DNA from: a virus
DNA length: 35,230 bases
IMG/VR virus record: IMGVR_UViG_3300037508_000213
Coordinates: 1-35,230 of that record
Direction: 5' to 3' (one strand)
A program made the position numbers and the translations under genes. This document shows positions 1 to 35,230 of this stretch, piece by piece (the stretch's first letter is position 1; every line of letters begins with the position of its first letter). The notes beneath the pieces were generated by a model. It ran no database searches. It was not told the origin of the DNA and saw only the letters and a list, made by a program, of their open reading frames with translations.

Positions 1-1
1 T

Positions 2-244
2 AGTGGACAAGTATTAACAACAGACGGTGGTAAAAAACTTTCTTGGACTGATCAAACAGGTGTAGGTTCTAGCGACGAATCTTTTCCTGTGGGTGATTAT
101 ATGAATGTTTACGGGCTAGCAGAAACCCATGTAGGTTCAGAAGGACAGGATCCTACAGATGCGTTTGGTGTTAGCTTAACATACATTTATGATTGCATGG
201 ACCCTGAAGGAAAAATTTTAACAAAAGATTTAGGTGGATTTTAA
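2..244 (+). CDS. C-terminal end of a fibre-like or structural protein (partial)
   Basis: An open frame enters from the left edge and ends at a TAA, giving about 80 residues. The visible part starts SGQVLTTDGGKKLSW, a Gly/Thr/Ser-rich turn pattern common in phage tail-fibre repeats (the next gene has a similar [13 protein letters not shown]). It ends with a segment containing YIYDCMDPEGK. The start lies outside the window. The next gene begins 10 nt downstream with AAGGA overlapping this gene's end, so the two are probably co-transcribed. A fibre or virion role is inferred from position and composition only. Confidence 0.55.
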   Translation, partial: SGQVLTTDGGKKLSWTDQTGVGSSDESFPVGDYMNVYGLAETHVGSEGQDPTDAFGVSLTYIYDCMDPEGKILTKDLGGF

Positions 245-254
245 GGATTAAGAA

Positions 255-2813
255 ATGCCAACACAAGTTCAATTTAGAAGAGGCTCGGCTTCTCAGAATA
301 ATACCTACACAGGAGCCGCAGGTGAGCTGACCATAGATACTTCAACCTGGGACATAAGAGTTCATGACGGTATAACACCAGGTGGGTACAGCGTAAGTGG
401 TGCAGCATCTACTGCTACTGCAATCTCAAGTGGAGTTACAGGGGATTTATTATACCAAAGTGGGCCAGGCGTTACATCTTTTATTAATATAGGAGCTGCC
501 GATACTGTTCTTACCAGCGACGGAACAACTGCTACCTGGGTAAGTTTAGGAACATTAACTGCTGTTGGCGGAGTTAATGCCGATAACTTGCAGGTAAATT
601 CTATTACAGCTGGCAACAGATATCTAGTGGTTACAGATCAGACTGGAGCATATACAGCACTAGAAGCTAGCACTGCTACCATTTATAATGAATCTTCAGG
701 ATTAACAATAAACAAAGCACTTAATGCAGGAGGACATATTATTCCTACTGCCAATGGCACATATGATTTAGGATCATCTAGTAATAGATTTAGAACACTA
801 TATCTAACAAGTAGTTCTCTATATGTAGGAAATACTCATTTAACCGGAACAGGAACAACTGGATTATCTGTTAACGGTGTGCCTGTTGCATTAACTAACG
901 CAAATGGCGATCTAAATGGTAGAAACTTAGTGTTAACAGGAAACTTAACAGTTCAGGGAACTACTACTCAGGTAGATTCAACTGTAACAAATGTTAGCGA
1001 TCCTATCTTTTCTATAGGTGGTGGTGCTAATGGTGCGGCACCTGCTACAGATGATAATAAAGATAGAGGTATAGCTTTTCAATGGCATAATGGATCTAGT
1101 GCAAAAACAGGTTTCTTTGGCTTCGACGATTCTACAGGCTTCTTTACATTTGTTCCAGATGCTACAGTCACTGGTGAAGTTGTTTCAGGAACTAAAGGTG
1201 TCCTAGATGCAAACTTGGCAGGGGGTGCTGCTAATAGTTTAGTTTATCAAACAGCAGCAAATGCTACAGGATTTGTAACTGCTCCTACGACAACCAGCAC
1301 ATATTTACAGTGGGACGGTAGCGGTTTTGCTTGGGCAAGTTCAGTTGGCCCACAAGGCCCACAAGGCCCTAGTGGTGCAAATGGAACTATTGGAGTAGAT
1401 GGAGCTACTGGACCTCAAGGACCACAAGGTGTTACTGGGCCACAAGGACCTCAGGGTCCACAAGGTAATACTGGACCGCAAGGACCTCAAGGACCGCAAG
1501 GCGCTACAGGACCTCAGGGTCCACAAGGTAATACTGGACCGCAAGGACCTCAAGGACCGCAAGGCGCTACAGGACCACAAGGACCACAAGGGGTAACTGG
1601 ACCACAAGGACCACAAGGGGTAACTGGACCACAAGGACCACAAGGTGTTACTGGGCCACAAGGACCTCAGGGTCCACAAGGTAATACTGGACCGCAAGGA
1701 CCTCAAGGACCGCAAGGCGCTACAGGACCTCAGGGACCACAGGGAGTTACTGGACCTCAAGGACCTCAAGGACCAGGAAGTCCACTTGCAACAGTGTTTA
1801 CAATAACAAATACTACAGCAGCAACAAGTACACAAACCGGTGCTTTACAAGTAGCAGGCGGTGCAGGTATTGGCGGCAATCTTTATATCGGTGGAGAAAT
1901 AGTTGCTAATAAGTTAACGATTCAATATACAACAGTTACAACAACATTAGTTCAAACCGACGATGTTATACAGACATTGAATACTACAGATGCTACAACT
2001 ACTCAAACCGGTGCTCTTATAGTAGCAGGCGGTATAGGTGTAGGAAAGGCAATCTATGCAGGTGGAAATATTAGGGGTGGTAAGATTACCGCAGCAGGGG
2101 ATGGAACTCCTACAGCCATAGAAGTACAAGGTGGATTAGGAGTAGGTAACGGAACTATAGCAGGTATAACTGCCATAAGAGGTGGAAATGCTAGTGCAGA
2201 AGGCGGACAACTTGTTTTAGGGTTTGGAAATAACTTAGCAGCTAGCATTAACGGACAAGATAATAATACATGGAATATTGATGTAGCCGGTGGAACCTAT
2301 GACTTGTTCAGAATATTTAGAGTGAATTCTGGAGGAACCTCTAAAGTAGCCTTACAGATAGATAATACTAATGCAGGTACACAGATTGATAGTTTAGGTG
2401 TAGGCACAGCAGCTTCCGGAACAGCGGGTGAAATACGTGCTACAAATGAAATAACTGCTTTTTATTCGGATCGTAGACTTAAGGAGAATGTTGTTAACAT
2501 TAGCGATGCTGTTACTAAAGTTCAAACTTTAAATGGTATAACTTATACACCGAACGATCTAGCAGAAACTTATGGATATGACAAAAATGTTAAACTGGTA
2601 GGATTATTTGCAGACGAAGTAGAACAAGTTTTACCAGAAGCAGTCAAAGCAGCACCATTTGATATAAATGAACATGGGTACAGTAAATCCGGAGAAAACT
2701 ATAAAACTGTTCAATATGAAAAAATAGTTCCACTTTTAATTGAAGCTATTAAAGAACAGCAACGACAAATTGCTCAGATTTCAGAAGCGCTAAATAAGTT
2801 GGTTAATAAATAA
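255..2813 (+). CDS. Tail fibre with collagen-like shaft and S74-type intramolecular chaperone domain
   Basis: This 852-residue protein is probably a trimeric host-recognition fibre. Residues 1-47 resemble the N-terminal domain of Mtd-like fibre proteins (VQFRRG, then GELTIDT and [10 protein letters not shown]). Residues 365-508 are an unbroken Gly-X-Y collagen-like segment dominated by GPQ triplets. After it come two copies of a TTxTQTGAL-V-VAGGxGxG motif (about residues 515-610). The C-terminus, from about residue 735, looks like the peptidase S74 intramolecular chaperone: SDRRLKENV places S738 five residues before K743, the spacing of the Ser-Lys dyad in endosialidase-type chaperones. By analogy the chaperone would cut itself off before S738 after folding the trimer. 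A terminal coiled coil ([21 protein letters not shown]) follows. AAGGA lies a few bases before the ATG. Receptor specificity cannot be read from sequence. Confidence 0.88.
1347..1778 (+). repeat. Collagen-like Gly-X-Y repeat with identical 63-bp units
   Basis: This in-frame tract encodes 48 consecutive Gly-X-Y triplets, mostly GPQ, with GNT, GAT and GVT interruptions. Three copies of one 63-bp unit, at 1446-1508, 1509-1571 and 1662-1724, are identical at the nucleotide level; the first two are tandem. Shorter units encoding GPQGPQGVT recur between them. Identity at synonymous sites points to recent duplication or recombination rather than protein-level selection alone. Shaft length probably varies between related phages. 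Confidence 0.93.
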
Positions 2814-2834
2814 TCGGCCGCAAGGGAAAGACTA

Positions 2835-3041
2835 ATGGCAATTTTACCTGGTACTGGATCTGCTTTATCGTTTGGGAAAGTTTATTCCGCCTATACTAAT
2901 GCTTCATATCCTACAGCAGGTGGTACTGCTGTAAAACTGAGTGCTACACTAGGTGTAGGCTATGGTGGAAAGACACTGGGTTCGCAGATTAGTTTTTCTA
3001 GTACGTTTGGTGGCGCATCTACTCCGTACAACTATCCATGA
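2835..3041 (+). CDS. Small Gly/Ser/Tyr-rich protein, unknown function
   Basis: This 68-residue protein starts MAILPGTGSALSFGKVY. It is rich in Gly, Ser, Thr and Tyr, with no cysteine, no evident signal peptide and no membrane segment. A purine-rich site (AAGGGAAAG) sits upstream of the ATG. It lies 21 nt after the large fibre gene, and its TGA overlaps the next gene's ATG (ATGA), so it belongs to the fibre operon. The composition suits a small beta-rich virion component or fibre-associated protein, but I do not recognise a family. Confidence 0.7.
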   Translation: MAILPGTGSALSFGKVYSAYTNASYPTAGGTAVKLSATLGVGYGGKTLGSQISFSSTFGGASTPYNYP

Positions 3042-3532
3042 TAAAAAAAACTGACAAAACTAAACTAAAAATAAACATAGATTACTTACTAGAAGTTGCC
3101 AATAAAGGTCCTAGCAAATGGGAACTAGATACTATTATTTGGCATGATCGAACAACTGATCCAAAATGTCTAGTAGAGTTTTTAACTAAAATTAAGTCTT
3201 TAGAACAGAAGACAGATAAAACTGATTTTGAACAAAAAGAATATGATATTTTAGTAGAACTGGCTAACGACCTAAATGAAGAAGAATGCCTAGAATTATT
3301 AAGTGACAACGACGAGATCGTTCAGCAAAACTTTATAGAATCTCTTGCTAGGGCAAGTGCTTTAGAAGTATTAACAAGAGATAAAGTAAGTTTGGAAACA
3401 ATGAGTCTTATGTGCAAGCTCAATCCTAGTGATTTTATCTTGACTTCTAAACGCACACAAGATATTATTAACAATGTACACGAACTTGTTATACAAGGTG
3501 AAACTCTTAGTAATGATGTTGCAGGCGCATGA
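3038..3532 (+). CDS. Unknown acidic helical protein in fibre operon
   Basis: This 164-residue protein is charged and predicted largely helical (for example FLTKIKSLEQKTDKTDFEQKEYDILVELANDLNEEECLELL). It has no catalytic motif I recognise. It overlaps the preceding gene by 4 nt and the following glycosyltransferase by 4 nt (ATGA), implying translational coupling between them. A fibre assembly chaperone or modification partner is possible from position, but nothing in the sequence proves it. Confidence 0.72.
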   Translation: MIKKTDKTKLKINIDYLLEVANKGPSKWELDTIIWHDRTTDPKCLVEFLTKIKSLEQKTDKTDFEQKEYDILVELANDLNEEECLELLSDNDEIVQQNFIESLARASALEVLTRDKVSLETMSLMCKLNPSDFILTSKRTQDIINNVHELVIQGETLSNDVAGA

Positions 3533-4182
3533 AAAAATCCGTTTTCGCTTCCAGTAAGTGGACCTTAAAAAAAAATAAACTAGCAATCTTAGTACCATGC
3601 AGAGATATGTTACACTCTGCACACGCTTTTGCCTTAGTCGAGCTTATTAAACTAAACACTATGAACAACATAGATACACATGTTGCCATGGATGCTAGTA
3701 CAATTTTATTAACACAACGTGAACGTTTAGCTATAGAAGCTCAAAAAATAGGCGCTGAATACATGTTGTGGTTAGACAGTGATATGGTATTTCCTCCGAC
3801 AACTGCACTAAGATTAATGGCTCACAATGAAGATGTAGTGGCCGCAAACTATGTACGACGACAGCCTCCACATAAAGGTGTTGCTTACGAGACAATAGGA
3901 GATTGGCAAAATCCTTTGCCTTATGAACCACAAGATGATCTTGTACCTATAGAAGGAATAGGCATGGGGTGTATGCTTATGCGAACAAGCATTTTAGATG
4001 AAATACCTCAGCCTTGGTTTGAGTTTGGATGGAACCCACAAACTACAGATCATTTAGGCGAAGATATGATATTCTGTCAAAAAATAGCACAGGCTGGATA
4101 TACTATTAAGGTAGATACCCAACTTAGTATGGAAACACTACATTTAGGTACGTATGCTTTTGGTCCAGATTTATTAAAGTAA
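3529..4182 (+). CDS. Glycosyltransferase, GT-A type
   Basis: This 217-residue protein starts with a beta strand typical of nucleotide-sugar binding (LAILVPCRDMLHS, residues 18-30). It carries a DxD-type metal/nucleotide-sugar motif at residues 83-85 (WLDSDMVFP), followed by an acceptor-side region (VVAANYVRR). Later GEDMIFCQKIAQAGY resembles the ED(x)nF-C motif of family 2-like glycosyltransferases. The length suits a minimal GT-A domain with no membrane anchor. It is the last gene of the fibre operon and overlaps the preceding gene by 4 nt. Glycosylation of a virion protein is plausible; modification of host surface sugars or phage DNA is an alternative. Its 3' end overlaps the convergent Nudix gene by 9 nt. 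Confidence 0.78.
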   Translation: MKKSVFASSKWTLKKNKLAILVPCRDMLHSAHAFALVELIKLNTMNNIDTHVAMDASTILLTQRERLAIEAQKIGAEYMLWLDSDMVFPPTTALRLMAHNEDVVAANYVRRQPPHKGVAYETIGDWQNPLPYEPQDDLVPIEGIGMGCMLMRTSILDEIPQPWFEFGWNPQTTDHLGEDMIFCQKIAQAGYTIKVDTQLSMETLHLGTYAFGPDLLK

Positions 4183-4614
4183 ATCTAAAAGTATTTCTAT
4201 TTTTGTTTTAATGGTCTTATTGTGTAGGCTATTTTTTAATGCCTGATGTAGAGGTTTAGGCCAATAATCATATTTTGACCAACAGTAACCCATATGTTCT
4301 CCATTTAGATTTGGAATAAACTCTTTTTCTACAAGTAAAATATATGTATTGTATTGAAAATTATGGTCATTACTTGTAAAAAGTTCTAATGGGATTATTT
4401 TTTTAATGGTAGGCGGTGGTCCTACTTCTTCTTGTATTTCTCTTGTAAGGCTATCTAAAGTAGTTAAATCAGTAGGTTCTTTTTTTCCACCTACTAATCC
4501 CCAAGTGCCAACAGTTTTAGTCTGTGTTCTTTGAACTAGTAAAAATCTTTTAGTCTCTGAACTTAGAAATAAACCACCATTACAAATTATTTTGTTTACA
4601 AAATTAGACGCCAT
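4174..4614 (-). CDS. Nudix hydrolase
   Basis: This 146-residue protein carries a Nudix box: GGKKEPTD (residues 42-49), then REIQEEVG (residues 58-65). The box therefore keeps the catalytic RExxEE core. Compared with G-x5-E-x7-RE, the spacing shows one extra residue, and Asp49 stands where Glu is usual. The family hydrolyses nucleoside diphosphates linked to another group; phage members act on dinucleotide alarmones, NAD-type compounds or RNA caps, and the substrate here cannot be assigned. Its start overlaps the end of the gp15-like gene by 19 nt, so it is the last gene of a minus-strand operon otherwise made of neck and tail genes. Confidence 0.85.
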   Translation of the reverse strand: MASNFVNKIICNGGLFLSSETKRFLLVQRTQTKTVGTWGLVGGKKEPTDLTTLDSLTREIQEEVGPPPTIKKIIPLELFTSNDHNFQYNTYILLVEKEFIPNLNGEHMGYCWSKYDYWPKPLHQALKNSLHNKTIKTKIEILLDLL

Positions 4615-5996
4615 AAACTTTTATCGTATAAACCCTCGAAGCTCTTACTCCATGAACCTTCTGCCCATTTGTATTGAACTCCTGTATATGCATTAGTTAT
4701 ATACGTTAAATCAGTCTCTGTGTTGGAATCGAATATTATATTCCATTGACTACCGTCCCATTCTATAATATCGTTCGCATGTGCTTGAAAATCTGAACCG
4801 TCTGCATTTTTCCAAGCATCTGGTCCGTCGTACCCTGTGGTTCCGAAAGCAGCATTTTGGTTAATATCTTCTAATATTAGATAACGTATGCCGCTGGTTT
4901 TGCCAGACGGATTAAAGCGTTCAGGATCTATAATAGCATCTACTGTGCCTCTGCCAGATATAATAGTGTTGGTTGGTATTGTGTCGCTATCTATGTTAAG
5001 CATCATTCTACTATCGTCAAGAGGATCCATACTGATGTAGGCAACGATTTCATTACCGTCAGCTTTCATTAGTCGTATTTGACTAAGACCAGCTCTAAAT
5101 GTACCTGGATATAAATCTAATATTTGTCTCCAAGATTTACTCATACCCGGAACTGTAATGTCTACCATAGACTGGCTAGAAGGATTGTTTGCCACTAGTG
5201 TGCCTACGTTGTTTACTACAAGTAAGTCAAACTCTCCAGGAGTCACTACAACTATTTCGTTTTGAGATCCGAGAGATTCTAATACAGCATCTACTTCAGT
5301 GTATTCTGATGCAACAGCACCCGCTGTGTTAGGATAAATGTTGGCTAAAATCTTTGTAATTATTCCAAGTTTTTTTACTTTAACAGGCGGTGTTATCCAA
5401 ATAGGCGTTTCAAAAACTAATGTTAAAATATCTATATCCTGCTCAATACCTTGCGGCACACTTCTGCTGGTCCAAGTTTGACTTTTAATGGTTAATGTGC
5501 TTAAACTTGTCCAGTCTATATAGTTGTCAGTAGTTTGTATTTCCAGGCTAGGGTTGAATAATACTGATATCTGTTCCCAAATTTGTAACTTTTGATCTGT
5601 ATTTGTAGACCAAATATCCGCAGCAAAATCTGCAAGATAAGGAACAGGCATTAATCTTTCTACAGTATAGTTTGCACCTTGTTGATTAATCAGATACTCA
5701 TTATCTGCATCGTCAAATGCACGCTCTCTGATATGTATTTTTCCTACAAAACTAGGATCTTGTACCCTGGGGCGATCATATTGTAAGTCTTTTATATAAC
5801 AGGCAATATATGGTGCGCTAGGAACGGTGTTTTCTGTATTTTTACGAAGGATTTGGCTAACCATTCTATTCATATCGCCGTAGAGAACCGGAATACGTGT
5901 AAGTTGACCTCTAGCATCTTTATAGCTAAAGTTACTCATTATGCGCATGAACTGGCCTAGATAGCGTTTAACTTGACCGTCGTAGAAATAATCCAT
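4596..5996 (-). CDS. 15: Tail sheath stabiliser and completion protein (T4 gp15-like) with C-terminal extension
   Basis: The protein is 466 residues against about 272 in T4. The N-terminal half matches the gp15 pattern: YFYDGQVKRYLGQFMRIMSN at the start, a segment IPVLYGDMNRMVSQIL, then KDLQYDRPR, and PVPYLADFAADIWS followed by WEQISVLFNPSL. gp15 forms the hexameric terminator at the head-proximal end of tube and sheath. The extra C-terminal part, about residues 376-466, has short repeats of the type IIEWDGSQW and YKWAEGSWS, similar to modules in this window's sheath and gp14 proteins. The ATG overlaps the gp14-like stop codon (TAATG), indicating coupled translation. Confidence 0.8.
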   Translation of the reverse strand: MDYFYDGQVKRYLGQFMRIMSNFSYKDARGQLTRIPVLYGDMNRMVSQILRKNTENTVPSAPYIACYIKDLQYDRPRVQDPSFVGKIHIRERAFDDADNEYLINQQGANYTVERLMPVPYLADFAADIWSTNTDQKLQIWEQISVLFNPSLEIQTTDNYIDWTSLSTLTIKSQTWTSRSVPQGIEQDIDILTLVFETPIWITPPVKVKKLGIITKILANIYPNTAGAVASEYTEVDAVLESLGSQNEIVVVTPGEFDLLVVNNVGTLVANNPSSQSMVDITVPGMSKSWRQILDLYPGTFRAGLSQIRLMKADGNEIVAYISMDPLDDSRMMLNIDSDTIPTNTIISGRGTVDAIIDPERFNPSGKTSGIRYLILEDINQNAAFGTTGYDGPDAWKNADGSDFQAHANDIIEWDGSQWNIIFDSNTETDLTYITNAYTGVQYKWAEGSWSKSFEGLYDKSLWRLIL

Positions 5997-7210
5997 TAGT
6001 TATCTGCCCTAGGTTTTAAGGCCTTACTTAAAGCCTGTTTTTCTGCCACTATTTCACCTGCAATAGTTGCTGTACTATTGTTATTAATAAATGTAGACTT
6101 CTGATTTTGTCTAACTGCTGCTCCTGCGAATGTTCCGCTTGCAACATCTTGACTACCAAAGTTATTTAAGGTCATACGAACATTATCTTCATATTTTATC
6201 CAACGCTTTCCGTCAAACCTAAATAACCTATTTGGAAGATAATCCGTTCTTAAAAAGAATTGACCGTTAGTAGGATGACTAGGGAAACTTATACCAAAGG
6301 CAAAAGTAGACCCGTTAGGTGGTGAACCATCTCCGGTTAAGTAACCTGCTCTCACATAGATGTTATCGTTAGGTGTATTCAATACTACACTGGCGTCCTG
6401 TATTGCTTGATCAACACTAGCCAATACATTTTCTTGACTAGCATCTGCTGTATCCACAAGTCCTGTATTTTCTGTAGTAGGTATAACGAAATAATGTTTT
6501 GTATCATATCCACTTAATGGAGCATCCAAGTCTGCCTGTGCTATGACTTGGTCATTTATTTCAATACTTTTTTGATATGAACTTAGTAGATCTCTAAGTG
6601 AACTACCATCGCCTGCGCCGCTGTCCGCATCCAATATTTCCTTAAACTCCTGACTGTCTACTAACGGAACACATTTACAACGTATCAAATGTGGATACCA
6701 TGTTTGACTAAACCCATTTACAGGTCTTGTAACATCCTGCACCACATAAAACCTTTTCAATGCAACTAAACTATCATCTAGTGCATATTCGTCTTTAAGA
6801 TGCGGCAACTCTAAAACATCACCCGCCATTAACTTTCTTTGTATTTTATCAACACAGTCTCGTAAATGGAAATGTAAAAGAATAGTATCATTTTGTAAGA
6901 ATAAGCCAAACTGACTGAGATTAAAATCCAAGTCCTGCATTGTATAGATACCACGTATGACATAGATATCCGGGTCATACTTGCGGTCTCTATTTTCCAT
7001 TAGGATTAGATCTTGTATACCCAGCTCAGGAATAGTGTTTGTATTTGTAGGGTTGGCTGGACTACTATCACCTTCAAGTGGATCTACAGGTCCTAGATAT
7101 TTGTGTATAAAAATATCAGTGCCACCTATCTGGAACTGTTCATTGATGACCCTATCTAAAAACTTAAAGTCGGGCCCTTTCTCTGGTTTATATAGGCTTA
7201 GCCTTGGCAT
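5996..7210 (-). CDS. 14: Neck protein (T4 gp14-like)
   Basis: The protein is 404 residues against 256 in T4. The region at residues 60-190 (LILMENRDRKYDPD, then FGLFLQNDTILLHFH, GDVLELPHLKDEY and LKRFYVVQDVTRP) has the layout of marine T4-like gp14 neck proteins, with MAGDVLELPH like the 'GDLIYFPM' element of T4. The gp13/gp14 complex closes the filled head and receives the tail. Residues 308-342 hold an extra small module (FPSHPTNGQFFLRTDY, then LFRFDGKRWIKYEDNVR) of the kind also found in sheath and gp15 here. It lies between the short fibre gene, 1 nt away, and the gp15-like gene, with which it overlaps. Naming rests on remembered family features and on gp13 and gp15 being adjacent. Confidence 0.75.
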   Translation of the reverse strand: MPRLSLYKPEKGPDFKFLDRVINEQFQIGGTDIFIHKYLGPVDPLEGDSSPANPTNTNTIPELGIQDLILMENRDRKYDPDIYVIRGIYTMQDLDFNLSQFGLFLQNDTILLHFHLRDCVDKIQRKLMAGDVLELPHLKDEYALDDSLVALKRFYVVQDVTRPVNGFSQTWYPHLIRCKCVPLVDSQEFKEILDADSGAGDGSSLRDLLSSYQKSIEINDQVIAQADLDAPLSGYDTKHYFVIPTTENTGLVDTADASQENVLASVDQAIQDASVVLNTPNDNIYVRAGYLTGDGSPPNGSTFAFGISFPSHPTNGQFFLRTDYLPNRLFRFDGKRWIKYEDNVRMTLNNFGSQDVASGTFAGAAVRQNQKSTFINNNSTATIAGEIVAEKQALSKALKPRADN

Positions 7211-7211
7211 A

Positions 7212-7685
7212 TTATACTGGTATATAGTATCTAATAAACTTTACAGTATTATCAGCACTTACTCCTGTTCCTTGAAATGTTAGTGTTCCTGTAGCGATAG
7301 TCGCTGTAAAAGACATTCTAGAGCTAGCACCGGTATAGTTTTGCCCAGATACTGTAATAAACGGATTAGTATCGTTATGGATAACACTGACTTCACAAGT
7401 TTCATACTCTACATTAGTATTATCAGTTATAGTTACTGTATATTTTGCTGATCTATAACTGGATGTAGACCAAGTATCTAATGTTGTGGCGATGTTTGTG
7501 ACGGTAGTAACTGTAGTAACTAAATTATCAAAATCTTTTCTTAGTAGTTCAATTCCACCAGATGTAATACCGTCTTGTAATCTAAGAGTTTTAAGGGTAG
7601 TATCAAAGACTAGTTCACCGTTGGCACCTGTGAAACCGCTGAGTTGACTTGAAGTTCCTCTTCTGAACTGAACTGTAGTTGGCAT
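7212..7685 (-). CDS. Short fibre-like virion protein with Mtd-type N-terminal domain
   Basis: This 157-residue protein has residues 1-46 (VQFRRGTSSQ, GELVFDT, LRLQDGITSGG) that closely resemble the first residues of the 852-residue fibre at 255-2813. After a short helical linker, residues 75-157 form a Thr/Ser-rich beta domain (YRSAKYTVTIT, ETCEVSVIHND, VKFIRYYIPV) that recurs at the ends of T4-like marine phage fibre proteins. It is the first gene of the minus-strand neck/tail operon and has a late-type promoter upstream plus a GAGGA Shine-Dalgarno site. Likely a whisker or short fibre on the neck, inferred from linkage to gp14. Confidence 0.75.
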   Translation of the reverse strand: MPTTVQFRRGTSSQLSGFTGANGELVFDTTLKTLRLQDGITSGGIELLRKDFDNLVTTVTTVTNIATTLDTWSTSSYRSAKYTVTITDNTNVEYETCEVSVIHNDTNPFITVSGQNYTGASSRMSFTATIATGTLTFQGTGVSADNTVKFIRYYIPV

Positions 7686-7709
7686 TATAAATCCTCGGAA
7701 GCTATCCTT

Positions 7710-7717
7710 TATTTATT
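7710..7717 (-). promoter_or_regulatory. Late promoter -10 element (AATAAATA), minus strand
   Basis: On the minus strand AATAAATA lies 24 nt before the ATG of the short fibre gene. By T4 spacing the transcript would start near 7704, giving a leader of about 19 nt that includes a GAGGA ribosome site at 7692-7696. It abuts the plus-strand late element at 7718-7725, so the two promoters are back to back. Confidence 0.6.
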
Positions 7718-7725
7718 GCTAAATA
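7718..7725 (+). promoter_or_regulatory. Late promoter -10 element (GCTAAATA) for gp13, leaderless
   Basis: GCTAAATA resembles the T4 late -10 element TATAAATA, for which transcription starts 6 nt after the last A. Here that position, 7731, is the A of the gp13 ATG. No Shine-Dalgarno site precedes the ATG. This supports 7731 rather than the upstream TTG at 7716 as the true start. Confidence 0.68.
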
Positions 7726-7730
7726 TCAGT

Positions 7731-8489
7731 ATGACCGAAACAGATAACGAACGACAAAAAGTTGTAGAATATTGTAAGGCCATGCTGGGTTCCGGTATGG
7801 TTGATGTAGAACTTGATCCTATACATTATGATACTGCAATCAATCGTGCTCTGGCTAAGTTTCGTCAGCGTAGCTCCAATGCAGTAGAAGAAAGTTTTGG
7901 ATTTATTACTGTTACAACAGACAACAATGATTATATATTGCCTAAAGAAGTTGAAAACGTTAGGCAACTTTTCCGCCGTTCCATAGGAAGCCGCACAGGT
8001 GGTGGTGATGGTGGTACGCTCTTTGAACCTTTTAATCTTGCCTACAGTAATACATATCTACTAAGTTCTACGCATATGGGCGGTCTGGCCACCTATTATG
8101 CATTTGCCAGTTATCAAAAACTTGTTGGTAAAATATTCGGTAGTGAAATTAATTTTACTTTTAATAAGACTACAAAACTACTCACAATAATGCAACGTCC
8201 CCGCACTGACGAAGAACTTTTAGTTTGGATGTATAACTATAGACCAGACTTTAACCTATTACAGGACAACTATGCAGGGCAGTGGTTAAAAGACTTTGCT
8301 CTTGCCAACTGTAAAGTTATGCTAGGTGAAGCTAGAGAAAAGTTTGCTCAAATTGCCAGTCCACAAGGTGGAACACAGTTAAATGGAACTGCGTTAAAAT
8401 CTGAAGGTAAAGCAGAGATGGAAATGTTAGAACAAGACCTTATTAACTACAAAGAAGGTTCTACACCATTAACTTTTGTCATTGGCTAA
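7731..8489 (+). CDS. 13: Neck protein / head completion (T4 gp13-like)
   Basis: The protein is 252 residues from the ATG at 7731. Landmarks of the marine T4-like gp13 family are visible: an N-terminal helix (VVEYCKAMLGSGMVDVELDP), YDTAINRALAKFRQRS, EPFNLAYSNTYLLSS, and a C-terminal half with LVWMYNYRPDFNLLQDNYAGQWLKDFALANCK. gp13 joins gp14 to form the neck that seals the packaged head. The start is chosen because a late-promoter element ends 5 nt upstream; the in-frame TTG at 7716 would precede the promoter. It is head to head with the minus-strand operon encoding gp14 and gp15, so the neck genes diverge from a shared 45-nt intergenic region. Confidence 0.8.
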   Translation: MTETDNERQKVVEYCKAMLGSGMVDVELDPIHYDTAINRALAKFRQRSSNAVEESFGFITVTTDNNDYILPKEVENVRQLFRRSIGSRTGGGDGGTLFEPFNLAYSNTYLLSSTHMGGLATYYAFASYQKLVGKIFGSEINFTFNKTTKLLTIMQRPRTDEELLVWMYNYRPDFNLLQDNYAGQWLKDFALANCKVMLGEAREKFAQIASPQGGTQLNGTALKSEGKAEMEMLEQDLINYKEGSTPLTFVIG

Positions 8490-8497
8490 GAAAAATA

Positions 8498-8526
8498 TTG
8501 ACACTATCAGCTAAACATTATAAATT
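8498..8526 (+). promoter_or_regulatory. Sigma-70-type (early) promoter
   Basis: A perfect -35 hexamer TTGACA at 8498-8503 is followed at 17 nt by TAAATT (8521-8526), with an overlapping TATAAA at 15 nt spacing (8519-8524). It starts 8 nt after the gp13 stop codon and precedes the zinc-ribbon/dNMP kinase pair, whose first gene has AAGGGG at 8536-8541. The exact -10 is uncertain. Confidence 0.55.
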
Positions 8527-8546
8527 ATAGTACCTAAGGGGTTACT

Positions 8547-8750
8547 ATGTTCGTAAGTTTAGATAAAGCTAAAGAACGTTATGCGATATGTAAATCGTGT
8601 TCAGACTTTAAATCCGTAACAAAAATCTGTAATATCTGCCATTGCTTTATGCCTGCTAAAACGACACTATCGGTCGCTCATTGCCCGGTGTTCAAATGGG
8701 ATAAAGAACAATCTGGAACATCTAGCAAGGACTATAATTTAGATGAATAA
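8547..8750 (+). CDS. Small zinc-ribbon-like protein
   Basis: This 67-residue protein has a cysteine pattern consistent with zinc binding: C15-x2-C18, C28-x2-C31, with C33 and C46 nearby. The shape (ERYxICKSC ... KICNICHCFM ... AHCPVFKW) resembles small uncharacterised phage and bacterial zinc-ribbon proteins. It has its own sigma-70-type promoter and an AAGGGG ribosome site, and overlaps the dNMP kinase gene by 8 nt, so it should be expressed early with the kinase. DNA, RNA or protein binding is possible; no specific role can be assigned. Confidence 0.75.
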   Translation: MFVSLDKAKERYAICKSCSDFKSVTKICNICHCFMPAKTTLSVAHCPVFKWDKEQSGTSSKDYNLDE

Positions 8751-9444
8751 TATTATTATAGGATTTGTAGGCTTTATTGGCTGCGGTAAAGACACTGCGG
8801 CAGATTATTTGGTAAACTTTCACGGATTTCGTCGAGATAGTTTTGCGAACACCTTAAAAGATGCTATATCGGCCGTATTCGGCTGGGACAGAACCTTAAT
8901 GGAAGGACGCACCGCTGAAAGTCGCAAATGGCGTGAAGAAGTGGATCAATGGTGGGCTAAACGATTAAACATTCCACATTTAACACCTAGATGGGTAATG
9001 CAATACTGGGGCACCGATGTTTTGCGTAATAACTTTCATGATGATATTTGGATAGCTAGTTTAGAGAATAAAGTTAGAAAAACTACGGATAATATTGTTA
9101 TTAGTGATGTACGTTTTCCTAATGAGATCAAATCTATTCATAACTCAGGTGGCATTGTAGTAAGGATTAAGCGCGGAGAGGATCCGCTATGGATGGATGC
9201 TGCCAGTGCTTACATGAAAGGACCTAACACTATAGGATGGGCCTTAAGTAAAGTAACTTTAGATAACTTTAATGTACATGCAAGCGAATATAGTTGGGTA
9301 GGATCTGAAATAGACTATATTGTATCAAACGACGATACTATCGACGAACTGTTTAATCAACTATCTAACCTGATTAGAAATCAGGAACTAGGTCTCCCTG
9401 TTTCCAACGATGTCCTAGGCGATAAATTATACGCTGACAGTTAG
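8743..9444 (+). CDS. 1: Deoxynucleoside monophosphate kinase (T4 gp1-like)
   Basis: The protein is 233 residues, near the T4 gp1 length. A P-loop at residues 10-18 (GFIGCGKDT) is followed by ADYLVNFHGF and a substrate-binding region with LTPRWVMQYWGTDVLR, then IVISDVRFPNE, typical of phage dNMP kinases. The enzyme phosphorylates dNMPs to dNDPs, feeding nucleotides from host DNA breakdown into phage DNA synthesis in the cytoplasm. It overlaps the zinc-ribbon gene by 8 nt. Its last 71 nt overlap the convergent HNH-like gene, so its C-terminal tail may have been reshaped by that insertion. Confidence 0.87.
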   Translation: MNNIIIGFVGFIGCGKDTAADYLVNFHGFRRDSFANTLKDAISAVFGWDRTLMEGRTAESRKWREEVDQWWAKRLNIPHLTPRWVMQYWGTDVLRNNFHDDIWIASLENKVRKTTDNIVISDVRFPNEIKSIHNSGGIVVRIKRGEDPLWMDAASAYMKGPNTIGWALSKVTLDNFNVHASEYSWVGSEIDYIVSNDDTIDELFNQLSNLIRNQELGLPVSNDVLGDKLYADS

Positions 9445-9709
9445 CACAAATAGTTTTGAGATTATTATATTTGCAGTTAGTTAAATCACCATCTATGTGG
9501 TAGACATTAAACTGCTCCGGATATTTAGAACTATACCCGCATCTTTCGCAACTGCTTTTCTTTTTGTAACCGCTAGAAGCCCATAACGGTCTTAGTTTAT
9601 TAAATCCTCTTGCACAATGATCACATTGTGACCTATAATAAGGTTTTTTCTCTTTATAATAGTTAATAGCCACGGGCCTTTCCCCGCAGGTCTTACAAAG
9701 ATTACGCAT
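9374..9709 (-). CDS. HNH-type endonuclease-like protein with three Cys pairs
   Basis: This 111-residue protein has CxxC pairs at C5/C8, C29/C32, C54/C57 and C88/C91. Residues 54-91 carry an HNH-like core: CERCGY, then YHIDGDLTN with H71, YNNLKTICANC with N82/N83. Such small proteins in T4-like phages are usually free-standing homing endonucleases, though a dedicated regulatory or DNA-binding role is possible. It lies antisense between the dNMP kinase and sheath genes and overlaps the kinase 3' end by 71 nt. A late-like element on the minus strand (9740-9747) could drive it. Its isolated orientation suggests acquisition as a mobile gene. Confidence 0.75.
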   Translation of the reverse strand: MRNLCKTCGERPVAINYYKEKKPYYRSQCDHCARGFNKLRPLWASSGYKKKSSCERCGYSSKYPEQFNVYHIDGDLTNCKYNNLKTICANCQRIIYRLGHRWKQGDLVPDF

Positions 9710-9739
9710 TTTACGCCCTTTTTCGTGCCCTTTTCAATG

Positions 9740-9747
9740 TATTTAAC
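9740..9747 (-). promoter_or_regulatory. Possible late promoter element (GTTAAATA), minus strand
   Basis: GTTAAATA on the minus strand would start transcription near 9734, leaving about 24 nt of leader before the HNH-like ATG at 9709. It lies 22 nt from the plus-strand sheath promoter and points away from it. The evidence is the match and position only. Confidence 0.4.
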
Positions 9748-9769
9748 CATTGCAAAATTTAGGTTATCC

Positions 9770-9777
9770 GCTAAATA
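9770..9777 (+). promoter_or_regulatory. Late promoter -10 element (GCTAAATA) for tail sheath
   Basis: GCTAAATA lies 31 nt before the sheath ATG. The predicted start near 9783 gives a leader of about 26 nt holding a good Shine-Dalgarno site, AAGGAG at 9796-9801. Unlike most late promoters in this window it makes a conventional leadered mRNA, fitting a very highly expressed gene. Confidence 0.62.
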
Positions 9778-9808
9778 AAAACAAAGTAGTCCACTAAGGA
9801 GATTTACA

Positions 9809-12577
9809 ATGGCACTAGGATCACCAGGAGTAGAAGTAACAGTTATCGATGAGAGTTTTTACACACCATCGCAGCCTAACACTGTTCCTTTTATCTTTGT
9901 AACAACTCAACAAGACAAAACAAACCCAAGCGGAGGAACAGCACAAGGCACAACCGCAGCAAATAATGGCAAAGTATGGTTAATAACCAGTCAAAGAGAC
10001 CTAACAGATACTTTTGGCACACCATATTTTGAAAAAGATTCAACTAACCAAGCAGTACACGGAAGTGAACTGAATGAATATGGCTTGCAGGCTGCATACA
10101 GTGTTTTAGGGTTGACTAGCAGAGCCTATATCGCAAGAGCTGATGTGGACTTAGGCAGTATTGCTCCTGCAACTACAGCTCCAACAGGAGATCCTGTATC
10201 AGGCACCTATTGGGTAGATACAGATGCTAGTAAGTATGGCGTGTTTGAATATAGCACAACTACAAATAACGGTAGAGGTGGATTCACTGCCATTACTCCG
10301 TTGGTAATAGACTCTGACAATGTAGCAACAGCAGCAAATGGTAGTTTAGTTCCGCTAACCAGTTTTGGTAGTAAAGGTAACTACGCTATAGTTGTTACTC
10401 CAGACAATGAAAATACATTGTATTACAAAGATTCAAGTAATGCTTGGGTAGTAGTTCAAGACAACTTTGATTCTGGAAAAGACGTACAAGTTAGCCCACA
10501 TACTAGTGTACCTACTTGGACTACATCTACTACAAAAACAGGCAGTGTATGGGTAAAAACATCTAGTGCAGGTGCTGGAGCAAGTTGGGTTGTAAAATAC
10601 TATAACGGTTCAACTGGCGTATGGAGCACAATGACTGCACCTATATATTCTAGTACAAGACAGGCATTAGAAAAATTAGATTATGCAGGCGGTGGTAAGA
10701 ATATTACTGTAGGAAATGTGTTTATTGAATCAAGTTTTGAACATGCTGCTAACGCACAGGCGACATTTAAACTATGGCGTAGAGCGAATAGTGGCGCAAC
10801 AAGTTTCAGTGTAACAGACAGTACTACAACTAGCACAGGTGGAACATTTACAGTAAGAGAAAGCCTAGCAAGCAGCACAGCATTTGGCTCAGTTACTACA
10901 GTGACAATACCTAGTGGCTTAGTTGCTGCACAAGTCCCAGCAGCTATCAGCAGCGCTGGACTGACTAACGTCAGCGCAACATACAATACTACAACTGGTG
11001 TATTAACAGTAAGTCATGCACTAGGTGGTGATATGCTAATCAATGATGTTAGTGGATTGTTAGCTAATATCGGTGTAAGTAGTTCTGTTGATAATGTTTA
11101 CACAGCAGCATCTGGTGATACACCATTTGATTTCTTGGTTTCAAACTGGGCACCATTAGTTTATGAAGCAGCGGCTAATCCTTCATCTACTGACCCAGCA
11201 GAGGGAACATTATGGTTTGATAGTAATCTTTCAACTGTTGATTTACTAGAACACAACGGATCAACATGGGTGACTTTCTCCGGTGATGTTACAGTTGCCG
11301 CAACAGCCCCAAGCAGTCCTGCAGATGGAGATGTGTGGGTATCAACAGCAGATGCAGAAAGATACGGACACGATGTTTATGTATGGGATTCATTTGCCAA
11401 TGATTGGGTGTTACAAGACGTAACTGATCAATCAAGTCCTGATGGATGGGTATTTGACAACGCTAGAGTAGATGCAAATTCAAGCCTAGATGCAGACGCT
11501 CCAGATCCTGATTTATATCCAGCAGGTATTAAGTTATGGAATCTACGTGCTAGTGGCAATACAGTTAAACAGTGGGCTAACAGTAAGTGGTCATGTGTTA
11601 CTCCTAACAACGAAGACGGAAGTGGCGTATTCGGTAGGTTAGCACAGAGAAAGTATGTTGTCACCGCTCTAAAAGCATTTATGGATTCTAATACAACAAT
11701 CAGAGATACTGATACAGTAAACTTTAACCTAATAGCTTGCCCAGGATATCCTGAGGTTATTGCTAATATGGTTAACTTGAACGGCGATAGAGGACAGACA
11801 GCATTTGTAGTAGGAGATACTCCTATGCGTTTAAATCCAACAGCTAGCGCATTAACAGCATGGGGAAATAATTCTACTCTCGCTACGGATAATGGAGACG
11901 ACGGCTTAGTTACATTTGATCCATACCTTGGTGTTTTCTATCCAAGCGGATTGGCTACAGATAACTCAGGTGTTAATATTGTTGTTCCGCCAAGTCATAT
12001 GATGCTAAGAACTATTATTAGCAGCGATGCAAAAAGCTATCAATGGTTTGCACCAGCTGGTACACGTAGAGGAAATGTAGATAATGCTACAGCAGTAGGA
12101 TACGTTACAAGCGAGGGAGAATTTAAATCTGTCGCACTATACGAGGGACTAAGAGATGTCCTACGTGATGTCAAAGTTAATCCAATAGCAACGCTGCCAG
12201 GTGTAGGTATTGTTAACTATGGACAATATACACGTTCAAGAGATGACAGTGCTTTAGATCGAATTAATGTTGCTAGACTGGTTGCTTTTTTACGCAGACA
12301 ACTTGCAGTGTTAGCAAAACCATTCTTGTTCGAACCCAATGATGAGCAAACACGCAGAGAGATTAAAGGTGCAGCAGAAAGCCTATTAATTGAGTTAGTA
12401 GGTCAAAGAGCGCTATACGATTTTATTGTAGTCTGTGATAGCACAAATAATACAAGAGAAAGAATTGATCGTTCTGAGCTCCATATGGATATTGCTATTG
12501 AACCAGTTAAGGCTGTAGAGTTTATCTACATTCCTTTACGTATTAAAAATACTGGCGAAATTGCAGCCGGGGTTTAA
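9809..12577 (+). CDS. 18: Contractile tail sheath protein (T4 gp18-like), enlarged
   Basis: The protein is 922 residues against 659 in T4. The N-terminus MALGSPGVEVTVIDES and the C-terminal domain are typical of contractile sheath subunits: LIACPGYPE near 642, TAVGYVTSEGEFKS near 761, LPGVGIVNYGQYTRSRDD near 796, then VARLVAFLRRQL and a final EPVKAVEFIYIPLRI. The C-terminal part polymerises around the tube and contracts. The middle, residues about 120-600, is a series of surface modules with the recurring pattern G-x-x-W-V-D-T ... Y ... W (near 122-165, 232-280, 455-490, 499-535 and 566-600), which account for much of the extra length. Strong AAGGAG site and late promoter upstream; the tube gene follows. 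Confidence 0.92.
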   Translation: MALGSPGVEVTVIDESFYTPSQPNTVPFIFVTTQQDKTNPSGGTAQGTTAANNGKVWLITSQRDLTDTFGTPYFEKDSTNQAVHGSELNEYGLQAAYSVLGLTSRAYIARADVDLGSIAPATTAPTGDPVSGTYWVDTDASKYGVFEYSTTTNNGRGGFTAITPLVIDSDNVATAANGSLVPLTSFGSKGNYAIVVTPDNENTLYYKDSSNAWVVVQDNFDSGKDVQVSPHTSVPTWTTSTTKTGSVWVKTSSAGAGASWVVKYYNGSTGVWSTMTAPIYSSTRQALEKLDYAGGGKNITVGNVFIESSFEHAANAQATFKLWRRANSGATSFSVTDSTTTSTGGTFTVRESLASSTAFGSVTTVTIPSGLVAAQVPAAISSAGLTNVSATYNTTTGVLTVSHALGGDMLINDVSGLLANIGVSSSVDNVYTAASGDTPFDFLVSNWAPLVYEAAANPSSTDPAEGTLWFDSNLSTVDLLEHNGSTWVTFSGDVTVAATAPSSPADGDVWVSTADAERYGHDVYVWDSFANDWVLQDVTDQSSPDGWVFDNARVDANSSLDADAPDPDLYPAGIKLWNLRASGNTVKQWANSKWSCVTPNNEDGSGVFGRLAQRKYVVTALKAFMDSNTTIRDTDTVNFNLIACPGYPEVIANMVNLNGDRGQTAFVVGDTPMRLNPTASALTAWGNNSTLATDNGDDGLVTFDPYLGVFYPSGLATDNSGVNIVVPPSHMMLRTIISSDAKSYQWFAPAGTRRGNVDNATAVGYVTSEGEFKSVALYEGLRDVLRDVKVNPIATLPGVGIVNYGQYTRSRDDSALDRINVARLVAFLRRQLAVLAKPFLFEPNDEQTRREIKGAAESLLIELVGQRALYDFIVVCDSTNNTRERIDRSELHMDIAIEPVKAVEFIYIPLRIKNTGEIAAGV

Positions 12578-12579
12578 TA

Positions 12580-12587
12580 GGTAAATA
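12580..12587 (+). promoter_or_regulatory. Possible late promoter (GGTAAATA) for tail tube
   Basis: GGTAAATA lies in the 31-nt gap between the sheath and tube genes. The expected start near 12593 leaves a leader of about 16 nt with AAGGAG at 12596-12601 ahead of the ATG at 12609. It may boost tube transcripts beyond sheath read-through. Confidence 0.45.
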
Positions 12588-12608
12588 ATAAGAACAAGGA
12601 GCATATAG

Positions 12609-13244
12609 ATGCCAATCGCAAGTTTAAACAGATTTACAGTACCGCTAACAACAGATCAAAGCGCAGCAACGCAGGGTCTGTTGATGCCAAAACTAAGATA
12701 TCGCTTTCGCGTTACCTTAGATGGATTCGGTGTAGCAGGTACTCCTACAACAGAACTAACCAAGCAGGTTATGAATGTAACTCGTCCACAGGTTAACTTT
12801 GAGGAAATTAAACTTTCAGTTTATAACAGTACAGTAAAGTTAGCAGGGCGTCACAGCTTTGAAGATGCTACTCTTACATTACGAGATGATGTAACTGGTG
12901 CAGTAACACGTAAAGTAGGCGAGCAACTTCAGAAACAATTTGACTTTTTTGAACAGAGCGGTGCTGCTAGCGGCATTGATTACAAGTTTAGAATGAGAGT
13001 TGAAATTTTAGACGGCGGTAACGGCGCTTTTGAACCAACAAGTTTAGAAAGTTTCGAGTTCTTAGGATGTTTCGTAAAGAAAGCAGCCTATCAAGGCGGC
13101 GATTATACAAACAATGAACCTATGGATATTGCTCTTACAATAACATACGATAATGCTATTCAACTAAATCGTCCAGGCGGTGATAGAGCTGGATTAGGTC
13201 AAGATGTAGGTAGAACTGTTCGTACATTAGCCCTAGGCGGATAA
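12609..13244 (+). CDS. 19: Tail tube protein (T4 gp19-like)
   Basis: The protein is 211 residues against 163 in T4. It starts with SLNRFTVPL and contains KLRYRFRVTLDGFG, a central VTRPQVNFEEIKLSVYNSTVKLAGRHSFE and the C-terminal ESFEFLGCFVKKAAYQGGDY...MDIALTITYDNAIQ. This is the tube pattern of N-terminal membrane-free beta sandwich plus 'TITYDNA' end. Hexamers stack to form the DNA conduit inside the sheath. It follows the sheath gene directly, with its own AAGGAG site, and is followed by a strong terminator. Confidence 0.9.
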   Translation: MPIASLNRFTVPLTTDQSAATQGLLMPKLRYRFRVTLDGFGVAGTPTTELTKQVMNVTRPQVNFEEIKLSVYNSTVKLAGRHSFEDATLTLRDDVTGAVTRKVGEQLQKQFDFFEQSGAASGIDYKFRMRVEILDGGNGAFEPTSLESFEFLGCFVKKAAYQGGDYTNNEPMDIALTITYDNAIQLNRPGGDRAGLGQDVGRTVRTLALGG

Positions 13245-13262
13245 AAAAGTCTAATTTGTCAA

Positions 13263-13289
13263 AAGCCCGGCATCAGTCGGGCTTTTTTT
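13263..13289 (+). terminator. Rho-independent terminator after tail tube gene
   Basis: AAGCCCG (13263-13269) pairs perfectly with CGGGCTT (13278-13284) across an 8-nt loop and runs into seven Ts. It ends the sheath-tube transcript 19 nt after the tube stop codon. The next late promoter begins within 10 nt. Confidence 0.88.
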
Positions 13290-13292
13290 ATA

Positions 13293-13300
13293 CATAAATA
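13293..13300 (+). promoter_or_regulatory. Late promoter (CATAAATA), leaderless
   Basis: CATAAATA directly after the terminator. Five nucleotides separate it from the ATG at 13306, so the predicted transcription start is the A of the ATG. No Shine-Dalgarno site precedes the gene. Confidence 0.68.
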
Positions 13301-13305
13301 TTATT

Positions 13306-14502
13306 ATGGCAAATGCTTTTACAAACTTTTTAGGTGGTGTGGTGAGTGGCATCTTCGGTGATAGCGGAGACCTCAAGGACTATCAACATGCAGATAGATT
13401 GTATGTTAAAAATACATATGCGAGAGCTCCAAAAGTAGGATTTCTATATTTTGTAAGTTTCAATATAAACAGAAATGCTATCATTGATAAAAACTGGGAT
13501 CAACGCAAAGGCTATAGAGATGTAGGGCTATTAGTAAGACGTCTAGACTTACCAAGATTTACAGTTTCATCTGAAACATTAAATCAATATAACAAAAAAA
13601 CTATCGTACATACTAAAATCTCTTACAGTAATATTGTTATAGACTTCCACGATGACAACAGCAACCTCACTACAGATTTATGGAAAAACTATTACAACTA
13701 TTACTTTAGAGATGGCATTTACGGCAATACCTCATCTAAAATTAAGCCCAAAGAATACGCAGATACCAAATACGGGACTAGTGATTATGCTTACGGTTTC
13801 GACAGTTATCAGTCATTTCCTTTCTTAGATAGTACAGATATATATGTGCTACACAAGGGAAAAGGACCACAAGATTTTACCCAATATACTTTAATTAATC
13901 CTAAAATAACAGAGTGGGTTCATAGTGATTTAAATCAGGACGAAGGCAATAAAATAATGTCTTCAAGAATGACTCTATCCTATGAAGCAGTAACATATAA
14001 GACAGGTAAAATAGTAAAGAATAAAAGTCCAGAAGGGTTCGCTCCAGTTTATTACGATACATCACCGAGTCCTTTAAGTATATCTGGTGGAATACCAGGG
14101 ACCTTATTTGGAGATAACGGGATTATTGCGGGTGCAGGTCAAGTATTCGGAGAAAACGGAAGTTGGAACAGAGCCCTTAGCTCGGGTAATCCGTTGGATC
14201 TTTTAGGTGCTGCTATTCAAACAAGAAATCTTGCTAAAGGAGTAGGACAACTTAGTAAGGCAGGATTAAAAGCAGAAGGATACAGTATATTGAACGGTGC
14301 CCTAACAGGAATGGCAACAGCTGGCAGGGATCAGGTTACCCAGCCTGGCGGATTAACAGAGTCTATACAAGCCGGACTACAACAAAGTGGGTATGGCACA
14401 TTAGGTAATGTAGGAGTTAATCTGTTTTCTTATAAAAACTCAAGTATTAATGGTCAAACGACTGCCAGACCTAGTACATTGACAGGTGGAGGAAACGGAT
14501 AA
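13306..14502 (+). CDS. Tail tube-like baseplate protein, possibly tube initiator (gp54/gp48-like)
   Basis: This 398-residue protein has a central region with the look of the phage tube fold: VGFLYFVSFNIN, VRRLDLPRFTVSSETLNQYNKK, ISYSNIVIDFHDDNSNLTTDLWKNYYNYYF, and later INPKITEWVHSDLNQDEGN...MTLSYEAVTY. In T4 the baseplate tube initiators gp48 and gp54 share this fold, and the position next to gp19 fits. The C-terminal 130 residues are Gly/Ala-rich (SGGIPGTLFGDNG ... LDLLGAAIQTR) and probably partly disordered. Which T4 protein it corresponds to is not decided by sequence alone. The leaderless late promoter and its stop overlapping the next ATG (TAATG) put it at the head of a late operon. Confidence 0.6.
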   Translation: MANAFTNFLGGVVSGIFGDSGDLKDYQHADRLYVKNTYARAPKVGFLYFVSFNINRNAIIDKNWDQRKGYRDVGLLVRRLDLPRFTVSSETLNQYNKKTIVHTKISYSNIVIDFHDDNSNLTTDLWKNYYNYYFRDGIYGNTSSKIKPKEYADTKYGTSDYAYGFDSYQSFPFLDSTDIYVLHKGKGPQDFTQYTLINPKITEWVHSDLNQDEGNKIMSSRMTLSYEAVTYKTGKIVKNKSPEGFAPVYYDTSPSPLSISGGIPGTLFGDNGIIAGAGQVFGENGSWNRALSSGNPLDLLGAAIQTRNLAKGVGQLSKAGLKAEGYSILNGALTGMATAGRDQVTQPGGLTESIQAGLQQSGYGTLGNVGVNLFSYKNSSINGQTTARPSTLTGGGNG

Positions 14503-14870
14503 TGTATAATAATATTCCCGCAAATAAGTCTACCAACAGTGACAGCGCTACTTTGAAAGCCTTTGACACATATTATGATAAGCCTATAGAAATTTCAGTA
14601 AGCACATATAATGCCGCGGTCGCCTTTTTTACCGGTAGAGGCTTTGATCAAACTGCTGCAGAATCTGTAGCATTAATCGTTTTAAAGCAGGCAAAGAAAG
14701 ATGATCTTAACCCTATGAAAATACTAGACACATTAAAGGGGTTAGATCAAGTTGAAATATCTGCGTTAGTAGCTGAAATTATTAACTATAATAGATTTAA
14801 AACCAGCTTCTTAGGTTACTCTTTAGAATATAGAACTAACGAACAGGTTAATCGCAACGTTCTTTCATGA
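14502..14870 (+). CDS. Conserved-looking virion-associated protein, unknown
   Basis: This 122-residue protein has two helical stretches, YNAAVAFFTGRGFDQTAAESVALIVLKQAKKD and LDTLKGLDQVEISALVAEIINYNR, followed by FKTSFLGYSLEYR. It overlaps the previous gene (TAATG) and the gp4-like gene (ATGA), so all three are translationally coupled. The linkage suggests a head or baseplate assembly role. I cannot name it with confidence. Confidence 0.7.
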   Translation: MYNNIPANKSTNSDSATLKAFDTYYDKPIEISVSTYNAAVAFFTGRGFDQTAAESVALIVLKQAKKDDLNPMKILDTLKGLDQVEISALVAEIINYNRFKTSFLGYSLEYRTNEQVNRNVLS

Positions 14871-15310
14871 GTTTAAAGTTTAGTCAAGGTATATTCACGA
14901 TGAAAAACCCTGAAAAATATATGGGTAGTAAGTCACCTATGTTTCGGTCGAGTTGGGAATATACTTTTATGACTTTTTGCGATAACAATCCTGCTGTACA
15001 ACAATGGGCTAGCGAATGTGTAAAGATTCCATATAGAGATCCGTTAACAGGAAGGCAGACTGTTTATGTTCCAGATTTTCTTGTTCACTACGTTGATAAA
15101 AATCAAAAAAAACATGTCGAACTTATAGAAATAAAGCCAGTTAAACAAACACTACGAGAACATGTAGGTAAAAATCCTTATAACCAGGCGCAGTATGTTA
15201 AAAATTTAGCGAAATGGGAAGCTGCAACTTCTTGGTGCAAAAATCGAGGTATTAGGTTTAGAGTAGTTAACGAAGGCGATATTTTTCATAATCCTCGAAA
15301 TAAAAAATAA
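14867..15310 (+). CDS. 4: Head completion nuclease (T4 gp4-like)
   Basis: The protein is 147 residues, matching T4 gp4. It has the gp4 signature: FSQGIFTMKNPEKYMGSK, then RSSWEYTFMTFCDNNPAVQQWASE, and a PD-(D/E)xK-type core with PDF at 69-71 and EIK at 88-90. The fold is related to TnsA and other Mg-dependent nucleases. In T4, gp4 is needed to make the filled head competent for tail joining, perhaps by trimming DNA or acting at the portal. It overlaps the upstream gene by 4 nt and is followed 8 nt later by the gp16-like gene. Confidence 0.86.
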   Translation: MSLKFSQGIFTMKNPEKYMGSKSPMFRSSWEYTFMTFCDNNPAVQQWASECVKIPYRDPLTGRQTVYVPDFLVHYVDKNQKKHVELIEIKPVKQTLREHVGKNPYNQAQYVKNLAKWEAATSWCKNRGIRFRVVNEGDIFHNPRNKK

Positions 15311-15318
15311 GTAAATTT

Positions 15319-15786
15319 ATGACTAAAAAACTCGAAGAACTATTTGACCTTCCACCTACGGAAGAAACTTTCACTCAACCTGTTAGTGAACCTTTACCTA
15401 TTATAAACCTTGAAGAAAAGCTAGAAGAGTTTGACAAAATATCAGCAGCACTACCTAGAGTAAAAGGTTTAGGTGATTTGAGTGACGCAGAACTGGATGC
15501 ACTTGCCAGCAAGGCAGAACAGGCCTACGATGATTTAATGGATCTAGGTATGAATGTTGAAGCTAGATATGGAGCCCGTATGTTTGAAGTGGCTGCGCAA
15601 ATGATGAATGCTGCCATTACTGCTAAATCTAACAAAATAGATAAAAAACTAAAAATGATAGATTTGCAGATTAAAAAATATGCTGTTGATAAGAAAAATG
15701 GCAAAGAAGAAGCCATTCAAGGAGAAGGTTATATCCTAACAGATAGAAATAGCATCCTTGAAAAACTGAAAAATCTTAATAAATAA
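15319..15786 (+). CDS. 16: Terminase small subunit (T4 gp16-like)
   Basis: The protein is 155 residues, close to T4 gp16 (164). The arrangement fits: an acidic N-terminal section, a central coiled-coil helical block (ARYGARMFEVAAQMMNAAITAKSNKIDKKLKMIDLQIKKY) of the kind that assembles rings, and a C-terminal tail with EAIQGEGYILTDRNSILEKLK resembling the 'GSYVFMGTTADLQRRY' end of T4 gp16. The small subunit recognises viral DNA and regulates the large-subunit motor. It sits between the gp4-like gene and the large-terminase region. Sequence conservation in this family is low, so the call leans on layout and context. Confidence 0.72.
   Translation: MTKKLEELFDLPPTEETFTQPVSEPLPIINLEEKLEEFDKISAALPRVKGLGDLSDAELDALASKAEQAYDDLMDLGMNVEARYGARMFEVAAQMMNAAITAKSNKIDKKLKMIDLQIKKYAVDKKNGKEEAIQGEGYILTDRNSILEKLKNLNK
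15778..15785 (+). promoter_or_regulatory. Possible late promoter (AATAAATA)
   Basis: AATAAATA overlaps the end of the gp16-like gene and lies 7 nt before the ATG at 15793, predicting a leader of only about 2 nt. It is one of two cases with 7-nt spacing instead of the common 5. Confidence 0.4.
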
Positions 15787-15792
15787 TACACT

Positions 15793-16383
15793 ATGAAAAC
15801 ATTTAAAGAACACTTATCTGAGTCCAAAAAGCAGTATGATTTTAAGGTCAAACTTGCTTGTGAAATGACTGGTGATCAAGAAACTCATTTAAAGTCTTTG
15901 TTGGACAAATGGCAACTGAGCGGATTTAAGAAGGCAGCTAAAACTCCTATCCAACAACTTCCATTAGATTTTCCTCAACTGAAAAATGTTGAGGTCCATA
16001 TCTATGAAGTCAGTTTAGATTATCCTACAACGCAACACGAACTAACTGAGTATATTGCCAGTGAACTTAAAGTAGGTAGAGGACATGTTGTAGTAAAACG
16101 TCCAGGTGAGCCAACTGAAGAATATCAAAATATTGAACCTAAAAGAGAAGGTGCTCTATTAAATGATCCAGATTATAAAGAGTCTCCAAATGCGCAGTTT
16201 GAAGATTTCTACGGAGACAAATATAATAGCGGATTTGTCAAAGAACTAAACGATTTGCTTAAACTAGAGCGCAAGGCTAGAGGAGAGCAGATTCCAACTG
16301 AAGGTGCAGCAAAATTTAGCACAGACAAAGAAGAAAAACAAGAAAGTCTGTTAAAGTTTTTAGCACAAGATCTAAGGAAATAA
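15793..16383 (+). CDS. Unknown protein between terminase genes
   Basis: This 196-residue protein begins MKTFKEHLSES, a start shared by many marine myophage virion proteins. A beta-rich core, VEVHIYEVSLDYPTTQHELTEYIASELKVGRGHVVVKRPGEPTEEY, precedes a charged helical C-terminus (FVKELNDLLKLERKARGEQ). No catalytic motif is recognised. A near-leaderless late promoter and position between the small and large terminase genes suggest a head-assembly or packaging role, perhaps an internal or core protein. That is inference. Confidence 0.7.
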   Translation: MKTFKEHLSESKKQYDFKVKLACEMTGDQETHLKSLLDKWQLSGFKKAAKTPIQQLPLDFPQLKNVEVHIYEVSLDYPTTQHELTEYIASELKVGRGHVVVKRPGEPTEEYQNIEPKREGALLNDPDYKESPNAQFEDFYGDKYNSGFVKELNDLLKLERKARGEQIPTEGAAKFSTDKEEKQESLLKFLAQDLRK

Positions 16384-16385
16384 TC

Positions 16386-17102
16386 ATGCAAATGATAGAT
16401 GTATTAAAAAGACTGGCTGAACTAGACGCTCAAAATCCGCGTGTGAAAAGTGATGTACCTGTGTTGCCTAAACGAAAAGTTGCAGAATCACAAGTAGACG
16501 AATGTGGCATGATGGGAGCTATGACCCCAGAAATGCATATGCCATCACATCCACCTACACCTGCTACAATTAATATGACAGCAGGTAGTGCAGATGAGTT
16601 AGGCAACCTTTTAAAAGATATTGTCAGTCTAGCAGGGATGAAAACAGAACCTGCAATGGACATGCCAACACCAATGGCAGATATGCCTCCACCGGCTGAG
16701 CCAGAAATGGGACCCGATTCACCCTCTAGTCCAGCAGATACTATGCGTTCAGTTATTGACAAACTAAACCCAATGGATGGAGATGACCAAAATGGCGAAG
16801 AACCAGAAGGTCCTGAACAAGATGGTCAAGATGGTGTAACTAAGTCACATGGTGATGTAGACGATGATGGCGACCATGATATGGACGACCATGATGCTGA
16901 GAAAGAAAAGGCAGAGGAAGAATGGGATAATGCACCTAGCGATCCTAATAAGCCTCCCCCGTTCGATGCTAATAAAATGAGCAATCAAGATCCTGCAGGA
17001 CATCCTGGTGCAGGTGACAGAATGGACGGCGACCGTCCTAAGGCATTTGCCACATTTGAAGATCAACTTATGTGGGAATATAAAAAATTTATACAAGAAT
17101 AA
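16386..17102 (+). CDS. Acidic Pro/Met/Asp-rich protein, possible head core or scaffold component
   Basis: This 238-residue protein begins MQMIDVLKRLAELDAQNP and contains a short helix SADELGNLLKDIVSLAG (68-84). A low-complexity Pro/Met/Glu stretch follows, then an Asp-rich loop (GDVDDDGDHDMDDHD, residues 156-170) resembling calcium-binding DxDxDG repeats. It ends in a helix (FEDQLMWEYKKFIQE). Most of the chain is probably disordered. It lies 2 nt after the preceding gene and is closed by a terminator. Strong acidity and a short helical tail fit prohead core or scaffold proteins, but no homologous name can be assigned from sequence alone. Confidence 0.7.
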   Translation: MQMIDVLKRLAELDAQNPRVKSDVPVLPKRKVAESQVDECGMMGAMTPEMHMPSHPPTPATINMTAGSADELGNLLKDIVSLAGMKTEPAMDMPTPMADMPPPAEPEMGPDSPSSPADTMRSVIDKLNPMDGDDQNGEEPEGPEQDGQDGVTKSHGDVDDDGDHDMDDHDAEKEKAEEEWDNAPSDPNKPPPFDANKMSNQDPAGHPGAGDRMDGDRPKAFATFEDQLMWEYKKFIQE

Positions 17103-17122
17103 ACGTCCAGGGCATAGCCGTC

Positions 17123-17150
17123 AAATAGCCTCTTAGGAGGCTATTTTTTT
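17123..17150 (+). terminator. Rho-independent terminator upstream of large terminase
   Basis: AAATAGCCTC (17123-17132) pairs perfectly with GAGGCTATTT (17137-17146) over a TTAG loop, continuing into a T run to 17150. It ends the transcript that started at 13306. A late promoter for the terminase gene begins 2 nt later. Confidence 0.88.
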
Positions 17151-17151
17151 C

Positions 17152-17159
17152 AGTAAATA
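17152..17159 (+). promoter_or_regulatory. Late promoter (AGTAAATA) for large terminase, leaderless
   Basis: AGTAAATA ends 5 nt before the ATG at 17165, so the predicted first transcribed base is the A of that ATG. An out-of-frame ATG at 17161 lies before the predicted start. No Shine-Dalgarno site is present. Confidence 0.68.
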
Positions 17160-17164
17160 AATGT

Positions 17165-18754
17165 ATGGGATCAAAAAATATCGATAATAAGTTAGTAAAA
17201 GCAGCTCACAGTACGCTGAAATACACTAACGAACAAATAGAAGATTTATTAAAATGTACAGATAAAGCAACAGGCCCTCATTTTTTCTTAAATCATTTCT
17301 TTTATATTCAACATCCTGTTAAAGGTAAACTAAGATATGAAGCCTTTGATTACCAAAAACGTTTGGTAGACAGCTATCATCAACATAGATTCAATGTAAA
17401 TCTTTTACCTAGGCAAACAGGTAAAACTACCACAGCAGCAGGATATCTATTATGGTACGCTATGTTTGTACCAGACAGTACAATACTAGTAGCAGCACAC
17501 AAATATACTGGCGCACAGGAAATTATGCAGAGGATTAGATATGCTTACGAACTTTGCCCAGATCATATTCGCTGCGGAGTAACAAGTTATAATAAACAAA
17601 GTTTAGAATTCGATAATGGAAGTCGTATAGTGGCTCAAACAACTACAGAAACAACTGGTCGTGGTATGAGTTTATCACTATTATATGCTGATGAGTTTGC
17701 CTTCGTTGAACCAGGAATAGCTACAGAGTTTTGGACTTCTATTTCTCCTACCTTGGCCACAGGTGGTAAAGCGATTATAACATCTACCCCTAACTCAGAT
17801 GAAGATCAGTTTGCCTTAATATGGAAAGAGGCCAACATGAAGTTTGATGAGTTTGGCAATGAACAAATTCTAGGTAGAAACGGTTTCTTCCCATTTAGAG
17901 CACACTGGACTGAACATCCGGATAGAAATGAAAAATGGGCACATGAAGAACGCAGCAGAATCGGCGAAGAGAGATTTAGGCGAGAACATGATTGTGAGTT
18001 TTTAGTTTTTGATGAAACTTTGATTAGCAGTATTCGACTTGCAGAACTAGAAGGAACTGAGCCTATTATGAAAATGGGTCAAGCCAGGTGGTATAAAAAG
18101 ATTAATACTAAGTTCACTTATATTGTATCATTAGATCCTAGTCTAGGCACAGGTGGGGATTACGGTGCTATACAAATAATAGAGTTACCTAGTTTTGATC
18201 AAGTATGCGAGTGGCATCACAATCTTACGCCAATACAAGGACAGGTGCGAATATTACGAGATTTGTGTAACTTTATATCTGAAAAGTTTGCTAACCATGG
18301 TTTACCTCCTAATCTTTACTACAGTGTAGAAAATAATACAGTAGGGGAAGCTGCCCTGGTAGCAATAAGTGAAATAGGGGAAGAAAGCATACCTGGTCTT
18401 TTCCTAAGCGAACCTATCAAGAAAGGACATGTTAGAAGGTTTAGAAAAGGATTTAACACAACTCATAGCAGTAAAATATCTATTTGTGCCAAATTAAAAC
18501 ATTTAGTAGAAAGTAATAGAATGAAACTATGTTCTAAACCGCTTATATCCGAACTTAAAACTTATGTGGCTAAAGGAATAAGTTTCGAAGCTAAAGAGAC
18601 AGCTCATGACGATTTAGTTAGCTCTCTTTTACTTGCATTACGAATGGCTATGATGTTACAAGAATGGGATCCTGCCATTTATGATAAACTTAGAGAAGAA
18701 AGAGATGATGAATGGACAATGCCATTGCCCATTTATATGAATACATATAGCTAA
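17165..18754 (+). CDS. 17: Terminase large subunit, DNA packaging motor (T4 gp17-like)
   Basis: The protein is 529 residues (T4 610). The N-terminal ATPase has an adenine-binding FDYQKRLVDSYHQHR (61-75), Walker A PRQTGKTT (82-89), Walker B LLYADE (172-177) and coupling motif TSTPN (207-211). The C-terminal RNase H-like nuclease has acidic residues in VSLDPSLGTGGDYG (D324), SVENN (E389) and HDDLVSSLLLALR (D482/D483). It pumps DNA into the prohead through the portal and cuts the concatemer at headful. The start is fixed by the late promoter 5 nt upstream. It is preceded by a terminator and overlapped at its stop by the next gene's promoter. Confidence 0.95.
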   Translation: MGSKNIDNKLVKAAHSTLKYTNEQIEDLLKCTDKATGPHFFLNHFFYIQHPVKGKLRYEAFDYQKRLVDSYHQHRFNVNLLPRQTGKTTTAAGYLLWYAMFVPDSTILVAAHKYTGAQEIMQRIRYAYELCPDHIRCGVTSYNKQSLEFDNGSRIVAQTTTETTGRGMSLSLLYADEFAFVEPGIATEFWTSISPTLATGGKAIITSTPNSDEDQFALIWKEANMKFDEFGNEQILGRNGFFPFRAHWTEHPDRNEKWAHEERSRIGEERFRREHDCEFLVFDETLISSIRLAELEGTEPIMKMGQARWYKKINTKFTYIVSLDPSLGTGGDYGAIQIIELPSFDQVCEWHHNLTPIQGQVRILRDLCNFISEKFANHGLPPNLYYSVENNTVGEAALVAISEIGEESIPGLFLSEPIKKGHVRRFRKGFNTTHSSKISICAKLKHLVESNRMKLCSKPLISELKTYVAKGISFEAKETAHDDLVSSLLLALRMAMMLQEWDPAIYDKLREERDDEWTMPLPIYMNTYS

Positions 18755-18757
18755 ATA
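18750..18757 (+). promoter_or_regulatory. Late promoter (GCTAAATA), essentially leaderless
   Basis: GCTAAATA overlaps the terminase stop codon and ends 6 nt before the ATG at 18764, predicting a leader of about 1 nt. No ribosome-binding site precedes the ATG. Confidence 0.62.
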
Positions 18758-18763
18758 TAGTTT

Positions 18764-21064
18764 ATGAAAGCTATCCAAATAATCAGTCAAGATTTATTCG
18801 ACAAAGTTAGAAGTCGATTTAGTAATCTGGAAATGGGCGATGAAACTGGCGCAGTTACTATAGATCCATCTCAGGCAAGGTTTTATGATTTTGATTTTGT
18901 CAAAGAAGGTACAAACTTAGGTCGTGTCAGCATTAGTCTAGCAGATCCTGGAAGTCTTAAGATTTATTACAGTCAAGGTATTACAGAAGGTCAAGATGAT
19001 GTGGCTAAAAAGCTATGGTATTCATTTCTAAAAGAAATGCGTATGTTTGCCATGCGTAGATTGCTAAGATTTGACACTAGAGATATTAGTAAAAGTAATT
19101 TGGATAGAAACGATTTTCAACATTTAGCGGCTACTCAACCGCCGAAGGAAGATGAAATGGCATTACAAATGAATGAATCACGTTGGACACCAAAAAGTTC
19201 AAGAAAAACAAGTCGAGCAGTAAAAGGTACTACCGAAGTTATTGTTAGACATCATAACCCGGTAGATGAAACCTACGCAGGCGCTAGAAGCCAAAGAAAA
19301 AACATTAAGGCAATTTTTATACAAAACAAAGATGGAGAAAGATTTAAATATCCATTCATTCATCCCGCAGGCGCATTTGCAATGGCACAACATGTGGATC
19401 ACGGAGGAGTTCCTCATGATCCGGCAGGCAAAGCTATAATCAGAATGAGCGAGCAAATAGCTCAACTACAAGAATTTCAAAGAAAAGTACAACATCAAAC
19501 ATTGCACGATGACGCTACAGGAATTACAGAGAGGGCCGTAGGCCGTTTACACGAACTAAAGGCAATGATAGAGGCATTGAGTAAGCGTCATCATTATGAA
19601 TCATGGATAGCAGAATTTTCAGAACAAGCAGAACCTATGGTAAGTGAATTAGACCCTGTTACTATGGAAACCTACAGACAGGCATTCACTCAAACACAAT
19701 TCAACGAAGAACTTGCAAGTTTATTTCCACTAATACATAGTATTATGCAAGAAAAGGTTGATCTAGAAGACTATGTAGGTGAAGAGCTCAAAGGCAACCA
19801 AAAAGAATTAGATACAGATAACGACGATGATATAGATGCTAAAGACCTTGCTGCTTTACGCAAGTATAGGGCGGCAGGAGAAAGTATAGAAACATTCGAA
19901 GAATGGGCTACCTCTCTTGAAGAAGGCACACTTACAGACGATCAAATTAATGCTCTAAAACTAGAACTAGAAAATATGGCACAATCAGGGCAAAATCTAA
20001 ACTTTGAAACCGCATATGAGTTTTTTCAACAGTTTGGTATAGATGATCCCCAGTTAGAAAAAGATTTTAAATCACAGGCAGACTTAGATACAAGTGAAAA
20101 CCCATTAAAGACATTCAGAGACTGGGCAGCAGATGCATATCCCGAACTACTAGCACCTTTGAGTGCTGTATTACCAAAGGATGAAGCACCTGTAGAACCT
20201 GCACAAGAACCTGCACCTGCTCCCGCAGAACAACCAGCAGTCGAAAACGACGATCATCAATGGACTAATAATATGATGAGTAAAGTTAGTGAAGGACAAA
20301 ATATGGACGAAGTTTACCACCGTGTAGCAGAAATGGTTAAAAGTCGCTTTAACAAAGATAATCCAAATGTCGGTCCATTCAACGGTCAAGAAGGCATTCT
20401 TTTAGATGTAGAAAAAGAAATTAAAGAGAAATATGGCGAAGAAGTTGGGCATCATGCTAGAACTGTAGCTGAAAAATTTATGGAAAGATTAACACAAAAA
20501 TGGGCGGCTAAACATAAGCCTGCATTGATGGGTGAGAAAGGTATGTCTGAAGGAACTGGAGAAGCTATTTTATCAAAGATTGCCGCCAGTGGCGACGATG
20601 CCTATGATATGATATATGATGGATTGGTTGGTAAATTCGGTGAAGAGGCTAGGACCACACTACAAAACATGTATGACGAAATCGCCGTCAATTCTAGATT
20701 GCACCCAGACGATGACTTTGAGGAAATACAGAGTCGTATGCTTGATCGAATAGAACAAGGGTACGGTATGGCTGAACAACCAGATGAAGGCAATGCTTTC
20801 GGTATGCAGGCTAGGTATGCAGACAAAGGCGACAAGTTCAAAGTAGGCGATCAAGAATATATTAAGTCCGAAGATGACGCTGCCTTAGAAGCAATGAGTC
20901 GCCATGCTAAAGGTTGGGAAAAATATGGACAAGGCATGAAAGAATTAGCCAAGGCAGGTAAGGAAGGCGCTAGCGAAAAAGAGATGGACCGCTTACGTAA
21001 AAAACACAATAGGTATGATGAGGAAATAGAACTTATTCGTAAACTTTCAGGAATGGCAAAATAA
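18764..21064 (+). CDS. Large late protein with EF-hand/dockerin-like loop, unknown function
   Basis: This 766-residue protein has an N-terminal section (1-110) ending in a helix KLWYSFLKEMRMFAMRRLLRF, as seen in marine myophage virion proteins. A basic segment, SRKTSRAVKGTTEVIVRHHNP (148-166), precedes a conserved-looking IFIQNKDGERFKYPFIHPAGAFAMAQHVDHGG. Long helices follow (225-340), then a calcium-loop-like LDTDNDDDIDAKDLAALRKY (D350, D352, D354, D358, D361), a Pro/Ala linker (about 485-510) and a helical Glu-rich end. Late promoter at the start and terminator after the stop make it a single-gene late unit. An internal head or tail-associated protein is likely; the function is not recognised. 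Confidence 0.75.
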   Translation: MKAIQIISQDLFDKVRSRFSNLEMGDETGAVTIDPSQARFYDFDFVKEGTNLGRVSISLADPGSLKIYYSQGITEGQDDVAKKLWYSFLKEMRMFAMRRLLRFDTRDISKSNLDRNDFQHLAATQPPKEDEMALQMNESRWTPKSSRKTSRAVKGTTEVIVRHHNPVDETYAGARSQRKNIKAIFIQNKDGERFKYPFIHPAGAFAMAQHVDHGGVPHDPAGKAIIRMSEQIAQLQEFQRKVQHQTLHDDATGITERAVGRLHELKAMIEALSKRHHYESWIAEFSEQAEPMVSELDPVTMETYRQAFTQTQFNEELASLFPLIHSIMQEKVDLEDYVGEELKGNQKELDTDNDDDIDAKDLAALRKYRAAGESIETFEEWATSLEEGTLTDDQINALKLELENMAQSGQNLNFETAYEFFQQFGIDDPQLEKDFKSQADLDTSENPLKTFRDWAADAYPELLAPLSAVLPKDEAPVEPAQEPAPAPAEQPAVENDDHQWTNNMMSKVSEGQNMDEVYHRVAEMVKSRFNKDNPNVGPFNGQEGILLDVEKEIKEKYGEEVGHHARTVAEKFMERLTQKWAAKHKPALMGEKGMSEGTGEAILSKIAASGDDAYDMIYDGLVGKFGEEARTTLQNMYDEIAVNSRLHPDDDFEEIQSRMLDRIEQGYGMAEQPDEGNAFGMQARYADKGDKFKVGDQEYIKSEDDAALEAMSRHAKGWEKYGQGMKELAKAGKEGASEKEMDRLRKKHNRYDEEIELIRKLSGMAK

Positions 21065-21088
21065 TATATATTATAGCACTGAAAATAT

Positions 21089-21117
21089 TTGACATACTAA
21101 ATAAGACTGTGTATAGT
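21089..21117 (+). promoter_or_regulatory. Sigma-70-type promoter of the SSB/recombination operon
   Basis: TTGACA (21089-21094), a 17-nt spacer and TATAGT (21112-21117) form a near-consensus promoter. The expected start is near 21124, giving a leader of about 75 nt with AAGGAG at 21185-21190 before the SSB ATG. The -10 hexamer lies inside the left arm and loop of a terminator hairpin. The ACTAAATA in the spacer is probably coincidental. The long leader could host autogenous control, as known for T4 gp32, but no structure was demonstrated. Confidence 0.82.
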
Positions 21118-21143
21118 TAACTCTATGCACAGTTTTTCTTTTT
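21107..21143 (+). terminator. Rho-independent terminator overlapping the SSB promoter
   Basis: CTGTGTATAG (21107-21116) pairs with CTATGCACAG (21123-21132), with one G-T type mismatch, across a 6-nt loop and runs into TTTTTCTTTTT. It ends the transcript of the 766-residue late protein. A transcript started by the embedded early promoter begins inside the right arm and cannot form the hairpin. Confidence 0.75.
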
Positions 21144-21198
21144 ATCAGTTGGTAGAAAGAAAGAGGCATTTTAAGGCACATTATAAGGAGAAAACATT

Positions 21199-22164
21199 AT
21201 GGCCACTTTAGCAGAAATTCGCGCCAAACTTCAACAGAGCGCACAAAGTCAAATCACTTCCGGTGACAACGCAATTTATCCACATTGGAATATCGCAGAA
21301 GGAACTACTGCAACAGTAAGATTTCTTCCAGACGGAGATTCAAATAACACGTTTTTCTGGCTTGAAAGGGCCATGATCAAACTTCCCTTTGCAGGTGTCA
21401 AAGGTGAAACTAATTCTAAGCCCGTGACTGTGCAAGTCCCATGTATGGAAATGTGGGGCGATGCTTGCCCTATTCTTACAGAAGTACGCCCTTGGTTCAA
21501 GGATAAATCACTTGAAGAAATGGGTCGCAAATACTGGAAGAAAAAATCTTATCTATTCCAAGGTTTTGTTGTTGATAGTAAACTACAGGAAGATAAAGTT
21601 CCAGAAAATCCTATCCGTAGATTTATCATTGGCAGTCAGATTTTTAACATTGTTAAAAATGCGTTGATGGACAGTGAGATTGAAGAACTACCAACAGACT
21701 ATGTACGAGGCCTAGACTTCAAGGTTACAAAGACTTCAAAAGGCGGTTACGCTGATTATTCAACCAGTAACTGGGCTCGTCGTGAACGTGCTCTCAGTGC
21801 AGAAGAAAAGGCAGCTATTGATCAATATGGTCTGTTTAAACTAAGTGACTTTTTACCCAAAAAGCCAGGTGAAGTTGAACTCAAAGTTATCAAAGAAATG
21901 TTCGAAGCATCAGTAGATGGTGAAGCATTTGATATGGATCGTTGGGGTCAATATTACAAACCAGCTGGTATGGGCGGAAGCGGTAGTGCTACTGGAGAAA
22001 CTACTAAGGCACCGGCTAAAGCAGCCCCGGCTCCAGTCGCAGAATCTACAGAGGAAGATGCTCCATTTGAACCCGACACAGCTACACCACGTGCAGAAGC
22101 AAGTGATGCAGGTAGTCGTGCCGCAGACATTATAGCAATGATCCGTAAACGCAACCAACAATAA
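21199..22164 (+). CDS. 32: Single-stranded DNA-binding protein (T4 gp32-like)
   Basis: The protein is 321 residues (T4 301). The N-terminus (LAEIRAKLQQS) matches the basic cooperativity region. The core has TATVRFLPDGD, FFWLERAMIKLPFAG, PCMEMWGDACPI, RKYWKKKSYLFQGFVV and RRFIIGSQIFNIV, as in marine T4-like gp32. Only two cysteines occur in the region where T4 gp32 has its zinc site, so the T4-type zinc subdomain is absent or altered. The C-terminus is an Ala/Pro-rich linker followed by an acidic stretch (ESTEEDAPFEPD) and a final helix, the partner-recruiting tail. It coats ssDNA during replication and recombination. First gene of the early operon, with AAGGAG upstream. Confidence 0.9.
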   Translation: MATLAEIRAKLQQSAQSQITSGDNAIYPHWNIAEGTTATVRFLPDGDSNNTFFWLERAMIKLPFAGVKGETNSKPVTVQVPCMEMWGDACPILTEVRPWFKDKSLEEMGRKYWKKKSYLFQGFVVDSKLQEDKVPENPIRRFIIGSQIFNIVKNALMDSEIEELPTDYVRGLDFKVTKTSKGGYADYSTSNWARRERALSAEEKAAIDQYGLFKLSDFLPKKPGEVELKVIKEMFEASVDGEAFDMDRWGQYYKPAGMGGSGSATGETTKAPAKAAPAPVAESTEEDAPFEPDTATPRAEASDAGSRAADIIAMIRKRNQQ

Positions 22165-22179
22165 TAGGAGGTTGTTTAT

Positions 22180-22389
22180 ATGGCTAAAGCTATTAAAATT
22201 AATGAGAGCTTTTCTCTGAATTTTTCCAGCAGAGAAGATCAATCAGGTGATTCAGTTATGGACTGTAATATCAACTTTGATAATCCTAAAGATGATTCTA
22301 CTTTAATACATAGACTTAATACTTGGTTGAAAGCTATTGGAAGATCGGAAATAGAAGTAGTATCAAAAGAAGTTAACACAGGAACTTAA
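22180..22389 (+). CDS. Small unknown protein in recombination operon
   Basis: This 69-residue protein has a strong AGGAGG site 15 nt after the SSB stop codon, favouring real translation. Its N-terminal half looks beta-rich (KINESFSLNFSSREDQSGDSVMDCNINFD), and the C-terminal half is a helix (DSTLIHRLNTWLKAIGRSEIEVV). It stands between SSB and UvsX, so a replication or recombination accessory role is likely. I do not recognise the family. Confidence 0.72.
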   Translation: MAKAIKINESFSLNFSSREDQSGDSVMDCNINFDNPKDDSTLIHRLNTWLKAIGRSEIEVVSKEVNTGT

Positions 22390-22390
22390 T

Positions 22391-23449
22391 ATGGCAAAAG
22401 CGTTTGATATTTCAAAGTTTAGAAAGTCAATCACTAAATCCATTGATGGTTTAGGTATTGGCTTCAATGATCCTACAGACTGGATCTCCACAGGTAACTA
22501 TGCACTAAACTATCTTATTTCAGGGGACTTCTTCAAAGGAGTTCCTCTAGGTAAGGTAACTGTGTTTGCAGGTGAATCTGGTGCAGGTAAATCATATATC
22601 TGCTCCGGTAACATCATAAGGCACGCTCAAAGTCAAGGTATATTCTGTATTCTTATTGATTCAGAAAATGCTCTTGACGAAGCATGGTTACATGCCTTGG
22701 GCGTAGATACTGATGAAAATAAACTCTTAAAACTTAATATGGCCATGATAGATGATGTGGCTAAAACGATTAATGAGTTTATGAAAGAATACAAAGCAAT
22801 GCCTGTGGAAGATCGTCCTAAGGTATTATTTGTTATTGACAGTCTTGGTATGTTATTAACTCCTACAGATATTAATCAGTTTGAAGCAGGTGATCTTAAA
22901 GGTGACATGGGTCGTAAGCCTAAAGCACTGACAGCACTTGTTCGTAACTGTGTTAATATGTTTGGCAGTTACAATGTAGGCTTGGTATGTACTAATCATA
23001 CCTATGCCAGCCAAGATATGTTCGATCCTGATGACAAGATAAGTGGCGGGCAAGGCTTTATCTATGCGTCATCAATAGTAGTTGCCATGAAAAAACTAAA
23101 ATTAAAAGAAGATGAAGATGGCAACAAGGTAAGCGATGTACTGGGCATTCGTTCAGCATGTAAGGTAATGAAAACTCGTTATGCCAAACCGTTTGAATCG
23201 GTACAGGTCAAGATTCCATATTCAACAGGTATGAGTCCTAGTTCAGGTCTTGTAGACATGTTTGAAAAGATGGGTGTATTGACAAAAAGCGGAAATAAGC
23301 TACAATATATAAGTAAGAAGACTGGTGAGATCGTAGCTGAATTCCGTAAAAACTGGACCGAAGATAAACTTCTTAAAATAATGGCAGAATGGGATAATTC
23401 ATTGCCAATCTCTCCAGTAGAAACCGTTGAGGATACTGAGGAAGCATAA
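22391..23449 (+). CDS. uvsX: UvsX, RecA-like recombinase
   Basis: The protein is 352 residues. It has Walker A GESGAGKS (61-68), an ESEN-like IDSENALDE (89-98) and Walker B VLFVIDSLGM (145-154). After an acidic DNA-loop region with GDMGRKPKALTALVRNCVN come TNHTYAS and ISGGQGFIYASSIVVAMKK. It forms the presynaptic filament on ssDNA for strand exchange and recombination-dependent replication, with gp32 and UvsY encoded on either side. It lies 1 nt after the small upstream gene, and its TAA overlaps the next ATG (TAATG). Confidence 0.94.
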   Translation: MAKAFDISKFRKSITKSIDGLGIGFNDPTDWISTGNYALNYLISGDFFKGVPLGKVTVFAGESGAGKSYICSGNIIRHAQSQGIFCILIDSENALDEAWLHALGVDTDENKLLKLNMAMIDDVAKTINEFMKEYKAMPVEDRPKVLFVIDSLGMLLTPTDINQFEAGDLKGDMGRKPKALTALVRNCVNMFGSYNVGLVCTNHTYASQDMFDPDDKISGGQGFIYASSIVVAMKKLKLKEDEDGNKVSDVLGIRSACKVMKTRYAKPFESVQVKIPYSTGMSPSSGLVDMFEKMGVLTKSGNKLQYISKKTGEIVAEFRKNWTEDKLLKIMAEWDNSLPISPVETVEDTEEA

Positions 23450-23703
23450 TGGACGAAGAACTTATTATTGAAGTTTGGGAAATCTTTAGAGATCATGTCC
23501 CTGAAAAAACTAGAGCAGCGGCAGCAGAACAATTTATTGACTTTTTAGTAGATAAAGACACTGATACCAATGTGCTAGAAGGACTTAAGGGATATGATCC
23601 TCATCTAGACGACGCTATTGACCTAGTAATGGGTGATGAAGAAGAAGCAGATGAGGATTACGAAGATGATTGGGGCGAAGAGGAAGACGACGAGGAATAT
23701 TGA
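23449..23703 (+). CDS. Small protein with very acidic C-terminus, unknown
   Basis: This 84-residue protein has an N-terminal helical domain (LIIEVWEIFRDHVPEKTRAAAAEQFIDFLVDK), followed by GYDPHLDDAIDLVMGD. The tail is made almost entirely of Asp and Glu (last 24 residues). The tail resembles the acidic partner-docking ends of SSBs or DNA mimics. It overlaps UvsX (TAATG) and UvsY (TGATG), so its dosage is tied to theirs. A recombination accessory protein is inferred; no family is recognised. Confidence 0.75.
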   Translation: MDEELIIEVWEIFRDHVPEKTRAAAAEQFIDFLVDKDTDTNVLEGLKGYDPHLDDAIDLVMGDEEEADEDYEDDWGEEEDDEEY

Positions 23704-24158
23704 TGTCCTGGTATGCTAAAGTCTCACAAGACATAGCTAATCTTCCCAACTGCCTTAATCACTTTTACACAGAAATCGAACAAGCACGAAAAGAGGTCAA
23801 GATCTACGGCAACGTAGAGAAGGCCTCTGCTTCGTTACCTGGTATTGTTGAACAAAGATTTAATCAGTTGCAGGAAATAGAAGCTATTCTCGAATATCTT
23901 AACATCGAACTTAGACGTATTAGGTCTAAGGCGTTCAAAAAATATTTAGAAAACTATCAACGAGCTCTTAGCTCAAGAGATTGTGAAAAATATGTTGAAG
24001 GCGAGGCAGATGTGGTAGATATGGAGAAAATTATCAACGAGTTTGCCATGCTACGCAACCAATGGCTAGGCATTGTTAAGGCACTGGACGTTAAACAGTG
24101 GCAACTTAGTAATATTATCAAGTTACGATCCGCGGGTTTAGAGGATATTACACTATAA
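23703..24158 (+). CDS. uvsY: UvsY-like recombination mediator
   Basis: The protein is 151 residues from the ATG at 23703 (T4 UvsY 137). It is helical and basic, with VEQRFNQLQEIEAILEYLNIELRRIRSKAFKKYLENYQRALSSRDCEKYVEGEADVVDMEKIIN, then WLGIVKALDVKQWQLSNIIKLR. T4 UvsY has the same plan ('ARLDYYSGRG...DRYEKSE...WGILLDFCSGALDAIKSRGF'). It loads UvsX on gp32-coated DNA. The start at 23703 overlaps the upstream stop (TGATG); the longer frame from 23670 would translate the acidic gene's end in another frame and gives an implausible MGRRGRRRG leader. Position between UvsX and UvsW supports the call. Confidence 0.78.
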   Translation: MSWYAKVSQDIANLPNCLNHFYTEIEQARKEVKIYGNVEKASASLPGIVEQRFNQLQEIEAILEYLNIELRRIRSKAFKKYLENYQRALSSRDCEKYVEGEADVVDMEKIINEFAMLRNQWLGIVKALDVKQWQLSNIIKLRSAGLEDITL

Positions 24159-25342
24159 TGTTTATAGAAGATCTTATTACAGTTCTAGAAACGGGAGTAA
24201 GCCCGAACTTGAACAAATTTGATGCTAACCTAATTAATAGTTTTGCTAATCAAATTTTTAATCAACTGGCCTTGACAGAAAAACAGGCAAATATTGCATT
24301 ACGCATACTAAAACGTAATCAATCATACTTAGAAACAGTGCTAGGTAAAAATATTGACCAAAATTTACTTCAACCCCGATACAAATACCCATTTAGAGTG
24401 ATTTCATCTGCTAAAGTCATTTCGCTTAAAGAAGATATTGCTTATGGTAAGGTCATTAAAGTGGAATTTCCCTATAATGAAAATATTTTAACAGAACTAA
24501 GAAAAGGTCGTGAACAGTCAACTAATGGTTTTTGGTCAAAAGATGAAAAATCTTGGATTTTTCCGCTTTCCGAGTCAAATCTTAACTTTTTATTTGATAT
24601 TAGTACAAAATTTGAGTTTATCTTATCAGATGAAATCAAAATATTATTTGATGAAATCGCTTTTATTAAACAAAACATAGATAACTACATACCCTGTTTA
24701 ACTTATGAAGAAAATGACCTAAAATTTGTCAATTTTCCTGAAAATTTGCCTCAAATAGAATCAAAAGAACCACTTTCTGCTATTTTTGAGGCAAGAAAAA
24801 AAGGAGTCTTTGTATGGGACAATAACGTTGAAAACTTTTTACAAAGCAATAAAGTTAAAACTTTAACCAAAGAGTTCCTCGCAGGTGTTCCTAGCGAAGA
24901 TTTCAATATAAACCCCGAAAAAATCGCATTTCTTGACCTAGAACAGATTATAACTAATATGTTTCCTGTGGCCATTGTGATTCCGGGAGGAAGTGAACTT
25001 GAAAATCTTGAAAAAATATATACCGACCTAGTTCGTATGGGTGTTGATACAACTGACATTACAGTGCTGTTTAGATTACCTAACGAAACCAACAAAGATT
25101 TCAATGAATTTGTCAAAAATAATGGTTTGAATAATCCTTTGACAGATAATACCAAAGTAGTTTTTTTAAGTAGCAAAGTTCCTAAAACTGTAGTAAAATA
25201 TAATACACGTTTTAACCTTATTATTAATCTAGGCTATAACAATGTACATTATACCATGCGTGATTTCGTGAAAAAACATGAAAATATGATTTACTATTGT
25301 ACAAAAACAAAACAACAGGAAATAGATTTTGCCGAGCTGTAA
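24158..25342 (+). CDS. HARP-like, degenerate helicase-like protein paired with UvsW
   Basis: This 394-residue protein has LTEKQANIALRILKRN at residues 39-54. Residues about 98-155 (KVIKVEFPYNENILTELRKG ... GFWSKDEKSWIFPLSESNLNFLF) follow the HARP pattern of SMARCAL1-type annealing helicases: 'FPYNxxLIxxLK ... W ... KxWxFPL'. The C-terminal half (VAIVIPGGSELENLEKI, TDITVLFRLPN, NTKVVFLSSKVPKT, FNLIINLGYN) alternates strands and helices like a RecA-type domain, yet no Walker A, DExH or arginine-finger motif is visible. It overlaps UvsY by 1 nt and UvsW by 14 nt. Probably a DNA-structure-binding partner of UvsW. It is markedly AT-rich by eye compared with its neighbours. Confidence 0.65.
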   Translation: MFIEDLITVLETGVSPNLNKFDANLINSFANQIFNQLALTEKQANIALRILKRNQSYLETVLGKNIDQNLLQPRYKYPFRVISSAKVISLKEDIAYGKVIKVEFPYNENILTELRKGREQSTNGFWSKDEKSWIFPLSESNLNFLFDISTKFEFILSDEIKILFDEIAFIKQNIDNYIPCLTYEENDLKFVNFPENLPQIESKEPLSAIFEARKKGVFVWDNNVENFLQSNKVKTLTKEFLAGVPSEDFNINPEKIAFLDLEQIITNMFPVAIVIPGGSELENLEKIYTDLVRMGVDTTDITVLFRLPNETNKDFNEFVKNNGLNNPLTDNTKVVFLSSKVPKTVVKYNTRFNLIINLGYNNVHYTMRDFVKKHENMIYYCTKTKQQEIDFAEL

Positions 25343-26792
25343 AATTATTATCAAAGATGAAGTTAATGTTAAGATAGAAAATCTAGATCTTGACACACGA
25401 AAGTATTTGGTCAAAAAATTTAAGTTTGAGGACCCTACTGCCCGATATAGACCAGCTTATAAACTGGGCAGATGGGATGGTACTGTGAGTTTTTTCGGTC
25501 TGGGCGGAACTACCTATCTATCTATGTTACCACAGGTTTTAGAACTACTTGAAAATCGTAACTACTACTGCGAACTGGAAGATCACCGTGAAGTTTTTGA
25601 CCTTAATTTTCAGGAAATTTTCGAAGATTTTTGGGGTGAAAAAACATGGCCTAAAGGACATAGGTTTGAAGGAGAATACATTAGACTACGTGATGATCAA
25701 GTAGAAGTTATTAATAAGTTTTTGACCAATCCTCAGTGTATTCAAGAAATAGCCACAGGTTTTGGTAAAACTATTACCACCGCGACCTTGGCGAAAATTT
25801 GCGAAAAATATGGTAGAACTGTTACAATAGTACCTAACAAAAGTCTAGTAGAACAGACAGAAGAAGATTTTATAAATGTCGGTTTAGATGTAGGCGTTTA
25901 CTACGGAGATAGAAAGGAACTAGCACGAACTCATACAATATGCACCTGGCAAAGTCTCAATATTTTAGACAAAAAATCCAAGGAAACTGGCGAAGATTTA
26001 GAAGTTCTAACCTTGGCAGAACTGTTAGATAATGTTCGTTGCGTTATGGTAGATGAAGTACATATGGCTAAAGCAGAAGTTCTTAAAAAACTTTTGACCT
26101 TTAATCTTAGTAGAGCGCCAATCAGATGGGGACTTACAGGAACTGTGCCAAAACAAGACTTCGAGTTTCAAAGTTTACGTGCTAGTCTAGGTGAAGTAGT
26201 ACATAGAGTGGCTGCACACGAGTTACAGGAAAAAGGTGTATTAGCCAACTGTCATGTTAATATTGTACAGACAGCAGAATGGAAAGAGTTTGGCAGCTAT
26301 GCAGAGGAACTCAAGTTTTTAGTTACTAATTCAGAACGTATGACCTATGTTGCCAGCCTCATTGACAAGATTGCAGAAACAGGTAATACTCTAGTTTTGG
26401 TAGACAGAATAGAAAGTGGTGAATTTTTAACAGAGAATTTAAAAGATGCAGTATTCATATCAGGCAGAGTTAAAACCAAAGATCGTAAAGAAGAATATAA
26501 TGAAGTTGCGATTGCTGATAACAAGATTATTGTGGCGACTTATGGTGTGGCCGCTGTGGGTATTAATATTCCTCGGATTTTTAATCTGGTTCTTCTGGAA
26601 CCCGGAAAGAGCTTTGTTAGGGTTATACAATCTATTGGGCGAGGCATTAGAAAAGCTGAAGATAAAGACTTCGTCCAAATCTGGGACCTAACAGCTAGTT
26701 CAAAATATGCTAAACGACATTTAACAGAACGTAAGAAGTTTTATAAAGAAGCACAATATCCATTTAACATTGAAAAGATAAAATACGTATAA
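25329..26792 (+). CDS. uvsW: UvsW-like SF2 DNA/RNA helicase, TTG start
   Basis: The protein is 487 residues (T4 503). The N-terminal domain (YRPAYKLGRWDGTVSFF) matches T4 UvsW. Helicase motifs are RDDQ (121-124), ATGFGKT (142-148), DEVH (242-245), LTGT (269-272) and QSIGRGIR (434-441). It unwinds R-loops and branched DNA and promotes fork regression, shutting off origin-primed replication in favour of recombination-dependent replication. The start is TTG, inside the end of the upstream gene. No ATG or GTG occurs before the conserved N-terminal strand, and the next in-frame Met comes about 65 residues in, too late for this fold. Confidence 0.9.
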   Translation: MPSCKIIIKDEVNVKIENLDLDTRKYLVKKFKFEDPTARYRPAYKLGRWDGTVSFFGLGGTTYLSMLPQVLELLENRNYYCELEDHREVFDLNFQEIFEDFWGEKTWPKGHRFEGEYIRLRDDQVEVINKFLTNPQCIQEIATGFGKTITTATLAKICEKYGRTVTIVPNKSLVEQTEEDFINVGLDVGVYYGDRKELARTHTICTWQSLNILDKKSKETGEDLEVLTLAELLDNVRCVMVDEVHMAKAEVLKKLLTFNLSRAPIRWGLTGTVPKQDFEFQSLRASLGEVVHRVAAHELQEKGVLANCHVNIVQTAEWKEFGSYAEELKFLVTNSERMTYVASLIDKIAETGNTLVLVDRIESGEFLTENLKDAVFISGRVKTKDRKEEYNEVAIADNKIIVATYGVAAVGINIPRIFNLVLLEPGKSFVRVIQSIGRGIRKAEDKDFVQIWDLTASSKYAKRHLTERKKFYKEAQYPFNIEKIKYV

Positions 26793-27295
26793 TGCAAATA
26801 CTAACCCTTGATGATAAAATGTTCAGTCTTAATGAACTTCCAGAAGAAATAGATGAAGATCTAAGATTTGCTGTGCTAGATAATAGCGACAGTCAAAATC
26901 CAGACTATTTCTTTATACCTCTTATATTTTTAGAAAGTTTTACTGGACCAGCAGTAGTTCTAAAAGTGGGCCCGCATGAAATCACTATGCCCTTAGATTG
27001 GTGTACAATAGTAGGTGACCCAGAAGGACCTGAAATGGAAGTTCTTCCACTGACCAGTCTAAATGATAGAGGATTTAAAACCTTCTGCTTTAACCCATTG
27101 AGCAGTTTTAGGCCGGAGTTTCACGAGATAGATATTGTGGATGTCTATCAAGATGTGAAATGGTATTTTCCTAAAATGCGCAGTGGTCAACTCTTATGTA
27201 CTCCGCTTCATACAGGTGAAAATCCTCTATGCGCCTACTTTGTAAAAGAAGTAAGTAGGCAAAGTGAAATCATTGATTATACGAAATGTTGGTGA
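26792..27295 (+). CDS. Conserved-looking phage protein of unknown function
   Basis: This 167-residue protein contains DYFFIPLIFLESFTGPAVVLKVGPHEITMPLDW and, in its second half, DIVDVYQDVKWYFPKMRSGQLLCTPL and NPLCAYFVKEV. It looks globular and mixed alpha/beta, with no metal or nucleotide motif. Its ATG overlaps the UvsW stop (TAATG), making it part of the replication operon. I believe similar proteins sit after UvsW in other marine T4-like phages, but cannot check. No function is assigned. Confidence 0.75.
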   Translation: MQILTLDDKMFSLNELPEEIDEDLRFAVLDNSDSQNPDYFFIPLIFLESFTGPAVVLKVGPHEITMPLDWCTIVGDPEGPEMEVLPLTSLNDRGFKTFCFNPLSSFRPEFHEIDIVDVYQDVKWYFPKMRSGQLLCTPLHTGENPLCAYFVKEVSRQSEIIDYTKCW

Positions 27296-27299
27296 AACT

Positions 27300-27554
27300 A
27301 TGGGACAACTAAAAGAAGGAGTAAGTTATGTATATGAAAGTCCGGACGGCGGAGAAACTATCTATGCCAGAGAGTTCGGAGGGACTGAACGACATCTAAT
27401 CAGCATCAGCCTTAACCGTAGGCAGCAAGACAAAGAATTGGCGGATAGACAGCTATGGGACGATATTAGAAAACAGTCTGAAACAAATGAGGCCTTGAAA
27501 ACGGCGCTAGAACACTGTATACTATTGTATTACATAGGTAAAAATGGCAGCTAA
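27300..27554 (+). CDS. Small unknown phage protein
   Basis: This 84-residue protein starts from the ATG at 27300 (MGQLKEGVSYVYESPDGGETIYAREFGG), 4 nt after the upstream stop. The longer in-frame start at 27264 lies inside the preceding gene and adds 12 residues of unlikely character. An N-terminal beta section is followed by a helix (RRQQDKELADRQLWDDIRKQSETNEALKTALEHCILLYYI). It overlaps the next gene by 11 nt. No recognised family. Confidence 0.65.
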   Translation: MGQLKEGVSYVYESPDGGETIYAREFGGTERHLISISLNRRQQDKELADRQLWDDIRKQSETNEALKTALEHCILLYYIGKNGS

Positions 27555-28005
27555 ACTAGACATCAAACGTGAACTGAAAGCCGTAGATCAAAAAGACTAC
27601 GATTTTTACGCTAATCTCACAGATGAAGAACGCAAGGCATTTAGTCCATATATTCTCATGCGCTACACCAGTAACGTCAAACAAGATACTGATATACAAG
27701 AATGGTTTGTGGAAATGACCAATGAATGTGTGAATAAACATCATTGGCAACTGAGCAAAAATCACAAAGAACTATTGTGGAAATTATTTGCCGCCACAGG
27801 AACAGGTATTAGTTGTTATCATCCTTATTTGGCAGCGGGTAAAAAAGAAAAAGTTAACAAAATAGAAAAACTTTTGGCAGAACTTAATCCAGCAATGAAA
27901 ATCTCAGAAGTAAAAATGTTGGCTAAGATGATGGATAAAAAAGACTGCGAAGAACTTTTTGATGCCATGGGTTTCGATCGTAAACAACGTAAAGAATACG
28001 AATGA
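27544..28005 (+). CDS. Unknown helical protein, possibly clamp-loader small subunit (gp62-like)
   Basis: This 153-residue protein is helical throughout: DYDFYANLTDEERKAFSPYILMRYTS, HHWQLSKNHKELLWKLFAATG, CYHPYLAAGKKEKVNKIEKLL, MKISEVKMLAKMMDKKDCEELFDAMGF. The order of these elements (two-helix start, 'KK-x-HPYL', then a short helix and 'LAK/ILN-K-D' end) is reminiscent of the small clamp-loader subunit gp62 of cyanophage T4-like genomes. That protein partners the AAA+ gp44, which is not in this window. The resemblance is weak and could be coincidental. It overlaps both neighbours. Confidence 0.6.
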   Translation: MAAKLDIKRELKAVDQKDYDFYANLTDEERKAFSPYILMRYTSNVKQDTDIQEWFVEMTNECVNKHHWQLSKNHKELLWKLFAATGTGISCYHPYLAAGKKEKVNKIEKLLAELNPAMKISEVKMLAKMMDKKDCEELFDAMGFDRKQRKEYE

Positions 28006-28697
28006 TTGCCTTGGTAGAACAACCGTTTAACTGTGTGCATTGCGGCAAGAATTTCATGAAAGAAAAAACTCTTGTTGCTCATATGTGCGAACGTAAACGT
28101 CGTGCTCTACAGCGAGATGAAAAACGTGTACAGGCCGGATTCATGGCCTATAATCGTTTTTGGCAACTTACACAAAACAGTAAGAAGACTAAGAGCTATG
28201 ACGACTTTGCAGATAGTTCTTATTATAATGCTTTTGTAAAGTTTGGTAGTTTTATCAATAATGTAAACCCACTATATCCGGACAAGTTTGTAGACTGGAT
28301 TATAAAGAGTGGAGCCAAACTAGATAACTGGTGCAAAGATCAACTCTACGAACAATATCTTTATGAAACACTAAAGACTGAACCCGTGGAGAGTGCTGTG
28401 CAACGTACTCTGCAGACCATGATGGAATGGGCAGATGATATGAGTGCTAACTTTGTACATTACTTTATGTATGTCAGTCTTAACAGAGCAGTGCATGATG
28501 TTCGCAACGGTAGAATCAGTGCTTGGATGATTTTAAATACTAAGTCAGGGCATAAGATGATTAACAACATGAGTGATGAGCAGTTAGACATGATTGCACC
28601 CGCATTTGATGTTGCACATTGGCAGCGTAAATTTAAAGAGTCGCCCGCCGATGTGGCCTTGGTTAAGGAAATCTGTAAGGAGGTAGGAATAGAATGA
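28002..28697 (+). CDS. Zinc-finger protein (C2HC-type N-terminus), unknown
   Basis: This 231-residue protein has a single zinc finger at residues 9-29 (FNCVHCGKNFMKEKTLVAHMC; C11, C14, H27, C29). A basic patch (ERKRRALQRDEKR) follows. The rest is a helical, Trp/Tyr-rich domain (NRFWQLTQ, YYNAFVKFGSFINNVNPLYPDKFVDWII, ANFVHYFMYVSLNRAVHDVRNGRISAWMI). Finger plus basic segment suggests nucleic-acid binding, perhaps a replication or transcription accessory factor. It overlaps its upstream neighbour by 4 nt and its downstream neighbour by 4 nt (ATGA-type), within the long early operon. No name can be given. Confidence 0.72.
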   Translation: MIALVEQPFNCVHCGKNFMKEKTLVAHMCERKRRALQRDEKRVQAGFMAYNRFWQLTQNSKKTKSYDDFADSSYYNAFVKFGSFINNVNPLYPDKFVDWIIKSGAKLDNWCKDQLYEQYLYETLKTEPVESAVQRTLQTMMEWADDMSANFVHYFMYVSLNRAVHDVRNGRISAWMILNTKSGHKMINNMSDEQLDMIAPAFDVAHWQRKFKESPADVALVKEICKEVGIE

Positions 28698-29077
28698 ATC
28701 AACGTGTTAAAGATTTCTGTCAAGGACACGACATACGAATAGTTGATAAAAACAAACGTGTAGAAAAGGTCCGACCTTTACAACTTAGGTATTTCACTAA
28801 CTCAATGGATTATAATGAAGTTAAACAAGATTACATTTATTTCGATACAGAACAATTATATACCGTAGAAATTCGTGAGAGCGAACTAGTAAAGATAGCG
28901 GAATTCGAAAGTGAAGTGTTTAACCATATGCGTCAACGTGGACACTATGACATGTTTAACTGGATCATGGAACAGAAAGAACGTGAGAAATATTTGAAAG
29001 AAAAATACCCTGCTGTGAAAAAAGCCTATGAGCAATATAGCCTAATGCTTAAAATGGCAGAAGCGGGAGAACTATAA
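28694..29077 (+). CDS. Unknown protein in early operon
   Basis: This 127-residue protein has a beta-rich first half (IRIVDKNKRVEKVRPLQLRYFTNSMDYNEVKQDYIYFDTEQLYTVEIRESELVKIAEFES) and a charged helical second half (FNWIMEQKEREKYLKEKYPAVKKAYEQYSLMLKMAEAGE). It overlaps the zinc-finger gene by 4 nt and abuts the DnaE-like gene with no gap. A partner for either neighbour is plausible from coupling, but no motif is recognised. Confidence 0.7.
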   Translation: MNQRVKDFCQGHDIRIVDKNKRVEKVRPLQLRYFTNSMDYNEVKQDYIYFDTEQLYTVEIRESELVKIAEFESEVFNHMRQRGHYDMFNWIMEQKEREKYLKEKYPAVKKAYEQYSLMLKMAEAGEL

Positions 29078-29647
29078 ATGCCCGACATTGACATCGACTT
29101 TGCAGATAGATCCAAGATTTTAAATATCATTCGTCATGTTCCGGCAAGTATTAGTTACGACAAAAAACACAATACAGGTGTATATGTACATAGCATTCCT
29201 ATACATCCTTTATCAGGTGCTAGTAGCATACCATATCAAGAAGCCGAGCAAAGAGGATACTTTAAAATAGATTTTCTAAACGTAGGCATATATAAAGATA
29301 TTCGCAACGAAGAACATCTCAACTTACTACTGAATAAGGAACCATTATGGGATTTACTGGAACAGGACGATTTCGTCAACTTGCTATTTCACGTCAACGG
29401 ACATGGTTCGATCTTAAGAAGTATGAAACCCCGGACGATAGACCAACTAGCGGCAGTTTTGGCAATGATACGCCCCGCGAAACGTTATCTGATTGGCAAA
29501 GACTGGACTACGGTGATGACAGAAATATGGATCCGTCCAGATAACGACGAATACTACTTTAAAAAATCACATGCTGTGGCCTATGCGGCTGCTGTGGTTG
29601 TACAGATGAATCTTATCTGTGAGCAGATTAGCTACGACTATTCTTAG
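29078..29647 (+). CDS. Miniature DnaE-like protein (DNA polymerase III alpha catalytic-core signature)
   Basis: This 189-residue protein aligns by eye, in order, with landmarks of bacterial DnaE. MPDIDIDFADR (1-11) fits PDFDVDF with catalytic D401/D403; here D3 and D5. KHNTGVYVHSIPIHPLS fits GKHAGGVVIAP. GYFKIDFLNV (60-69) fits the third catalytic Asp, D555; here D65. LFHVNGHGSILRSMKPRTIDQLAAVLAMIRPAKR fits VFQLESRGMKDLIKRLQP...RPGPL. FKKSHAVAYA (161-170) fits FNKSHSAAYA. PHP, thumb, most finger insertions, tandem HhH and clamp-binding parts of the about 1160-residue enzyme are missing. Whether it polymerises DNA is unknown; binding or regulatory roles are alternatives. It directly follows the previous gene's stop codon and overlaps the convergent gene by 20 nt. 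Confidence 0.7.
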   Translation: MPDIDIDFADRSKILNIIRHVPASISYDKKHNTGVYVHSIPIHPLSGASSIPYQEAEQRGYFKIDFLNVGIYKDIRNEEHLNLLLNKEPLWDLLEQDDFVNLLFHVNGHGSILRSMKPRTIDQLAAVLAMIRPAKRYLIGKDWTTVMTEIWIRPDNDEYYFKKSHAVAYAAAVVVQMNLICEQISYDYS

Positions 29648-30011
29648 GTGTCCTTACTAACTGTATACTCTTACGTTTGACTCGTTTTTCAGCGATGTCA
29701 CTGAGATTAACTGTGGGACCGAATACAACCTCTGCATCCTTGCTGTTGAACGTTTTTATGCTGTAACGAAATGCTGACATTTCCTGCTTGAGGAAAATAT
29801 TGATAGGTATTTTGCGATTGGATTCCCACCACCAAACTTCGCCCAGCTCTAGAAATATTCGTCTATCTTCATCACTACGAATAACTCCAATATCATACAT
29901 ACTGGCCACATAACTGTCGAAGTTTATGACTATGCCTATATATTCTACATCATTTGATCTAATACATGAGATGAATGGATGGTCCCGTTGAAAGGCTGCG
30001 TAACTAGTCAT
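29628..30011 (-). CDS. Unknown minus-strand protein
   Basis: This 127-residue protein contains FISCIRSNDVEYIGIVINFDSYVASMYDIG, IFLELGEVWWWESNRKIPINIFLKQEMSAFRYSIKTF and a basic C-terminus (LSDIAEKRVKRKSIQLVR). It looks globular with a basic tail that could contact nucleic acid. It is tail to tail with the DnaE-like gene (20-nt overlap) and head to head with the late gene at 30032, only 20 nt away. No late-type element was found on its own strand. Function is not recognised. Confidence 0.68.
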   Translation of the reverse strand: MTSYAAFQRDHPFISCIRSNDVEYIGIVINFDSYVASMYDIGVIRSDEDRRIFLELGEVWWWESNRKIPINIFLKQEMSAFRYSIKTFNSKDAEVVFGPTVNLSDIAEKRVKRKSIQLVRTPKNSRS

Positions 30012-30018
30012 TGGCTAA

Positions 30019-30026
30019 AATAAATA
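30019..30026 (+). promoter_or_regulatory. Late promoter (AATAAATA), leaderless
   Basis: AATAAATA ends 5 nt before the ATG at 30032, so the predicted transcription start is that A. An upstream in-frame TTG at 30011 lies before the promoter and would not be in this transcript. Confidence 0.65.
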
Positions 30027-30031
30027 TTCAT

Positions 30032-30862
30032 ATGCAAAATCTACCAATCTATTTATATGACAGAACATTTGATGTTACACTGGATTTGGACACAACAACC
30101 ATAGGGGTTAACAGAAGTATGTATCAACCTGAACTAAAAATACAACGTGGTCTAAAAAACGATATTAGAATACAGTTTAAAAATAGCGACCAAAAACGTA
30201 TCAGTGTCAGCACACAGACCTTCGTGTTCTCAATGTACGATGTATTGAATAATAGATTGGTTCTGGAAAAACCTTTACAGGTATTGGAAACAACCACAGC
30301 CACTAAAGGATTGGCTCTGCTTAGTCTAACTGAATCGGATACAGTAGATCTTGAACCCAGTCACTATAATTTTTCAGTGCGTAGGATAAACTCAGACGGA
30401 ACATATAGTGCTGCCTACTCAAACACCTACTATGACGTAGCAGGCACTGCTCAGGTATTAAATGATGTATTCCCTAGCCTACAACCCAGCCAGGAAATCA
30501 CAGCCTTCACCGTAGAAATGAACAGTGTCACTGACCTGTACGAACATAGATCAGGTAATATCTATGCTAACCCAGAATATAACGGTAACACAGCCCTTCA
30601 CACAGTTGCTCTTTATATGACTGCATTTAGAGGCACTGTGAAAGTTCAAGTGACACTGAGCAATACACCTGCAAGTTTTGGCAAATATGCCACAGTTTAT
30701 GAACGGATCTTCGATCAATATACAGGCATAGACTATGCAAACTTTAATGGTGTATACAGTTATGTTAGAGTGGTATACATACCTGCTACCAAGCCCGGGG
30801 ATAGTCTAAATGACGATCCTAGCTACTACGGAAAATTTGACAAAGCTCTTTATAGAAGTTAA
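30032..30862 (+). CDS. Late beta-rich protein, probably virion structural
   Basis: This 276-residue protein starts from the ATG at 30032 (MQNLPIYLYDRTFDVTLDLD). The N-terminal half (QPELKIQRGLKNDIRIQFKNSDQKRISVSTQTFVFSMYDV, LLSLTESDTVDLEPSHYNFSVRRI) has the immunoglobulin-like pattern of phage baseplate and fibre-support proteins of the BppU N-terminal type. The second half (VEMNSVTDLYEHRSGNIYAN, FRGTVKVQVTLSNTPASFGKY, YSYVRVVYIPA) looks like a second beta sandwich. The late promoter supports a structural role. Oddly, the primase and helicase genes follow it on the same strand with a 9-nt gap. Confidence 0.7.
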   Translation: MQNLPIYLYDRTFDVTLDLDTTTIGVNRSMYQPELKIQRGLKNDIRIQFKNSDQKRISVSTQTFVFSMYDVLNNRLVLEKPLQVLETTTATKGLALLSLTESDTVDLEPSHYNFSVRRINSDGTYSAAYSNTYYDVAGTAQVLNDVFPSLQPSQEITAFTVEMNSVTDLYEHRSGNIYANPEYNGNTALHTVALYMTAFRGTVKVQVTLSNTPASFGKYATVYERIFDQYTGIDYANFNGVYSYVRVVYIPATKPGDSLNDDPSYYGKFDKALYRS

Positions 30863-30871
30863 AATAACAGT

Positions 30872-31867
30872 GTGAATCCTATATTAGACACACTGACTCT
30901 AGCCTTACCACCACGTCGCAAGAACACACCCAGTGGTTGGATCAGCTTTGATGCTGTCTGCTGCTCACATAGAGGTGAATCTCAAGATACTAAAAAACGT
31001 GGAGGCATTCTGCTCAACGAAGACAGTTTTCAATATCACTGCTTTAACTGTGGCTTCAAGGCAGGATGGAGTGTGGGCAAACTGTTTACTGCCAATACCA
31101 AATCCTTGATGAGATGGTTGGGCATATCGGATTCTGATATCAGTCAACTCAGTCTATACGCACTGAAGACCAAGGATCAGGCCTTGGCAGTGATCAAACC
31201 TGTGAACTTAACATTAGAAACTAGAGCACTACCAGATCATGCTAGACCTATTAAAGACCTTTGTCTTGCCAACTTAGACAGTCTGGCAGAACAGAGACTA
31301 CATAGAGTCATAGAATATATTCTGGAACGAGGACATAGTTTAGATTGGTATCCGTGGTACTACAGTGATCAACCTGGCTATCAAGAACGTGTGATTATAC
31401 CATTCTACGAACAGGGACGTCTAGTAGGACATACGGCACGACTTATTAGAGAAGGCAAACCAAAATATCTCACAGACAGCCAAAGCGGCTATGTGTTTAA
31501 CATGGATGCACAGACACCGGATAGATCCGCAGTGATTGTAGTAGAAGGACAGTTTGATGCCATTGGAATAGATGGTGTGGCCATAATGACCAACGAACCC
31601 AATGCTGCACAGGTCAAGCGTATACAACAGCTGAACAGACAGGTTATTGTGGTACCTGACAGAGATCGTGCTGGTGCAAAAATGATTAGACATGCACTGA
31701 ATAATGGATGGGCTGTAAGCATGCCACCATGGCCCGAAGGTATAAAAGATGTTTCTGACTGTGTAAGAGCACAGGGCAGGCTATATACACTGACTACTAT
31801 TTTACACTACGCAGAATCAAACACTGTAAAAATACAACTTATGGAACGAAGACTACAACATGCCTGA
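30872..31867 (+). CDS. 61: DNA primase (T4 gp61-like), GTG start
   Basis: The protein is 331 residues (T4 342). The N-terminal zinc-binding region has C30/C31, H33 and C57-x2-C60 (FQYHCFNCGFKAGW). The TOPRIM core has VIVVEGQFDAIGID (E225, D229) and VVPDRDRAGAKMI (D263, D265). It makes the short RNA primers for lagging-strand synthesis with the gp41 helicase, whose gene overlaps its end by 8 nt. The start is GTG with no clear Shine-Dalgarno site. No early promoter was found between it and the preceding late gene, so its expression timing is unclear. Confidence 0.9.
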   Translation: MNPILDTLTLALPPRRKNTPSGWISFDAVCCSHRGESQDTKKRGGILLNEDSFQYHCFNCGFKAGWSVGKLFTANTKSLMRWLGISDSDISQLSLYALKTKDQALAVIKPVNLTLETRALPDHARPIKDLCLANLDSLAEQRLHRVIEYILERGHSLDWYPWYYSDQPGYQERVIIPFYEQGRLVGHTARLIREGKPKYLTDSQSGYVFNMDAQTPDRSAVIVVEGQFDAIGIDGVAIMTNEPNAAQVKRIQQLNRQVIVVPDRDRAGAKMIRHALNNGWAVSMPPWPEGIKDVSDCVRAQGRLYTLTTILHYAESNTVKIQLMERRLQHA

Positions 31868-33281
31868 CTATACCTACACTGTACAGAAACTATACTTGGA
31901 AATGTTCTTGGCAGACGCCGAAACTTTTATACGCTGTCAGAATATTTTCGACCCTGAACTGTTTGATCAACGATTAAGATCCACGGCAAAGTTTATCACA
32001 GAACATGTAGATCGCTATAAGGTCATGCCTGAACTTGTTCAGGTCAATGCGGCCTGCGAATCTAACCTAGAAGCAGTCACTATGCAGAAGGAAAACTTCG
32101 AGTGGCTCATGGATCAGTTTGAACAGTTTACTAGGCACAAGGCCTTGGAACGAGCTATTATACGCAGTGCAGACCTGCTGGACAAAGGTGAATACAGCCC
32201 AGTGGAACGTTTGATTAAAGAAGCCATACAGATCAGTCTGAACAAAGACATGGGCACAGACTATTTTGCCGATCCGAGAGCTAGACTGGAAGGACTGAAA
32301 AGCAGCAACGGACAGATATCCACAGGCTGGCCCAGTGTGGACAAGAAACTATATGGCGGATTTAATCGAGGTGAACTTAATATCTTTGCCGCAGCATCGG
32401 GTGGGGGCAAAAGTCTATTCCTGGCTAACCTAGGTATTAACTGGGCTCTACAGGGCATGAACGTCATATACTTGACCTTTGAGCTCAGTGAAAATCTTGT
32501 GGCCATGCGACTGGATTCAATGACCACAGGTATACCCACTAGAGAAATCTTTCGTAATATCGACGATGTGGAACTTAAGGTAAAAATGCTAGAGAAACGT
32601 GCAGGCAGCATACAGATCAAGTATATGCCATCAGGCAAAAATTGTAACGATATTCGAGCCTATTTGAAGGAATATCAGGTCAAAAAACATCATAAACCTG
32701 ATGTTTTGCTCATAGATTACTTGGATTTGATGATGCCCCTAAGTGTGAAGGTATCGCCCTCAGATTTATTCGTAAAAGACAAATATGTGTCAGAAGAGAT
32801 CCGTAACTTGGCCATGGAAACACAGTGTCTTACAGTAACAGCCAGTCAGCTGAATAGAAGCGCAGTGGAAGAGATTGAGTTTGATCATAGTCATATCAGT
32901 GGAGGACTCAGCAAGATACAGACAGCAGATAATGTTATAGGTATCTTTACTAGTCGTGCTATGAAGGAACGTGGACGCTATCAGATACAGTTTATGAAGA
33001 CACGTTCTAGCAGTGGCGTGGGACAAAAGGTGGATCTAGAGTTTAATATTGATACACTGCGCATTTCAGATCTGGGCGATGAAGAAGATGCTAGACCACA
33101 GCAGTCAGCTAGACCAGAAGTCATGCTCAAACGTACCAGTGTGGTATCCACAACAACAACGGAAACAGTGGATCCTGCCACAGGTGAAATTACTAGAACC
33201 GTGGCCAAACGACCACAAAATCAACCTAAGGCACCCTCTATACGCAGTATGCTCAGTGCGCTAAATCCAGAACAGGACTAG
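31860..33281 (+). CDS. 41: Replicative DNA helicase, DnaB family (T4 gp41-like)
   Basis: The protein is 473 residues (T4 475). The N-terminal helical domain includes FADPRARLEGL. The RecA-like motor has Walker A ASGGGKS (179-185), YLTFELSENLVAMRLDS, Walker B VLLIDYLDLM (282-291), TVTASQLNRSA with the H3-like Gln, and SGGLSKIQTADNVIGI with an arginine-finger region nearby. The tail after about residue 410 is low complexity (Thr/Pro/Gln-rich) and likely disordered. It is the hexameric fork helicase that binds the primase encoded just upstream. Its stop codon overlaps the convergent YqgE-like stop codon by 4 nt. Confidence 0.92.
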   Translation: MPDYTYTVQKLYLEMFLADAETFIRCQNIFDPELFDQRLRSTAKFITEHVDRYKVMPELVQVNAACESNLEAVTMQKENFEWLMDQFEQFTRHKALERAIIRSADLLDKGEYSPVERLIKEAIQISLNKDMGTDYFADPRARLEGLKSSNGQISTGWPSVDKKLYGGFNRGELNIFAAASGGGKSLFLANLGINWALQGMNVIYLTFELSENLVAMRLDSMTTGIPTREIFRNIDDVELKVKMLEKRAGSIQIKYMPSGKNCNDIRAYLKEYQVKKHHKPDVLLIDYLDLMMPLSVKVSPSDLFVKDKYVSEEIRNLAMETQCLTVTASQLNRSAVEEIEFDHSHISGGLSKIQTADNVIGIFTSRAMKERGRYQIQFMKTRSSSGVGQKVDLEFNIDTLRISDLGDEEDARPQQSARPEVMLKRTSVVSTTTTETVDPATGEITRTVAKRPQNQPKAPSIRSMLSALNPEQD

Positions 33282-33838
33282 AGCCAAGCACTGACAGTTT
33301 GACGTGCTACCTGCTCTATACAGTAGTTCCACTGTATATTAGCATCAACTTGAAATACCGTCTCTATACTGGCATCCAGTACTTCCCAACGATAGGGATC
33401 TTCAGATCTAGGCACAGTACCCGTTAGCTCACGTTCAAACCTACCATCCTCCCAGGTCCAATAGCCCGCACAGGCACGAAAATATTCAGGACCCTCATTC
33501 CTACTTAGAGCCATGAGCACTGATATGTCATTGGTTAGGCCTATATGATCAGTTAGGGGCACTGTACTGATACCTGCCCAATCTAAACTGTGTATGACGT
33601 GTATCTTATGTGGATTGACTACTCCGCCAAAATATACAGGCTGATCCCCTTCGTGATCTATGCCAATGTTCCGTGTGACACGACTTAGAGTAAGCTCTGG
33701 ATGCGGCGTGTTTATCTGTAGGCACACAGTAACAGAGTCAGTGTCCGTGACCACAATCTGCACACTACGTGCTGCTTCATTCCTGGGATTGCTGGGATGT
33801 GCTATGACCAACTTGCCCACATAGTTTTCTCTCATCAT
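33278..33838 (-). CDS. YqgE/AlgH-like protein (UPF0301/DUF179)
   Basis: The protein is 186 residues from the ATG at 33838. It follows the YqgE/AlgH plan: YVGKLVIAHPSNPRNEAARSVQIVV (like 'GxLLIAxPxLxDPxFxRSVVLL'), VCLQINTP, QPVYFGGVVNPHKIHVIHSLDW, LTDHIGLTNDISVLMAL, FRACAGYWTWEDGRFEREL (like 'GYxGWxxGQLExEL') and a final domain EVLDASIETVFQ. In bacteria this family is of uncertain molecular function, linked to regulation. The start at 33838 is preferred because the late element 33844-33851 ends 5 nt before it; starts further upstream would lie in or before the promoter. It is head to head with the nucleotidyltransferase gene. Confidence 0.78.
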   Translation of the reverse strand: MMRENYVGKLVIAHPSNPRNEAARSVQIVVTDTDSVTVCLQINTPHPELTLSRVTRNIGIDHEGDQPVYFGGVVNPHKIHVIHSLDWAGISTVPLTDHIGLTNDISVLMALSRNEGPEYFRACAGYWTWEDGRFERELTGTVPRSEDPYRWEVLDASIETVFQVDANIQWNYCIEQVARQTVSAWL

Positions 33839-33843
33839 ATGCA

Positions 33844-33851
33844 TATTTAAC
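33844..33851 (-). promoter_or_regulatory. Late promoter (GTTAAATA), minus strand, leaderless
   Basis: GTTAAATA on the minus strand ends 5 nt before the ATG at 33838. It forms a back-to-back pair with the plus-strand element at 33855-33862, 3 nt away. Confidence 0.62.
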
Positions 33852-33854
33852 CAG

Positions 33855-33862
33855 GCTAAATA
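33855..33862 (+). promoter_or_regulatory. Late promoter (GCTAAATA), plus strand
   Basis: GCTAAATA ends 7 nt before the nucleotidyltransferase ATG at 33870, predicting a 2-nt leader. There is no Shine-Dalgarno site. Confidence 0.6.
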
Positions 33863-33869
33863 TACAGTT

Positions 33870-34547
33870 ATGAACTTAGGACAGCTACAACCATTGAACC
33901 CTAAACTTTGGGAAGCTAGGAACAAACTTAAACCCGAAGTGAGAGGAGCTCTACTGCGTATTGCAGAAGACTTCTATGATTATGTTGACATCAAATTCCC
34001 CATACTGGACATAGTGATTACAGGCTCCAACGTTAACTATAACTATAACAAAGATTCAGATCTGGACCTACACTTGATCACAGACTATGATCTGCTTGAC
34101 TGCAAAGACGAAGCTGAAGAACTTTTCGATACTAAACGTCATCTCTACGAACGAGATAATAATATTCGTATCTACGGCATACCAGTTACTCTATACGTGG
34201 AGAATGTACACAGCCCGGGCGAATCAGCAGGACTATACAGTATAAAACAGGATCGGTGGCTGAAACAACCCACTAAACATCTACCCAAAATAGATCAACA
34301 CAGGTTCACAGAGGAACTTGAGGCTTGGCAAACTATAATAGATCATACAGCTGAACTGAAAGATTTGGACACTGCGGAAACTGCTCTAGAACTACTGAGA
34401 CAGTATAGACGAATGGGCCTGAAACAGAAACAGGGCGAATTTAGTACAGCTAATCTAGTTTATAAACAACTGAGACAAACAAAAGATCTGGCTAGGCTAC
34501 AGGACCTAGTCCAAAAACTGCACGACGATTGGCTTAGTATAGACTAG
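33870..34547 (+). CDS. Predicted nucleotidyltransferase (DNA polymerase beta superfamily)
   Basis: This 225-residue protein has the minimal nucleotidyltransferase motif at residues 51-68 (TGSNVNYNYNKDSDLDLHLI): GS at 52-53 followed by D64 and D66. A third carboxylate may be E in PVTLYVEN near residue 111. The C-terminal half is helical (HRFTEELEAWQTIIDHTAEL, ALELLRQYRRMGLKQKQGE). Members add nucleotides to RNA, proteins or small molecules, and the target cannot be predicted. Late-type promoter, divergent from the YqgE-like gene. Two small hairpins follow its stop codon. Free-standing, with no obvious antitoxin-like partner on the same strand. Confidence 0.75.
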   Translation: MNLGQLQPLNPKLWEARNKLKPEVRGALLRIAEDFYDYVDIKFPILDIVITGSNVNYNYNKDSDLDLHLITDYDLLDCKDEAEELFDTKRHLYERDNNIRIYGIPVTLYVENVHSPGESAGLYSIKQDRWLKQPTKHLPKIDQHRFTEELEAWQTIIDHTAELKDLDTAETALELLRQYRRMGLKQKQGEFSTANLVYKQLRQTKDLARLQDLVQKLHDDWLSID

Positions 34548-34573
34548 GCGCGATAGCGCATCTGCGAAGCAGA
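34548..34573 (+). other. Two adjacent GC-rich hairpins after the nucleotidyltransferase gene
   Basis: GCGC-GATA-GCGC (34548-34559) is followed by TCTGC-GAA-GCAGA (34561-34573), both perfect short stems with small loops. An alternative pairing CGCA-TC-TGCG bridges them. There is no T run, so it is not a classical terminator. They could be an RNA 3' end protector or a processing signal. Confidence 0.45.
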
Positions 34574-34636
34574 ACAGCGGAAAACAGTTTATAAACATTA
34601 ACTACTCAGTTAATCCAACTACATCTGAACAACCTA

Positions 34637-34891
34637 CTATGAACCAAAGCGTAGTAAGAATATTGTACAGTTGCGCTCTTGACTGAAACTGACTCCGCAA
34701 TAATAGGGATTGTGTAGAGCCCACATTGCCCATGTCCAATCTCTATAGTGTAGACCAACATGATCCTCTAACCAAGACTCTACTAGATCCACTGAGGCTA
34801 CCCAATCCACTGTGCCCGAAGGATTAGACACAGTAGGCCAAGGCGCTGATACACGATATGGTAAACAGGGATGATCCCATAATGCTCGCAT
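34637..34891 (-). CDS. Small Trp-rich protein, unknown
   Basis: This 84-residue protein has eight tryptophans (for example WVASVDLVESWLEDHVGLHYRDWTWAMWALHN) and ends CTIFLLRFGS. It has no transmembrane segment of full length. The coding call is supported by a late element whose predicted transcription start is exactly the A of its ATG, as at five other genes here. It lies 89 nt from the end of the nucleotidyltransferase gene, convergent with it. Function is not recognised. Confidence 0.6.
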   Translation of the reverse strand: MRALWDHPCLPYRVSAPWPTVSNPSGTVDWVASVDLVESWLEDHVGLHYRDWTWAMWALHNPYYCGVSFSQERNCTIFLLRFGS

Positions 34892-34896
34892 GAAAA

Positions 34897-34904
34897 TATT
34901 TATT
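34897..34904 (-). promoter_or_regulatory. Late promoter (AATAAATA), minus strand, leaderless
   Basis: AATAAATA on the minus strand ends 5 nt before the ATG at 34891, putting the predicted start on the start codon. Confidence 0.6.
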
Positions 34905-35176
34905 GTAGGCTAATATGACAGTTACAACCGGTCTATACACTGCACAAAAATTTTGCTGCAAAAATTTCAAATGGTCCGGAGAACCGTGGCCATGGTGATT
35001 TCTAACCTATGGGTATGGTGAGTTTTAGGGTTTGAATGATTGGTTTGAGAGATTGAGAGATTGGGGTTGAACTTTTGGCAAGCGGTTGTGCTAGTAACTA
35101 TAGCGTTATAGCATTTACACCCCAGGGCTCCCACCGTTGCTCATAAACAACATCTCTGTTGCGTACATACAACATG
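34905..35176. other. Non-coding stretch without a visible gene
   Basis: No convincing open frame on either strand. It holds several repeat-like elements: a near-palindrome around AAATTTTGC-T-GCAAAAATTT (34946-34970 area), GGTCCGGAGAACCGTGGCC (34974-34992) with short inverted parts, GAGATTGAGAGATTGGGG (35048-35065) with a tandem GAGATTG, and TATAGCGTTATAGC (35099-35112). The rest of the window is packed with genes, so a control region or origin-type region is possible. Confidence 0.4.
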
Positions 35177-35205
35177 TTGACATGCTAGTGCTTTTTTGCT
35201 ATTAT
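35177..35205 (+). promoter_or_regulatory. Strong sigma-70-type promoter pointing out of the window
   Basis: TTGACA (35177-35182), a 17-nt spacer and TATTAT (35200-35205) fit the host housekeeping consensus closely. The palindrome AACATGTT (35172-35179) overlaps the -35 and could be an operator. The expected transcription start is near 35212, and the driven gene lies beyond the right edge, probably an early gene. Confidence 0.78.
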
Positions 35206-35230
35206 ACATACATGCACAAAGCACACAACA

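Follow-up and report, generated by a model that had tools for sequence, protein, structure and literature searches.

A putative terminator fused to a promoter before the single-strand DNA-binding protein gene of a jumbo-phage fragment and its relatives

Results

The locus and its genes

The window, i.e., the whole stretch of DNA analysed here, comprises 35,230 nucleotides and makes up the entire length of its IMG/VR record (IMGVR_UViG_3300037508_000213). It is a fragment of a jumbo phage akin to PA5oct, Phosso, Atu_ph07, RaK2, 121Q and CBB, with 45–59% identity of the single strand DNA binding protein (SSB), and its only DNA match to a named phage lies within the SSB gene of Sinorhizobium phage Phosso. 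The gene upstream of SSB (Table 1) likely encodes a virion structural protein of 766 aa, as judged by sequence comparison; in several named relatives, the gene at the syntenic place bears a structural annotation. An earlier note, made from the window sequence, had placed a late transcript from 18764 here, and the structural type of the gene and the TAAATA motif of its own at 18752 agree with this. The gap between the two genes measures 134 bases and contains a sigma70-like promoter, a hairpin and a T run. An Rfam search of the window returned no family at its cut-off; the best sub-threshold match near the site (RF04312, 24.8 bits vs. a cut-off of 59) was taken as chance. Elsewhere in the window, at 255–2813, a long open reading frame (ORF) with collagen-like GPQGPQG repeats probably encodes a tail or fibre protein.

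Table 1 Features of the SSB locus and of the gene preceding it
Feature	Position	Strand	Description and basis
TAAATA of upstream structural gene	18752..18757	+	sequence; motif class from enrichment and from PMC5259590
Upstream gene	18764..21064	+	766 aa; phrog_13484 virion structural protein, weak PHROG hit, E 7.3e-6
−35 hexamer TTGACA	21089..21094	+	read from sequence; TTG here in 78/78 first-scan sequences
Nested TAAATA in sigma70 spacer	21098..21103	+	predicted start ~21109-21111
Left arm of hairpin (L)	21103..21116	+	contains TATAG of −10; fold and covariation
−10 hexamer TATAGT	21112..21117	+	left arm and first loop base; read from sequence
Right arm of hairpin (R)	21123..21136	+	contains predicted sigma70 start (~21124-21125); fold
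Terminator T run	21133..21145	+	part also a strand of H2; sequence and fold
Leader hairpin (H2)	21135..21162	+	21135-21146 with 21151-21162; fold
GCAT (D)	21166..21169	+	can pair with ATGC 21125-21128; fold
SSB ribosome-binding sequence AAGGAG	21185..21190	+	read from sequence
SSB gene	21199..22164	+	321 aa; phrog_1192 single strand DNA binding protein, E 3.6e-69

Promoter-like elements before SSB

The two hexamers of the putative SSB promoter are 17 nt apart, within the 16–18 nt spacing of the sigma70 type, and agree with the consensus at 11 of 12 positions, the joint best value among 32 promoter-like sites between 16 and 27 kb of the window. The match alone proves little, because the number of such sites is no higher than in shuffled sequence (32 vs. 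33.0 ± 5.3). Related SSB loci were collected from IMG/VR in four scans, each taking the best 80 of about 600 candidates, which biases the sample towards relatives of the four queries. In the window and the 77 first-scan loci among the matches listed, taking the best-scoring placement near TAAATA, TTG stands at the −35 in 78 of 78 sequences, the spacer measures 17 nt in 72, and at least four of the six −10 positions agree with the consensus. The full layout (TTG, 17 nt and a −10 of at least 4/6) occurs in 72 of 78 SSB sequences, vs. one of 104 TAAATA sites before other long ORFs.

The TAAATA motif within the spacer belongs to a recurrent class. Across the window and 74 loci, TAAATA lies 4–9 nt before the ATG of a long ORF in 106 cases, the distance being exactly 5 nt in 73; this amounts to 268 per 1000 occurrences, vs. 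0.7–83 for 14 other hexamers of the same letters (the two highest being register shifts of TAAATA itself), counted over related loci whose cases are not independent. Six duplicates or near-copies (L021, L034, L041, L042, L069, L070) were left out of this enrichment, of the late-gene control and of the nesting counts below; the sets used later contain each distinct upstream sequence once. Within the window, TAAATA occurs up to 32 nt before genes for tail sheath, tube, terminase, head-tail adaptor and other structural proteins, but not before UvsX, UvsW or what we take, from the ORFs, to be primase and DnaB. The sites 5–7 nt before the ATG of late-type genes are at 7720, 13295, 15780, 17154, 18752, 30021 and 33857. 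At 17123–17159 and about 13270–13300, a terminator hairpin and T run are followed directly by TAAATA and the ATG of the next late gene (terminase and a tube-like gene, respectively), and many relatives have the arrangement GGAGGCTATTTTTTT-CAG-TAAATA in front of terminase.

For phage CBB, PMC5259590 describes a gp55-like sigma factor and, ahead of structural genes, a similar ATAAATA motif. A relative of this sigma factor is encoded in four of eight related contigs, the four largest, the window itself being a fragment. Before late genes, TAAATA stands as a TATAAATA-like motif; the SSB site has the TAAATA core without the full TATAAATA, the window reading ACTAAATA. Should TAAATA act as a T4-type late promoter, much of the late mRNA of the group would be leaderless or nearly so. 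The start assigned to the nested copy in Table 1 follows from the 5–7 nt between TAAATA and ATG in late genes.

Nesting of TAAATA in a sigma70 spacer is nearly specific to SSB: 80 hits fall at 72 SSB loci, and 12 lie at other places in a total of 1.29 Mb, both strands counted. Its presence in all 78 first-scan sequences had suggested universality; this was abandoned when the wider scans gave a further group, in which TAAATA precedes the −35. Among the matches listed, 11 of 193 loci lack TAAATA in the range searched. Seven loci without it there (L205, L211, L216, L217, L219, L232, L243) display a different layout, in which a CACAG...CTGTGT inverted repeat abuts a TATAAT- or TAAAAT-like element.

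A terminator-like hairpin over the −10

The stem-loop at 21103–21136 has 14 pairs, four of them G-C, and a 6-nt loop, and is followed by TCTTTTTATC. Folded as RNA, the 56-nt stretch reaches −17.7 kcal/mol (z −5.3), and none of 200 shuffles was as stable. The features of an intrinsic terminator are present in the sequence, i.e., a stable hairpin with G-C pairs and, directly behind the stem and its CACAG, the T run TTTTTCTTTTT; the terminator score, calculated after a published formula, is 23.0.

Comparison of 40 near sequences indicates that the pairing between L and R is maintained. Paired bases make up 84.2% of cells, and 23 cells carry a change on both sides, vs. 10.2 ± 2.5 after shuffling, where none of 500 shuffles gave as many; sliding the register lowers the number of such cells to 2–8. 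As a fair caution, the covariation score at a slide of −2 (0.161) nearly ties with that of the true register (0.162). When RNAalifold was run on the full alignment, it gave part of an alternative fold made up of R-D pairs and H2 in place of the L-R hairpin; the two structures were therefore counted separately. In predicted read-through RNA, the terminator score was positive in 36 of 38 loci with the fused arrangement and negative in three loci with a degraded T run (L021, L034, L041, L042, L066, L069 and L070 were left out of terminator scoring and of the 5'-terminal-stem counts below).

Conservation of the overlap and its distribution

For counting, 192 distinct sequences were used, the window included, each with at least 130 nt upstream of SSB. 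Of the loci collected, L030, whose match starts inside SSB, and L051 and L072, with too little upstream sequence, were dropped. Under a strict rule (whole −10 inside the terminator stem-loop, start beyond the left arm), 62 of the 192 distinct loci among the matches listed carry the overlap, vs. none of 1920 shuffles, and a strict terminator within 190 nt of SSB is present in 87, vs. four of 1920 shuffles. For the window itself, 290 of 4000 dinucleotide shuffles of 21065–21198 held a promoter of at least 10/12 and none a terminator of the required kind. Judged from these comparisons, the overlap of promoter and terminator before SSB is not due to chance. This bears out the arrangement described in the earlier note, which had put the −10 in the left arm and loop of a terminator hairpin (TATAG is in the arm, the last T in the loop) and the predicted start in the right arm (21124–21125, 7–8 nt past the −10).

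With each locus judged by its one best promoter, a looser rule divided the same 192 listed loci into 77 fused, 46 with a separate upstream terminator, none with both, 54 of neither type, 14 without a TTG-type promoter and one not judged. The 54 loci of neither type speak against the fused reading, with the qualification that both rules are incomplete: L008 passes the strict rule and fails the looser one, and some of the 54 are rule misses. In an earlier tree, five loci (L014, L015, L017, L023, L026) were labelled fused by eye though failing the strict first-scan rule, and L053 was unlabelled. At L031 and L035 the T run is lost and the stretch searched holds no separate terminator; L067 has neither a fused nor a separate terminator by the first-scan rule, and its longest co-directional frame directly upstream spans 63 codons. 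The fused arrangement was absent at SSB in 12 named phage records, for which the rule was run over the whole 260 nt where TAAATA was lacking in the range searched; Phosso and Atu_ph07 have a separate upstream terminator there. A covariance model of the leader, run on 35 sources, gave no convincing second copy, all matches with E below 0.5 being at SSB.

When the 192 SSBs are arranged in a FastTree phylogeny, a split with support 98 has fused loci on either side. On one side TAAATA lies in the spacer (44 rows), on the other mostly upstream of the −35 (33 rows). The fused type may have a common origin with later losses or two origins, many inner branches of the tree being weak. The mutual exclusion of fused and separate types is carried by few independent events, and a strict evolutionary alternation of the two layouts was discarded for too few independent changes (sign test p 0.5–1). 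Among individual layouts, the group L185–L251 (e.g., L236), with TAAATA upstream of the −35, has a second form of overlap, in which TTGACAC-17-TATACT lies in a GCGCATATACT/GGTGTATGCGC hairpin followed by a T run. In L079, the T run of the separate terminator, about 60–100 nt upstream of the TAAATA-to-SSB stretch, merges with the TT of a −35 (GCCTTTTCCTTTGAC), a layout that looks intermediate between fused and separate.

The distribution also bears on whether terminator and promoter merely share bases in a short intergenic space, with no functional coupling. Such ordinary packing would accommodate the 46 of 192 listed relatives in which the two are apart, as well as the other terminators directly before TAAATA motifs in the window. 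Against it stand the recurrence of the same geometry to either side of the deepest split in the SSB tree and the 62 listed loci that fit the strict rule, although shared descent could account for both. We consider mere packing quite improbable.

A probable further role of the inverted repeat, and the predicted leader fold

At loci with a separate terminator, the T run and H2 are gone and the inverted repeat over the −10 is kept; because T run and H2 share bases, a single deletion could have removed both. Counting a repeat as stable when 10 or fewer of 200 shuffles matched it, and using distinct sequences, it exceeds shuffles in 18 of 19 separate-terminator sequences, three of three with a degraded T run and five of five others. 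The persistence of the repeat in relatives without the T run indicates that termination is probably not its sole role. Conservation of the T run is itself not specific to termination, since it doubles as a strand of H2.

One rival explanation is a DNA operator, in which the repeat over the −10 would bind a phage or host repressor and the hairpin would be a by-product of symmetry. Coverage of the −10 by the repeat in all groups, with or without a T run, fits this proposal. However, the sequence of the repeat varies widely with pairing kept, which a fixed operator would not need, and in 35 of 40 sequences the first T of the −10 lies opposite a G, forming a G-U pair that holds as RNA and breaks the symmetry of DNA. 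In our judgement, an operator is improbable.

RNA born at the sigma70 promoter has a predicted fold of its own, in which the ATGC of R pairs with D and H2 follows, and folding predicts a hairpin and an open ribosome site in the SSB leader. In 40 sequences, 11 of the 12 pairs of H2 show changes on both sides, and by every measure the R-D and H2 structure as a whole surpasses all of 500 shuffles. Covariation does not bear on the four pairs between ATGC and GCAT (93.8% of cells paired), which are almost invariant. Of 71 first-scan leaders, 69 are predicted to begin with a 5'-terminal stem, vs. 22–36% of shuffles; the group whose TAAATA precedes the −35 does not clearly share this (26 of 31 vs. 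316 of 620, mean z 0.03). A small reading frame from the ATG at 21125 was rejected, as inspection by eye found early stops in some relatives. AGGCA(A/T) motifs recur between start and ribosome site in SSB leaders (window 21164–21179 and relatives) and are possible SSB-binding repeats; in the group L185–L251 a small ATCTAA...TTAGAT hairpin lies between them.

These folds raise the possibility that the inverted repeat is primarily a hairpin device for the 5' end of SSB mRNA, TAAATA-born RNA folding L with R and sigma70-born RNA folding R with D, so that a 5'-terminal stem on each mRNA slows decay or serves SSB autoregulation; termination would be secondary, where a T run follows. The stability of the L-R repeat at loci without a T run, the frequency of 5'-terminal stems in first-scan leaders and the covariation of H2 are consistent with this. 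The proposal nevertheless leaves the outer stem and the T run, which together score as a terminator, unexplained, the R-D pairs are too invariant for covariation to address, and 5'-terminal stems in the group with TAAATA upstream are no more stable than in shuffles by mean z. We regard a primary role at the 5' end as unlikely.

Discussion

The reading we favour, with moderate confidence, is a fused terminator-promoter in which RNA from upstream is stopped and RNA born at the sigma70 promoter escapes into SSB; its core idea is likely right. The elements, their conservation and the covariation of the hairpins are shown by the sequences, and from them we infer promoter activity, start points, termination, partial escape and early or late timing. 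RNA of the late gene would carry both arms and the U tract and terminate at about 21137–21145; the hairpin does score as a terminator for upstream RNA, as the earlier note had proposed. RNA starting at the sigma70 promoter would begin in the right arm, could not form the L-R hairpin and would continue into SSB. The note's statement that such RNA lacks the left arm thus stands, but it would not merely lack it, as its right arm and U tract may pair anew with bases further downstream. RNA born at the nested TAAATA would start within the left arm, form a shorter hairpin set off from the U tract and probably escape at least in part. In predictions, the hairpin is whole in read-through RNA (−17.7 kcal/mol), absent from sigma70-born RNA and reduced in RNA from 21109 to 8 of 14 pairs (−10.2), ending two bases short of the T run; for TAAATA-born RNA the terminator score is negative in all 36 scorable of the 38 fused loci. 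The TAAATA-born case is the least sure, because the start points derive from spacing, and partial escape would not be general, since such RNA would contain the whole terminator in the group whose TAAATA precedes the −35.

Two terms of the earlier note need correction. It had taken SSB as an early unit, yet with a TAAATA late motif in the spacer SSB is probably not purely early. It had also called the arrangement a compact insulator, which is too strong: a polymerase coming from upstream would cross the −35, the −10 and the start before it reached the T run. By this geometry the fused design cannot shield the promoter from a passing polymerase, because the T run follows the start. It could keep upstream RNA from continuing, whereas a separate terminator can keep the upstream polymerase off the promoter.

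More tentatively, about 45 bp may sort three RNAs, with late-gene RNA stopped, TAAATA-born RNA partly stopped and sigma70-born RNA escaping with a 5' leader fold, and a terminated polymerase, lying on two promoters, might restart from either; we see this fuller scheme as possible rather than probable. If the fused reading is true, a late unit and a replication unit would be separated with almost no DNA, and the start site of an RNA, rather than a protein, would decide its fate. Relatives with fused and separate layouts at the same gene form a natural test pair, and annotation that keeps terminators and promoters apart would misread such sites.

Like intrinsic (Rho-independent) terminators, the SSB site has a stem with G-C pairs and a T run directly after it, in which the stop would be expected; unlike them, its left arm doubles as a −10 and its T run as a strand of another hairpin. 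TTGACA, 17 nt and TATAGT are those of a sigma70-type promoter, whereas a TAAATA in the spacer and a −10 in a hairpin arm are not. A promoter near or overlapping a phage terminator has a likeness in the central terminator and gene III promoter of filamentous phages, in which we know of no nested late promoter. T4-type late promoters (TATAAATA, read by the gp55 sigma and proposed for CBB in PMC5259590) resemble those of this phage group in the TAAATA core ahead of structural genes, and four of eight related contigs encode a gp55-like sigma; at SSB, unlike these, TAAATA lies about 96 nt before the gene and inside another promoter, rather than 5–7 nt before it. As in the phage T4 gene 32 leader, an SSB translational operator (PMC3014915), a 5' leader with predicted structure precedes an A+U-rich run that covers the ribosome site, although the structure here is a predicted hairpin, vs. 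a pseudoknot in T4. In recycling termination, as outlined in PMC11347151, bacterial RNA polymerase stays on the DNA after termination in vitro and restarts at the nearest promoter; at the SSB site, the putative terminator and promoters likewise lie only some tens of bases apart. Exact-word searches of the open-access literature on overlap, late promoters and leaderless phage RNA found no description of the fused arrangement, which is weak evidence of absence. Overall, we judge that overlapping terminators and promoters are a known kind, of which the SSB arrangement is a conserved variant.
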